64,000 bases of DNA, taken from Candidatus Poribacteria bacterium (GTDB lineage: Bacteria > Poribacteria > WGA-4E > WGA-3G). The stretch is from NCBI GenBank assembly GCA_012270795.1, contig JAAXHO010000213.1:18778-82777 (forward strand), in the 5' to 3' direction. A program made the translations under genes and the position numbers. The first letter of the stretch is position 1. Every line of letters begins with the position of its first letter. Positions 1 through 64,000 of this stretch are shown in pieces. The notes under the pieces are model-generated. The model was not told where the DNA came from. It searched no databases and saw only the letters and a list, made by a program, of their open reading frames with translations.

Positions 1-187
1 CACCGATAATCATTCGCGAAAGAGAACGCGCCAATTCACAAGTGACATTTGTCTCCATATTGTTGATCTCACCCCAACCTGTAACATCCATGTTGGTTTC
101 AATCTTGACGTACGCTTTTGCACCCATTGGAAACGCTTCAAGGTTCGTCACACGAATTTGTGAACCTTTATCTTCATATTCTGCCAT
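1..187 (-). CDS. Mandelate racemase/muconate lactonizing enzyme family protein, N-terminal part (truncated by window edge)
   Basis: Reverse complement from ATG at 187 reads MAEYEDKGSQIRVTNLEAFPMGAKAYVKIETNMDVTGWGEINNMETNVTCELARSLSRMIIG, resembling an enolase-superfamily N-terminal domain. Confidence 0.55.
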   Translation of the reverse strand, partial: MAEYEDKGSQIRVTNLEAFPMGAKAYVKIETNMDVTGWGEINNMETNVTCELARSLSRMIIG

Positions 188-592
188 GTTCAATACATCC
201 TTTCTATGTTTTTCTTAAGTTTTCCACAATTCCTAAAGTTTGTCAACTACTTACTACACAAGGTTAGGGGTGTGTAAAGTTTTGGCATGTGGCGATTCTG
301 TACCCAAATCCACACTATCAGCCGATAGCCGACTGCTGAAAGTCATTGGATATATATTGGAAATTCCAATAAACAAACACAATAAAACAAAGCATCCTAA
401 CACCACATAATGTATAATATTACTATGAAAATTAAAATTCAAAATCTCAACTCAAAAAACATCTTAAAATGAAGAAAATTTCCCGAGAAAAACTGTTCCA
501 AAAACCTGAAAAATGAAAAAACTGAAAAATTTTTAACGTTTTCGAAAAAAACCTCTTTCAGACCTTTCAACGACTGGGCTGAAAGCCAATTT

Positions 593-640
593 GCAAAACA
601 TACCACGGTATGTTATTTCATACCACGTGGTATGTTTTGC
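593..640. repeat. 48-bp inverted repeat with nested dyads (GCAAAACATACCACG ... CGTGGTATGTTTTGC)
   Basis: 15-bp perfect arms read directly; inner ATACCACGTGGTAT palindrome. Confidence 0.85.
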
Positions 641-877
641 AGAATCAGTACTATCTAAAATTGAAAGTTTAATTTCATTAATTCAACAAAAAAATAAACA
701 AAAAATGTAATGTATACAGAACTTACGCATTCCCCCCGCTTGCGGGGGATTGGGGGGCGGATAAAGGGGGTTCTCAAATAGAATTGGTATAATAACGTGA
801 GTTTGATAAAACAATTCAATTTTGAATATGGTGTTTCGTAGACGTTCATCTTGGTTGAAAACCAGAACAAGTCCCTT

Positions 878-1027
878 GCTCCGTAGGAGCAATATGTTTA
901 TAGCAACTGTCCAACACAGCACCCCGCTCCGTAGGAGCGGTATGTGGTTTCAGCACACATAGCACTCCGCTGGAGTGCGAGAACTTGAAAATCCGATTTT
1001 CTATAAACATAGCACTCCGCTGGAGTG
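878..1027. repeat. Cluster of REP-like palindromes (GCTCCGTAGGAGC / CACTCCGCTGGAGTG) with conserved tail ATATGTTTATAG
   Basis: Several palindromic stems in alternating orientation next to TATGTTTATAG or CTATAAACATA. Confidence 0.8.
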
Positions 1028-1675
1028 GTGCGATTTATTCGGTTTCAAATTTGAGTAGGTGTGATATAGCGTGTTGGATTCCTCTAAACCATTCAGTCAA
1101 ACCCACTTTAATATTATTTTCAAACTCACGTTATAATATAAACAATACTATAAAAAAAGCAAATAAACCACAACAAACGTTAAAAATACTTGACAAACAT
1201 TATCATGCATGTTATAATATACTTCACACATGAAACTTATGATAAAATATTATAACCACATCTATAAAACTGACACATTCTACTCATAAAAGGATAACAA
1301 ATTTCAAAATGTTACACTTTTCAAAAAAATATTTTTTCAATTTACAAGAAAACACCCGTAACCCCTTGCTAACACTGGGTTTACAGCACATTATAAATGT
1401 TACCAAAAAAACGAAAAAAGTGTCCATTTGGTAACATTTTAAGGAAAATCGTCCAATAAAAACGTGAAATAAACACAACTTCGTAGAGAAAATTAACAAC
1501 ATCTCCCACAAGAAAATGTAATCACTGGGGTTGAAAACACCTCCCACACAACAGTGTTTTTTGACAATTGAATGTCTCTGCAAGGTAAATTAATCTTATT
1601 GTATCAATTATTGGATTTTGCTAAAATACTGTTGCACAATAAAAATGTTACGCACAATGAAATCGGAGAAAGACA

Positions 1676-2578
1676 ATGGCGGAAACCGTTTTTGTAGGAG
1701 ATCATGAAGTTACATTTCCAGGACCACACCTTGGTGTGTTAAGGGATTGCAATGCTGTGCTGGAATCAGCAGAAGAGCTGCATCAACAAATAGCAGAAGA
1801 TGGGTATTTACTTGTTCGTGGGTTAATAGACAAAGATAAGATGATTGCTGCACGACGTGCTATTCTTGAACATGCTAAAGAGAACGGAAAAGATGAAGTA
1901 TTTAAACCGGGAACAGAAATGATGGATGCTGTCGCAGGTCCTGGTAGTCCGGGACGAACAATGGGAGCCCAAGATGTCACACACCATCCTGATGTTTTGT
2001 CAGTATTGGAGGGTGATGAGCTTTTTGCTTTCTTCCGTAAGTTCTTTAGTGGGGATACCCGTACCTTTGACTACAAGTGGCTTCGGTTTGTTCGTCCTAA
2101 TGGTTGGTCTGGACCACATTTTGATTTCGTTTACATGGGGAGAGGATCAAAACAACTACATACCTGTTGGATTCCCTTCGGTGATGTACCTGCGACAATG
2201 GGGACGTTGACAGTGCTTGTCGGTTCGCATAACCTACCAAGTTTTGCACCCGTACGTGACACCTATGGAAGAACTGATGTTGACAAGGATGGAACACCAG
2301 GCCATTTTGGTCGCGACCCTATGGCAATCAGTGAAAAGTACGGTGGAGAATGGCAAACAGCGGATTTTGAAATGGGGGATATCATCGTCTTCACAATGCA
2401 CACAATGCACACATCTACAAAGAATCTATCAGATCGGTGGCGAATCAGTTGTGATATCCGGTTTCAACCTGCAGAACATCCAATTGATGAACGATGGATC
2501 GGGAAAAATCCCATTTCTCACACAGGTGGACAAAAGATATCTTTTGAGGAAGCTAAGAAACAGTGGGGATTGGAATAG
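1676..2578 (+). CDS. Phytanoyl-CoA dioxygenase family protein (Fe(II)/2-oxoglutarate oxygenase)
   Basis: 300 aa; HFDFVYMGRGSKQLHTCWIPFGDV and late His/Arg region typical of PhyH; SD-like GGAG upstream. Confidence 0.85.
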   Translation: MAETVFVGDHEVTFPGPHLGVLRDCNAVLESAEELHQQIAEDGYLLVRGLIDKDKMIAARRAILEHAKENGKDEVFKPGTEMMDAVAGPGSPGRTMGAQDVTHHPDVLSVLEGDELFAFFRKFFSGDTRTFDYKWLRFVRPNGWSGPHFDFVYMGRGSKQLHTCWIPFGDVPATMGTLTVLVGSHNLPSFAPVRDTYGRTDVDKDGTPGHFGRDPMAISEKYGGEWQTADFEMGDIIVFTMHTMHTSTKNLSDRWRISCDIRFQPAEHPIDERWIGKNPISHTGGQKISFEEAKKQWGLE

Positions 2579-2726
2579 GTATGTAAGAATTTCTCATTAC
2601 AGTATTATAACTCAAGATACCGTATAGTAGCATAAACTTCCAGTTTGTGCATCTATTTCCAAAGTCTTCTCCGGAGACTTTAAGGTAATCATTTATTCTT
2701 TAGGTATACATATCTGTTTCTGTCGC

Positions 2727-3128
2727 TTACTCCGTTGAGTAGAGTTCAATAATTCCTGTTGAGAACGAAATTTTAATATCAAAATGTGACAAGAAATTTA
2801 AGCCTAATACACCATCTATAGTTGATCCAATAGGTAAGTCGTGGCATAAGACATCAATGTTTTCAACAGTCTCTCCAATTGCGGTTAATTTACGGACGGT
2901 TATGATTTTTGCAGGTAAAATACCGCTGCCTGTGGTAAGTAGCACTACTTGTTTTGGATTTGAGAGATCGTATCCCAAACCTGAAGCAATTTTTGTTGGA
3001 ATTGAGGTGTCTGATGATCCTGTGTCTAAAGCAACAATCAAATCTCGATAGTTACCACCATTGATACTTTCAACTTTAATCGGTAATCTGATTAACCTTT
3101 GTGAGTGATTAAACGAAATATGTCCCAT
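2727..3128 (-). CDS. Retropepsin-like aspartic protease
   Basis: 133 aa with ALDTGSSDTSIP and GVLGLNFLSHFDI, typical of clan AA single-domain aspartyl proteases. Confidence 0.8.
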   Translation of the reverse strand: MGHISFNHSQRLIRLPIKVESINGGNYRDLIVALDTGSSDTSIPTKIASGLGYDLSNPKQVVLLTTGSGILPAKIITVRKLTAIGETVENIDVLCHDLPIGSTIDGVLGLNFLSHFDIKISFSTGIIELYSTE

Positions 3129-3355
3129 TACAGTAAGTAATGCATTCCTTCCGGTAGTTCACCCGTATAACGAATCGCTGCACTGCCATTATATTGTCCA
3201 GAGACTTCATAAATATCATCTCGAGCTTCACTATGAGCAAAAACAATCCCTGACAACAGTTCAGTATTTTCACTGTGTTCACAATCAATGATAAACAACC
3301 ACTGATCGGGATATTTCTCAGTCATCTCTTCAAGGGTCATTCGTTGGTTTGACAT
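3128..3355 (-). CDS. Small conserved-type protein coupled to the retropepsin gene
   Basis: 75 aa; stop codon overlaps protease start (TAATG). Confidence 0.65.
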   Translation of the reverse strand: MSNQRMTLEEMTEKYPDQWLFIIDCEHSENTELLSGIVFAHSEARDDIYEVSGQYNGSAAIRYTGELPEGMHYLL

Positions 3356-3437
3356 TTATGTTTCCTCCTTTTGCGAAGATATCAATATCACGACTAAAGT
3401 CCATATAATTATATCACATTTCAAGGGATATTGCCAA

Positions 3438-4840
3438 TCATTTCAATAGCGACCAATCAGGTTTGTCTTCGGGATCACCGAGGGGACCGTGTGCGTTACG
3501 GATAATACGACGTTGTGCGTCATACCAATCCGTGTAACTTGTCGCAGGTTGGAGTTTGTCGTTACGGGCATCCATAAGGTTTATGAGGGTATTTTCCATT
3601 TCGTCTGCCAACGTTTTTGCGTTGGGATCGTCAATCAGATTGTTCATTTGCAGCGGGTCTGCTACTATGTCACATAACATCCGTTTGCCGTTAAGCCAAC
3701 GCGCATAACTATGGGTTTTTGTGCGGAGGCCACGCCACTCGTTGCCATCAACAAGGTAATCATAAGTAGCACCAAAGTTCATCGTCAGGACAACTTCCTG
3801 TTTAAATGCATCCCCTACTCCTCGCCAAGAGGTCGATAAATCATAACCTTCCACAGTTCGCGGTATTTGAATATCACACAGACTGCAGAGTGATGGGAAT
3901 AGATCAACAGGTGAAGTAAGTGTATCACATAGACGATTACCTTCAAAAACACTCGGTAAACGCATAATCAGTGGCACTTTGATGGATTCCTCGTAAGGTT
4001 CTCTCTTTGCCCAGAAATTGATACCTTGTGCACCGCCTTGTGTGCCGTGGTCAGAACCAAAAACGAGTAGTGTGTTTTCAACACGTTCTGTCTTCTCAAG
4101 ATATTCCATCAACGCTCCTAACATATCGTCTACTGCTAAGATCATAGCAAGATAGTGTCGGTATGCATTTTTAGATCGTTCTCGTTGGTTTTCTGACACG
4201 TTTTCAGGAAGATGGAGTTTGTCAGGTAATCTGTGTCATAGTATTCCTGCGGGGCATGTTCATAAGGAGTATTGTGTGCTTGATGCGGAGATATAAACAA
4301 ACAAAATGGCATATCATCGTCCATGTTATCCATAAACTGGAAGGCATATCTGTTTAATGCATCAGTTTCATATCCTTTCCATCTTTCGTTTCGCCAATTG
4401 TCCAGATTCACTGTGCCGTTGAAATAATCGGTATGGAAGTTGTAACCCCGCCAATATTGGAATCCGAGTCGGTCACGTCCTTCAGGTACATAGTCACGTC
4501 CACCGATTTCAGGGAATGAACCTGTGTGGAGATGCCATTTACCGATCCAAGCAGTTTGGTACCCGTTCCTGCTAAAAACATCACCGATGCCGATCTCATC
4601 GTGTCGAGTATTGACGAAATTGATAAGGTGTCCAGTAGTCTGTGGGTGTCGTCCTGTGAGTAGCATGGAACGATAAGGTGTGCAGACAGGCACCGTGGCA
4701 ATTGCGTTTGAGAAAACAGTACCTTCCTGTGCAAGCCGATCAATGTGTGGTGTTTCAATCTGCGTTTCACCATAAACAGGCAATGAACAAGCACGGATTT
4801 GATCTGCAAGAAGATAAACAATGTTCGGTTTGTTTGTCAT
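3438..4840 (-). pseudogene. Type I sulfatase (formylglycine-dependent), split by a single frameshift near 4223-4226
   Basis: ORF 4142..4840 carries the N-terminal part with CTPYR and LTGRHP; ORF 3438..4199 carries the C-terminal part (FGSDHGTQGG). Adding one base restores YLDKLHLPENVSENQRERSKNAYRHYLAMI. Confidence 0.85.
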
Positions 4841-4851
4841 GACATAAAAAA

Positions 4852-5997
4852 TTAGAATTTTAATCCTAAACTGACACGATGTGCATCTTGCAAATGTCTG
4901 AAGTCAGCATAAGCGTAATCAAATGAAATCATTGTTTCTCGGAATTTCAAGTGTATGCCTAAACCGAGAGTCAGTCCCTCCTCATCGTCACTTCGGTCAG
5001 GACCTAATCGGTATTTGTAACCAGCTCGAATAGCTGCGGACTTTCTATACCAATATTCAACACCAAGGTTTAACCGTTCACTGTTATCATTTGGATGGTT
5101 GCCATCAAGTGCAACAGTGAGTAAGTTGTTGTCATTATCAATTAGGTCGTAAGCAATACCGAGACGAAAATTTGAGGGAAGTGGATACTCAATGGTGTCC
5201 AATTCTGCTTTTCTTGCTGGATTCGTCGTATCTGGGAAGGGATGATATTCAGCGATTAGTTCATCCCCAGCTTGTTCAACACCAGTTTCAAGATCAGACC
5301 CGCCAAAACGCATCTCTGGTCCAAAGTTCGAGAACGACATACCGATTCGCAAACTTCGCCAACCTGTATGATATAACGTCCCAACATCAATTGCAACACC
5401 CCTTGCATTTGCACGATGTATCTGTTGATGAATGTATTTCAGATTGATACCGAGAGATAACTTAGTACCAGATTCCTTTTGATAGAGTTCCCTTGAATAT
5501 GCTAATGAAACTGCAGAGTCCCATGCGGAATACCAAAGTCCAGTACCATCAGGTTTTTCAAGAGTTGTTATTTCTGTATCAGGGACGTTAAGAAAGGTGA
5601 CACTCGCACCTAAAGTGCCGACTTTATCTATAGGTGTTGCAAATGCAAGATAGTTGTATCGGACATCTGCAAACCATATTGTGTGCGTGTCAGAAAAACT
5701 TGTCTTTTCCAGTTGACTTAACCCCGCAGGATTCCAATAGATAGTTGTGACATCGTTAGCAATAGCACTGAATGCTCCGCCTAAACTGTCCACACGCGCG
5801 CCCGGCCCTATTTTGAGAAATTGTGCTCCTGCAGTACCAACATTCGTTGTCGCATAACTCGTAAATGTCAAGGATACAAAGAGAAACGCTAAAAACAATA
5901 ATGAAAAAAGAGGATTGTAGTTGGTTAACATATTACTTTTTGACATTCTTACTAACCCAAGAATATCTTTCTGTTTTGAGTTCATATCATTGTCCAT
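4852..5997 (-). CDS. PorV/PorQ family outer-membrane beta-barrel-like protein
   Basis: 381 aa; GTAGAQFLKIGPGARVDSLGGAFSAIANDVTTIYWNPAGLSQL; signal peptide. Confidence 0.8.
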   Translation of the reverse strand: MDNDMNSKQKDILGLVRMSKSNMLTNYNPLFSLLFLAFLFVSLTFTSYATTNVGTAGAQFLKIGPGARVDSLGGAFSAIANDVTTIYWNPAGLSQLEKTSFSDTHTIWFADVRYNYLAFATPIDKVGTLGASVTFLNVPDTEITTLEKPDGTGLWYSAWDSAVSLAYSRELYQKESGTKLSLGINLKYIHQQIHRANARGVAIDVGTLYHTGWRSLRIGMSFSNFGPEMRFGGSDLETGVEQAGDELIAEYHPFPDTTNPARKAELDTIEYPLPSNFRLGIAYDLIDNDNNLLTVALDGNHPNDNSERLNLGVEYWYRKSAAIRAGYKYRLGPDRSDDEEGLTLGLGIHLKFRETMISFDYAYADFRHLQDAHRVSLGLKF

Positions 5998-6022
5998 ATA
6001 TTTCTCCTAAATCGTAGTTCAG

Positions 6023-9000
6023 TTATCTGATAATTGCAAACCGACCAATCTTGTTTCCAATTACATCGTTTTCTTCATTTTTCGCTTCTACATGGAAAAT
6101 ATAAACACCACTTGCGAGTGCTTGGTTATAGCGGTTAAGCAGGTCAAATTCAGCAGTACCCCCCTTGTCTCCTTGTGCTAAGCGTTCTTCCGAATTGAAC
6201 TTGGCATTACTCTCGTGTTTGATTTCACGAACCAATTCACCTGCTAATGTATATATCCGAATAGTACATCGTGGCGGTAGTCGTGTGAAAAAGACCTTAT
6301 CTGTACCTTCAGAGGTAACTGCTCTATTTGTAACAAAATATGGATTTGGAACGACGCGGATTTTCCCGAGGTCATCTTTGATATTTTTATCTTCAAGTGT
6401 TACTTTTTCTGATGTTAGCAGTTGCTCATCACCGTCCTGTGGGGCACTGATGCCTCCCATTTCAACAGTAAATACATTCCCTGCAGATATTTCCCCATTT
6501 GGATCAGCGATATATACATAAGCACCGCTTATGTATATATGAAAAAGATTGGGGGTATCTTCTCGTTTATATTCGTCACGCCAACCAGCAGCTGTACGAA
6601 TTGCATATCCATCTGCTTGTTCTTCCTTGAAAGGAATCTCCTCATTTGTATCCTCGTCAACTACTTTGACATCTGTATCATTAATGAAGGTGATTGAATA
6701 TGTGTGTGGGCGATAATATGTTGCCCAATAGATGTTGGGCCCGGTAGTAGTGCTTCTTGAGTGCGCCTCATTTTGGAGATCTACTGACCAACCATGCACT
6801 GAACCCTTAGTAAGTTCAACTTTATTTATAGAGTTAGCTGTGAGGCTATCATAAGATACATCAACCCCAGTTATTTTCAAAATAATGCCGTCAAACATTG
6901 GTGAGAGAACTTCAACAGCCTCTTGATGTTCTGGGTCATACCAACCAAACGTTTGCTTTTCAACGACAGTTTTGTTGGTAGTGGTATCAATGATTTCATA
7001 AGCAGGAGGTTGATATCCAGGACCAGTGATATAAGCCCCAGAATCAATCTGTTTAGCACCATACCAAACAATCTTATATCCATGTCCTAAAACTTTGTCA
7101 GGTGCCAATACCATTGGTTCAACGGTGACAGATACAGCCTCATTTGGCACCAATTCTACAGAAGGTTCTTTATATCCTGCTGGGTGTGCCCGTGGTACGA
7201 CATGCACCATCGTTTCATTCTGACTGCTCTCCATAACGGGCAACCCTCCTTCAGGATTACCCGTATCATAAGCCGTGACAGCATAAGTATATTGAATTCC
7301 GTTGGTTAATCCAGTATCCGTATAGAAGCTCTTTATACCCGCATTTTCACCGAGTGCTTGTGATTTGGTAGAGACAACTTGGAATATATCACCTGCAACT
7401 GGGGGGCCTGAGGGACCATCGGTAATTGTAACGTACAACCCACCGAAATATATCTGTTCACCAGAACGGTATGTTCCATCAGGATAAGGTTCGCCTGTAT
7501 TTGGATCCTTGATGACGACATACCCACCACCATCTGATGGAAAATCGGAATTATATGCCAACACTTCCCAATGCGTGGTGTTAATCACTTCAAAAGATGT
7601 GCTGGAATTGAATTTTATAAGATATGTTGCACTTTCAAAAAAAGCACTAAAAAAGGGTTCATCTCCCATGTTTTCAATAGTTGCATCGGACTGTTTACCA
7701 ACGTGCTCTACAGTAAAGTAATTACGGGAAGTGCTCGGTTTATCAAACTCCATCAACAATTTCCAATCTTCAACGGGTTTACCTGTTTTTTCATCGTAAG
7801 CAGTATCAAGTCTATAAACTCTATACCCTTCAAATACTTTCTCGCGATCGAATGGGTCTGCATATTCTTCTATATTCTTACTGACACCGTCATCAACCCA
7901 ACCATCTTCACTTTCCCAGATGAGTGTTATCTGTTCATCGGCGGGGTAAGCTGTTACCTTCGGGGAGGGTGGCGGTGCAGCTGCACTATAATCGTCATCG
8001 TACAATTTTTGTGCTTCATCCGCTGCTACTTGCAAGCCAGCAAGTCCTTCACCGATAGCGACTGCTATGATGACGTTGAATGACTCATCTGGAGCAAGTG
8101 ATTCAACCGGACCGTAGGATTGGATAAAACGTTGGTCATCATAGTTTGCGGGGAGTGGCTCAATACCTGGGGTGCTAATGAGAGCGTACATCTCTGCATC
8201 AGTTGATGGATCGGTGTCAATAGTGATGCGTTTGTGTGCTGTAAAAGGGATTTTTGCTGCAGCATCTTGTGCGTCATTCCCTATATAAGCATCCAATACG
8301 CGTAAACCGATGTATCCGGGTGCGGATCCATTTGAAAAACCGTAAGAAAGATAACGGTTCGGATGTTTATCAGGATTGAGGCTATCAGCCGTTTGATCTA
8401 ATGCAACAAAATCATCCGCTGAGTAATTTGCTGTGCCAGTTTCGTTACTGGAGATATCAACATCATACCGGAATGCCATAAATACATCTTCAAGCGTGTC
8501 TTCTCCAACATTCTTGACGTTGTATTCAATGATAAAAAAGTCGTAAAGTGGTGCGTAACTCCATTGATAGCAGTTGACATCAAGCTCTAAACCGAGTACG
8601 ACATCTTTGTTCACTTCTGTATTCGTATCCGTGCATTTGAATCTAATAACTTGTTGCGTCTGTGTCCCCTTGGCTGTTAGACCGGGTTTTTGTGAATATA
8701 TATTTACCATTTCCCCCGTTTCAGGATGTGGAATTGGTATAGGCCATATTTCACTTTGCCTACCGTCTGCCTCTGCTACTCCGACTTCCCCATTCTTTTT
8801 CGCACCAATCCAGATGTCCCCTTCATATATATAGGAGTCGTTTGTTCCTGCGGGCCACCACCCTGAGGGGTTCAGCGTGGGATTACTTGGAAACCCCACA
8901 ACGCCTGTATTGAAAATAGCACTTGAAAGATTTCCGACATCAAGTGCTTCCCATTCTTCTGCTGCATTTGCAGATAGGACTGTAAAAGTAATAACCGTAA

Positions 9001-9028
9001 TTAACAAACTATTTCGCAGTAATTTCAT
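6023..9028 (-). CDS. Large secreted protein with C-terminal FlgD/T9SS-type-A-like sorting domain
   Basis: 1001 aa; signal peptide; C-terminus IRVVPNPYFV...TRLPPRCTIRIYTLAGELVREI...LASGVYIFHVEA...GRFAIIR. Confidence 0.75.
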   Translation of the reverse strand: MKLLRNSLLITVITFTVLSANAAEEWEALDVGNLSSAIFNTGVVGFPSNPTLNPSGWWPAGTNDSYIYEGDIWIGAKKNGEVGVAEADGRQSEIWPIPIPHPETGEMVNIYSQKPGLTAKGTQTQQVIRFKCTDTNTEVNKDVVLGLELDVNCYQWSYAPLYDFFIIEYNVKNVGEDTLEDVFMAFRYDVDISSNETGTANYSADDFVALDQTADSLNPDKHPNRYLSYGFSNGSAPGYIGLRVLDAYIGNDAQDAAAKIPFTAHKRITIDTDPSTDAEMYALISTPGIEPLPANYDDQRFIQSYGPVESLAPDESFNVIIAVAIGEGLAGLQVAADEAQKLYDDDYSAAAPPPSPKVTAYPADEQITLIWESEDGWVDDGVSKNIEEYADPFDREKVFEGYRVYRLDTAYDEKTGKPVEDWKLLMEFDKPSTSRNYFTVEHVGKQSDATIENMGDEPFFSAFFESATYLIKFNSSTSFEVINTTHWEVLAYNSDFPSDGGGYVVIKDPNTGEPYPDGTYRSGEQIYFGGLYVTITDGPSGPPVAGDIFQVVSTKSQALGENAGIKSFYTDTGLTNGIQYTYAVTAYDTGNPEGGLPVMESSQNETMVHVVPRAHPAGYKEPSVELVPNEAVSVTVEPMVLAPDKVLGHGYKIVWYGAKQIDSGAYITGPGYQPPAYEIIDTTTNKTVVEKQTFGWYDPEHQEAVEVLSPMFDGIILKITGVDVSYDSLTANSINKVELTKGSVHGWSVDLQNEAHSRSTTTGPNIYWATYYRPHTYSITFINDTDVKVVDEDTNEEIPFKEEQADGYAIRTAAGWRDEYKREDTPNLFHIYISGAYVYIADPNGEISAGNVFTVEMGGISAPQDGDEQLLTSEKVTLEDKNIKDDLGKIRVVPNPYFVTNRAVTSEGTDKVFFTRLPPRCTIRIYTLAGELVREIKHESNAKFNSEERLAQGDKGGTAEFDLLNRYNQALASGVYIFHVEAKNEENDVIGNKIGRFAIIR

Positions 9029-9092
9029 AGTTCTTCCCCTCTAATTTGTAATGTAGTGCATAGAAAATCTAAATAGATTTGTTCTTTTGTAT

Positions 9093-9467
9093 TCATGATG
9101 AAGGTTGTAAAGTATAAGGTTGAATCAAAATATCTGCAGAAATCCCAAGACCTTTGTGTAATTTCCGAATCATATCCAAAGACAGAGTGCGGTGTCTATT
9201 TAAGATTTCCGATACGCCTGAACGTGAACCGATAAAAGGTTCAAGGTCGTGTTCAGAGAGCTCTTGACTCTCCATATAGTGAAGGATCGCGTCAATAGGA
9301 TCTGATGGTGGAATTGGATAATGTTCATTTTCATAAGCATCCACCAATGTCACAAGAACATCTAATTTATCACCTTCTGGTGAACCGTAACTCGCGTCCC
9401 AAAGTTGTTCTATATTTTTTAAAGCATCGTTATAATCTGCTTCAGTTCTGATTGGTTTAACTTCCAT
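9093..9467 (-). CDS. HigA-type antitoxin / HTH-domain protein
   Basis: From MEVKPIRTEADYNDALKNIEQLWDA... with C-terminal HTH (IGSRSGVSEILNRHRTLSLDMIRKLHKGLGI); SD-like TAAGG upstream of ATG at 9467. Confidence 0.85.
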   Translation of the reverse strand: MEVKPIRTEADYNDALKNIEQLWDASYGSPEGDKLDVLVTLVDAYENEHYPIPPSDPIDAILHYMESQELSEHDLEPFIGSRSGVSEILNRHRTLSLDMIRKLHKGLGISADILIQPYTLQPSS

Positions 9468-9477
9468 AATTATTACC

Positions 9478-9536
9478 TTATACCGTAACGGCATTGATTC
9501 TATCATATTCTTGATGCTGCGCGATATAACTCTCAT
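9478..9536 (-). pseudogene. Internally deleted HigB-family toxin remnant
   Basis: Starts MRVIS (HigB-like N-terminus); the alternate frame then reads AQHQEYDRINAVTV*, matching the HigB C-terminal THxEYDxIDAxTI; lies directly upstream of higA. Confidence 0.7.
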
Positions 9537-9582
9537 GCAGGTATTATACCATAACAGTAGGATTGTTTTTCAGTAAATTTAA

Positions 9583-11493
9583 TCATTGCGTTTCTGTGAT
9601 TTCGAAAATGCGATACTTTTGTCTCATACCATTTCCGACATCTACCTCGCCTTCCATGATAAGCGGGTAACGGTACTCAGTTTCATTGACAGAAAAAATA
9701 TAAGGAATTGCTCCAGCCGCGCGAGCTTCATTTGCTCTTAAAAAGAGATTTTGTCTCATGTTTCCATCGTTTAGATTTATTCTATACGTTGATCTGTCAG
9801 CATGGTACATCAGGTCAAAATGTGCGCCGCTGCGTTGATCGTCCGTGAAAAAACAAGCATTTTCTGGCAATTCACGTTGGATGCGTTTTCCGCTTTCCAC
9901 ATAGAGTGGTGTTTGTTCATTACGTTGTATAACCTTGTATGTTGCTTCAACATAACTCACTGTGTAAAATATTGTAATTACGAGTGCTACATAACGAACA
10001 CCGAACCATACCCATTTTTGCCAATCTGTTTTACGTATCAACAGATAGATTCCCCATAATACTCCAAATAATATTCCGAATACAATCAGTTGTTCAACAA
10101 TAATAAAATGTCTATGAATAAATGGTGCAATACTCTGTATTCTTTCAGATTTAATAAACCCAATACCGTTACCACTTACCGTTTGCCAAGTCCACTTCTC
10201 TTTGTGAACAAACTTTCCCACAAAAGCAATACAAACAATGGACAGCATTGACGCACTCCAAATAGCAGTGTAAATCCTATCCCTATTTTGCCATGCTTGA
10301 CTAATGACCGCTGCGAAACATATTAGCAACGCTGGTACAGATATCATCGTCGCTGATGGTGTTTTTGTCTGTGCAAGCGTATGAGGAACAATCACTCCTA
10401 TACCCCATGCCAATACAAACAATTCGGGGAACCGCCAATTTCTTATCAAGATGACAAGCAAGCACAAAACAACTGCAAAAAGTGCTGCATAGAAGAATGG
10501 ATAGAACAGCGGCATATATTCAAATAACGGACGGTCCCACGATGCCCCCCATCCTTCAATATTTGTATTAAGATGCTCAAGAACTTTCCTATGTTCCCAT
10601 AAAAACTCCTTCGGGTGTCTTATCAAGCAATAGACTGTCCAAGGTGCAACCGTTGCGATACCAGTAAGTAATATTATACCAATATCCTTGAGTCGAATTT
10701 GTATGTTTTCTTCAATTAACTCTTGGGTTTCTACGTTTTCAAGACTTCCCTTTGTAGAGTTTCTGCGAAATATATGCTGTTTTAACCATTCAACATAAGT
10801 AGGGATTCTGGGGTATATATGTCGTTTGAACCACACGACAAACCAGACAGAAAACGCAACGCCAAAGGTAATGAGTGCCAGATAACTTTTTGAGAGATAA
10901 GCAATCCCCATTGCTATCCCTGATAGGATATAATTCCTGCTCTTCCCACTCCGAATTCCACGAAGCAAGAACCAACATGAAACTTGCACCCAAAGTAACA
11001 ATGCAATGTCAATGTGATCCGAATACCGATAACCGTGAACTGAAGCAAAGAGAAACGGGTTGAATGCCTGAAGAAACGCTGCAATTAGTCCTGCACGTTT
11101 ATCATAAAGATCAGAAGCTATTCTATACGTTAACCAAGCACACAGAACCAAACTGAGTGCTGAAGGTAATCGCAAGGCAAATGTGTTGATACCGAATATA
11201 AAGTGTGATAAACATATCTGCCACATACCTACTGGTGGTTTATGTAGCCATATATGGTTCTCTCCCCATTTTGTGTAATCGTATTTGAGCCAAGGTTGAT
11301 CGTATAATGTGAACTTTAGTGGATGTTTCGTCAAATTACGAGCGACAATTGCATGGTAACTCTCATCCCAATAGTGTGTTTTGCTGTGCCCAAGGTTTCG
11401 CAGTACCAATGCAAATGATGAAATTAGGATACAAAATAGGATGATTCTTATATGTTGATTATTACTATTTATGTCTGAGTTTACATTCATCAT
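9583..11493 (-). CDS. ArnT/PMT-like (GT39/GT83-type) integral-membrane glycosyltransferase
   Basis: 636 aa, many TM segments; HYWDESYHAIVARNLTKHPLKFTLYDQPWL and HKPPVGMWQICLSHFIFG. Confidence 0.8.
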   Translation of the reverse strand: MMNVNSDINSNNQHIRIILFCILISSFALVLRNLGHSKTHYWDESYHAIVARNLTKHPLKFTLYDQPWLKYDYTKWGENHIWLHKPPVGMWQICLSHFIFGINTFALRLPSALSLVLCAWLTYRIASDLYDKRAGLIAAFLQAFNPFLFASVHGYRYSDHIDIALLLWVQVSCWFLLRGIRSGKSRNYILSGIAMGIAYLSKSYLALITFGVAFSVWFVVWFKRHIYPRIPTYVEWLKQHIFRRNSTKGSLENVETQELIEENIQIRLKDIGIILLTGIATVAPWTVYCLIRHPKEFLWEHRKVLEHLNTNIEGWGASWDRPLFEYMPLFYPFFYAALFAVVLCLLVILIRNWRFPELFVLAWGIGVIVPHTLAQTKTPSATMISVPALLICFAAVISQAWQNRDRIYTAIWSASMLSIVCIAFVGKFVHKEKWTWQTVSGNGIGFIKSERIQSIAPFIHRHFIIVEQLIVFGILFGVLWGIYLLIRKTDWQKWVWFGVRYVALVITIFYTVSYVEATYKVIQRNEQTPLYVESGKRIQRELPENACFFTDDQRSGAHFDLMYHADRSTYRINLNDGNMRQNLFLRANEARAAGAIPYIFSVNETEYRYPLIMEGEVDVGNGMRQKYRIFEITETQ

Positions 11494-11638
11494 CAGTTTT
11501 GCAATTTACCAATCTCAAATATCTGTGTCACCTTTGAAATATTATCGTCAGTCTTCTTTGAAGAAATTAATGTGTATTTGAATATTATACAATAATAGTT
11601 TTCATACTCACAAGATGTTAATTTTTCGCACCGATGTC

Positions 11639-12259
11639 TTAGAATAAAAACACTATCAGAATTCCTCCAATGGCCATTAACGTTCCCATTACCACATAGA
11701 AAATACAAGTGATAAGTTTTATGGGTGCGGATGACACGTTAAAATGCCTATTCATTTCAGCGACTATTTCTGTTAGCAGCGAACGGTGCTCGCGTTGTTT
11801 GATCTTAATCATTCCTGCTCCCAACCATGTCTGAATAGAAACTTGTAAGTCGGCATCAATAGTTGTCAATTTCATGGTAGATAGGGTTTCTTCATAAGGC
11901 AGCTGTAGTTTTTCGAGTGCTGCGAGGAGTGTTTCTCGGAACGATGTATCAGTAACCCCAAAAGCAGCGTAATCTTGCAATGCGAAACACATCATTACAA
12001 GAAGCACTGTAAATATGGCAGGATTTAGCCATTCCATCAAATCCATTTCCATGAGATCCATGTCAGATAATGAAAAATAGATAGGCAGTAAAATGATTGG
12101 TATATACGTTACAAACATGAGCCCAAGCAGCCATCTATTTGATAGCAAGAACGGTTTTTTGGTCAGAATGCCTCGGAACCCGATTACCAAGAAAAAGACT
12201 GCCAAAAGTCCAAACAAAATTGCGAACACAATTGAAAAAATGTAGAAATCAACGTCCAT
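11639..12259 (-). CDS. Membrane protein of unknown function
   Basis: 206 aa, several hydrophobic segments. Confidence 0.6.
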   Translation of the reverse strand: MDVDFYIFSIVFAILFGLLAVFFLVIGFRGILTKKPFLLSNRWLLGLMFVTYIPIILLPIYFSLSDMDLMEMDLMEWLNPAIFTVLLVMMCFALQDYAAFGVTDTSFRETLLAALEKLQLPYEETLSTMKLTTIDADLQVSIQTWLGAGMIKIKQREHRSLLTEIVAEMNRHFNVSSAPIKLITCIFYVVMGTLMAIGGILIVFLF

Positions 12260-12302
12260 CTATTTTCTCCTATGCCTTACGTGAGAAAGTCATCAGTATC
12301 AC

Positions 12303-13304
12303 TTAAACCCATCCATCCTCAATCATCAATGTTAATGGAGATTCCATCTCCTCCATTGGTAATCTCACGCGTTGCCTTTTCCGGGATGATTCATATATTG
12401 CCATGAGCAGTTCAAGCGTAGCATATCCTTGATAGCCACTTGAACGGTGTTCTCTATCTTCCTCAACGGTTTCTATCATATCCCGCACGGGATTGCTACC
12501 AGCCGGTAATTCTGGAGACACCCATTCACCATTGGATTCTGCGTTTCGTAAACGAATTCCAGGACCACCTGGTGCGGCGAGTTCAATTTCACCACCTGTA
12601 CCATAACAGTAAATGTGATGATAGCCCGGTGCAGTATCATTTCCAGATTCTATAATTCCCCTTACGTTATCTTCAAACTTGAAATAACCGATTGCAAAAT
12701 CTTCGGAATGTAAATCATATTTTGTCGGTGTACCGATTCTTTCTATTTGTCCTATAACCCAACTGACAGGTCGATCGCTATAGACATATAGCATAAGATC
12801 GACTGTATGTGTTGCGTTGTCCTTTAGGTCTCCACCACCACATATTCCGTGAATGCGATAGATTTCTCCTATTACACCGTCTGCAATCAATTGTCGGGCA
12901 TGCTGGTAGGGAGTGCTAAAGCGTACTTGATGGTCTATTGCTAATTTTACACCGTGTTGTTTGCATGCGTCAAGCATTGCTTTTGCTTGTCCAAGGTTTT
13001 CTGCCATCGGTTTTTCAGATAAGATACCTTTTACACCGTGTTTCGCAGTTTCAATCACAATCGGCGCATGGTGTTTCGGGCGCGTACAGACTGAAACCAA
13101 ATCAATATCTTCTGTTTCAAGCATGGCAACGTAATCGGTGAATTTTTTCTCTACGTTATGCCTTTCACCGAAGGAGTTTAGTCGTTCTTCGTCAAGGTCA
13201 GCAATTGCTGTAATAGTGGTTCTCGGTTCGTTCACATACCATCCCGCATGCATGTGTGAAATACCACCACATCCGATAATTGCAACGTTGTAGGTTTTGT
13301 CCAT
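12303..13304 (-). CDS. Gfo/Idh/MocA family oxidoreductase
   Basis: 333 aa; VAIIGCGGISHMHAGWY, SEKPMAENLGQAKAML. Confidence 0.9.
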   Translation of the reverse strand: MDKTYNVAIIGCGGISHMHAGWYVNEPRTTITAIADLDEERLNSFGERHNVEKKFTDYVAMLETEDIDLVSVCTRPKHHAPIVIETAKHGVKGILSEKPMAENLGQAKAMLDACKQHGVKLAIDHQVRFSTPYQHARQLIADGVIGEIYRIHGICGGGDLKDNATHTVDLMLYVYSDRPVSWVIGQIERIGTPTKYDLHSEDFAIGYFKFEDNVRGIIESGNDTAPGYHHIYCYGTGGEIELAAPGGPGIRLRNAESNGEWVSPELPAGSNPVRDMIETVEEDREHRSSGYQGYATLELLMAIYESSRKRQRVRLPMEEMESPLTLMIEDGWV

Positions 13305-13416
13305 TGTATGTTCCTTTCTCTTATTTACTTGATGAGTTCAAGCAAGTTGTCCTACACTAACCATCCGTGCGCGTTAGGATATGCCTCTAATTTGGAATAC
13401 ATCTGTAAAACTCACC

Positions 13417-13503
13417 GTCGTAATATCAACGATATCTGGGGCACATCGTCAAGGGTTGCTTTTGTGATGGTGTAGTCCGTTGGTTTACCTAATTTTACCC
13501 GTT
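13417..13503 (-). pseudogene. Possible GNAT acetyltransferase N-terminal remnant
   Basis: Reverse complement reads VKLGKPTDYTITKATLDDVPQISLILRR*, resembling a GNAT N-terminus; no downstream domain. Confidence 0.3.
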
Positions 13504-13512
13504 CAAATCAAC

Positions 13513-14349
13513 CTACGTAATTGCTGACTTATATAAAGATAGCAGTGTAGTATGGTATTTGGCAGGGACCTTAACACGTTCGGCCTCCCAATCACATATT
13601 GCAGCACTACTGCTACTTTTCATCCCCAACTTGACCGCTACCTCTATTTGAGTGAGTCCGGCCTTTAACCGTAAATCCTTCATCTGTTTTCCGGTGTACG
13701 AAAATTCGGTTGCCAGTGCCGTGACAGGCTCAGGTACCGAGCCATCCATCTCTTCATTGGATTTATTTGTTAAATTAAGTGTAGATCCATGTCCTTGCAT
13801 GTGAACTAATTTTTTTACGTGTTTGCCGAGATGTTCTTCTATTTGCATTAAACGCATCAAAGAACATTGGAAATTTTCGGTTGAAGTCCTTGCATAATTT
13901 CTCAATTCCCTGAAACACTCTTGAAACTTCTCATTAACTATGCACTCAACGTCAATCTCATACCGCTCCTTGATATTTGCTTGGATTTTTTCAATATGTC
14001 GCATCTGATTGTTTTCAGGTTTTCCCCTTGTATCTTTAACTATCGGACTCCAAAACATAAAATGCTGATCGTATCCATCCAAATGTTTTCGGACGTATTC
14101 AATATCTTTAGAGAACTTGTCTGTAAGTTTCTGAATATTATCAGTTTGGTTGTTTTTGAAATTGACGTATTGGAGTCCTCCTATGTGAACAGTTACTTCA
14201 CAAATGTAAACTTCAGATTTTTTTGTGTTTAATCCAACAACGTCAATTTCGCCTTGTTTTTCACCCGTGTATACATTTGTTTCAACAAAATTGCACTGCC
14301 GGATATATCGCAAATATGAGGATACAATTTGTTCACCTACATTTAACAT
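13513..14349 (-). CDS. Protein with putative PD-(D/E)XK-like N-terminal domain and C-terminal XRE-type HTH
   Basis: From MLNVGEQIVSSYLRYI...GEKQGEIDVVGLNTKKSEVYICEVTVH; C-terminus QMKDLRLKAGLTQIEVAVKLGMKSSSSAAICDWEAER; AGGAGAT before ATG at 14349. Confidence 0.6.
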   Translation of the reverse strand: MLNVGEQIVSSYLRYIRQCNFVETNVYTGEKQGEIDVVGLNTKKSEVYICEVTVHIGGLQYVNFKNNQTDNIQKLTDKFSKDIEYVRKHLDGYDQHFMFWSPIVKDTRGKPENNQMRHIEKIQANIKERYEIDVECIVNEKFQECFRELRNYARTSTENFQCSLMRLMQIEEHLGKHVKKLVHMQGHGSTLNLTNKSNEEMDGSVPEPVTALATEFSYTGKQMKDLRLKAGLTQIEVAVKLGMKSSSSAAICDWEAERVKVPAKYHTTLLSLYKSAIT

Positions 14350-14409
14350 TATAATCTCCTTGAGTGGGTGTAAAGTTTTTGCACAGAGGTACAAACTTTT
14401 GTTCTCTTT

Positions 14410-14566
14410 AGTCCCGTAAGGGACGATATGTTTATAGAAAACGTTATCACCCCTTTTTTGAGTCCCGTAGGAACGGCATAGAAGGATAAACATATCGTCC
14501 CTACGGGACTAAAGATAGGGTATTCAACGTTTTTCTATAAACATATCGTCCCTACGGGACTGAAGA
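14410..14566. repeat. REP-like palindromes AGTCCCGTAGGGAC with ATATGTTTATAG tails
   Basis: Three palindromic copies read directly. Confidence 0.85.
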
Positions 14567-14804
14567 ACATTACTGATGTACATTGTAGATATATGATAAT
14601 GATTTACAAAGCATTTTCTTTTGCGAAATAAAGTTCTACAGATAGTTATTTAGCACAACTCTTGTAACTGACATTAAACGAATGTTTGGTCAAAGGTAGC
14701 AACTTGAGTTATAATACTTCATATCTTATGCAAATTCAAGGGTTTTTGACAACTGACATACTCCCCCGCTAAGCATGGGGATATGACAGAAGGGTGTTAA
14801 ATGT

Positions 14805-16049
14805 CTATGGAATTGGCCATCCGGGTGTAGGTTCGGAGCGGAGTGCTTCAATTTCATAGAGTTCATCCACGGTAATTTCACGACCAAGTTTTGCCGATAA
14901 GAGTGCGCCACTCATAATTTCAGTAACTTTCTTACCAATGTCGCCATTACTGACAGGTTGTGCATCGCTATTGCATGCATTGAGAAAATCACGGAACTTA
15001 TCGGGGAAGTGCTTATCTGGTAGCTCTAACGGTGTTTCGACGAGATTCCCTTGATAACGTCTCCGATTACCCTTGTCATCGGTTTCCCATTCCCCTTTCT
15101 CAAGGAAAAGTTTATCACCACTGAACGATCCTTTTGAACCGAAGATAAAGATGCCTTGTGGTTGTCCTGCCATATTGCATGACCAGCCGTGTTCGTAAGT
15201 AAATGACATGCCGTTTGTAAATCGGACAAACACAGAAGCGAATTCTTCAACATCGTTAATTTCTTCACCTGTATATTCTGGAGGCATACCGCGATAGGCG
15301 ATGCCGCTGATTGTTGCTGGTTGGGGCGAACCGAGTAGGTAGATGGAACGGTTGATGTCGTAGACCCCTGTGTCGTAAATCGTACCGCCGCCACTGTAAA
15401 CAGAGTTTAGGAACCATCTACCGAAACCGAACATATCCACATTCGGTCTGCCGCGCAGACGGTAACTTGTGAGTCTACCGTAGTGCACATCTCCGATTTT
15501 CCCTGAAGTGACATATTCTCTGATAGCATAACTCCTCGGGTTGAGGCATGTGCCGCCGCTTTGGTATGCGAGTTTCACTCCAGCTTTATCACACGCATCG
15601 CGCATGTTCCTTGCCTCAGTTGCTGTGCGTGCCATAGGTTTTTCACAGAAGACATGCTTGCCAGCTGCTGCAGCTGCGACAGTCGGTGCTTCATGAACGA
15701 AAGGTGGGGTAGCAAGACTTACTGCGTCTAACTCACATTCCTTCAGCATCTCGTTGTAATCGTTGTATATTTTCACACCATTTTCTTTATATTCTGCCCA
15801 TCGCGCGGCGTTCTCATTCAGTTGTTCGCATGCTTCAGCAGAATCTGCTTTTTGCGCATTTGCAGTTGCATCGGTTGCACGTGTTTCTGCACCAGCGAGT
15901 ACTTGTGCTGCTCTGCGTTTCGCGTTTTCGTCTACGGTATCACATACTGCGACTATTTCAGCGTGTTGTGGGTGTGCAAGGTAGCCGTTGATATGTGAAC
16001 CGGAGATCATACCACAACCGATTAGTCCGATTTTTATCCGTTTAGCCAT
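14805..16049 (-). CDS. Gfo/Idh/MocA family oxidoreductase
   Basis: Start at MAKRIKIGLIGCGMISGSHINGYLAHPQ; CEKPMARTATEARNM. Confidence 0.9.
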   Translation of the reverse strand: MAKRIKIGLIGCGMISGSHINGYLAHPQHAEIVAVCDTVDENAKRRAAQVLAGAETRATDATANAQKADSAEACEQLNENAARWAEYKENGVKIYNDYNEMLKECELDAVSLATPPFVHEAPTVAAAAAGKHVFCEKPMARTATEARNMRDACDKAGVKLAYQSGGTCLNPRSYAIREYVTSGKIGDVHYGRLTSYRLRGRPNVDMFGFGRWFLNSVYSGGGTIYDTGVYDINRSIYLLGSPQPATISGIAYRGMPPEYTGEEINDVEEFASVFVRFTNGMSFTYEHGWSCNMAGQPQGIFIFGSKGSFSGDKLFLEKGEWETDDKGNRRRYQGNLVETPLELPDKHFPDKFRDFLNACNSDAQPVSNGDIGKKVTEIMSGALLSAKLGREITVDELYEIEALRSEPTPGWPIP

Positions 16050-16263
16050 TATAATGCTCCTTAACGGGGTATTAGTTCTAAGAATTGATTCAATAATTAG
16101 TCTGTTGTATTTGCTACTCAAAATTATAGGTGTTTACAGATTTTTGTCAAGTGATTAGTCAAAAGTAACCAAAACTTTACACACCCTGAGTAAGAAATTA
16201 TATTGTATTATCATTCAAAATCAGATAAAATAATATAAAACAGTATTTATGGAGGAATAATAC

Positions 16264-17283
16264 GTGGCAAACACACAAGCAAAACCGACAGTGATTCCAG
16301 CATCAGAAACAGCAGAACAGATGACTAACGCAGCAGCGAATTTGTTGAACGTTCTGACTCCTGAATTGCGAGAAAAAGCATGCCAACCATTTGATGGTAA
16401 CGAAAGGTTTCGATGGCACTACATTCCTATTGAGATGTGGGAACGTCAGGGCGTTTCATTGATAGAATTAAATACGAAACAACAAGAAGCAGCGTTTTCC
16501 CTGATGCAAAGTGGGTTGAGTTCCGATGGATATGAGAAAGCACGTGCCATAATCAACTTAGAGAAGATACTCGGTGCAATTGAGAAAAAAACGGGTGATA
16601 CGAAACTTGAACGCAATCCAGAATTTTACTATTTTACTATTTTTGGTGATCCGACTGGAAACGGTGCCTGGGGGTGGCGTGCTGAAGGACATCATGTTTC
16701 ACTTAACTTTACGGTTGTCAATCGTGAATTGATTTCACCGACACCGTTTTTCTTCGGTTCAAATCCAGCAGAAGTGCTTGAGGGGAAGGAAAAAGGATTA
16801 CGTGTCTTATATGCTGAGGAAGAGTTGGCACGACAACTTTTGACGAGTTTCACACCTTACCAGAAAACACATGCTGTTATCAATACAGAAGCACCTGCAG
16901 ATATTCTCACACGCAACGCGCCAAAAGTTGAGTTTGATGCGGTTGAAGGATTTGCGGCAGAAAATATGCAAACCTATCAGCGCGAACTTCTTGTGCAATT
17001 ATTTCATGAATATATTGATCGGTTACCGGATGAGGTTGCCAAGATAGAACGTCAAAAACTCCAAGATGGCAGTATCAATGACATTCATTTTGCGTGGGCG
17101 GGTGGGGAAGAACGCAGAACACCTCACTACTATAGAATTCACGGTCCGTTTTTCTTTGTTGAATATGACAATACACAGAACAACGCAAACCATATCCACT
17201 CTGTTTGGCGGCACATTGAGGACGATTTTGGTTTGGATCTACTTCGGCAGCACTATCACAAAACCGACCATCATGATCATTAA
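16264..17283 (+). CDS. DUF3500 domain-containing protein
   Basis: 339 aa; RFRWHYIPIEMWERQGVSL, FGDPTGNGAWGWRAEGHHVSLNFTVV. Confidence 0.8.
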   Translation: MANTQAKPTVIPASETAEQMTNAAANLLNVLTPELREKACQPFDGNERFRWHYIPIEMWERQGVSLIELNTKQQEAAFSLMQSGLSSDGYEKARAIINLEKILGAIEKKTGDTKLERNPEFYYFTIFGDPTGNGAWGWRAEGHHVSLNFTVVNRELISPTPFFFGSNPAEVLEGKEKGLRVLYAEEELARQLLTSFTPYQKTHAVINTEAPADILTRNAPKVEFDAVEGFAAENMQTYQRELLVQLFHEYIDRLPDEVAKIERQKLQDGSINDIHFAWAGGEERRTPHYYRIHGPFFFVEYDNTQNNANHIHSVWRHIEDDFGLDLLRQHYHKTDHHDH

Positions 17284-17382
17284 CTGGCTAAATTTAATAG
17301 GACTTATGCAAATTTGAAGATTTTTTCAATAATTTTGTCTAAAATAATGTAATTTTTAGCAGGTTTGCAGGTATCCAGATTT

Positions 17383-17467
17383 CGTAGGTCGGGTAGAGCT
17401 TGCGAAACCCGACATGCAAAACTAGATGCGATTGTGTCGGGTTTCACTGCGTTCTACCCGACCTACG
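17383..17467. repeat. Inverted repeat CGTAGGTCGGGTAGAGCTTGCGAAACCCGACA ... TGTCGGGTTTCACTGCGTTCTACCCGACCTACG
   Basis: Read directly; related copies at 55052..55180 and inside the 59027 element. Confidence 0.85.
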
Positions 17468-17504
17468 ATTTAATTTTTAACATCAAAATATTTATGCACA
17501 CCCC

Positions 17505-17798
17505 TCAATTACTTACAGTATCTTCATTTAGAAGTGCTTCAACTGTTTTTATTTCATGTGTAATATCGTTTTCATCACATTCAGCTATAGGGATTCCATG
17601 TTTGTTCAACAGTCTTATAAAATCCCATAAATGTAGGTCAGATAACAGTGCAGCTTGTCCCAATGATAAAATATTCTGCTTAAATAGGGATACAGAAAGC
17701 AAGTGTTTCATCTCTTCAGTGAGTTTTTCAGAATTATAACCCAATACTGAGAGTGGAATTGAGAGTTCACTTGGAACATCTACTTTTATAGAAAACAT
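17505..17798 (-). CDS. UPF0175-like small protein
   Basis: 97 aa; KLTEEMKHLLSVSLFKQNILSLGQAALLSDLHLWDFIRLLNKHGIPI. Confidence 0.6.
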   Translation of the reverse strand: MFSIKVDVPSELSIPLSVLGYNSEKLTEEMKHLLSVSLFKQNILSLGQAALLSDLHLWDFIRLLNKHGIPIAECDENDITHEIKTVEALLNEDTVSN

Positions 17799-17940
17799 AA
17801 TAATTGTCTTGATAGCGGTTAACCGATACCGCTATCAAGATCCTGTAGTCCTTTTGGAGGCTTTTTAATTTCAGATCAGGATTTACGCAGTTCCCTTAAA
17901 GTCACGTGATAAGAAGAATTTAGGAAGTTTATGTTATCAA

Positions 17941-17971
17941 AATAACGACATTTTGTCAAAATGTCGTTATT
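17941..17971. repeat. 31-bp perfect hairpin AATAACGACATTTTG-T-CAAAATGTCGTTATT
   Basis: 15-bp arms with 1-nt centre, read directly. Confidence 0.9.
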
Positions 17972-18050
17972 TCTGATCACTTTGTGTAAATCAAATCCTG
18001 AATAAATAAAAAAGTATGAATTCACTCCGTGAATCCTTGTATTTTTAAGG

Positions 18051-18585
18051 TCATATCCCATCATGTGGTTCTTCATCAGGATCCTGATAAAAGAAATCTC
18101 TGTATATTTCTTCTTCCCAAATATCGTATACTTTTGGATTATCTTTAATCCATATCTTTACCTTTGACTTCGCGACCATCCAATAGAAGTCCCCTATATA
18201 TATATATTTCATCATGGTTGGAAAACATAACATAGGGGTGATTTGCAGTACTTACCTCGGCAGAGGAATTTCCTGCTAAAGTAATTGGAGAATAATATGA
18301 AAATGCTTCATCATTTGTTGCAAGGACTTGACCTGGATCTTCAAATGGATGTATTTCAAGTGTAAAATAACATTCATACTCTAACTCGTACTCCCCATTG
18401 TTGATAATACTAACCTGATGAAAACTATTAGCATTTTCAAGATCATGTCTGTATTCTGTCTGATTAAAAATCCGAACAGATACCCAAGGTAAATTACCAA
18501 ACTCAGGGGAAGTAAAAGGAACCCAATCAGGTATTTCATAGTGTGATATTTCTCCTACCGTTGGATTACCATTTATTAGAATCAA
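18051..18585 (-). pseudogene. Secreted protein of unknown function, frameshifted at a (TA)6 tract
   Basis: ORFs 18145..18585 and 18051..18233 join as DEIYIYIGDFYWMVAKSKVKIWIKDN if one TA unit is added at 18195..18206. Confidence 0.55.
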
Positions 18586-19116
18586 TAAAGTTAATATGGC
18601 AAAAAATCTTATTTTCGTCTTATTCGTTACAAACTGTAGTATTTTGTATAACCTCTATTTTACATTAAACCCATAACGAGTACGAGTTAATAATGGTTGA
18701 TTGTGGCTCGAAAGTTTATCGTTGATTGAAATTCACCTTTGAAGGTGAAAATATCATTATTTGTAAAGTGCTTGGGTAGAAAGTACTGCCCAAGCAGAAT
18801 AAGTAGCAAAATTATTTTTCACTGCGATTTATGTAGTAATAACTCAAGTTACTACATATAAGATTTTAAACATGTAAACACCGTTTTCAATAGAGCATAA
18901 CTCATTTTAGCAAGATTTGGTAGCGCAATCTGTAAGTTTGTGTACTCACGGGCACAATCTGAATACAAATTAGTTTCTTAATTCGGTAATTTTGAAGCAA
19001 GACCCAGCGCGGTTAAGAAAACGCACCTACAGGTATTGGGAAAAATTAGAATTACCGAAATATTTACTTACAGATTGTGCTACATAGTTGGCAACTTAGG
19101 TTAATATAGAATTCTA

Positions 19117-19956
19117 CTACCAAACAGATTTTATTCTGCCCCAAGTTGATGTTAACTTATCCTTAGGGTCAACGGATGTGACATGTGTATTTGTGAGTAC
19201 AACAAGCCCGACTTTATGCGGATGTTTGTCATGAACAATAGCATGCGGATTCCAACCGCTCCAACCTGTTTGGCCAAGGGCGTTTTTATCACCATCATTG
19301 ACACAGATGCCTAATCCGATTTCAAGGTTTTCGGTCAACGCGGTACTCTGACCGAAATTTGCAGGTGTAAATTTAAACTCATAGTAAGTTTTCTTGGCAT
19401 CATCGTCTCGAACTATAGCAAAATCGGCATTGGTGAAGCCAGGTAGACCGTGCGTTGATTCGTTATGCAGGATAAGGTCTCCATTATCCCTTAATGCGAC
19501 ATTATATAGAAAGAAAGTGGAACCAGATTCTCTAATTCCGCTTGGAACAACTGAGAGTTGAACACCATCGCCATTCCATGCACCACCTTCGGCATGTTCA
19601 TGCTCATCATCGGTAACATCAACAGCGAGATAGACTGCGTCGGCATCCCACACAATCATGAAACATGTTGTATGGTCTTCGGGTCCGTCCCAGGTGCCTC
19701 CTAAATCTTCTCAAACTTTAACGACACCGTCTCTGCCTTCAAATTCCACACCACAAAAAGTAGTTCCATCGGTACCGGTTACAGAATCTAAGACACCTTC
19801 CCAATCGTCAAGATTTCCATCTATTTCAATTTCAACACCTGTTGGTGCCTCGTAGACATCATGTGTTGGGCTGCGCCACTGGGCATCAACATTATTGATT
19901 GTTAACAAAGAGAGAGTCGCAAAGAGTGCAATTATGATCACAACAAATTTTTTCAT
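19117..19956 (-). pseudogene. CBM9/DOMON-like secreted protein interrupted by in-frame TGA (19711-19713)
   Basis: Same frame on both sides of TGA; VKV*EDLGGTWDGPEDHTTCFMIVW aligns to paralogue YVFREWDDGKWSGPDDHKTCFAIVW; C-terminus DKLTSTWGRIKSVW. Confidence 0.75.
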
Positions 19957-20200
19957 AAAAAATCTCCTATAGTGTTTGATGTTTGTTTTTTGGGCAGAGA
20001 AGTCCTGCCCAATCAGAATAAGTAGCGAATTTATTCGCTACGGTTAGTAGGGTAATGTCAACCTACTAATACCCAATTAACGTGATCTGTCTTGCTAAGT
20101 GTGCGGTTAGGAAACCGCACCTACCGCCGAAAAAAGATGAATCCCGTTAATTTAGTATAAGACTGTTAGTGTGTAGATTTCAGTCTACCCCATGTTGTTG

Positions 20201-21007
20201 TTAGTTTGTTTTTGCTTCTACGGCGAGTTCGCTTTCTGATAGCCTGACAAGTCCAGTATGTTCACTCTGTTTTAGACCGTTGACGATACAATCGGTATAC
20301 CATCCACTCCACCCTTTTTGCCCGGGAGTATCGCTATCCCCATCATTGACACAGATAGCCAGACCGAATTCAAAACCTTCTTCAAACTTGTCACCTTTGT
20401 TAATTTCATCAGCAGTAAATATGTATTCGTAATAAGTTTTCTTTTCATTTTCATTTCGGACTATGGCAACATTATCACCGTCTACAAGTCCTGTGCCGCC
20501 TGCTGCTTCATTATGAATAATGAGGTTTTTTCCCTGGTTATCTAAGGCAGCATTATAGAGTAATAAGGTTAACCCACCATCGCGCTCACCGGTCATTTCA
20601 AAACCGAGTTGGCAACTGTCACCATTCCAAGCTCCACCGCCATTCTGATGTTCATCATCTGTTACACTGAGTGCGAGATATATTGCGTCAGGTTCCCAGA
20701 CAATTGCGAAACAAGTTTTGTGGTCATCAGGTCCACTCCATTTTCCATCATCCCATTCACGAAAAACATAGATTTCATTGTCGTTTCCTGCAAATTCCAC
20801 TTCACAAAAAATCTCACCATTTGTACCAGTAACGGATTCAATGACACCTTTCCAGCCTTCATCGTCATCGAGTTCACCATCAATTGTGATGTCTGCAGGT
20901 TTTTTGAGTGCGTTGTAAACGTCGTGCGTATCACTACGCCACTGTGCGTGTGCTGTAATGCTTGTAATCAAAAACAATAATGTAATTACAATCAAGAACT
21001 TTCTCAT
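20201..21007 (-). CDS. CBM9/DOMON-like secreted protein, paralogue of the preceding gene; C-terminal tail frameshifted
   Basis: 268 aa, signal peptide; high similarity to 19117..19956; out-of-frame KNKLTTTWGRLKSTH* follows the stop region. Confidence 0.8.
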   Translation of the reverse strand: MRKFLIVITLLFLITSITAHAQWRSDTHDVYNALKKPADITIDGELDDDEGWKGVIESVTGTNGEIFCEVEFAGNDNEIYVFREWDDGKWSGPDDHKTCFAIVWEPDAIYLALSVTDDEHQNGGGAWNGDSCQLGFEMTGERDGGLTLLLYNAALDNQGKNLIIHNEAAGGTGLVDGDNVAIVRNENEKKTYYEYIFTADEINKGDKFEEGFEFGLAICVNDGDSDTPGQKGWSGWYTDCIVNGLKQSEHTGLVRLSESELAVEAKTN

Positions 21008-21085
21008 TATTTATATCTCCTTAGTTTATACTTCAATGTATATCTCAGATTGCATGAGCCATTGGCATTATGCAATATTAATATT

Positions 21086-21382
21086 ATACCATTTCTAATA
21101 AATTATATTCCATTAGAAAGACTTCTTTCAGGGTTATTTAGTTTTAAAAATTTTCCGTTTATTTGTGTTACCAATAGTTTATATCGTAGGTCCAAATCAA
21201 GAAATCAACGGTATGAATGCCATTTAGGCATTCCCCGGGTAGAGCGTATGCGACACCCGACCTACAGATGGTTATATTGAAATGTGAAAAATATGCCCAA
21301 AAATCCTAAAACTAAATAACCCTGGACTTCTTTCCCCTCGCTTGCGGGGGGATAAAGGGGGGTTCTTAAATAGAAATGGTAT
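21086..21382. repeat. TIR element (ATACCATTTCT ... AGAAATGGTAT) interrupted by a second element
   Basis: Terminal inverted repeats read directly; compare uninterrupted copy 56187..56308. Confidence 0.8.
21129..21324. mobile_element. Non-autonomous MITE-like element, 196 bp, TIR CAGGGTTATTTAGTTTTA, 9-bp duplication GACTTCTTT
   Basis: Flanked by GACTTCTTT at 21120..21128 and 21325..21333. Confidence 0.85.
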
Positions 21383-21436
21383 TACTATAGTTTTATATTT
21401 TAACATGTTTGTTGATAAACGGCAACAAAATAAAAA

Positions 21437-22972
21437 TTAACGATCTTCAATTGTTTGGTCTACCTTATCACCACCCACGCAGAGAATATAACTTAGGCTT
21501 GAACCGATGTATAGTTTTTCATTTGCAATGGTAGGTGAAGAGATGAATTTCAATCCTGCTTTAATAGTCCTTGCATTATATTCCCACAATACATCTCCAT
21601 TTGCAATATTTAGGGAATAGATCATACCATCTTCTGTGGCAACATACATTGCATCTTTTGTTACAGCAGGTGATGAAAGGACAGGACTACCCAGATCTTT
21701 TTCCCTGTGTATATCTCCATTTGTAGCTTTGAGGGTATATACGTGTCCGTCACGAGAACCAAATGTTACATAATCATCGTGAACGACAATTGCAGTGAGA
21801 ACTCCGTCACCTGCCTTATGTTCCCAAGCGATATCACCGTTTTCTATATTAAAGGCGACAACTTTACCTTTAGGATTTGGACCGCTTTCTGCAAAATTGC
21901 CTGTGCTAAGTCCAAAATAGACTAAGTTCTGATGTGAGCTTGGATTTCCCCAGACGGAGTATGGCATGGATTTTGACCAGATTTCCTTACCGTTATCTGC
22001 ATCTACGGCATAGACTTTGTAATCCCCGTAGCCGGTGCCGAAGAAAACTTTACCATCCTTTACCAGTGGAGACATATCTGCGTGTACAGCGGGGAAGTGC
22101 CAAATTTCTTCACCAGCGAGCGCATCAATACAGTAGATACCATCTGCACCTGCTGTGAAGTATAGACGACCTTTCGTGATGAATGGGGTTGACTCCACAT
22201 GACTTGCAGTTGTGAAACTCCAGATTGGGTCGCCTGTTTGTGCATCAAGGCATCGGAGTTGACAACCGCTATCTTCATGAAAACCTTCACCGATGTAGAC
22301 TCTACCAGCAACAACTGCGGGGGATGACGCGATAGGAATGTCTGACTCATGTTGCCAGACAATTTCTTTTGTATCAGTGTCTATACAGTATGTTACCCCG
22401 CTGGCAGAAAAAAATCCGCCAAGTGCAGTACCGATATATAGACGATTGCCGACGACTGCGGGTGATGAAAAGAATTGAACCATTTTTCTATTTTTAGGAC
22501 TGAATGGCCAGGATAGAGTTCCGTTTTCTGGACCTGGTAATCCATCAACATTGCCAGTACGATTCGCATCGCCTCTAAACGTATACCATGAACTACCCGC
22601 TCTCATTTTGCTTTCTTTTTGCTGTTGCGTACCTATATCTACAGTGGGTTTACTATGATCAATTCCCCTTTCAACTAATTGGAAAGTAAACACTGCAAGT
22701 CCAACTAACACAACGAGACTAACAACTGAAAGAATAGTCCTGCGGACAGTAAAGAAATCCCGGACTTTGTAAAAGACCATCTTGGTTGAGTCACGGGCGA
22801 ATACAAGTGATGTGACTATTGCAACACCGACAAATGCGAGTATCTGTGGAATGATACTCAGCAGTGCGGTCAAAGGACCAATCAGCTGCGGTATAACAGC
22901 ATTTGCTGGTGATGCAAAACAGACAGGAACTGATAAAAGACTTAGCGTTAGTAACCATAAGGTTTTTTGCAT
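21437..22972 (-). CDS. PQQ-binding-like beta-propeller (BamB-like) protein with N-terminal TM segments
   Basis: 511 aa; repeated GxVYxxxxDGxxYxLxxxxGxxxW blades. Confidence 0.85.
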   Translation of the reverse strand: MQKTLWLLTLSLLSVPVCFASPANAVIPQLIGPLTALLSIIPQILAFVGVAIVTSLVFARDSTKMVFYKVRDFFTVRRTILSVVSLVVLVGLAVFTFQLVERGIDHSKPTVDIGTQQQKESKMRAGSSWYTFRGDANRTGNVDGLPGPENGTLSWPFSPKNRKMVQFFSSPAVVGNRLYIGTALGGFFSASGVTYCIDTDTKEIVWQHESDIPIASSPAVVAGRVYIGEGFHEDSGCQLRCLDAQTGDPIWSFTTASHVESTPFITKGRLYFTAGADGIYCIDALAGEEIWHFPAVHADMSPLVKDGKVFFGTGYGDYKVYAVDADNGKEIWSKSMPYSVWGNPSSHQNLVYFGLSTGNFAESGPNPKGKVVAFNIENGDIAWEHKAGDGVLTAIVVHDDYVTFGSRDGHVYTLKATNGDIHREKDLGSPVLSSPAVTKDAMYVATEDGMIYSLNIANGDVLWEYNARTIKAGLKFISSPTIANEKLYIGSSLSYILCVGGDKVDQTIEDR

Positions 22973-22998
22973 AGGATTTCAACTCCGATTAGGACGCA

Positions 22999-24168
22999 TC
23001 AATTCAGAGAAGCAACAGCATAACGCGTAAGATTCTCTATCAATGGTCGGTTTTTTGAAGTATTTGATTTATTGTCGTTACGCATGTTTGTGATGAGATA
23101 CATACCTTTACCGTATTTTAATTTTGCTACGACGATTTCTTTGCCGTTATTGGTAGTTGCGAGTACTTCAAATTTGTCGTTCCACCCACTCCAAGAATCA
23201 TCAAGTGAAAGTTGCCCAGAACGGATGCGATGTGGTGATTTGAAAAGATTACCTGCTTTTGCTGTGGGTTGGAAATCGTTTCTAACATCACTTTCAACAC
23301 CTTTCAAAGGTTCTGTTAACCACCCACTCCCACAAGGTCGGTCGTCATCGCTGTCTTGGCCAGAGACAATTACAATGCCACCACCTTTAACAAAATCTCT
23401 AATCTGTTTTTCCTGATTTTTATTGAGGTGGTACCTACCATCATCAATTACTCGATATCCAAGCCATAATATATCATTTTTTTTAAGTTCTGACAAATCG
23501 CGTTCGGTTGACTGTTCACATGCAAGCCAACGATCTTCTACTCTTTTGATACCGGAAATCACAGAATGTTCTTCATGATAATTTCTTCTGTTCAATAGAA
23601 ACAGTCGGATAATACCATCTTTTAGCAAGGTCCGTAGTTCTTTCTGAAGTTCGGGTGTAGAATCTCTGCGTGAAACCTTGTATTGATTTAGTTTTACTTC
23701 GGTATGTGTGAAACTCCATCTAACCCATCCTCTCTTCTCGTCTTTGGCAACCTGGAGTTGGAACCATGTGCCTCTTGTATGTGCAAGGCTATCAATTCGA
23801 TCGCCTTTTTTCAAGTATAAGACAATTATTGGTTCACCTTTTTTGAGCAATTTGTCTATCTCTTTCCTATGATCTTTTTCACCTTTAAACACGTCATAGC
23901 GGATTTTGATTACATTAAATTCGCTTTTGCCTTTGATGTTTTCCTCAATTTTGAAATCAGCGGTTTTTCGTTTGGTATTAACGTCTGAGATTATCGCAAA
24001 GACGATGTTAGTGCTCTCACTGGCAAGTTCAGGAACCGTATAAGGTCTTGAGATGTAGGCATTTGAGTTTAATTGCGTCAAAGTAAAAAGACAAACAGTA
24101 AAAATTACCAATAAGTTTACATGTTTCCGTTGTGATTTATATTGATATGACAAATTTTGGTTCTTCAC
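22999..24168 (-). CDS. Secreted protein with GATase/ThuA-like C-terminal domain shared with 46226..48622
   Basis: NDILWLGYRVIDDGRYHLNKNQEKQIRDFVKGGGIVIVSGQDSDDDRPCGSGWLTEPLKG matches the other protein's C-terminus. Confidence 0.6.
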   Translation of the reverse strand: MKNQNLSYQYKSQRKHVNLLVIFTVCLFTLTQLNSNAYISRPYTVPELASESTNIVFAIISDVNTKRKTADFKIEENIKGKSEFNVIKIRYDVFKGEKDHRKEIDKLLKKGEPIIVLYLKKGDRIDSLAHTRGTWFQLQVAKDEKRGWVRWSFTHTEVKLNQYKVSRRDSTPELQKELRTLLKDGIIRLFLLNRRNYHEEHSVISGIKRVEDRWLACEQSTERDLSELKKNDILWLGYRVIDDGRYHLNKNQEKQIRDFVKGGGIVIVSGQDSDDDRPCGSGWLTEPLKGVESDVRNDFQPTAKAGNLFKSPHRIRSGQLSLDDSWSGWNDKFEVLATTNNGKEIVVAKLKYGKGMYLITNMRNDNKSNTSKNRPLIENLTRYAVASLN

Positions 24169-24336
24169 TAAAATCCTCCTATATTAATCTAATACCATTT
24201 CTACTTTAATTATAGTAAAGTATTATAATTACTTGGACATTTCTGTAGCACAACCTGTATGAAGATTAACTTATTCTATCAGTAATATTTGCATTTGTAA
24301 GATTTTAAGAATTTTTGTGTAGTATATCTACTTTTT

Positions 24337-24486
24337 GTCTGAACCAGGATTTACAGGATTACCAGATTTTCAAGATTGGAGTTTGATGCATTAGATTGCC
24401 ATTCAAAAATTTGCGTAAATGCTTATCAAAACACATTGATGTGGCAATCCTGGAAATCTGTAAATCCTGAAAATCCTGGTTCAGAC
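24337..24486. repeat. Inverted-repeat element GTCTGAACCAGGATTT ... AAATCCTGGTTCAGAC class
   Basis: Read directly; second copy within 58821..59015. Confidence 0.8.
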
Positions 24487-24647
24487 AACAGAGAACATAA
24501 CAACTCAGAATAGGTTCAAATCATTCAAATTAGTCTATATGGATAAGATTAAAATTACCGAATTAATTAGTTAATCTTCATGAAGTTTGTGCTACAAAGT
24601 AGCAATTTAGGTTAATGGTGTAAAAACAAAATACGGACAATGTCGGC

Positions 24648-24969
24648 CTATTTGAGTTTAACTGCGGTGCCGGTGGCTGTGCCCATCAACATGCCATTGT
24701 TTGCACCGAGTACTTGATAGTCAATATCAATTCCTACGACTGCATCTGCACCTTTCCGTTGTGCGATTTCTTGCATTTCCATTATAGCGGTCTCCCGCGC
24801 ATCTTCAAGTTTGCTCTCGTAGGTTTTTGATCTGCCACCAATCATAGTCAGTAATACCAGCCATAAAATCACGAAAGATATTTGCTCCCATGATCGCCTC
24901 GCCAGTAACTAAACCGAGGTATTGCCCTATATCTCTACCTTCAACTGAGTTTGTTGTTGTCGTTATCAT
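24648..24969 (-). pseudogene. YbjQ/UPF0145 family protein, split by a single-base frameshift at ~24846
   Basis: [41 protein letters not shown] | [47 protein letters not shown]. Confidence 0.85.
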
Positions 24970-26087
24970 TATTGTGAACTCCCTCTTGCGGTTATGTACC
25001 ACACAGATTCGACGCTATCGTCGCGTATCCCGTAGTACTTATCATAAAGATTAACAGTTGTGCAACAGTGTGTAGGTAAAATCTCCAGTTTATCTCCCGG
25101 TTTCAATGGAATATCTCCGTTAGATATCTGCATTTTACCATGTTCTTCGGATAGTCCTACCATTTCAAGTTCTGGATAATCAATCGGTTGTGGAATTCCG
25201 AACTCCTTCGTAAGGACTTTCATTCCCGTATCAACTATGATACGATCTTGTGTTGGCCGGCTGACGACAGTTGATAGGACTGTCAAAGCGCAATCAAATT
25301 TATCTCCGACTCCTTGCACACCGCGATAGGTAGCATCCATAAAGACATAAGAACCAGCCTGTATTTCTGTTATTTCGGGTATACTACCAGTTATGTCAAA
25401 AGTTCCAGTTCCGCCACCGCTCAGAATTGAAATTTCAATACCATTATTCATGATATGATCAGCTGTGCTAAATAAACTTAACAATGCAAGTCGTGTATTA
25501 TTCTCTCTATAATACTTGCCATTCTGTGTGATGAGATGCCCCTCATAACCCATCAGTCCCTCAAACTTAAGATTTGGACTTTTGGTAACCTGTTGTGCTA
25601 AAGCCAGAGCAGGTTCTCTAGGTTCAACACCGCAACGATTCATGCCGATATTAATTTCAACTAAGATCCTTATTATTACATCTTTGGCGGATGCTGCTTC
25701 AGCTAAGTCCTGTATATTTTGAGCGTCGTCAACTGCTACCATTATGTCAGAATGTTTCGCGAGATTAACAAGGCGCGAGATTTTTTGTGTGCCAACAATT
25801 TGGTTTGCGATTAGTACATCACGGATACCTGCATGAATGACCGCTTCCGCTTCTCCCAATTTTGCACAAGTTACACCGATTGCTCCAGCTGCTATCTGTT
25901 TATGTGCGATTATCGGTGTTTTATGTGTTTTGACATGAGGTCTTAGATTGGCATTTACTGTTGCAAAATAATCCGCCATCTTCTGGATGTTCGCTTCCAT
26001 TTTATCCAGATCGATTAACAGTGCGGGTGTATCTAATTCGGTCTTATGTCTACCGATATAATGATCGGTGGCGTGCATATCTAACAC
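24969..26087 (-). CDS. D-threonine aldolase/DSD1-like fold III PLP enzyme
   Basis: 372 aa; [50 protein letters not shown]. Confidence 0.85.
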
Positions 26088-26090
26088 CTC

Positions 26091-27044
26091 TTACAGTTGT
26101 TGCACCGGATTCGAAAGTGTACCGAACCCATCAATTACTATCTTGACGACATCGTTTGGTGCAAGTGGTAAATCATTCGGGACAATAATGCCAGTGCCTG
26201 TGGAAACAACAGTCCCGAATGGGATTGGATTATCACGCATCAAGAACTCCGTAAGTTGTTCGAACTTCCAATTTATTTGTGATGTGTTGACTTCACCTGA
26301 ATAGACTTCCTTTTTATCGCGAAGGATCGTGCATTTCATCTCAAGATTGTACGGATCATCAACTTCAGTGGTCGTAAGAAACATCGGCCCGAGTGCACAA
26401 CACCCGTAAAAAACCTTTGATTGAGGTAGGTATAATGGATTATCGCGCTCAATATCCCAAGCGGACACATCATTGCATAACGTATAACCCAGTATCTCAC
26501 CTTCGGCGTTGAGAATATAAGCGAGTTCCGGTTCTGCTGCTGTTAGCATGGAGTCGCTGCGGATCCCGATAAAGCCGTTCGGACCGACTGTACGGGATGG
26601 CGTTGCTTTGAAGAAAATCTCTGGTCTGTCTGCCTGATATACGCGACTATATATATCTTGTTCTGAATCGTCATCGCGCATGTCCGCACTCCGTTTGTAA
26701 GTAACGCCACATCCCCACACCTCTGGTGCATCAATTGGAGCAAGTAGGTGCGGTATATTTTTATCTGGATGAACATCCAATTTTTCTAAAGATAATCCGT
26801 AGTCTTCCTGAATTTCTGGTTCGCTATAGTGAAATTTTGTAAGCCGCATCGGTGGCGGTGCAGAAACCTTTTCTTGTATATCAGCAAGAAGCACCCCGAG
26901 CGATATCCGTTCTTCGTGCGCAAGTTTTAGTACATCTAAAACACTCGGTGACTCGTCACTTGTTACATCAATTATTTGGTATTCACGCGTGACAACCCCT
27001 ACTCGCTTACCTAAATTAGGTAAATGAAATTGGATCAGTTTCAT
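26091..27044 (-). CDS. Fumarylacetoacetate hydrolase family protein
   Basis: 317 aa; GVTYKRSADMRDDD, AEPELAYILNAEGEILGYTLCNDVSAWDIERDNPLYLPQSKVF. Confidence 0.85.
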   Translation of the reverse strand: MKLIQFHLPNLGKRVGVVTREYQIIDVTSDESPSVLDVLKLAHEERISLGVLLADIQEKVSAPPPMRLTKFHYSEPEIQEDYGLSLEKLDVHPDKNIPHLLAPIDAPEVWGCGVTYKRSADMRDDDSEQDIYSRVYQADRPEIFFKATPSRTVGPNGFIGIRSDSMLTAAEPELAYILNAEGEILGYTLCNDVSAWDIERDNPLYLPQSKVFYGCCALGPMFLTTTEVDDPYNLEMKCTILRDKKEVYSGEVNTSQINWKFEQLTEFLMRDNPIPFGTVVSTGTGIIVPNDLPLAPNDVVKIVIDGFGTLSNPVQQL

Positions 27045-27056
27045 AGTTCTCCAACA

Positions 27057-27674
27057 CTATTTTTTCGATGGTACCAAAGAGGTACTTTCAAGGAATGTGA
27101 TTACTTTCTGTGCAGATTCTATAATAGAGAGTTCCGCCGTGTTTACGACGATCTCTGGTTTTTTGGGTGCTTCGTAAGGTGCACTAATACCCGTAAATTC
27201 CTTGATTTCTCCAGCCCGTGCTTTTTTGTATAACCCTTTAGGATCGCGTTCTTCACATACATCAATCGGACAATCAACAAGAACCTCTACAAATCTGTTA
27301 TCAGAGATTAATTCTCTTGCTTGATCACGGTCGGCGCGGTAAGGGGAAATAAATGCTGTCATTACAATCGTGCCGGCATCCACAAATAGCTTAGCCACTT
27401 CACCGACGCGTCGTATGTTTTCTTCCCGGTCCTCAGGTGAGAAACCTAAATTCTTGTTCAATCCATGACGGACATTGTCTCCATCAAGTACATAAGTGTG
27501 ATGGTTACGCTCGTGCAATAAATGTGCTACTGCATTTGCTAAAGTTGACTTTCCTGAACCTGACAGACCGGTGAACCAAACAACACACCCTTTTTGGTTT
27601 AGTAATTGTTCCCGATCTTCTACTGTGACGGTTGTTGAATGCCACGTAATATTAGTTGATTTCTGTACTGCCAA
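27057..27674 (-). CDS. cysC: Adenylylsulfate kinase
   Basis: [61 protein letters not shown]. Confidence 0.95.
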
Positions 27675-27980
27675 TAGTTGGTCCTCATGATTTCCGATAC
27701 TTCTTTAGTATAAGTAAAAAGTTCTAAATTATATTTTTCAAGACATTGTGCTTGAAGTTGATTGATTATATAGACGCTTAATTAATATAGTATATCAAAA
27801 GTAGATGCGAAGTGCAAATTTATATTTATTAATCTTTTCAGTTGACTAATTTCATTTTGCCGTATATAATCATTTGCCATATTGAGTTTGCAGCTATACG
27901 GAAATTTTGTTTTTATAAATCTTAAATATGCTATTGAATTAAACGTAATAAAATCACTGAAATTGACACAGGAAACATAC

Positions 27981-28634
27981 ATGAAAAGAATAGTAGAACC
28001 TGAGGTAATGGACACAGTTGAAGCTGCAGAAGCCTATGATGCAATGGCACATGGAGAAGTTGACGAAGCATTTGTAGATCGTGTGATTGAACTCGGTGCA
28101 AAAAGTGGGCATTTCCTTGACGTTGGTACAGGACCTGCACAGATACCTATCCTATTTGCAACACGGTGTCCAAATGTCAAGATTACAGCAATCGACTTAT
28201 CTGAAGAAATGTTGAAAATTGCTGAACAACATGTAAGAGATTCTGATCTTTCCAGACAGATAAAGCTTGAACATATTGATGCAAAAGACCTGCCTTATCC
28301 TGACAATTGTTTTGATGGACTAATTTCTAACAGCATAGTACATCATATACACGATGCGTTAACTGCTCTAAAAGAGATGGGAAGAGTAGTAAAACCTAAC
28401 GGTATCATATTAATTCGCGATCTCATCCGACCAGAAAATCTTGCAGATGCCCAAAGATTTGTAGATACTTATGCTTCTGAAGATACGCCTTACCAACAGA
28501 AACTCTATTACGACTCTTTCCTTGCTGCTTTTACCATTGCCGAAGTCAAAGAGATGATAAGTCAAACAGATATGACTGGGGGGGTGGTTGTTCAAAGCTC
28601 GGATAGACATTGGTCAATTGAACGAAGCATTTAG
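27981..28634 (+). CDS. Class I SAM-dependent methyltransferase
   Basis: FLDVGTGPAQIPILFATRCPNVKITAIDLSEEMLKIA; start at MKRIVEPEV. Confidence 0.9.
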   Translation: MKRIVEPEVMDTVEAAEAYDAMAHGEVDEAFVDRVIELGAKSGHFLDVGTGPAQIPILFATRCPNVKITAIDLSEEMLKIAEQHVRDSDLSRQIKLEHIDAKDLPYPDNCFDGLISNSIVHHIHDALTALKEMGRVVKPNGIILIRDLIRPENLADAQRFVDTYASEDTPYQQKLYYDSFLAAFTIAEVKEMISQTDMTGGVVVQSSDRHWSIERSI

Positions 28635-28834
28635 ATCAATATGCCGTTAAGTTAACTTTCTTTTTTCGCCATATTGCCTTTTCAAAGTGGTTTACTACGT
28701 ATTGAAACTATCCCCGTTCTAAAGGGTTACAAAACCGTACAATAGCACTTAATGTACAAAAATAGGTTGACAAACATTAATACCTTTAGGTAGAATTATA
28801 TCAGAATTACTTTCTTATTATGAGGAGACAATCA

Positions 28835-29200
28835 ATGGCAGAGGAAAATGGAATGGACCAAGCAACCGAAAATTCAAACAATGAAACACCAGAAAGTGGT
28901 ATGATTTTAAACATTATGCAGTTGCAATCAATTGATATTAACCAACGATTCATCCGTGTCAAAACTGATAATGGGTGGCGAATAAATATACTTGATACAG
29001 GAAAAGTTACAATAAATTTCATTACAAGTATGAGAAAAATTGAAAGTATGTTAATGTCGGGGGATGCAATAGAACGTGATGGTGACGATATAATCATTGT
29101 TCGAAACCAACCAGATGATGCTTATCGTTCAAAACGTAGTAGTTCACAGTTAGCAATAACTCGTGAAGACTTATTGTCTGCTGAACCGAAAGCAAATTAA
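28835..29200 (+). CDS. Hypothetical protein
   Basis: Start MAEENGMDQ with GAGGAG upstream. Confidence 0.6.
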   Translation: MAEENGMDQATENSNNETPESGMILNIMQLQSIDINQRFIRVKTDNGWRINILDTGKVTINFITSMRKIESMLMSGDAIERDGDDIIIVRNQPDDAYRSKRSSSQLAITREDLLSAEPKAN

Positions 29201-29314
29201 GATACCTTGTGAAAAATTATTGAAATTAGTCATAAGATGTATTTTACTACATAGCATAGTATCGTTATAACATAGTATCGCTCATCTTCTCATTCGGTTC
29301 ATCTGTCAATTCAA

Positions 29315-29851
29315 TTGATTTCGGAGGTAGGAATCATTTTAGAACGTATATATAGACTTATCTCAAGTTTAAAGGGTGGTACTATGGTTCCAACAGGGGT
29401 GGTGTTAAGCCCTGATAATTTTGCTGTAGTAACATCCGAACACCTTGATAACATTGAAACGCATCTCTCTGATTCACTAAGACTTGAGCATCACCTTGCG
29501 TTGCCTATTTCTGTACGTTCAGAGGATACGGATATAATCGTTGTGAAAGAACTGGTACCGAATCCGTGTCCAATCTGTAGACATCCCCTAAAGTTTCTCC
29601 GCGAATTAATTGATCGTTTTGAGAAGGAAAATACAAATTTAATTCGGTGTCCGCTTGGTCATCATTACTCAGGTACCATGAAGATATACCATCTCAACAT
29701 TTTTCAACAGTCAGAAAGAGCAGAATTGGAAAACAACCTATCAGAATGTCCTGCATGCCGAAGTAAAAAGATACAGTACTTAAGTCCTTCAGATATGTTC
29801 TGTTTAGATTGCGATTGGGATAGTGGGATGGTAGCACGTTACAGAACATAG
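29315..29851 (+). CDS. Zinc-ribbon-containing hypothetical protein
   Basis: NPCPICRHPL, ECPACRSKK and FCLDCDWDSG Cys pairs; true start uncertain. Confidence 0.6.
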   Translation: MISEVGIILERIYRLISSLKGGTMVPTGVVLSPDNFAVVTSEHLDNIETHLSDSLRLEHHLALPISVRSEDTDIIVVKELVPNPCPICRHPLKFLRELIDRFEKENTNLIRCPLGHHYSGTMKIYHLNIFQQSERAELENNLSECPACRSKKIQYLSPSDMFCLDCDWDSGMVARYRT

Positions 29852-29922
29852 GTGCGATATAGTGAATACCGCACCTTCATATTTGAAACTAAGGCATACC
29901 GATTGTCTTCGTTATTACGTGC

Positions 29923-31551
29923 TTACATATAGTCATCATGCATATCAGCATCTGGTAATTCTGGTGGTTCCTCAATTTCAGTGATTAAAGTTTCGGTAGT
30001 CAATAGCAAACCCGCAATGCTGGCTGCATTCTGTAGAGCGGACCGAACAACCTTTGTAGGATCAATCACTCCATATTCAAGCATATCCCCGTACTCTTCT
30101 GTTGCAGCGTTGAATCCAAAATTAATATCTGCATCTTCAACTTTTGCAAGAACAACTGCACCTTCTAAGCCAGCATTTTCTGCAATAGCGCGAACTGGGG
30201 ATCGCAATGCTGCCTGAACAATATTGCGGCCCGTATTTTGATCGCCATCTAATTCGAGGTTTTCTATATTTGAGATAGCTCGCAGCAAGGCAGTCCCACC
30301 ACCAGGAACAATCCCTTCCTCTATAGCGGCGCGTGTGGCAGCGAGGGCATCTTCACATCTTGCCTTTTTTTCTTTCATTTCGATTTCCGTTGCAGCACCG
30401 ACATTGACAACCGCCACACCCCCAGCGAGTTTCGCCAGGCGTTCTTCAAGTTTTTCTCTGTCATATTCTGAAGTCGTTTCTTCAATCTGTCTACGTATCT
30501 GAGCGACTCTCCCTTCAATACTTTCGGTAGCACCAAAACCACCTACAATGGTTGTGGTATCTTTGTCAATATTAACCCTGCGCGCAGTACCTAACATCCC
30601 TACAACAATGTTTTCTATACGAATACCACTTTCTTCAGAAACAACCTGTCCCGCAGTCAATACTGCTATATCTTCCAACATTTCTTTGCGTCTATCACCG
30701 AATCCAGGTGCTTTCACTGCAGCAACTTGCATGTTCCCTCTCAAACTGTTAACTACTAAAGTTGATAACGCTTCACCTTCAACATCTTCAGCAATAATCA
30801 GCAGCGGACGACTCAGTTGTATAACCTTTTCTAATATCGGCACTAAGTCTGCGATTGAAGATATTTTACCAGTATTGATTAGAATATATGGATTCTCAAG
30901 TTCAACAGTCTGGTCTTTGAGGTTCGTAACAAAATTTGGAGATAAGAAACCTCTGTCAAACTGCATGCCTTCAACAATGTCAACAGTTGTTTCTGATGTT
31001 TTACCTTCTTCTATGGTTATTGCCCCGTCATTTCCAACTTTCTCAATCGCATCAGCGATGATTGTACCGATATCACTATCATTTGCGGGATCGTTGGCTG
31101 CAATTGATGCAACTTGGACAATCTCTTCATGGGTGTTAACCTCGCGGCTCTGTGCAGCAATTGCATCTACTGCAGCAACAACAGCTTTATCTATACCTAT
31201 TTTCAACTGCATGGGGTCTGCGCCAGCAGTTACGTTTTTTAGACCTTCATGTAAAATTTCTTGTCCTAACAAAGTGGCAGTAGTGGTTCCGTCTCCTGCG
31301 ACATCGTTTGTTTTCGTAGCAATAGACTCCAACAATTGTGCCCCCATATTCTCATAAGGGTCTTCAAGTTCAATCTCATTAGCAACAGTGACACCATCAC
31401 ATGTAATGATAGGTGCCCCATAAGATTTTTGTATGACCACATTTCGTCCACGTGGCCCTAAAGTTACCTTGACAGCATTTGCAAGCACGGCAGCACCACG
31501 TTTTAGAGCCACCCTTGCTTCTTCGTCAAAAATTAATTGCTTTGCGGGCAT
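29923..31551 (-). CDS. groL: Chaperonin GroEL (Hsp60)
   Basis: 542 aa; [59 protein letters not shown]. Confidence 0.97.
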
Positions 31552-31671
31552 TAAATTCCTCCTAAAGTGTATCTATTAGAGACCTTGATATAAACAATTC
31601 TATGATAAAATTATAGCATAGACATGAGAGGAAGTCAACTTTTTTCAATAGTTATCTACAATACAGAAAAA

Positions 31672-33531
31672 CTACCTATTTAAACCCCAATTCTCCAGCA
31701 ATGATGTGTATAATCTTGGATACTTTTGGATATCTTTCTCATACATATAGGAGAGGAAACCTAATATTCCTGGTTGTGGATTCCTTTTTCCAATCACCTT
31801 CTTTAATACATCATTATGGAAAATTTTTTCAGCTATTATTGGATTCTTTATTTTATGAAGTACCTCTGATAGGTGATAATGTGCAGGAACATAATCACTC
31901 TGCAAGCGGATTGCTTGTTCCAAATCATTGGTAGCTTTGTTTAAACGCCCGTTCTTACTAATGAGCCAACCCAAAGTATCGTGATACTTTGCCAATTCGG
32001 GGCGGCGACCGACCGATGTGTATGCCAGTACTTCAGCTAATAGATTTTTCTGTTGATAGTTCTCAGAACAGAGCTGAGCGAGATTACTATATGCTTCCGC
32101 TTCGTTTGGCTCAAAAGAGATCGCAGTTTCAAAGGCAATTCGAGCTTTATGGAACTGTCCCAACTTCTTATATGCTGTTCCAAGAATATTATATATCATA
32201 TAATCAGAAGAACGACTTGATTCAGAATCGAGTCCACTTAATGGAATTGATGCCTCTGCTACAAAGGGTTGATAAGCATTTATAGTTCTTATCTGTAAAT
32301 AATATTCATAAGCTTCAACAGCCGAAGCATATAGTTTTTCCTGAAAATAGGCATACCCTAATTCCCTAAATAATTCAGGATCAATTGATTCATGACTCCT
32401 AATTAGTTCAAACTTTTCAATTGCCCTACGATAATCTGCCTGTTGAATAGAGAAACTACCTTCAGCAAGATAAAGTTGCGGATCTTTGAGAAAATCGCTA
32501 TCATACCCCTGATAATAGGGGGACCGAGGCATGCGTTGTACTTGGGAATAGACTAATCCAACTGTCGCTCCTATCAAAAGACATAACAATACGATAAAGA
32601 GACGCGTACGTGAAACCCAACGTTTTGATAGATAAGCCTTAGATCGCAATACCATCGCAAAAATACTCGGTTTATAATGCGTATCTTCCTGTTCATAAAT
32701 TACAACTGAAGTATTGGGTACTAGTACTGGCAACGCAGGTGTTGTGCCAAGTCTCTGAATTGCTCCAATTTCGTCGAAATCCATTTCGCCACTTGTTCTG
32801 TTTGATTCTTCTAAATGCTCAACATTTTCATTATATACTTCAGTATTTGACCCATCTGATTCCTGTTCCTGATCTTCATTCACTTCAAGGACTGGCACTT
32901 CAATTTCATCGGTTTTTCCTTCTTTTCCAACATTGTAATTAGTTTCATTTGTATCTTCAATAGAAGTTTGAGCGACCTGTTCTAAATCTTGAGAATCGTC
33001 ACTAATTTCAACAACGACATTAGAATTTTCTTGGTTTAAATCATTTTGCTGTTGTTCTGGATCGGATACTTGACTATCAACTTTATCACCACCATCATCA
33101 GTAGTATTTTGATCATGCTCAGCTAATTCATCGGTTTCTGAGCGTCTAACATTTATCAAGTCAATACTCTTTTGTATTTCCCTACGTGTCAAAGGTGAAA
33201 GCGATCTGTTAAAAAGTTGATTTAGGGTGGGAAGTACCTCTGATGTGCCAATGTTCCCAATTACCTCAATCAGCGTCCAGAGTGTTAAATCATTTTCTTC
33301 AGACATTATTGCATCTAATAAGGCAGGTGTAACCTCTTGTAGGGTGTATTGCTGTAAGGCACCAGCAGCTTCACGTCTGACGCTGGGCGCATTATCTCGC
33401 AACGCATTCAAGAGAAAAGGAAGTGCTTGTTCTCCACCAATCTCAGCGATATCCATGATTGCAGCGCGACGGGTAGCAACCGGCTGTGTTGTATCTATTA
33501 GTTTCTCTGTCAATCTTTCTATTGATGCCAT
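31672..33531 (-). CDS. HEAT-repeat / TM / TPR protein
   Basis: N-terminal HEAT-like repeats, central TM (LFIVLLCLLIGATVGLVYS), C-terminal TPRs. Confidence 0.75.
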   Translation of the reverse strand: MASIERLTEKLIDTTQPVATRRAAIMDIAEIGGEQALPFLLNALRDNAPSVRREAAGALQQYTLQEVTPALLDAIMSEENDLTLWTLIEVIGNIGTSEVLPTLNQLFNRSLSPLTRREIQKSIDLINVRRSETDELAEHDQNTTDDGGDKVDSQVSDPEQQQNDLNQENSNVVVEISDDSQDLEQVAQTSIEDTNETNYNVGKEGKTDEIEVPVLEVNEDQEQESDGSNTEVYNENVEHLEESNRTSGEMDFDEIGAIQRLGTTPALPVLVPNTSVVIYEQEDTHYKPSIFAMVLRSKAYLSKRWVSRTRLFIVLLCLLIGATVGLVYSQVQRMPRSPYYQGYDSDFLKDPQLYLAEGSFSIQQADYRRAIEKFELIRSHESIDPELFRELGYAYFQEKLYASAVEAYEYYLQIRTINAYQPFVAEASIPLSGLDSESSRSSDYMIYNILGTAYKKLGQFHKARIAFETAISFEPNEAEAYSNLAQLCSENYQQKNLLAEVLAYTSVGRRPELAKYHDTLGWLISKNGRLNKATNDLEQAIRLQSDYVPAHYHLSEVLHKIKNPIIAEKIFHNDVLKKVIGKRNPQPGILGFLSYMYEKDIQKYPRLYTSLLENWGLNR

Positions 33532-33822
33532 TGTTGCCTTTTATGTAGGTTCTGAGATTTCTTACTTGAATTTTGCAAAATGTGAAGAAGTTTCTACAAA
33601 AAGTAATTTCTGAACAGTGTAGTCAGTGTAAATCTTACCAATAATAAAACGATTTCAATTAGAACTTAGATACATTTTTGAGAAAATCTTATTTTAAGAA
33701 AAATCGTATGTGATAAGTTTTTGGCGATTCTGTCCGCGAAAAACTTTACAGACCCCACACCCTTAATTTGACTTGACTTTTGCTAAAAAAATCTATATCA
33801 TGAAACATATATATTTTGGTCA

Positions 33823-35502
33823 TTGGAGTTTTATATGATAAGTAAGTTTTTTGCTATTTTTTATAAAATGTATCTTATGAAATTAAACTGTCTTTGTACT
33901 CATCTACCGAGAGCATTATTGTTCGTCTCTATTGCAACCACAATCACACTATCTATGACAATATTACCTACCTATACTTATGCAGATGCACATGATATTG
34001 GTGGAACTTTGATTTTTGGGCGTGGAGGCGATTCTGTCGGATTAGATCCAGCTTTTGAAGAAGATGGTGAATCCTTCAAAGTCTGTGATAATATTTACGA
34101 TACGCTCGTTCAGTATAAGGATGGTAGTACAGAAATTGAACCTGGTCTTGCAACGCGTTGGGAAAGTTCTAAGGACGGACTCACTTGGACTTTTTACCTA
34201 CGAAAAGGGGTCAATTTTCATGACGGTACCCCTTTCAATGCAGAAGCAGTTTTGTTCTCTCTCAATAGACAGCACGAAAAAACTCACGATTTCAATAAAG
34301 AAGGAGGCTCCTATATTTATTGGGTAGCTACTGGATTGGCAGACATCGTAGATGAAATAACTGCCATTGATGAGTTTACCGTGCAGATAAAACTCAATAC
34401 TTCTTATGCCCCTTTTATCTATACAATCGCTATCACTCCTTTCTCTATTGTGAGTCCAACTGCTGTAAAAAAATACAAAAATCAGTCAGAGACATTCGCA
34501 AATAATCCAGTCGGTACAGGTCCCTTTAAGTTTGTTCAATGGGATAGAGGAGATAAAATTGTACTGGAAGCAAACAAGAACTATTGGGGAGGAAGACCAA
34601 AACTGGATAGAGTGGTCTTCCGTTCTATTCCAGATAATGCTGTAAGATTGATTGAAATGCAACGCGGCAGCCTTCATGTGATGGAATTTCCAAATCCAGA
34701 TGATTTACAGCAGATCAAGGACGATGACGAACTTACGTTGCTAACACAACCCGGTATGAACATCGGTTATTTAGCAATGAACTTAGATAAAACGCCATTG
34801 AATAACCAAAAAGTTAGACTGGCAATTAACCATGCAATCAATAAAAAGACTATTATTGAACACCTATATCAAGGATTAGGTATACCAGCAAAAAACCCAA
34901 TTCCACCGACACTTTGGAGTTATGACGATTCAATACAAGACTATCCTTACGATCCAAAATTAGCAAAAAAACTCCTAACTGAGGCAGGATATCCCGATGG
35001 ATTTAGTACGACACTTTGGGCACTGCCTGTTCCACGTCCATACATTCCAGATGGGCGCGCTTTGGCAGAAGTAATTCAATCTGAACTCCGAAATATTGGA
35101 ATTGATGCAAAAATTCTAACTTATGACTGGGGGACATACCTTGAGAAAACAAAAAACGGTGAGCATGACTTGGCAATGTTGGGGTGGAGTGCCGACCTTG
35201 GAGACCCAGATAACTTCTTATATGTACTATTGAGCAAAACTTCAGCAGAGAAACCTGCTGCAAATATCGCATTTTATCGTAGTGAGGAAATGCAAAGTGT
35301 TTTGGAAAAAGCAAGAGCAATTACAGATAAAGATAAACGGACATCATTATACAAGGATGCCCAACGTATATTTCACAAAGACGTTCCATGGGTGCCTTTA
35401 GCACACGCAAAACAAGTTTTAGTCATAAATAAGAAGGTCAAAAACCTAAAGCTTCATCCATTGAATTGGAAATACTTACGTAATGTAACCCTTGAAAGGT
35501 AA
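33823..35502 (+). CDS. ABC transporter substrate-binding protein, family 5 (peptide/nickel type)
   Basis: 559 aa; GTGPFKFVQWDRGDKIVLEANKNYWGG, VRLAINHAINKKTIIEHLYQG. Confidence 0.9.
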   Translation: MEFYMISKFFAIFYKMYLMKLNCLCTHLPRALLFVSIATTITLSMTILPTYTYADAHDIGGTLIFGRGGDSVGLDPAFEEDGESFKVCDNIYDTLVQYKDGSTEIEPGLATRWESSKDGLTWTFYLRKGVNFHDGTPFNAEAVLFSLNRQHEKTHDFNKEGGSYIYWVATGLADIVDEITAIDEFTVQIKLNTSYAPFIYTIAITPFSIVSPTAVKKYKNQSETFANNPVGTGPFKFVQWDRGDKIVLEANKNYWGGRPKLDRVVFRSIPDNAVRLIEMQRGSLHVMEFPNPDDLQQIKDDDELTLLTQPGMNIGYLAMNLDKTPLNNQKVRLAINHAINKKTIIEHLYQGLGIPAKNPIPPTLWSYDDSIQDYPYDPKLAKKLLTEAGYPDGFSTTLWALPVPRPYIPDGRALAEVIQSELRNIGIDAKILTYDWGTYLEKTKNGEHDLAMLGWSADLGDPDNFLYVLLSKTSAEKPAANIAFYRSEEMQSVLEKARAITDKDKRTSLYKDAQRIFHKDVPWVPLAHAKQVLVINKKVKNLKLHPLNWKYLRNVTLER

Positions 35503-35503
35503 T

Positions 35504-37206
35504 ATGAAAAAAGAACCTATATATTAACAGTAGTATTGTCATTCGTCATTATAACAGTTATTTTCGCACAAATCACTGGCGATATCAATGACGACGGTTC
35601 AGTGAACATTCTTGATCTAACATACATCGCATCATATATTGGAGAGAGTGTTGATGCGACACAAACACCTAATCCAGATATTAACGGTGATGGTACCGTC
35701 AATATATTAGACATTGTCCTCGTTGCTGGTATGATTGGTGATGGAGTATCTGATAAGAATACTCTGGTTTTTGGACGAGGCGGCGATTCCATAACACTTG
35801 ATCCCTCTCAAGTCCTTGATGGAGAATCTGCTAAAGTTTGTGATATGATCTTTGATACACTTGTTCAATATAGAGAAGATACAACAGAAATAGAACCAGC
35901 TTTAGCAGAGATGTGGGATAATTCAGCTGACGGATTGACGTGGACATTTTACATGCGTCACGATGTACAATTCCACGATGGAACCCCTTGCAATGCTTAT
36001 GCAGCTGCTTTTTCATTGAACCGTCCTAACGCTCAGACAGCAAGTTTTTATGGTGAATTTATCAATCAGATTGTTGCAATTGACGAGTTTACGCTGCAAG
36101 TAAATCTTAAGACCCCTTACGCACCTTTTCTAACTCTAATTGCTTCTACTGAAAACTCAATCGTGAGTCCAAACGCTGTTGAAAAATTTGGTGAGGAATT
36201 CGTAAACAATCCTATAGGCACAGGCCCCTTTAAGTTTGTTCAATGGATACGGAATGATAAAATTGAACTTAACGCGAACGAAACACATTGAACAGGAAAA
36301 CCGCATATTGATAAACTTGTTTTCCGCTCAATTCCTGATAACAATATGAGATTCATGGAACTTCAAATGGGTAACATACATGTCATGGAATTTCCAAATC
36401 CAGAGGACTTAACTATAATTCGTAGTGATAACAGACTCGAACTCCTCATGCAACCAAGTCTGAATATTGGGTATCTGGCTATGAATATGGATAAACCTCC
36501 GTTTGACAATCTGAAAGTTCGTCTTGCTATCAATCATGCAATCAATAAAGCAGATATAATAGAACGTCTTTACCAAGGGACAGGAATCCCAGCAAAAAAT
36601 CCAATTCCACCGACATTATGGAGTTATGATGATTCAATTGAAGAATACGCGTATGATCCTGAACTCGCTAAACAACTTCTTATAGAAGCAGGATATCCAG
36701 ATGGGTTTGAAACGACTTTATGGGCACTGCCTATTCCACGGCCATATATACCTAATGGCATGGCACTTGCAGAAGAATTACAAATAGCTTTACGAGTAAT
36801 CGGAATAGAAACTACCATCGTTACTCATGACTGGCCTACCTACATTGAAAAAACAGAAAACGGTGAACATGATATGGCAATGCTTGGTTGGAGTGCAAGT
36901 GCTGACCCTGATAACTTCCTATATTATCTATTGAGTAAGGTTACTGCGCAAAAACCCGCACTGAATATAGCATTTTATCGTAGTGACGAGATGCAAGATG
37001 TACTTGATCAGGCAAGGATAAGCACTGTTCACGACGAACGCGTTCAGTTATACCAACAGGCACAAGCAATTTTCCATAGAGATGTTCCCTGGGTACCATT
37101 AGCACATGCACAACGACTATTGGTAATTGATAAGAATGTCAACAATGTAAAACTTGCACCCTCAGGTTGGAAATATCTGCGTCGTGTATCACTTGAAGCA
37201 GAATAG
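35504..37206 (+). pseudogene. Second family-5 ABC substrate-binding protein with N-terminal dockerin-like repeat; frameshifted signal peptide and in-frame TGA at 36289-36291
   Basis: MKK(R)TYILTVVLSFVIITVIFAQ restored by one A; DINDDGSVNILDLTYIASYIG/DINGDGTVNILDIVLVAGMIG; ANETH*TGKPHIDKLVFRSIPD aligns to ANKNYWGGRPKLDRVVFRSIPD. Confidence 0.8.
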
Positions 37207-37225
37207 ATATAATACCTAACACACT

Positions 37226-38266
37226 ATGTTAAAAATAGGTAATTTAGACATACAAGATTTTCCACTACTACTGGCACCGATGGAAGATGTCAGTGATCCG
37301 CCATTTCGCGCCGTATGCAAAGAGAACGGCGCGGATCTCATGTATACCGAATTCATCTCTTCTGAAGCACTCATTAGAGATGCTGCACAGAGTGTCGCAA
37401 AATTAGACATCTTTGAATATGAAAGACCCATCGGTATCCAGATTTTTGGACATGATATTCAGGTAATGCGTGAATCTGTTGAGATCACTGAACGTGTCAA
37501 TCCTGACATCATTGACATAAATTACGGATGTCCTGTTAAGAAAGTAACTTGTAAAGGAGCTGGTGCAGGTATCTTGCAAGACATTCCAAAGATGGTCAGA
37601 ATGACTGCAGAAATGGTGAGAGCAACAGAATTACCAGTGACTGTCAAAACACGTTTAGGTTGGGATGACAATACGAAGCACATCGTTGAAGTTGCTGAGA
37701 GACTTCAGGATGTCGGTATCAAGGCAATTGCAATCCACGGCAGAACACGAAAACAGATGTATAAAGGGGAAGCAGATTGGACACTTATCGGCAAAATTAA
37801 AGATAATCCTAAAATGAATATCCCAGTTTTTGGCAACGGGGATGTAGACAGTCCACAAAAAGCACAAAAAATGCGACAGAAATATGGCGTAGATGGTATC
37901 ATGATCGGCAGGGCTGCTATTGGATACCCTTGGATATTCAATGAGATAAAACACTACTTCACAACAGGTAAAATGCTTCAACCCCCATCAATTGATGAAC
38001 GTATTTCTGTTTTTAGAAAACATATTGATTTTTCCATTAAATGGAAAGGTCTGACACTCGGACTTCTTGAGATGAGACGGCACTATTCTAACTATTTTAA
38101 AGGTATACCTCACATTAAACCCTTTAGAACACGTTTGGTCACCTGTGATAGTTACGATGGTGTATTAGATATCGTTGAGGAAATTCGCACACATGCATAT
38201 CGTTTTCAGGATACATCTAATCAATATTTGATAAACCAGTTTCAATATGAAAATGCCTTGATATAA
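37226..38266 (+). CDS. dusB: tRNA-dihydrouridine synthase
   Basis: LLAPMEDVSDPPFRAVCKENGADLMYTEFISSEAL, INYGCPVKKVTCKGAGAGIL. Confidence 0.9.
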   Translation: MLKIGNLDIQDFPLLLAPMEDVSDPPFRAVCKENGADLMYTEFISSEALIRDAAQSVAKLDIFEYERPIGIQIFGHDIQVMRESVEITERVNPDIIDINYGCPVKKVTCKGAGAGILQDIPKMVRMTAEMVRATELPVTVKTRLGWDDNTKHIVEVAERLQDVGIKAIAIHGRTRKQMYKGEADWTLIGKIKDNPKMNIPVFGNGDVDSPQKAQKMRQKYGVDGIMIGRAAIGYPWIFNEIKHYFTTGKMLQPPSIDERISVFRKHIDFSIKWKGLTLGLLEMRRHYSNYFKGIPHIKPFRTRLVTCDSYDGVLDIVEEIRTHAYRFQDTSNQYLINQFQYENALI

Positions 38267-38320
38267 TAACTTCATTGTTCATTTATGGTGAATTATTGGA
38301 TAAATTACACACATCTTCTT

Positions 38321-38403
38321 GTAGGAGCGACCTCTGGTCGCGACCCGGGGAATGCCAAAAGGCATTCATACCTTTGATTTCTTGATTCGGAGGTTGCTCC
38401 TAC
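38321..38403. repeat. Inverted repeat GTAGGAGCGACC ... GGTTGCTCCTAC with inner GGGGAATGCC/GGCATTC
   Basis: Read directly; second copy 40709..40843. Confidence 0.8.
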
Positions 38404-38471
38404 CTGTGAAAGTGTGTAATTAATTTCATAATCTACCATAGTATCTACAGGTATAAATGTAAGGAATTAAT

Positions 38472-39305
38472 ATGGACAAGATACCTTTTATGAAACTTAG
38501 TGGAGCGGGTAACGACTTTGTTATTATAAACAACCTTAACCACATCATTGATAGCACTAATTCAGAATTTTTGAGTTTTGTAACTAAAATATGTCAACGT
38601 CGAATGTCAGTAGGTGCAGATGGAGTTCTACTCGTAGAACCGACAGAAGATGCTGATTTTCGGATGCGTTATTTCAACGCAGATGGCGGCGAGGCTGAAA
38701 CCTGTGGTAACGGCGCACGTTGTATCTCTAAATTTGCATTCTTGAATGGAATCGTTCCAAAACAGATGCGATTTTTAACAAATGCAGGAATATATGAAGC
38801 GGAAATTGTTGGTGACAACGTTAAAGTACGTATGAGCGATCCAACAGATTTACGTATAAATGTACCACTGCAACTTGAAGACGGCGTACACAAAGTTGGT
38901 TTCGCGAATAGTGGGGTCCCACATGTTGTTTTCTTAGTGGACGATTTGAAATCTACCGATGTTTTTGATCTTGGACAGCAAACTCGCTATCACAATGACT
39001 TCAAACCCGCAGGTACAAACGCCAATTTTATCACGGTTCACTCAGAAGAACTAATTGAAATTCGCACTTATGAACGTGGTGTTGAAAATGAGACACTCGC
39101 TTGCGGCACGGGGTCTATCGCATCAGCAATTGTATCAGCAACTTTGGGGAAGGTAGAATCACCGGTTTCTGTAAAAACTGCAAGTGGCGTTGTGTTGAAA
39201 ATACATTTCGATTTAGAAGAAAATGAAGCAAAAAACGTGTATCTTGAAGGTGATGCACGTGTAATTTTCGCAGGAGAACTCACATCAGCCGCATGGAATT
39301 ATTAG
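38472..39305 (+). CDS. dapF: Diaminopimelate epimerase
   Basis: MKLSGAGNDFVIINN, ETCGNGARCISKF, ETLACGTGSIASAI. Confidence 0.95.
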   Translation: MDKIPFMKLSGAGNDFVIINNLNHIIDSTNSEFLSFVTKICQRRMSVGADGVLLVEPTEDADFRMRYFNADGGEAETCGNGARCISKFAFLNGIVPKQMRFLTNAGIYEAEIVGDNVKVRMSDPTDLRINVPLQLEDGVHKVGFANSGVPHVVFLVDDLKSTDVFDLGQQTRYHNDFKPAGTNANFITVHSEELIEIRTYERGVENETLACGTGSIASAIVSATLGKVESPVSVKTASGVVLKIHFDLEENEAKNVYLEGDARVIFAGELTSAAWNY

Positions 39306-39331
39306 TCAGAAAAACCTATATAATCATAAAA

Positions 39332-39480
39332 TAACTCAAGTTGCTACCTATTTTTTGTTGGAGGGGTTTCTAACCCCGATTGATCACAGAAAAACAACGA
39401 ATTTTGATGCGTTTTGTCATAAATCGGGGTTAGAAACCCCTCCAACAAGAGTATTCTAAAGTAGGTGGCAACTTAGGTTA
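39332..39480. repeat. TIR element, 149 bp (TAACTCAAGTTGCTACCTA ... TAGGTGGCAACTTAGGTTA) with inner GTTGGAGGGGTTTCTAACCCCGATT palindrome
   Basis: Read directly; near-identical copy 56384..56539. Confidence 0.85.
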
Positions 39481-39503
39481 AAATAACCATCAAGGAGGAA
39501 TAC

Positions 39504-40379
39504 ATGTTTGAGGGGTCTTTTGTTGCACTCGTTACACCTTTTAAGGACGATGAATCGTTAGATGAAGGAAAGCTAAGAGAACTGATTCAGTTTCAGATTG
39601 AAGGCGGAACACACGGCATCGTCCCGTGTGGCACAACCGGAGAATCCCCTTCCCTTTCCGAAGCTGAACACGACAGAGTTATTGAAATCACCGTTGATAC
39701 AGTAAATGGGAAGTTACCTGTCATCGCTGGTACTGGTTCAAATTCTACGACGCGAACACTGCGCGCTACAAAACACGCAAAAGCAGCGGGGGCAGATGCA
39801 GCACTCATTGTTACCCCATACTACAACAAACCCACACAAGATGGACTGTACGCTCATTACATGAAAATTGCAGATTCTGTTGACATCCCTATTGTGGTAT
39901 ACAACGTACCTGGACGGTGTGGTACTGACATTCTATCACCTACGATTGCACGTCTTGCAGAACATCCTAACATTGTCGCATTAAAAGAAGCAACGGGTGA
40001 ACTCAAACGCGCAAGTGAAGTCGTCAACATGTGTCCCGAAGACTTTGTTGTACTATCTGGAGACGATGTTAACACGCTTCCAATCTTGGTTGTAGGTGGT
40101 AAAGGTGTAATCTCGGTTGTAGCTAACATTGCCCCCGCAGATGTAGCGGAAATGTGTAATGCTTTTCATGCTGGTAACCTTGACCTTGCAAGAAAAATCC
40201 ATTATAAGACCTTTCCGTTGGCAGTTAATCTCTTTATTGAAACAAATCCAATCCCTGCCAAAACTGCCCTCATGTTAATGGGTAAACTCAATGGAAAAGT
40301 CCGACTCCCACTTGCCCCGATGACACCTGCGAATCTTGAATCCCTCCGAAAGACGCTTACGGAAACAGGATTGATTTAA
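39504..40379 (+). CDS. dapA: 4-hydroxy-tetrahydrodipicolinate synthase
   Basis: GTTGESPSLSEAEHDRVIEITV, VTPYYNKPTQDGLYAHY, PIVVYNVPGRCG. Confidence 0.95.
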   Translation: MFEGSFVALVTPFKDDESLDEGKLRELIQFQIEGGTHGIVPCGTTGESPSLSEAEHDRVIEITVDTVNGKLPVIAGTGSNSTTRTLRATKHAKAAGADAALIVTPYYNKPTQDGLYAHYMKIADSVDIPIVVYNVPGRCGTDILSPTIARLAEHPNIVALKEATGELKRASEVVNMCPEDFVVLSGDDVNTLPILVVGGKGVISVVANIAPADVAEMCNAFHAGNLDLARKIHYKTFPLAVNLFIETNPIPAKTALMLMGKLNGKVRLPLAPMTPANLESLRKTLTETGLI

Positions 40380-40708
40380 TGCAAATGTAATACCATTTCT
40401 AATTGATAATGTCTCTTTTTTGTAGCACAAACTTTTAGTTTGGGTTTCCATATTAGATTACATTTCACAAAAACCTGTAATGCGACATCTTTTATTAGAA
40501 TTGGTATAATTTCAAAATGTGAACATACGAGGAATCTCATAAAAAGGGTTTTATTGTCCATTTCAACAGCACCAGCGGTGCGATAGGTGTATAAAAAACA
40601 ATACAAACGAAAACACGAAAACTGTCCAAACTATAGTAATAACAATTCTAATAAATATTTTCTCATTAAGGAATTCCACTGTTATCGCTGGTTGAAGGTC
40701 TCTCTTCG

Positions 40709-40843
40709 GTAGGAGCGACCTCCCGGTCGCGACCCGGGGAATGCCATAGGGCGAATGCGCTTGGTAGAATACACGTGTGGTATTCTACATGATTCTACAT
40801 GATTCGCCATGATTCATACCGTTGATTTGGAGGTCGCTCCTAC
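40709..40843. repeat. Inverted repeat GTAGGAGCGACC ... GGTCGCTCCTAC
   Basis: Read directly. Confidence 0.8.
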
Positions 40844-40904
40844 CATATCTCTACAGGTAATGAGATATTATCAATTAGAAATGGTATAAGATCAAGGAAA
40901 ATTC

Positions 40905-41999
40905 ATGAGGAAAAATATGAAAAAATTTATCAAATTTGTGCTTATAGGTGTAGTGTCAATTGTGGTAGTAATTGCCATCGCTGTAGTATATATGTTTTGG
41001 CAAATGGGACAACCTCTCTATACATTTGGTTCTGTCAGCGCAGGTGAGAACTTACGAGCTCCGTTGGAACCACCAGAACAAACTGATTCGTCAGTGTGGC
41101 GCGTGGAATCCGATATATCGCTTCACTTCAACGCGTATGGTGAAGGTAGACCTGTCGTCATTGTTCACGGTGGACCAGGGATCCCTTATGCAAACGCATG
41201 GAAAGGATTAGAATCGTTGGAGGAACAATTTACATTCTATTACTACCATCAACGAGGTGCGGGGGACTCAACCAGACCAATTAACCGGTTCGAATCAAAG
41301 AATTATCCGAAAAATATGACAGCACTTGAGCAAACACTTGGCATCGGGGCACAGATTGCAGATATAGAACGCATCCGCCGTATCCTCAATGAAGAGAAAT
41401 TATTGTTAATCGGACATTCCTTCGGGGGTTTTATCGCCGCACTGTACGCAGCAGAATTTCCTGAACAGGTGGAGAAGATGATTCTTATTGCCCCCGCAGG
41501 TATGCTGACACCACCACAGAAGGAAAACAACATATTTGATGCTGTCAGGGACAGAATCCCTGTAAATGAACAAGCTAAGTATAACTCCCTCGTCAAAGAA
41601 TACTTCAATTTCGGAGGCATTTTTTCTAAATCGGATAGCGATCTTGTAGATTTACATACGCAAGTAGGGCACTATCTCTTGAAGGGGATGGGATATGATA
41701 TTTCCCTTATGGATGCGCCGCCTACTCCAGGTGGATGGAGTTCATTTGCCGTTTATTTCAGCACTGGCAAATCACCAGATTACCGCGATGCCGTTGCAAA
41801 TATAACAGCACCAACCCTAATTTTGCACGGAGATGACGATGATATTTCCCTGAAGGGTAGCAAGGAATACGAGGAGTCTATTCCAAATGCGAAGTTTGTA
41901 TCTATCGGTTGTTCCGATACAACTTCTATTTCTGGACATTTTATATTTGACGATTGCCCAGATCAGTTTGCCGAAGCTGTTAGAGAATTTCTTGACTGA
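40905..41999 (+). CDS. Alpha/beta hydrolase (proline iminopeptidase-like)
   Basis: VVIVHGGPGIPYANAW, YHQRGAGDSTRP, LLIGHSFGGFIAALYAAEFPEQ. Confidence 0.9.
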   Translation: MRKNMKKFIKFVLIGVVSIVVVIAIAVVYMFWQMGQPLYTFGSVSAGENLRAPLEPPEQTDSSVWRVESDISLHFNAYGEGRPVVIVHGGPGIPYANAWKGLESLEEQFTFYYYHQRGAGDSTRPINRFESKNYPKNMTALEQTLGIGAQIADIERIRRILNEEKLLLIGHSFGGFIAALYAAEFPEQVEKMILIAPAGMLTPPQKENNIFDAVRDRIPVNEQAKYNSLVKEYFNFGGIFSKSDSDLVDLHTQVGHYLLKGMGYDISLMDAPPTPGGWSSFAVYFSTGKSPDYRDAVANITAPTLILHGDDDDISLKGSKEYEESIPNAKFVSIGCSDTTSISGHFIFDDCPDQFAEAVREFLD

Positions 42000-42913
42000 C
42001 AAATAAATGCTTCTATTTTTGAAACATGTTCGGTGAAATCTCTTTCAGCGAGCGTTTTCAATTTTTCTAAATGCACAACTGTATCTATATCCCAAAAATC
42101 TATTTCTGGGTCTATACGCAAATAATTGTCTTGCAATAGGCGTGTCATCATATTAGCGGATGAATGAGATTGTAAAGTCATCACATACGAAACTAATTTC
42201 ACACCACCCCAACCCGAAAGAAAACCCCAACCGTTTTTGTTACGATACATAGATGTGGAATGTCCCGTACCTATTGACAGAATCCTTATTTGCGATACCT
42301 TTTTCCCAAAAATTGTAAGTGCTTCTACATAAGCTGCAATTGAAGGATTATTTGCCCATAGTCCTCCATCTGCTAATAACCGATCATTCACTATTTTCGG
42401 TGCGAAAAATGTCGGCGCAGCGCATGATGCCACGATTGCATCAAGTAAACACACATGTCCATTTGAATGATCGGATTCACTCAGTTTTTCAGCATAGTTC
42501 GATCTAAAAACATGCAACTCACTTTTAGTAATTTCTGAGCTTGTTATTAACAAAGGTGTGGATATTTCTGATAACGGTTTTGCCGGTATATGTTTAGCGA
42601 TTATTTGCAACAACTTTTCGTTTGAATACTTGCTGAATAACAACTGATTTCGATACCATTTCCTTTGAAATATCTCATGTGTTTCAGATTCAAATAGCTC
42701 GACGATTTCATCCATAGATATATCTGAAACTGCTGCATCTGCAATGATTGAACCCGTGCTTGTGCCTGCAATGAGATGAAAGCAGTCCTTGATTCGCACA
42801 CCAAGTTCATGTTCTATTTTAGCAAGTAATTGAGCAGTATAAATGCCGCGTGTACCGCCGCCATCTAATGCAAGAATATGAAAGGTTTCTGAGTTTTTCA
42901 TTAGGCTTCCCAT
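41963..42913 (-). CDS. Patatin-like phospholipase (CapV-like architecture)
   Basis: ILALDGGGTRGIYTAQLLAKIE, LIAGTSTGSIIA, LADGGLWANNPS. Confidence 0.88.
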   Translation of the reverse strand: MGSLMKNSETFHILALDGGGTRGIYTAQLLAKIEHELGVRIKDCFHLIAGTSTGSIIADAAVSDISMDEIVELFESETHEIFQRKWYRNQLLFSKYSNEKLLQIIAKHIPAKPLSEISTPLLITSSEITKSELHVFRSNYAEKLSESDHSNGHVCLLDAIVASCAAPTFFAPKIVNDRLLADGGLWANNPSIAAYVEALTIFGKKVSQIRILSIGTGHSTSMYRNKNGWGFLSGWGGVKLVSYVMTLQSHSSANMMTRLLQDNYLRIDPEIDFWDIDTVVHLEKLKTLAERDFTEHVSKIEAFICQSRNSLTASAN

Positions 42914-43103
42914 TTAGTTTTAATCACATATTCAAGGTATCACATTTTCTTATGAAAATCAATTGATTCTACGAAAACTCTTATTGCCTTGACAATGACA
43001 AGAATAATATAGTATTCTATTTATAGAGCATAAAAAACCTTACAGTATAGGTTGTTATTGAGGAAAAGCAAGACATAAATTTTTATCTGTGGAGACAACA
43101 ATT

Positions 43104-46100
43104 ATGACACCGGATATAGCGATAGCTTGGTTATTAAGTAATCTAATCCTAATCGGTATTACACTTGTATGGGGTATTTTCAGGTATCGTCGCGGAATCT
43201 GGTATAGAAAATTAGTGCTGAAATTTCAAGCATACCTCCTGTGGGGTATAGGCGTTATTGCCCTTATCAGCAGTTTCTATCCATTTGCATATCTCTATTC
43301 AGAACATCTCTGGTATTTTGAGGACGTTGGCAATGCCGATGTTTTCTGGACTATAAGAAAAATAAAGTGGGGTCTTTTCGCTGGTTTTTTCTTTGTTGCT
43401 GTAGCATTTATGAATGTGAATGCTATAATAGCTAATCGTCTATGTCCTGAACCACGAGAGTTTTCACGTTGGACCCAGGAACGAACAAAATCCTTTCATC
43501 GGTCGCTTGTGGTTGGTACAGTCCTACTTGCTATTATTCTTGCTGTACCGATGATGTCCCTACATGACACCTTCATCCGTTTTTTTGAACGTCCCTCAGA
43601 ACAAATTGAACCTTTCTTGTATGGAAAAGACCGTAACTTTTATCTATTTTCTTTTCCTGTTCATCAAGCGGTAAGCCTTTGGGTTCAAATACTGCTGTGG
43701 GTTACTTGTGCAGTTGTGGGTTTGCTTTACAACTTTTACTATCGGCGTGATGCACGTTCAATGGGACGCGTAAAAAGACATATCGTATTACACGGTAGTT
43801 TTTTATGGTTGATATTATTAGTTGTGGAGGTTTGGCGTAGCCATGTGCATCTCTGGAGCAAAGTATATACAAAATCCGCTACACCAACACTTAGCCACTT
43901 ATTTGGTTTATTTTATATGGATGCACAACTGGAGTTATCCACACTGATTTATTGTGCAATTTTACTTGGTATTGGTGTGCTTCTCCTTGTTAATCTCTTC
44001 TGGAGAAGGCGGCTTTTATGGTATGGGGCATTAGTTGTGTGGTGTGTTGGTTATCTTTCACTTATACATGTTTTTCCACGCGCAATACACTTTGCCAACG
44101 TTCAATCACATGACTTTATACCAGAAGAACAGCATCTACAAACGCACATCGATTCCACCCGTTCAGCATTTGACTTGAATGATATTATCCAAAGAAACTA
44201 TACTGCTGGACCAGCTACTTTGGAATTAGTGAATAATGAGAAAAATAGAGAAGTATTGGAAAATGTTCAACTTTGGGACAGACGTGTCCTCTTTGATATA
44301 CTCAGGGCAGAACATCTTGTTCGTCACCATAATTATCATCCATATACCGATATAGACAGATACAGGATTACAGTAACACCTAAAGAATCTGACAAGGAAA
44401 ACAATGAAGAAACCCTACCAATACAACAATACAGACAAGTCTTAATTGCAGCTCGTGAGATACAACCGGATCCTCAAGTCCAAGGTAGACGTGGTAATTG
44501 GGGTAAACGAAAACTTGGTTTTACACACGGTTACGGTGTTTATGTTGCTCCTGCTAATGCAATTGATGAGAAAAACTCACCAGTTTTTTGGTCAGAAGTT
44601 AAACTTAACCCAACAAAGTTAAAAAATGAAACTGTTGCCACCTATCCAGAATTAGAAATAACACATCCACGTATTTACTACGGTGAGTTGACAAGTGATT
44701 ATGTAATAGCAAAGACAAAAGCAAGTGAATATGATTATGAATCTGAAGTAACACTTACTGCGGGCAACGGAAATGAAGTTAAAGCAACGCCTGAAACCGA
44801 TATAGATGCAGGATACCACTATGATGGTATGGGGGGAGTTCAGTTATCAGGATGGTTCCGCCGCCTCTGTTTTTCAGTCCGTTTCCTCGATTTCCAAATA
44901 ATATACAACAAGAATACAGTTCTATTACCCGAAAGTAGAATCTTGTATTGGAGGAAAATTGGAACTCGACGTGGTCAGAAAGTAGTTTCTGACCGAATTT
45001 CGCGAATTGCTCCATTTCTTGAATACGATCCTGATCCATATATAGTAATAGATAATGGCCAACTTTGGTGGATAGTAGATTTTTATATTACAAGTCAATG
45101 GTATCCGAATTCACAATTCTATGAAGATGACACTGCTGAAATACCCCCTAACTTACAAGATGCTGAAGTCCGATATAAGAAGTTCAATTATATACGTAAT
45201 TCTGGTGTAGCAATTGTCAATGCTTTTTCTGGTGAAGTAAACTTCTATGCTGTTAAGCAGAATGAATCCATTATGCAAACATATCAGAAAACTTTTCCGA
45301 ATCTATTTAAGGGTTTTGACCAAATGCCTGAAGGGCTCCGAGCCCATCTACGATTCCCCGACTATCTCACAAGAATTCAAGCAAATATGTATAAATATTA
45401 TCATGTTACAGATGCAAGAAGTTTTTATGATAAAGGACTACAGTTGAAAATTCCTCAGGAAGTATACGGTGCAGCCAAGAAAACAAAAGACGGACCAAAA
45501 TGGAATGATGATCAAGAAATGATGCCATATTATGCAATGATTAGATTGCCAGGCGAAGAGGACCTTGAGTTCGTCAATATGATTCCTTTTACTCCAGACG
45601 CAAAAGAATTTGATATGAAAGCTTGGATGGTGGTACGTTGTGATGCTCCACATTACGGTGAACGCATTGTATTTACTCTTAATAACACACCTGATATCAA
45701 AGGTCCGAAGCATGTAGAAGACCTAATAACAAGTCAACTATCCGAAGAATTCCTTAAAATGCATTCGGGAAATTTAGTCATTCGTGGTGCACTCTATTTT
45801 ATTCCACTTGAGGAAGGTATAATATACGTTGAATCAATTTATCAAAAACCGGATACAACTGAAAATGCAGAGAAGGATGAAGATGATCGTCCGAAACGTC
45901 CAATACTGAAGCACATAGTTGCTTCTGCAAATGATAAATTAGCTACCGACCCCGATTTTAATGAATCATTGAAAAAAGTAATTGAACTGGGACTGAAAAC
46001 TGAGGAGGCAACTACCACTGAAGTAGAAAATACACCAGACGAGGAAAAAGAACCTACTTTGTCAGAGCGGATTACTTTGCTTGTACAAGCCTTAGAGGAA

Positions 46101-46196
46101 CTTAAGAAAGATGCAGAGGCGATAGAAAACGGGAATGGACAAGGAGCACCTAAAAAGGCAGGAAATAGGAAAAAGAAGAATAATCAATCAAACTGA
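43104..46196 (+). CDS. UPF0182 family membrane protein
   Basis: N-terminal TM segments; YYGELTSDYVI, GVQLSGWFRRLCFSVRF, PYIVIDNGQLWWIVDFY. Confidence 0.9.
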   Translation: MTPDIAIAWLLSNLILIGITLVWGIFRYRRGIWYRKLVLKFQAYLLWGIGVIALISSFYPFAYLYSEHLWYFEDVGNADVFWTIRKIKWGLFAGFFFVAVAFMNVNAIIANRLCPEPREFSRWTQERTKSFHRSLVVGTVLLAIILAVPMMSLHDTFIRFFERPSEQIEPFLYGKDRNFYLFSFPVHQAVSLWVQILLWVTCAVVGLLYNFYYRRDARSMGRVKRHIVLHGSFLWLILLVVEVWRSHVHLWSKVYTKSATPTLSHLFGLFYMDAQLELSTLIYCAILLGIGVLLLVNLFWRRRLLWYGALVVWCVGYLSLIHVFPRAIHFANVQSHDFIPEEQHLQTHIDSTRSAFDLNDIIQRNYTAGPATLELVNNEKNREVLENVQLWDRRVLFDILRAEHLVRHHNYHPYTDIDRYRITVTPKESDKENNEETLPIQQYRQVLIAAREIQPDPQVQGRRGNWGKRKLGFTHGYGVYVAPANAIDEKNSPVFWSEVKLNPTKLKNETVATYPELEITHPRIYYGELTSDYVIAKTKASEYDYESEVTLTAGNGNEVKATPETDIDAGYHYDGMGGVQLSGWFRRLCFSVRFLDFQIIYNKNTVLLPESRILYWRKIGTRRGQKVVSDRISRIAPFLEYDPDPYIVIDNGQLWWIVDFYITSQWYPNSQFYEDDTAEIPPNLQDAEVRYKKFNYIRNSGVAIVNAFSGEVNFYAVKQNESIMQTYQKTFPNLFKGFDQMPEGLRAHLRFPDYLTRIQANMYKYYHVTDARSFYDKGLQLKIPQEVYGAAKKTKDGPKWNDDQEMMPYYAMIRLPGEEDLEFVNMIPFTPDAKEFDMKAWMVVRCDAPHYGERIVFTLNNTPDIKGPKHVEDLITSQLSEEFLKMHSGNLVIRGALYFIPLEEGIIYVESIYQKPDTTENAEKDEDDRPKRPILKHIVASANDKLATDPDFNESLKKVIELGLKTEEATTTEVENTPDEEKEPTLSERITLLVQALEELKKDAEAIENGNGQGAPKKAGNRKKKNNQSN

Positions 46197-46225
46197 TGGA
46201 TAAATGTAATATCAACAAAAGCACC

Positions 46226-48622
46226 CTATTGCAGTTTGAATTTTTGTTTCCACCTTTGGTTGTCCAACCACTTCACCGAGTAATGCAATAGATTTTCCAT
46301 GATTTTAGCATTGATTTGCACATCTCTTTCCGTATCATTCTTTAGGCTTGTGACGATATACAAACCTTGCTGGAAAGGAAGTGTAAGCAAAGCTGAAGCA
46401 TCTTGTGCCGTAGATTTGGCAAACGAGTTCCACTTACCAAGCGGGTCTACCCACATATCGTCAAGTCGCACTAACGGTATTTCTTTGGTATCTGGTGTTG
46501 TGTTTAGCACGTTAGGTGTATGGAAGATACGACTACGTCTACCTTGTGATGTAGGAAGGAGTTCATCAGTTTCGTCGTATTCAAGACCTGTGAGTGGTTC
46601 TGGTATCCATCCAGCACCACGTCTTTGCCTGTAATTAGTCTTTACATCCTGTCCAGAAACGATAACGATGCCACCTTGACTGACAAAGTTTTTAATACGG
46701 TGCTCTGAATCAATATTTAGACGATACCCGCCCTTATAGACTTCACCGCTTCCAATCCATAAAATATCCATTTTTGTTAATCGGTCATTCCTCAAGGTGT
46801 CAACGGTTTCATAGAGCATATGATGGTCATGTACGTATTCAAAGCGTTCAAGTATGGGAAATTCCATATTTGTGCCATTGCTTGTGAATGTCATCACCTT
46901 GAGTGGTAGTGGGACATCAACATTTGTTGGTAGCATCTTCAACAGTGGAACTCTTAAGCTTCTTTTAACTTTCTTCGGATATGCTAATTGGGCAACGGCT
47001 TCTTTCTGCAGCGGGTTCTCACGTATCTGTTCAATAAGTTCATGCTGTGCAACAAAACGATGAGCAAATATAGGATTCAACTTACGATGCAAAGGTATCT
47101 TGTGGCGCAATTTCTTATCAAAATGCGTATACGCGCTTTCCACTTCCCATCGGCGGCTGTAACTTGAATCTACGGACTTTAGATCAATCCGTTCCTCATT
47201 GACGTTAGTAACGTAGCCATGAACAAGGTTCATTCCGTGGATGGGTCGTCCCGCGGCATCTTCTATTGCAATTTCTTCTATTTCGCTACGTTCCAGCATT
47301 GCATTTGTCAAAGAGGTAAGACTAAATGTCTCAATTTGACGTTTTTCACCGCTTTCAATAATCTTACAGAGATCACCAGCGCGTGGGAAGATTACATCAG
47401 CATCACGGAAGGATCTGAATTCAATACGTAATTTCTTGAAGTTTCTTGGTGTTCTATTTTCTGGAATACTGACTCTATCAAAAGGACTGATTTTATGTTG
47501 TGAAACTGGATTCACACGTACTCTTCTGACGCTGAGTGGTTCAATATGCCACTTAAACTCAAGATTTCTCTCCCATGTGGGTGATCCATCATGTAATGTA
47601 ATTTTACCAACTTGGATTGCATAAGCGGTATTGTTTTCAAATACTACAAAATAATTACCATTATTTTCTACCATGCGAGATCTGAGTCCACGGTCATCGC
47701 GAATATTGAAGTTATTGATATTATGTTTAAATTCTTTTTCAATTGTCCATTGATCCCTAAAACCATTACCATCCTTATCTTTTATGTTCATGAAGGACAT
47801 GTGTTCTTTATTGTAATCCTTTAATAATCCCATGTACACGCCATCTACATGTTTTACACCGCCAATTTGTATTTTGACTCGCGTTCCAACGAGTCGTTCA
47901 ATTATTCTTTCATAACTTTCCTCTGCCATAAAACCTTTGGGTTCGTCCAAGATGGTATTCAGTTCCTTCACTGCAGTTCCTTGCCCACCATATTCCGATG
48001 CAGCCGCATCAATACGTTCCAACTGTTGTGTTATCGGTTTTGCTGCACCTTTAAGGCCTGTAACAACCATGTTCAAGGCGTTTTTTACAGCTTCATTTAG
48101 TTCAAGGAACATGTTTCTAATTTTTCTTACGACTCGGTAAGTTAATGGAGGATTGAGTAATCGTTCAAGGTCCCATAGGCGTTCACGTTTTTCACGTTCA
48201 TTCATAGTATCATGGTAACGAATATATGCGCCGATTTGTCCCTCTAATTGACCTTTTTTGAATATATAACTGGGAGCTTGTCCGCGTTGTCTTGATTCTT
48301 CAGAAATGATTTCAGCACCCTTCAAATCTATGCGCATAGTTCCATGATACCGATGTCCGTTCTTCATGTGAAAAACCACATACTTGTTCATCAGTGTTTT
48401 TTGAAGCCTATCTTTCTTAAATAAGCGAAACAGATAAGCAATACCATGAAAAACAAACATTGCAATAGCAACGAAAACAGGAAATAGAATCTTGTCCCAA
48501 ATACTTCCGGATCGATTCTCAGCATCATCTGTAGATCCTTCTTCTTGTCCAATCACAGAATAAGCAGCAAAAACCATAAAGATTATGAGAAGCAAAAAGA
48601 TAGTTTTTCTTTTATTTAACAT
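46226..48622 (-). CDS. Large membrane-anchored protein with C-terminal GATase/ThuA-like domain
   Basis: 798 aa; N-terminal TM; C-terminus MDILWIGSGEVYKGGYRLNIDSEHRIKNFVSQGGIVIVSGQDV. Confidence 0.65.
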   Translation of the reverse strand: MLNKRKTIFLLLIIFMVFAAYSVIGQEEGSTDDAENRSGSIWDKILFPVFVAIAMFVFHGIAYLFRLFKKDRLQKTLMNKYVVFHMKNGHRYHGTMRIDLKGAEIISEESRQRGQAPSYIFKKGQLEGQIGAYIRYHDTMNEREKRERLWDLERLLNPPLTYRVVRKIRNMFLELNEAVKNALNMVVTGLKGAAKPITQQLERIDAAASEYGGQGTAVKELNTILDEPKGFMAEESYERIIERLVGTRVKIQIGGVKHVDGVYMGLLKDYNKEHMSFMNIKDKDGNGFRDQWTIEKEFKHNINNFNIRDDRGLRSRMVENNGNYFVVFENNTAYAIQVGKITLHDGSPTWERNLEFKWHIEPLSVRRVRVNPVSQHKISPFDRVSIPENRTPRNFKKLRIEFRSFRDADVIFPRAGDLCKIIESGEKRQIETFSLTSLTNAMLERSEIEEIAIEDAAGRPIHGMNLVHGYVTNVNEERIDLKSVDSSYSRRWEVESAYTHFDKKLRHKIPLHRKLNPIFAHRFVAQHELIEQIRENPLQKEAVAQLAYPKKVKRSLRVPLLKMLPTNVDVPLPLKVMTFTSNGTNMEFPILERFEYVHDHHMLYETVDTLRNDRLTKMDILWIGSGEVYKGGYRLNIDSEHRIKNFVSQGGIVIVSGQDVKTNYRQRRGAGWIPEPLTGLEYDETDELLPTSQGRRSRIFHTPNVLNTTPDTKEIPLVRLDDMWVDPLGKWNSFAKSTAQDASALLTLPFQQGLYIVTSLKNDTERDVQINAKIMENLLHYSVKWLDNQRWKQKFKLQ

Positions 48623-48638
48623 GATGATTGTGCTCCTA

Positions 48639-49499
48639 TTAATAAATGGTTACACCATTTTCAGATGCAATATTACGTATATTTGCATTCGCGAGTGGGA
48701 TTTTTTCCTTCGGTAAATGTTCTATCAATCCATATCCATCTGGATAGAGTGCATCAAACCGTTTCAATGCAATTCCTAATTCTAATTCACCTTCTCCTGG
48801 AACTTCCTCGTTTAGATGTAATACTAAACCGTTTTCAACACGGATGTCCTTGATATGCGCCATCGGAGCAATGGGTCCCATAACATCAAAAATATGATTG
48901 AGCCGTGCTTCACTATCATAAACCTGTTGAAGTGACTGAAAGTGATTGACAAAATCCATAACAATCCGTAATCGGTCTGAACCGACTTTATCCACGACCT
49001 CTCTGCATGTTTCAGGAGAATCCATAATAGAGATAGCATGTGTTTCCATGACAAGTGTCAATTCTTCCTGTTCTGCATTCTCTGCTATGGGTTTCAGCGT
49101 TTCAATCAACCTTTCCATAGATTCTGGTAGGTGGTTGTCTTTGTGTGATGTCCATGCCCCTTGTGGGTTTAGACTACCAGGTCTGAATAGGTAAAAGAAA
49201 ACACCAAGTTCCCGCGCTACAGGCATACCACAATTCACAGCTTCAATGGCTGTTTGACGTATTGAGGAACGCGGATCAAATAGACACTCTTGATAAACTA
49301 TACCAAATTGTACCAGATCAAGGTGTGCATTTTCAAGGAAAAAACGACAATTTGTAATATCATTAGGTACTACTTCAGGAATATTTGAACTTGGGAAATG
49401 AAAACTTACACCTGTAAATTGTAGTTCCTTTATGGCATCTATCTCATTTTGGTTTATTGTGCGAAAATCTCCACACATCCCAACTACACCAAGTCTCAT
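48639..49499 (-). CDS. Xylose isomerase-like TIM-barrel (sugar phosphate isomerase/epimerase) protein
   Basis: Start MRLGVVGMCGDFRTINQNEI; LVMETHAISIMDSPETCREVVDKVGSDRLRIVMDFVNH. Confidence 0.85.
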   Translation of the reverse strand: MRLGVVGMCGDFRTINQNEIDAIKELQFTGVSFHFPSSNIPEVVPNDITNCRFFLENAHLDLVQFGIVYQECLFDPRSSIRQTAIEAVNCGMPVARELGVFFYLFRPGSLNPQGAWTSHKDNHLPESMERLIETLKPIAENAEQEELTLVMETHAISIMDSPETCREVVDKVGSDRLRIVMDFVNHFQSLQQVYDSEARLNHIFDVMGPIAPMAHIKDIRVENGLVLHLNEEVPGEGELELGIALKRFDALYPDGYGLIEHLPKEKIPLANANIRNIASENGVTIY

Positions 49500-49504
49500 A
49501 CAGA

Positions 49505-52500
49505 TTATTCTCCACTTAAGATATCCAATAAGTTCTTTGCTTCCATTAGGTCTGCTGTTGCAAACCCCTCTGTGAACCAATCATAAATAGGTTTGAGTAA
49601 CTTATATGCGTCTTCATGTCGGTTCTGAGTAACCATGAGTTTGCTAAGACTTATCGCAGTTCGTAGTTCCCACGATTTTGCTTCTTGGTTTCTTGCAATA
49701 TACAATGCTTTCTCAAAGTAATCCATCGCCTTTTGTTGTATATTTAATGAACGGTTGCTTGAGTTGTCAGAATTAGAGGTGGTATCTATTTCTGTTTTTA
49801 GCAATAGCTCACCTTTAAGCCGAAATAGTTCTGCTTCATTTGTGCGTTCACCAGTTTCAGCAACAGCATCAAATGCTTCTTCAATTGCTTGAAGCCCCTC
49901 TTGAACCTGTCCGCAATAACTATATGCTTCAGCAAGTACGCCAAGATGGACAGGTTGGAATATCCGGGAACGGTTTGCTTCCCATTCAGCGATACCTTCT
50001 TGAATTAATGCAATTCCCTCTTGCTGTGTATCGTCAGCCATTTGCTGAATTACCCAGCCTTTCATGATTTTACCTGTTGGTTCCCAAACAGAGAAACCGT
50101 GTTCTCTACATGTTAAAAGCAGATCAGTAGCATAAGAATTGACTTTTTCTAAATTACGACATTGTAAATAGAGTAGTGCACTAAAGTGTAAAAAAACAGC
50201 TTGGCTAAATGGATGGGGTCGTTCCGTTCCCATTTGTTGAGCTACTTGCAACTGTACTTCAGCTTGTTCAGGATAACCTAAGTACCATAACAAGGGGGCA
50301 GCATAAGCATGCAAGGTCATGCCAGGGTCAGCAAGATAATGGAAAAATGCATGTACAGGATGTTGATTTGGGTTGTATCTTTCAATTCCGGCTTCTATGT
50401 GTGTATGTGCCATTTTTAACTCGCCGAGATAAAATAAAGTTGCTCCTAATGCGCGATGTGCTTCCACTTCCAACTCAGTATTAGCCTGTTGCTTTGCCAT
50501 AACGAGACACTGTTCTCCGATTTCTCTTGCAGTCTGCAATTTTCCTCTTACGAGGTAAGAAAGCCATAGGCCAAACAGAATCGGGAATCGGAGTGACATG
50601 CGTTCGTAATTTGGCATTGTTTCCAATAGTGTCTTTGCTCGTGTATAAGTTTCCTCTACTTCAGGGGCAGCATATCCCATGGTTGCTATAAGTGCTGGTC
50701 CTAAAGTTGTTTGGATGACTAATTCACGTGCTGATCTTGCTGGTGTGTCTGGCATTTCTTTTAGCAAGGACAAACCGTGTGTCAAGTGCCGGACACCTTC
50801 AACATTCGCGGACCTTTCTACCGCTCTTTGTCCAGCTTGTTGCCAATACTCTATAGCTCGTGCTGGCATTGCACCCTCAGTATAATGGTATGCGACTAAT
50901 TCGGGTTGTGCTCTTACAACGTCTCTAAATGACTTACGCAACACCGCTGCAATACGACGGTGATAAGCCTGACGCGTGCTTTTTAATAGAGTTTGGTAAG
51001 CTGTTTCGCGTAGCATAGGATGTTTGAAAGTATAATTTAGTTTATTGTCATGGGATCGACTGCAACGTAATATCTCTGCTTCAACAAGCTGCTGTAATTC
51101 TCTTTCCAGCCAAATAAGATCGCCTTTATTATTCGCAGATGGACGAAGCGTGTTAAACAGGTCTGGGTGTGCGAGAAATTCTCCCTTTTCAGGTTCTTCA
51201 GTCATACTGACGATGACCTGATTTAGTAGTTCAGCAGTCCATTCTCTACCGAGAGTTGCACCAAGTTGAACTATTTCTTTACGTTCTCCAAGTCTGTCCA
51301 GTCTTGCTGTTAATGAAGCATGTAAAGTCGCGGGGATTTCTGTAGTAACGTCAATACTCTGATGATCGGATTCGAGTACCATTCGGGTCAATTCTTCTAC
51401 AAACAGTGGTACGCCTTCTGTTTTATCAGCGATTTGTTTAGAAACATCCTCAGGTATTTTCTGATCTCCTGCCACCTCTGCAATCAACTGTGAGATCTGC
51501 CTTCGATTTAGACGATTCAGAATAATCTGAGTAACCCACTCCAATTCAACGAGTGTTTTGAGTTTAGCTCTACCTTTTGCTTGCATGTTATCCTGATTGA
51601 CATCCATTTCTGCGCGTGAAGTTAGAATAGCAAGAACGGTAGAATTTTCCAAACGAGTTGTGAGGAGTTGTAGAAACTCCAATGTTGAAGGATCAGCCCA
51701 ATGTATGTCTTCAACAATCAACAGGAGTTTACTTCGTTGTGCTGCTTTTAGAAATATCTGAACAAGTGTCTGTAAAGCGGTTCTTCGTCTTTGTTCAGGT
51801 TTCATTCTAAGGTTTCTGTAGGCATCATGTATTTCTAAGAGTTCTGCCAAGATGGGTAAGATAGTCAATGAAAGTTCTTGTTTTATTAGAAACTGTTCAA
51901 GTTTCTTCAAACGTATATTTTCTGTATCTGTTCCACTAAATTTTAGTATTTGATGTTTTAAAAGTAAAAGAATTGGGTAGAGTGGACTATTTTGAGAATC
52001 TGGGGAACCACGACATTCAAGGATTACGGCATTCTCTTGTGCTGCTTGTTCTGCAATCACTGCGACAATACGTGACTTTCCTATGCCAGCCTCACCGTCT
52101 ATCAAAACGACTTGCCCGGAAGCGTTATTAACGAGTTTCCACCGTTCCATTAATGTTGCTACTTGTCGTGTTCTACCAATTAAACGGGTTAAGCTTGTTT
52201 GGTTTGGTAATGGAGTCTGTTCACGTCTAAAAGCAGGGAGGTTGCTTTCAGGATGTTTCTCAAGTATCTGATATATTGGAACAGGTTGGGAAATTCCTTT
52301 AAGTGTTATTGTGCCAAAGTCTTTATAAGTGAAGTAACCTTCTATCAATTTGAGCGTTGTTTCACCAACGACGATACCGTTAGGAGGTGCCACCTGCTGC
52401 ATACGGGCTGCAATGTTTGGTGTTTTCCCAACTATGTCAATCGCATCACCATGGTATCTTTCTAATGCTGAGATATAACCATCGGAACTTCCTATAGATG

Positions 52501-52990
52501 TTCCAACATTCCACACTACTACTAAACCCGTGTCAATACTTAGGCGTGTTTGTATTTGAATACCATAGGTTTCTATCAAGCGAGAATTCAGATCGTCTAA
52601 ACCTGAGACAATTCTCAATGCTGATTGAACCGCTCGACGAGTTTCGTTTTCATGAGCAACCGGATAACCGTAGTATACAAGAATTCCATCACCAAAATAT
52701 CTCGCGATATGTCCATCGAATTCTAATACAACTTTCGCGACAGATTCCCGATAAGCATCTAATACTTGTCTTAAATCCTCTGGGTCAAGTTGTTCTGTCA
52801 ATGCGGTTGAGTCTATAACATCACAGAACAGTACGGTGAGTTGTCGTCTTTCTGCTTTGTTGATTGATGGAGATATGATTGGTGGACCGGTATTGGCAAT
52901 ATTGTGACCGCATTGACCGCAAAAATTAACTGGTAGATTCATGTATCCGCATTCTGAACAACGTGTTTGCTTATGATTATCCATAATCAA
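49505..52990 (-). CDS. Zinc ribbon, class III adenylate/guanylate cyclase, AAA ATPase, TPR multidomain protein
   Basis: CSECGYMNLPVNFCGQCG; RRQLTVLFCDVIDSTALTEQLDPEDLR; IDGEAGIGKSRIVAVIAEQA; C-terminal TPRs. Confidence 0.9.
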   Translation of the reverse strand: MIMDNHKQTRCSECGYMNLPVNFCGQCGHNIANTGPPIISPSINKAERRQLTVLFCDVIDSTALTEQLDPEDLRQVLDAYRESVAKVVLEFDGHIARYFGDGILVYYGYPVAHENETRRAVQSALRIVSGLDDLNSRLIETYGIQIQTRLSIDTGLVVVWNVGTSIGSSDGYISALERYHGDAIDIVGKTPNIAARMQQVAPPNGIVVGETTLKLIEGYFTYKDFGTITLKGISQPVPIYQILEKHPESNLPAFRREQTPLPNQTSLTRLIGRTRQVATLMERWKLVNNASGQVVLIDGEAGIGKSRIVAVIAEQAAQENAVILECRGSPDSQNSPLYPILLLLKHQILKFSGTDTENIRLKKLEQFLIKQELSLTILPILAELLEIHDAYRNLRMKPEQRRRTALQTLVQIFLKAAQRSKLLLIVEDIHWADPSTLEFLQLLTTRLENSTVLAILTSRAEMDVNQDNMQAKGRAKLKTLVELEWVTQIILNRLNRRQISQLIAEVAGDQKIPEDVSKQIADKTEGVPLFVEELTRMVLESDHQSIDVTTEIPATLHASLTARLDRLGERKEIVQLGATLGREWTAELLNQVIVSMTEEPEKGEFLAHPDLFNTLRPSANNKGDLIWLERELQQLVEAEILRCSRSHDNKLNYTFKHPMLRETAYQTLLKSTRQAYHRRIAAVLRKSFRDVVRAQPELVAYHYTEGAMPARAIEYWQQAGQRAVERSANVEGVRHLTHGLSLLKEMPDTPARSARELVIQTTLGPALIATMGYAAPEVEETYTRAKTLLETMPNYERMSLRFPILFGLWLSYLVRGKLQTAREIGEQCLVMAKQQANTELEVEAHRALGATLFYLGELKMAHTHIEAGIERYNPNQHPVHAFFHYLADPGMTLHAYAAPLLWYLGYPEQAEVQLQVAQQMGTERPHPFSQAVFLHFSALLYLQCRNLEKVNSYATDLLLTCREHGFSVWEPTGKIMKGWVIQQMADDTQQEGIALIQEGIAEWEANRSRIFQPVHLGVLAEAYSYCGQVQEGLQAIEEAFDAVAETGERTNEAELFRLKGELLLKTEIDTTSNSDNSSNRSLNIQQKAMDYFEKALYIARNQEAKSWELRTAISLSKLMVTQNRHEDAYKLLKPIYDWFTEGFATADLMEAKNLLDILSGE

Positions 52991-53218
52991 CTACTTTATT
53001 AACCATACAGGTGTCGAATTTCGCAAGAAACTACCAACTTTTAAAATGCAATTATCAACCCATTTCTCTATTTGAAATACTTACATAAATGAGAATCTAA
53101 ATTGGTAAAGCGTATCTCATAGATGCAATTTTGTCCAAATACACCGAATCACATGTTTGGTAAATCGGGGTTAGAAACCCCTCCTATATAGGTGTAAACT
53201 TAAAGAATATTTTCCATT

Positions 53219-53293
53219 GTTGGAGGGGTTTCTAACCCCGATTGGACAGGTTTTCGCTCAAGAAATCGGGGTTAGAAACCCCTCCAACAACGT
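53219..53293. repeat. GTTGGAGGGGTTTCTAACCCCGATT inverted repeat, inside an outer IR of GTGTAAACTTAA/TTAAGTTTACAC; a half copy lies at 53162..53190
   Basis: Read directly. Confidence 0.8.
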
Positions 53294-53389
53294 ATAAGGC
53301 TCTTAAGTTTACACCTATATGTTCTGTTTCTGCACAACCTAACAGGTTGTGCTACAGAAATGTCCAAGTAATTATATGCTTTACTATAA

Positions 53390-54991
53390 TTAATGTGTTA
53401 AGATTTTTCCTTCACCGCGTGGATCCGTACCACCTTGTTGACATGTCCCGCCATTCCAGAGGCGAATAGCGTGTCCTGGTCCACCTATCCCCCCGCTTGC
53501 AGTGATTTCATGCCCAAGTTCCCGCAAACCTGCAAGCGTTTCTTCACCTGCTCGCGATTCTATTTGTATAGGTTCGGCACCGTCGCAGTGAAAACGGGGC
53601 GCGTCCAATGCCGCTTGTGCGGACATTTCCAAGTCCATAAGGCTTATACTGATATTAAGCTGATTGTTGGGAATGGTGCGTCCCCCAGGAATGCCGTAAG
53701 TGGCAAAAGGCATGCCATCGTGCGTTGCAAGGCAGGGTGCCATATTGTGCAATGGTCGTTTCTTCGGACTGATAGAATTTGCGTATCCGGGTCTTGGTTC
53801 AAAACGACCGACACCGTGCCCAAAGAGCAGTCCAGTTCCAGGCACCGTCACCATTGACCCGAAACCGCCTCCGTGTGTCTGCGTCAACGATACCATATTC
53901 CCTTCAGCATCTGCAGTAGAGATATGGCTTGTGCAGTGCATCGGTTCGTGATATACCACCTCCCCGCGTTGTGGAGTTTCAAGACCTGCGATCAGCTTTT
54001 TGCTAAGTTTTTCTGTGAAACTATCCGACAGTTCTTCATCTATATCTATCTCAACGAAATTTGGATCACCATATTTCCGAAGTCTTTCCACCCAAGAAAT
54101 CTTCATCGCTTCAGCAAGAAGGTGAAACCTATCTGTGAGAGACATTTTAGCCACGTCATAAGTTTCCACTAAACGGAGCATCTGCAATGTGGTAAGTCCA
54201 CCTGCACCGAGTGGTACTGTATGGACAGAATAACCCCGATATTGGATTTCATAAGGTTGAGTAATGATGGGACGGTATTGCTTAAGGTCATCAAGGGTTA
54301 AAATACCCCCTAATTCCTGAATGTGATTGGTGATTGTTTCTGCTATTTTTCCTTCGTATAATGCTGTATGTCCGTCCTCTGCTACTGTTTCTAAGGTGCG
54401 GGCAAGATCGGGATTTGTGAGGGTTTCCCCTTGTTTTGGCGGTCTGCCATTTTTCAGAAAAACATGGGCAGTTTCAGGAAACTCACGTTTCCACCGTTCT
54501 GCATTGCCGGCAATACCCCCACGATTCGCGCGGTTCGGTGCGTATCCGTAACGTGCGGAATTGATTGCGGGCCGAAGGACATCTGTAAGTGTGAGCCTCC
54601 CATATTCCTTCAACGCTAAACAGAGACCTGCGACAACACCGGGGACACCGATAGACAGGGGTCCGTGAACATTGGCGCGTCCTGGTACGCGGTACCCCGC
54701 GGGTACATCTGGTGCGTCCTCAATTGTGAACATGTCTTCAGCGGCTGCAGCGGGTGCGGCAGTATTGTAATCAATGGCTACGACATCCTGTGTTTTTTTA
54801 CGATAGATTAACATGCACCCACCGTAGCCAGCAATGCCGTTATGTGAAGGTTCAACAACTCCTTCTGCAAACGCAGCAGCAACGGCAGCGTCCACAGCAT
54901 TTCCACCTGCAAGGAGCATGTCAAAACCGGCTTTAGCAGTGCGTGGATGTGGGCCGACAACCGTGCCGAACTCTTTTTTGTGTGAATTCAC
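53390..54991 (-). CDS. Gamma-glutamyltransferase family protein
   Basis: VVGPHPRTAKAGFDMLLAGGNAVDAAVAAAFAEGVVEPSHNGIAGYGG, TSHISTADAEGNMVSLTQTHGGGFGS. Confidence 0.92.
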   Translation of the reverse strand: MNSHKKEFGTVVGPHPRTAKAGFDMLLAGGNAVDAAVAAAFAEGVVEPSHNGIAGYGGCMLIYRKKTQDVVAIDYNTAAPAAAAEDMFTIEDAPDVPAGYRVPGRANVHGPLSIGVPGVVAGLCLALKEYGRLTLTDVLRPAINSARYGYAPNRANRGGIAGNAERWKREFPETAHVFLKNGRPPKQGETLTNPDLARTLETVAEDGHTALYEGKIAETITNHIQELGGILTLDDLKQYRPIITQPYEIQYRGYSVHTVPLGAGGLTTLQMLRLVETYDVAKMSLTDRFHLLAEAMKISWVERLRKYGDPNFVEIDIDEELSDSFTEKLSKKLIAGLETPQRGEVVYHEPMHCTSHISTADAEGNMVSLTQTHGGGFGSMVTVPGTGLLFGHGVGRFEPRPGYANSISPKKRPLHNMAPCLATHDGMPFATYGIPGGRTIPNNQLNISISLMDLEMSAQAALDAPRFHCDGAEPIQIESRAGEETLAGLRELGHEITASGGIGGPGHAIRLWNGGTCQQGGTDPRGEGKILTH

Positions 54992-55051
54992 AAGTCTGTT
55001 CCTTTTGTTGAAAGTATTATACCATTTCTGTTTGATAATTTTACACTATTT

Positions 55052-55180
55052 CGTAGGTCCAAATCAAGAAATCAACGGTATGAATGCTATATAGCATTCC
55101 CCGGGTAGAGCGCAGCGAAACCCGACATGTATTGATTGTGGTTATCCTGTCGGGTTTCGCTGCGCTCTACCCGACCTACG
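55052..55180. repeat. Composite inverted repeat CGTAGGTCC...CCCGGGTAGAGCGCAGCGAAACCCGACA ... TGTCGGGTTTCGCTGCGCTCTACCCGACCTACG
   Basis: Read directly; flanked by ATACCATTTCT and AAATTGGTAT-type ends. Confidence 0.8.
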
Positions 55181-55258
55181 GAAGAATGGAATAAAAATAA
55201 TTAAAATTGGTATAAGTTTCTGCTTGTCCTTTTCCAATGGACATGTTAAACTCATCAC

Positions 55259-56164
55259 ATGAAAGTCTTTATACAGATTGGTCACGGTGTTATCGGTGCT
55301 GTTGTAATATCCTGTGTCTGTATTTGGCAAGCCGGTAGTTACGGTGAAGCAAGGCATACAATCAGCATCATCGGTGCAATAGCGATCCTGATCGCAAGTC
55401 TCTATTTACTCCGCAGTCGATGGGTACGTTGGGGGAGTCGGCAGGTGTGGTTAAAATATCACCAACGACTTGCTTCACTTGGTTTGTGTCTGGTGCTGTT
55501 TCACTCTGCTTTCCAACCGCTTGCGTGGCATTCTTGGCTAACTTTTCTACTTGCCTTGTCAAATTTAGGCACTGGAATTGCCGTGAGTCTAACGGCACGC
55601 AATGTGCGTAAGTTGCTGCTGCGGTGTCACCTTGTGCTTGCCCCGATTTTATTGGTTAGCATTGTCTTTCACGGACAGGCAAAACTCGATCATGATGATT
55701 TCTTTCCCTTGACAGATGTTCACGATGTGCCTTGTGCGAAATGCCATACATCTAAACCCCTACTTTTCCATGTAGAAACAATATATCAACAGGAATTGGA
55801 TACATCTGCAACTATTCCTGAAGACATCCATTGGCGGTTCACACTTCACAACACAGAAATATCCAGCACAGCAAGAATCATTATTAAAGAAGTTGGCGAG
55901 GTTTGGAGCTTAGTTGATAAAGAACTTAACCGCACTTATCATGTTAAGAAAGAGGCAGATCAAATCGCGCTTTACGCTGATTCTCCATATCGCAGTTACA
56001 CATGCATCACCTGCCACGAACATAACACCCCAGAACTGATATCGGCACATGAACTGCATGGGGTTAGCGATTTCCACAGGTGTCTTGTTTGCCATCAAAC
56101 CGAGATTGACGGGATACGATACGGAAGGCAACGTGTTAATTGGGAATATGACCCAAATTGGTAA
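55259..56164 (+). CDS. Membrane-anchored multiheme c-type cytochrome (three CXXCH)
   Basis: N-terminal TM helices; CAKCH, CITCH and CLVCH motifs. Confidence 0.8.
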   Translation: MKVFIQIGHGVIGAVVISCVCIWQAGSYGEARHTISIIGAIAILIASLYLLRSRWVRWGSRQVWLKYHQRLASLGLCLVLFHSAFQPLAWHSWLTFLLALSNLGTGIAVSLTARNVRKLLLRCHLVLAPILLVSIVFHGQAKLDHDDFFPLTDVHDVPCAKCHTSKPLLFHVETIYQQELDTSATIPEDIHWRFTLHNTEISSTARIIIKEVGEVWSLVDKELNRTYHVKKEADQIALYADSPYRSYTCITCHEHNTPELISAHELHGVSDFHRCLVCHQTEIDGIRYGRQRVNWEYDPNW

Positions 56165-56186
56165 TTGTGTCTAAAACGAATTGCTA

Positions 56187-56308
56187 ATACCATTTCTATT
56201 TAAGCCCCCCCTTTATCCGACCCCCCAACCCCCGCAAGCGGGGGCTAAGAATAGCAAGCGAGGGGTAAGAAGTCTTTCTAATGGAATATAATTTATTAGA
56301 AATGGTAT
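56187..56308. repeat. TIR element ATACCATTTCT ... AGAAATGGTAT, uninterrupted copy, 122 bp
   Basis: Reverse complement matches both flanks of the 21129..21324 insertion. Confidence 0.85.
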
Positions 56309-56383
56309 AACATACAGACACAAAAAAGGCTTGAATCCGATTAATAAGTAGGACTCAAGCCAAGTTTCAACTATGAACTATTC

Positions 56384-56539
56384 TAACCTAAGTTGCCACC
56401 TATTATTTGTTGGAGGGGTTTCTAACCCCGATTGATAACAGAAAATAGAAAAACAACGAATTCTGATGCAAATTGTCATAAATTGGGGTTAGAAACCCCT
56501 CCAACAAGAGTATTCTAAAGTAGGTGGCAACTTAGGTTA
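56384..56539. repeat. TIR element TAACCTAAGTTGCCACCTA ... TAGGTGGCAACTTAGGTTA
   Basis: Second copy of 39332..39480. Confidence 0.85.
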
Positions 56540-56545
56540 TTCTAA

Positions 56546-57328
56546 TCAGCGTGCTTTGATATCACCCCAGGTTGTGGCGAGCTTGTCTGTCGGTTCAACA
56601 GATAAATATTCACCATCCTTCACTGTATTGATTTCTTCTTTTGACAAAGCACGAGAAAATATATAGTACTCATCCATTAATCCAATAAACCAGCGGTCAT
56701 TTTTGTGTACACCTATACCAGCAGAGACCCCCCAGTTATCCGCAAGTTTTCCGGAACCCGAAATAGAGTTTGTCTCTTCACCATCAATATAAGTTTTGGC
56801 CTCACCACTTTCACTGTCATAAGTGCCTGTAAAATGTACCCACTCATTCGTTTTAATCACTGGCCCCGGATTGATTTCAAAAATTTTTGTCCCCGCGATA
56901 TTACGATGGAACCATCTGAAACCAGCATTACGTATTTCGGCATGAAAAAGTCCACTTGCCTGACCAGTGCCTAACGCGTCAAGTAACTGTTGAGTACCGC
57001 TTGCCCCGGTGTGATTTATCCAAACAGCAAGGGTAATCTCATCAATCGGTACATTTTTAAACTCCGGACCATTCATATCAATATAAGTGCTGCCATTTAA
57101 TTCAATCGCTTTTCCTATCTGTCCATTAACATATTTGGTAGTACCTACTACCATGCCATCGTTTCCTTGGATTGATCCATCTGTGACAGTATCTCCATCA
57201 TCGTCAAAACTATAGTAGACTGATAATGTAGGGTCTTTTAGATCTGCTTGAACTGAGAGCAAAGGCACGCCTATTATTACTAAAATAGCGATATAGATAC
57301 GTATCACTTTAATACTATTAAAACGCAT
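56546..57328 (-). CDS. Secreted LamG/concanavalin-A-like domain protein with DKLATTWGDIKAR tail
   Basis: 260 aa, signal peptide; LSVYYSFDDDGDTVTDGSIQGNDGMVVG, GLMDEYYIFSRALSKEEI. Confidence 0.85.
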   Translation of the reverse strand: MRFNSIKVIRIYIAILVIIGVPLLSVQADLKDPTLSVYYSFDDDGDTVTDGSIQGNDGMVVGTTKYVNGQIGKAIELNGSTYIDMNGPEFKNVPIDEITLAVWINHTGASGTQQLLDALGTGQASGLFHAEIRNAGFRWFHRNIAGTKIFEINPGPVIKTNEWVHFTGTYDSESGEAKTYIDGEETNSISGSGKLADNWGVSAGIGVHKNDRWFIGLMDEYYIFSRALSKEEINTVKDGEYLSVEPTDKLATTWGDIKAR

Positions 57329-57350
57329 TTTTTTCCTCCTTTTATATTAC

Positions 57351-57459
57351 AGGACTTACGCATTTTCTTTGAAAGTCCCTTTGATAAGGGGGATTTAGGG
57401 GGTTAAATAACGATTTTTTAACCCCCTAACCCCTTATCAAGGGGGAATGCGTAAGTCCT
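57351..57459. repeat. TIR element AGGACTTACGCATT ... AATGCGTAAGTCCT
   Basis: Read directly; second copy 59297..59415. Confidence 0.85.
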
Positions 57460-57548
57460 AATATTATTAATTTTGCTATTGGCAATTTTGAAAATGGCTT
57501 GAATTCAGAAAACACCAAATCTAAGCCGTATTTGCACACGTTGTCTAT

Positions 57549-58334
57549 CTAACGATGTGATTTAATGTTACCCCAAGTTGTTGTCAGTTTGTCTGCTGGT
57601 TCTACCGATGTTAGAACACCGTTCATAATATCTGTAATTTCGCTTGCTGACACAGCGCGATTGAATATAAAGTACTCATCTAACATCCCATTAAACCAGC
57701 GGTCGTTCTTATGGTGACCGATTCCTGCAGTAACTCCCCAATTATCTGAACACGGATTTCCAGAACCCGCGGCAGAATGGGTCTCTTCACCATCAATATA
57801 AGTTTTCACTTCATTGCTCTCACTATCATAAGTTCCAGCAAAATGAACCCACGTATTGGCTTCAATTACTGGTCCCGGATTGATATTGAAAACTTCTGCG
57901 TTGTTTCCATCACGATGGAAGAATCTAAAGCCGCCAGAACGTATTTCCATGTGAAAAAGACCGCTGCCGTGGTCTGTCCCGATCGCATCAAGCAATGTTT
58001 GTGGAGATGATGAACCGGTATGGTTGACCCAAACAGCAATAGTGAAACCTTCTACAGGGCCGTTAGTAAATTCAGGTCCGTTCATATCTATCCATGAATC
58101 TGTTTCCAGGACAATAGATTTGCCGTAAACGCCTTCATCCCTAACAACATTTCCTACAATCATACCGTCGTTACCATTGACAGAACCATCTTTGACAACA
58201 TCACCGTCGCCTTCAAAACCGTAGTAAACAGAGATCGTTGGATCACTCAGATCCGCTTGAGCAGAAATCCCACCTGCTACGATAATGACTACAGCAGCAA
58301 GGGCGATATAAGACTTTGTAAAACCTGATCGCAT
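57549..58334 (-). CDS. Secreted LamG/concanavalin-A-like domain protein with DKLTTTWGNIKSHR tail
   Basis: 261 aa, paralogue of 56546..57328. Confidence 0.85.
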   Translation of the reverse strand: MRSGFTKSYIALAAVVIIVAGGISAQADLSDPTISVYYGFEGDGDVVKDGSVNGNDGMIVGNVVRDEGVYGKSIVLETDSWIDMNGPEFTNGPVEGFTIAVWVNHTGSSSPQTLLDAIGTDHGSGLFHMEIRSGGFRFFHRDGNNAEVFNINPGPVIEANTWVHFAGTYDSESNEVKTYIDGEETHSAAGSGNPCSDNWGVTAGIGHHKNDRWFNGMLDEYFIFNRAVSASEITDIMNGVLTSVEPADKLTTTWGNIKSHR

Positions 58335-58820
58335 TTTAATTTTCTCCTATGTTGAATAAATTACTAAGATACCCACCTTCTGCAAACAAAATAGCCCGCA
58401 GCAAACTATCCACATGAATAGAGAGCAGATGGGCACGATAAAAAGTTGATGAACACCAGCGATAATCGCCTGTTCGTTAACTGATATATTATTACAATTG
58501 TTAAATTTGTTGAAGGGGGGGGTAAACCGATAGTTAACATAACGGATAATCGGTAAAAGCGCAGAAAGTTCAAGAATAGAACAAAGGTGGAGGTGGTTTA
58601 GATGTATGAGAGTCGTTCTTTTTATATTGCGGTTGCTATAAGCATTTTGCATTTTCGCCATCCTTCCTCTTGTTTGAATATCTGAACCAATACCAATCAA
58701 ACAACAATTATTGTTTAGGATTGTCCAAAAAGGACAAAAGTAGTGGTTTACTTAAAAATAATTTCTACAAGTTTTATTATACACAAAACTTTGAAAATAT
58801 GTCAATAAAAAAATCGCAAG

Positions 58821-59015
58821 TGGGTGTGTAAAGTTTTTGGTATGTGTCTGAACCAGGATTTTCAGGATTATCAGATTTTCAAGATTTACCTCATCAAGGG
58901 TTTTTGATGCGCGTATACGTTTTCTTTTAGAATAGGATTTGATGAGAAAAATCCTGAAAATCTGATAATCCTGAAAATCCTGGTTCAGACACATACCAAA
59001 AACTTTACACACCCA
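58821..59015. repeat. Long inverted-repeat element TGGGTGTGTAAAGTTTTTGGTATGTGTCTGAACCAGGATT ... AATCCTGGTTCAGACACATACCAAAAACTTTACACACCCA
   Basis: Read directly. Confidence 0.85.
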
Positions 59016-59026
59016 GCCAGATTGCA

Positions 59027-59214
59027 CAGGATTATTTAGTTTTAAGAATTATCAGTTGATGAGTGTTACTATCTGTTTATATCGTAGGTCGGGTAGAGCT
59101 TGCGAAACCCGACAGAAACAAAATGTGTCGGGTTTCGCAAGCTCTACCGACCTACAGATGGTCATATTGAAATGTGAAAAATATAGCAGAAAAACCGAAA
59201 ACTAAATAACCCTG
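59027..59214. mobile_element. Second copy of the MITE-like element, 188 bp, 9-bp duplication CAGATTGCA
   Basis: Flanked by CAGATTGCA at 59018..59026 and 59215..59223. Confidence 0.85.
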
Positions 59215-59296
59215 CAGATTGCACACAAAGATTGCTTTCAGAATAAGGTTTTGGTATAATAACTCAAAGTGGTTTTATATATGGTGAATTACAAAC

Positions 59297-59415
59297 AGGA
59301 CTTACGCATTTTCTCTTAAAGTCCCCTTGATAGGGGATTTAGGGGGTTAAAAAACCAAATTTCTGCCTATTTTACCCCCCTAACCCCCCGCAAGCGGGGG
59401 GAATGCGTAAGTCCT
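59297..59415. repeat. TIR element AGGACTTACGCATT ... AATGCGTAAGTCCT, second copy
   Basis: Read directly. Confidence 0.85.
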
Positions 59416-59480
59416 AACAAAATTAAGTTTACACTTTCTGTAGGAGCGATCTTTGAATTGTGACAAAAGAAGGAGAATAA

Positions 59481-60383
59481 ATGCAACCACAATTACCTGA
59501 TGCTCGGAACGAGAATATATTAATACATGTCGGTGGGGAATTGCTGCCCCGTGAGGATGCAAAAATATCGGTGTTTGATAGCCTGGCACAAGGTGGAGAC
59601 GGTGTATGGGAAGGATTACGTATCTATAACGGCAAAATATTTGCCTTGGATGCACACTTAGACCGATTGATAGACTCCGCGCATGCCATGGCGTTTGAAG
59701 GTATACCTTCACGGGAGGAGATCAAAACCGCAATTTTTGAAACACTCCAAGCGAATGGGATGCGCGATGAAGTACATATACGTCTGACACTTAGTCGAGG
59801 CAAAAAGGTAACCTCAAGCATGAATCCGAAGGTTAACGAATACGGCACGTGTCTCATTGTTTTGGCGGAATGGAAAGCACCGATCTATGCCAGTAGCGGT
59901 GTTCGGTTGATTACCTCAGCGATTCGGCGGAATCCAGCGCAGTGTATTGATTCAAAAATACATCACAACAACTTGATTAACAACATTTTGGCAAAAATTG
60001 AGGCAAATGTTGCAGGAGTAGACGATGCAATTATGCTTGATATATTCGGTTTCGTCTCTGAAGCAAACGCTACGAACATCTTTATAGTCAAGCGTGGGCA
60101 AGTACTCACACCCCATGCGGATAGCTGCCTGCCCGGAATTACACGCGGTAACGTCATCCACCTTGCAAATAAAGCACAGATTCCATTAGTAGAACGGAAT
60201 GTCTCTCTAACAGAAGTTTATACAGCAGATGAGATGTTCACAACTGGTACGGTCGGTGAGCTAAGTCCTGTGTTAGAGGTAGATGGCAGGCAGATTGGTA
60301 CAGGAGAACTTGGTCCGATGACAGCGCGTTTGCAGGAACTGTATGCGGAAATGACAGCGCGTGAAGGTGTGCCGATACCGTAG
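59481..60383 (+). CDS. Class IV aminotransferase (branched-chain amino acid aminotransferase family)
   Basis: ISVFDSLAQGGDGVWEGLRIYNGKIFALDAHLDRL, DDAIMLDIFGFVSEANATNIFIVK. Confidence 0.88.
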   Translation: MQPQLPDARNENILIHVGGELLPREDAKISVFDSLAQGGDGVWEGLRIYNGKIFALDAHLDRLIDSAHAMAFEGIPSREEIKTAIFETLQANGMRDEVHIRLTLSRGKKVTSSMNPKVNEYGTCLIVLAEWKAPIYASSGVRLITSAIRRNPAQCIDSKIHHNNLINNILAKIEANVAGVDDAIMLDIFGFVSEANATNIFIVKRGQVLTPHADSCLPGITRGNVIHLANKAQIPLVERNVSLTEVYTADEMFTTGTVGELSPVLEVDGRQIGTGELGPMTARLQELYAEMTAREGVPIP

Positions 60384-60386
60384 CAT

Positions 60387-61487
60387 CTATTCCAGTGCTT
60401 TTTGGATTGCAGTCAAGAGAATTGCCTCACCGTCTGTAATGATTAATTCTACTGCCAATACAATTATCGGTAATTCTGCAGAGAAAACCCTTAATTTTTG
60501 TTCGTCTTTTTGCGTTGTAATAACCCATTCTGCATGACAACGTTGCATCCGTTGCTGGATATGAAATAGGTCAGGTTTGGTGTAGACATGGTGGTCAGGA
60601 AATGCAAATAGTTCTATTGCCTCTGGTTGATATTTTTTTAGTGTTGTGACGAATGCGTCAGGATTACCGATACCACACACTGCAAGCAGTCGTTTTCCCG
60701 TTAGGGTTGTAAGTGGTAACGCATCCTGATTTTCCTTTTGATTTAGCCAATAAAGAGATGTTGGTTGGTGGACACTCTGTAAGATGGGTGTATTTTGTGC
60801 AAACTGATTCAGTTCGGTTTTCAAGTCTATTATGTTTATGTTGTCTGCATCAGTCCGCGTGAGTAAAATGATGTCGGCACGTTGTAGTGCAGATATTGGT
60901 TCCCGCAATGTGCCGATAGGTAGTAATGCTCCTGTGCCACAAGGTTGTGTTGCATCAATTGTTACGATGTCAATATCACGTGCAAGTTGACGGTGCTGAA
61001 ACCCGTCGTCAATGATTAATATTTCGCTTTTAAGGCGATTCAGTGCAGTTTTTCCCGCTAAATAACGTTGTTTTCCAACGACTATCGGTATGTCTGTAAG
61101 TTGGCGTGCAAGCATATCCGCTTCATCGCCGCCCTCTTTTCTGCTACACAGTCTATTTCTACCGTCCGAAACAATTGTTACTGCATCATTGCTGTGCCGT
61201 TTATAGCCACTGAGGATCAACGCCATCCGATAACCTCTATTTTTGAGCAGTCTTGCAATTGCAGCGGTTGCTGGTGTTTTACCTGTCCCTCCAACCACGA
61301 TATTGCCAACGCTAATCACTGTGCAAGCTAACTGTTTCTGTTTGAATAAACCAATCGTATAGCAATAATTGCGTGCCAAAATCACAGTACCGTAAAGCCA
61401 ACTAAAGGGGATAAGCAGAATTCGAAAGAGTGTTGGTAGAAAACCACTCTGTTTTGTGGTGATGAAATTATAAATAGCACGTTTCAT
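60387..61487 (-). CDS. lpxK: Tetraacyldisaccharide 4'-kinase
   Basis: VISVGNIVVGGTGKTPATAAIARLL, LSGYKR, IIDDGFQHRQLARDIDIV. Confidence 0.92.
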   Translation of the reverse strand: MKRAIYNFITTKQSGFLPTLFRILLIPFSWLYGTVILARNYCYTIGLFKQKQLACTVISVGNIVVGGTGKTPATAAIARLLKNRGYRMALILSGYKRHSNDAVTIVSDGRNRLCSRKEGGDEADMLARQLTDIPIVVGKQRYLAGKTALNRLKSEILIIDDGFQHRQLARDIDIVTIDATQPCGTGALLPIGTLREPISALQRADIILLTRTDADNINIIDLKTELNQFAQNTPILQSVHQPTSLYWLNQKENQDALPLTTLTGKRLLAVCGIGNPDAFVTTLKKYQPEAIELFAFPDHHVYTKPDLFHIQQRMQRCHAEWVITTQKDEQKLRVFSAELPIIVLAVELIITDGEAILLTAIQKALE

Positions 61488-61497
61488 AAGGTGTATT

Positions 61498-62637
61498 TTA
61501 TGTCGATGCGGCTTGTTCTAATACTAACTCAGCTGTTCTTTTTGCTGCACCAGACTCACCCAACTGTTTGTGGACAAGACTGAGAGCATCACGTTGTGCA
61601 TCAAGTTTCTCTGGATGGCAGAGAAGGTCTACCGTAGCATTTGTAAGCAAATCGGGGGTAAGTTCTGCTTGAAGAAGTTCGGGAGCAATGCGTCTACCTG
61701 CAATAAGATTTGGCAAACCGCTGTCCTCTAAAGGGGTTAGGGCATTGATAATCCGCCAATTGATCCACGAGGTGCGATAAAGGATAATCATTGGGACACC
61801 AATGCAAGCCGCTTCAAGTGTGGCAGTTCCAGAAGTAATCAGCATCAACGTTGCAGCACGCATGGCGGTATAAGCTTCATCCTTTACGATCTTTATATGC
61901 GGAATACCTTCAACGCTTTCTTTACAGTCGTCAATCAGTTCTTTAGATATACCTGGTGCAAGTGGAAGAACCCATTTAAGATCGGGGAAAAGTAACGAAA
62001 TATTGGCAGCTGCTTCTAACATAACGGGGAAAATACGTTGTACTTCGGAACGTCTACTCCCGGGCATTAGACCTATAACAGGTTCGTTTTTGTGCCATCC
62101 TAGTGTCTCACGTGCTTTTGCTGAGGTCAGATCGGTGTGTGCAAAGTCAACTAACGGGTGTCCAACAAATTTTACCGATGCACCAGCATTCTTATAAAAA
62201 TCTGTTTCAAATGGGAAGATTGAGGCAATGACGTTTGCATACTTAGCGAGTTTTTTTGCTCTGCCAGCACGCCACGCCCACGCTTTTGGGGGAATATAAT
62301 AAACTACTGGGATACCTTGTTTATTCGCAAACTTTGCTAAAGGCATATTAAATTCAGCAAAATCTATAAGAAGCAAGACGTCGGGAGGTTGTTGCCGTAG
62401 TCTCTTTTTCAGTATTGCTTGTTTTTTTAGAAACTTGGGGAGAACAGCAAAGGCATCAACAAAACCCATGACAGCAGAATCGCGTATGTGGATATCAAGA
62501 GCCACACCAGCGGTTTCCATCATGTCGCCACCCATACCGCAAACGGATATTTCTAAACTTTGCGCATTGAGTGCTTGGACGACATGGGAGGCGTGCAGGT
62601 CACCCGAAGGTTCACCTGCAACAATCATTAATTCCAT
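61498..62637 (-). CDS. lpxB: Lipid-A-disaccharide synthase
   Basis: MIVAGEPSGDLHASHVVQAL, GMGGDMMETAGV, LIDFAEFNMPLAKFANKQGIPVVYYIPPKAWAWRAGRAKKLAKY. Confidence 0.95.
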   Translation of the reverse strand: MELMIVAGEPSGDLHASHVVQALNAQSLEISVCGMGGDMMETAGVALDIHIRDSAVMGFVDAFAVLPKFLKKQAILKKRLRQQPPDVLLLIDFAEFNMPLAKFANKQGIPVVYYIPPKAWAWRAGRAKKLAKYANVIASIFPFETDFYKNAGASVKFVGHPLVDFAHTDLTSAKARETLGWHKNEPVIGLMPGSRRSEVQRIFPVMLEAAANISLLFPDLKWVLPLAPGISKELIDDCKESVEGIPHIKIVKDEAYTAMRAATLMLITSGTATLEAACIGVPMIILYRTSWINWRIINALTPLEDSGLPNLIAGRRIAPELLQAELTPDLLTNATVDLLCHPEKLDAQRDALSLVHKQLGESGAAKRTAELVLEQAAST

Positions 62638-62639
62638 GA

Positions 62640-63692
62640 CTACGGCATTAAACCTGGTGATAGCAGACCATCTGTTTCGTCATAACTGAACATCAGATTG
62701 AGATTTTGCAATGCGGCTCCAGCCGCGCCTTTACCAAGGTTGTCCAGTGCTGCCATTGCAACAACCCGGCCTGTTCGGTCATCAACCTCTAATCCAATAT
62801 CGCAATAGTTACTGCCGAGAACAGATTTGGTCTGTGGATAAACTTCTTTATCAAGAATCCGAATGAACGGTTCATCTTCATAGTAAGTTGTGTAGATGTC
62901 AAGCAAAGATTCTGTATCAAGCGATTCAATCAAGCTGGCATAGACTGTACTGAGGATACCACGCGCCATCGGGACCAAATGTGGTGTGAAAGTGACAGAA
63001 ACGGTTTGCCCTGCAACTCCGCTTAACTCCTGTTCTATCTCTGGTGTATGTCTATGTTTTCCAATGTTATAGGCGACAACATTAGACTCGCGATTCGGGA
63101 AGTGGGTTGTGTCTTTCGGTTTTGGTCCTGCACCTGAAATGCCAGATTTAGAATCTATGATGATAGTATCTAATTGAATGAGTTTATGTTTCAACAAAGG
63201 CATCGTGGCAAGGATTGCACTGGTAGGATAGCAGCCGGGATTCGCTACGATTTCTGCCTCCTGTATCTTCTCACGGTATCGTTCTGGTAAACCGTAAACA
63301 GCATTCTGGATAAGTTCAGGACTGGTATGCTCAACATGGTACCAGTTGCTATAGGTTTCAGAATCGGTCAAGCGATAATCTGCGCTGAAATCAACGACGC
63401 GCAACCCTTGTGCAACAATCTGCGGTACAAACGTCATTGCGACCTTGTGGGGCACGGCTAAGACGACCACGTCAACACGCTCTTTGAGTGCGTCAATGTC
63501 TAATGCTTCAAAGGTGAGGTCTATGAACCCGCGCAGATGTGGCAAGACACTGTCAACGCGTTGTCCAGAGTATGTTTCGGAAGTTGCGAGTTCTATGCGT
63601 AGTCCACTGGAATGGTTGACCAGAAACCTCACTAATTCGCTGCCACCATATCCGGATGCACCAACAATACCTATCCTTGTCATCTTTTTCAC
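62640..63692 (-). CDS. argC: N-acetyl-gamma-glutamyl-phosphate reductase
   Basis: IGIVGASGYGGSELVRFLVNH, ANPGCYPTSAILATMPLL. Confidence 0.95.
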   Translation of the reverse strand: MKKMTRIGIVGASGYGGSELVRFLVNHSSGLRIELATSETYSGQRVDSVLPHLRGFIDLTFEALDIDALKERVDVVVLAVPHKVAMTFVPQIVAQGLRVVDFSADYRLTDSETYSNWYHVEHTSPELIQNAVYGLPERYREKIQEAEIVANPGCYPTSAILATMPLLKHKLIQLDTIIIDSKSGISGAGPKPKDTTHFPNRESNVVAYNIGKHRHTPEIEQELSGVAGQTVSVTFTPHLVPMARGILSTVYASLIESLDTESLLDIYTTYYEDEPFIRILDKEVYPQTKSVLGSNYCDIGLEVDDRTGRVVAMAALDNLGKGAAGAALQNLNLMFSYDETDGLLSPGLMP

Positions 63693-63793
63693 CTATTTGT
63701 TTATTCTTCCGTCAATAGTTTAGCAAATAATTACATTAATGTCAATGTTTTATCCAGAGGGGCAGAGGCATTCAATTGTCGGGTTTCGTTGTT

Positions 63794-63864
63794 GTTGGAG
63801 GGGTTTCTAACCCCGATTTGAGATACACAGCAGCAGAAATCGGGGTTAGAAACCCCTCCAACAC
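63794..63864. repeat. GTTGGAGGGGTTTCTAACCCCGATT ... AATCGGGGTTAGAAACCCCTCCAAC inverted repeat, flanked by AGAGGCATTCAATTGTCG / CGACAATTGAATGCCTCT
   Basis: Read directly. Confidence 0.85.
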
Positions 63865-64000
63865 GAGTACATTTCGACAATTGAATGCCTCTGCATATCG
63901 GACAGAATTGCATTGACATTTTGAGCATGGTGCTATATAATTCAATATATGCAACGTATCTTATAAATGCAATTTTGTATAAATTCACAGAGTAGCGTGT

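Follow-up and report, generated by a model that had tools for sequence, protein, structure and literature searches.

How did one short repeat come to lie inside another in the genome of a Candidatus Poribacteria bacterium, in what order did the two arrive, and which enzyme would have moved the inner one? The locus belongs to a stretch of 64,000 nucleotides, all of which was analysed and which is referred to below as the window.

The nest and its empty sites

The inner element, an ISAs1-type MITE of 196 bp with many relatives in the genome, occupies positions 21129-21324 on the forward strand and is bounded by perfect 18-bp terminal inverted repeats (TIRs), the left one, CAGGGTTATTTAGTTTTA, at 21129-21146 on the forward strand and its inverted copy at 21307-21324 on the reverse strand. 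The same 9-bp target-site duplication (TSD), GACTTCTTT, flanks it at 21120-21128 and 21325-21333 (both on the forward strand, 9 of 9 positions identical); the segment 21120-21333 thus consists of GACTTCTTT, the element itself (CAGGGTTATTTAGTTTTA ... TAAAACTAAATAACCCTG) and GACTTCTTT again. The preliminary description of this DNA, which had placed a 196-bp element flanked by 9-bp repeats at 21129-21324, was right to the base. Folded as single-stranded DNA, the element reaches -31.1 kcal/mol (z -5.4), a strong fold that is mostly accounted for by the TIRs; an Rfam scan of the 64-kb window gave no match reaching the gathering threshold.

The element that is split by this insertion has TACCATTTCT...AGAAATGGTA ends and is best delimited at 21087-21381 on the forward strand, with 3-bp TTA duplications at 21084-21086 and 21382-21384 (forward strand). 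These limits replace the earlier delimitation as ATACCATTTCT, for which the TWA duplications had been overlooked; the nesting of the inner element in the outer one holds. An uninterrupted outer copy, flanked by TAA, lies at 56188-56307 on the reverse strand and represents a near-empty paralogous site: read as the reverse complement, 56187-56308 has AAAGACTTCTTACCCCTCGCTTG across the insertion point, one base different from the interrupted copy. A third copy, L096:1642-1741, is also uninterrupted and reads AAAGACTTCTTCCCCCCCGCTTG at the insertion point. Both copies span the same point, in agreement with the earlier claim that another repeat is interrupted here. The preliminary description was correct in taking 56187-56308 for an uninterrupted copy; this copy is a paralogue and does not represent the same site, and the true orthologous empty site is found in another genome.

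That genome, G013, is the closest available relative, with 93% identity in the flanks of the nest site. It carries GCAATATTACTATAG in place of the 295-bp nest, outer and inner elements both being absent, and a 6-bp ATATTA difference adjoins the empty site. The orthologous G013 sites are also empty for three other insertions, so that all four resolved sites (4/4) are empty: those at L097:9308 and L065:9953 and a second ISAs1-type MITE in the window, 188 bp long, at 59027-59214 on the forward strand, with the TSD CAGATTGCA at 59018-59026 and 59215-59223 and its empty counterpart on G013 contig C180. This second copy had been overlooked in the preliminary description. Unless G013 has lost the elements precisely, the split from G013 came first, then the outer insertion and last the inner one; the relative age proposed earlier is supported both by the nesting and by the finding that G013 has neither element at the orthologous position. 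There is also a site of the opposite kind: a small element of G013 (L231, G013:C50, reverse complement of ~12008-12165), with ends like CTCAAGTTGCTACCTA...TAGGTGGCAACTTAGGT and TATATTAA on both sides, has its empty site at window position ~24188.

A nest might also arise without any jump of the inner element into the outer one, through gene conversion or recombination between repeats at different loci; recombination does occur in these elements, with cores common to several families and arms apparently shuffled between copies. An exact local 9-bp duplication combined with precise empty paralogous and orthologous sites is, however, predicted by transposition and not by recombination, which we therefore consider a highly improbable source of the nest. 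Judged from the sequence, the same duplication and empty sites argue for transposition of the inner MITE, as had been claimed.

Copies and target duplications

At up to three mismatches, the 18-mer is matched 4 times in the window, where 0.12 matches would be expected by chance, and 163 times in the whole assembly to which the window belongs (5.18 Mb in 298 contigs), against 7 for a reversed control; CAGGGTTATTYAGTTTTA, with at most one mismatch, has 110 matches versus 0 for the control. The ends are present in all congeneric genomes examined, rarer in a sister genus of the family and almost absent outside the family.

Ends were paired in 60 fetched regions of the same genome that amount to 1.15 Mb and include the window. 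The 48 resulting pairs carry exact 9-bp duplications in 21 cases and 8-bp duplications in 2, and none has a duplication of 5-7 or 10-13 bp. The 9-mers of the 21 exact TSDs are all distinct (21/21), which identifies them as target duplications and not element sequence. Recurrence of the 9-bp duplications at other copies, suggested as a check in the preliminary description, is thus observed in exact form in 21/48 pairs, and the possibility raised there against transposition, namely, that the flanking 9-mers belong to the element consensus, is excluded by their diversity. Element sizes, available for 47 pairs, range from 121 to 666 bp with a median of 230 bp. These are short elements with TIRs, copy-specific TSDs, a high copy number and presence/absence differences between relatives, and they carry no transposase gene, as is typical of MITEs, whose usual length is below ~600 bp. 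At L105:15552-15974, two ISAs1-type MITEs are arranged head to tail with the same CTGAACCA target.

Exact ends of the outer-element kind number 252 in this genome, and of 38 pairs of TACCATTTCTA ends, 28 are flanked by exact 3-bp duplications (14 TTA, 13 TAA and 1 TGA). MITEs with TWA targets are linked to IS5/PIF-Harbinger-like transposases. The outer element resembles them in its 3-bp TTA/TAA duplication, short TIRs and size of about 100-300 bp and differs from them in that no autonomous partner with TACCATTTCT ends was found here. Its TWA duplications point to an IS5/PIF-like target choice, a statement on the type of target and not on family membership. The PF13359 loci of congeners and a scan for open reading frames between paired ends yielded no partner IS for the outer-element ends. 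One of the PF13359 matches, the congener locus L258, displays an apparent TSD pair and was rejected because one of the two 'ends' falls within conserved coding sequence of the transposase; the scan for transposase-bearing pairs returned just housekeeping genes between unrelated ends.

A probable source of the transposase

The search for an autonomous transposase with the same TIRs, which had been proposed in the preliminary description, leads to ISAs1 elements of congeners: the 18-bp ends of the inner MITE, starting with CAGGG, are identical to both ends of the ISAs1 family IS copies L150, L236, L238 and L239. In G004, the 1327-bp copy L150:1540-2866 has a perfect 18-bp TIR at both ends and encodes, at L150:1688-2851, a protein of 387 aa with a score of 217 bits for NF033564, the ISAs1 transposase model (cut-off 70), and with the PF13808/PF01609 domains (DDE_Tnp_1_assoc, DDE_Tnp_1). 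Related intact copies have the same ends in G009 and, in G014, two mismatches at one end. The ISAs1 elements of congeneric Candidatus Poribacteria are ~1.3 kb long, with identical 18-bp ends, a single DDE transposase of 385-387 aa and, in the genomes compared here, duplications of 9-10 bp; unlike these IS, the window MITE lacks a transposase gene and has an interior of unrelated palindromic modules.

ISAs1 elements duplicate 8-10 bp. The intact L150 copy itself has no matching 9-bp flank. The G009 copies at 1.83 and 3.94 Mb have swapped 9-bp flanks (CTGATAAGG, AGTAATTAT and the complements of both), precisely the pattern expected after an inversion between two IS copies that each had a 9-bp duplication; these reciprocal flanks indicate that the ISAs1 IS also duplicates 9 bp. 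More distant ISAs1 copies in G035 and G029, with ends near CAGGGTCATTCAATTKTA, have perfect 10-bp duplications. For the G009 chromosome itself, the swapped flanks of the two copies (among L236, L238 and L239), 2.1 Mb apart, imply a large inversion by recombination; L236 and L239 have ~25 bp of left flank in common.

The assembly that contains the window has about 160 ends, and no intact ISAs1 transposase was found in it; the sole remnant is decayed, 49% identical over 94 aa and interrupted by stops. In G004, by contrast, many fragments stop at contig ends, so that an intact IS collapsed in the present assembly would probably leave traces. Several copies are nevertheless younger than the split from G013, which could mean that a different enzyme, such as an IS5- or IS4-type transposase that escaped recognition, moves the MITE and that the match to ISAs1 ends reflects only shared ancestry. 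We consider this very unlikely: several intact ISAs1 elements carry exactly these 18 bp at each terminus, and MITEs and ISAs1 copies alike have 8-10 bp duplications.

By far the most probable explanation is that an ISAs1 DDE transposase, acting in trans, mobilised the inner element, a non-autonomous ISAs1-type MITE now nested in an older MITE with a TWA target. Earlier, but after the separation from G013, the outer MITE would have entered intergenic DNA upstream of a CBM9-like gene. The ISAs1 transposase would then have recognised the 18-bp CAGGGTTATTTAGTTTTA ends in trans and, through a staggered cut at insertion, generated a 9-bp (at other copies sometimes 8-bp) duplication in the middle of this second MITE, the TWA (TTA/TAA)-duplicating one. 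From sequence comparison, it was probably this ISAs1 transposase that moved the copies described here, and it is presumably now lost or unassembled in this genome.

Beyond the TIRs, the arm beside one TIR is similar to the 5' end of the IS in several copies of the same genome (G000) and in the G004 MITEs L312 and L313, for which 1-2 of 2000 shuffles scored as well; the two window MITEs, taken alone, have no significant similarity to the IS outside the 18-bp TIR. In the autonomous elements, the stretch that separates the start codon from the 5' end contains a hairpin, GCAGATATA-GCGTGA...TCACGC-TATATCTGC (L150 ~1602-1650, with equivalents in G009 and G014), at a position that corresponds to that of the palindromic core in the MITEs.

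Palindromic interiors and known systems

Between its arms, the inner MITE consists of palindromic modules and not of IS sequence, a composite structure that had been overlooked in the preliminary description. The core at 21186-21265 (no strand assigned), GTAGGTC...GACCTAC with the nested hairpin GAATGCC-ATTTA-GGCATTC, is common to other repeat families. In the window, GTAGGTC...GACCTAC cores lie at 21186-21265, 17379-17467, 55053-55179 and 59085-59154, in several shells whose ends are unrelated as well as outside recognised shells. The stem motif of this core, with GGGTAGAGC stems, occurs in 32 of the 47 ISAs1-type elements, in 7 of the 38 TWA-type ones and outside these two types as well, and the core is found in a CTAGTG...CACTAG shell, too (L107:5454-5539). 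The cores are interchangeable and nested, and shells with at least three different kinds of ends contain them; the larger ISAs1-type copies (up to 666 bp) contain several modules, one nested in another. Core loops are seen in both orientations, and hairpin stems covary within copies, the stems within one core matching in 26 of 42 cases compared with 4.6 expected from shuffling.

This modular interior is the sole part of the system that goes beyond a textbook MITE. It is conceivable, if rather doubtful, that hairpin cores (GTAGGTC/GGGTAGAGC, GGTATGAATGC, GGGGTTTCTAACCCC, TAGGAGCGACC and others) move between MITE shells with unrelated ends (the ISAs1 type with 9-bp TSD, the TWA type and the CTAGTG...CACTAG type), and nest, by palindrome-directed exchange and not by ordinary transposition. 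If so, one hairpin family could ride several transposases.

Comparable arrangements are known from other bacteria. The RUP element of pneumococcus has ends that match IS630-Spn1 and also enters other mobile elements (review PMC2229807). The window MITE is likewise short, non-autonomous, provided with IS-like ends and nested in another element; it differs from RUP in the transposase family, in the 9-bp rather than TA duplication and in its modular interior. Aeromonas provides examples of transposon conglomerates and of an IS-mediated inversion bordered by reciprocal 9-bp duplications (PMC5756416). These are paralleled here by elements within elements and by the swapped duplications at the inversion ends in G009, although the nests in Aeromonas consist of full insertion sequences. 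Searches in the open literature returned no account of MITEs from Poribacteria, and nothing on ISAs1 with MITEs and target site duplications or on nested palindromes with MITEs.

The inner MITE, though well documented, is in essence an ordinary mobile element of a sponge-associated bacterium. It provides a fully documented bacterial MITE/IS pair from Poribacteria, which are represented here by metagenome-assembled genomes: the ends of the two are identical, duplications and empty orthologous sites are both observed, and the nesting places two insertions in sequence. An explanation for the modular, nested palindromic interiors that are common to shells with apparently different transposases would be relevant to the spread of small palindromic repeats in bacteria.
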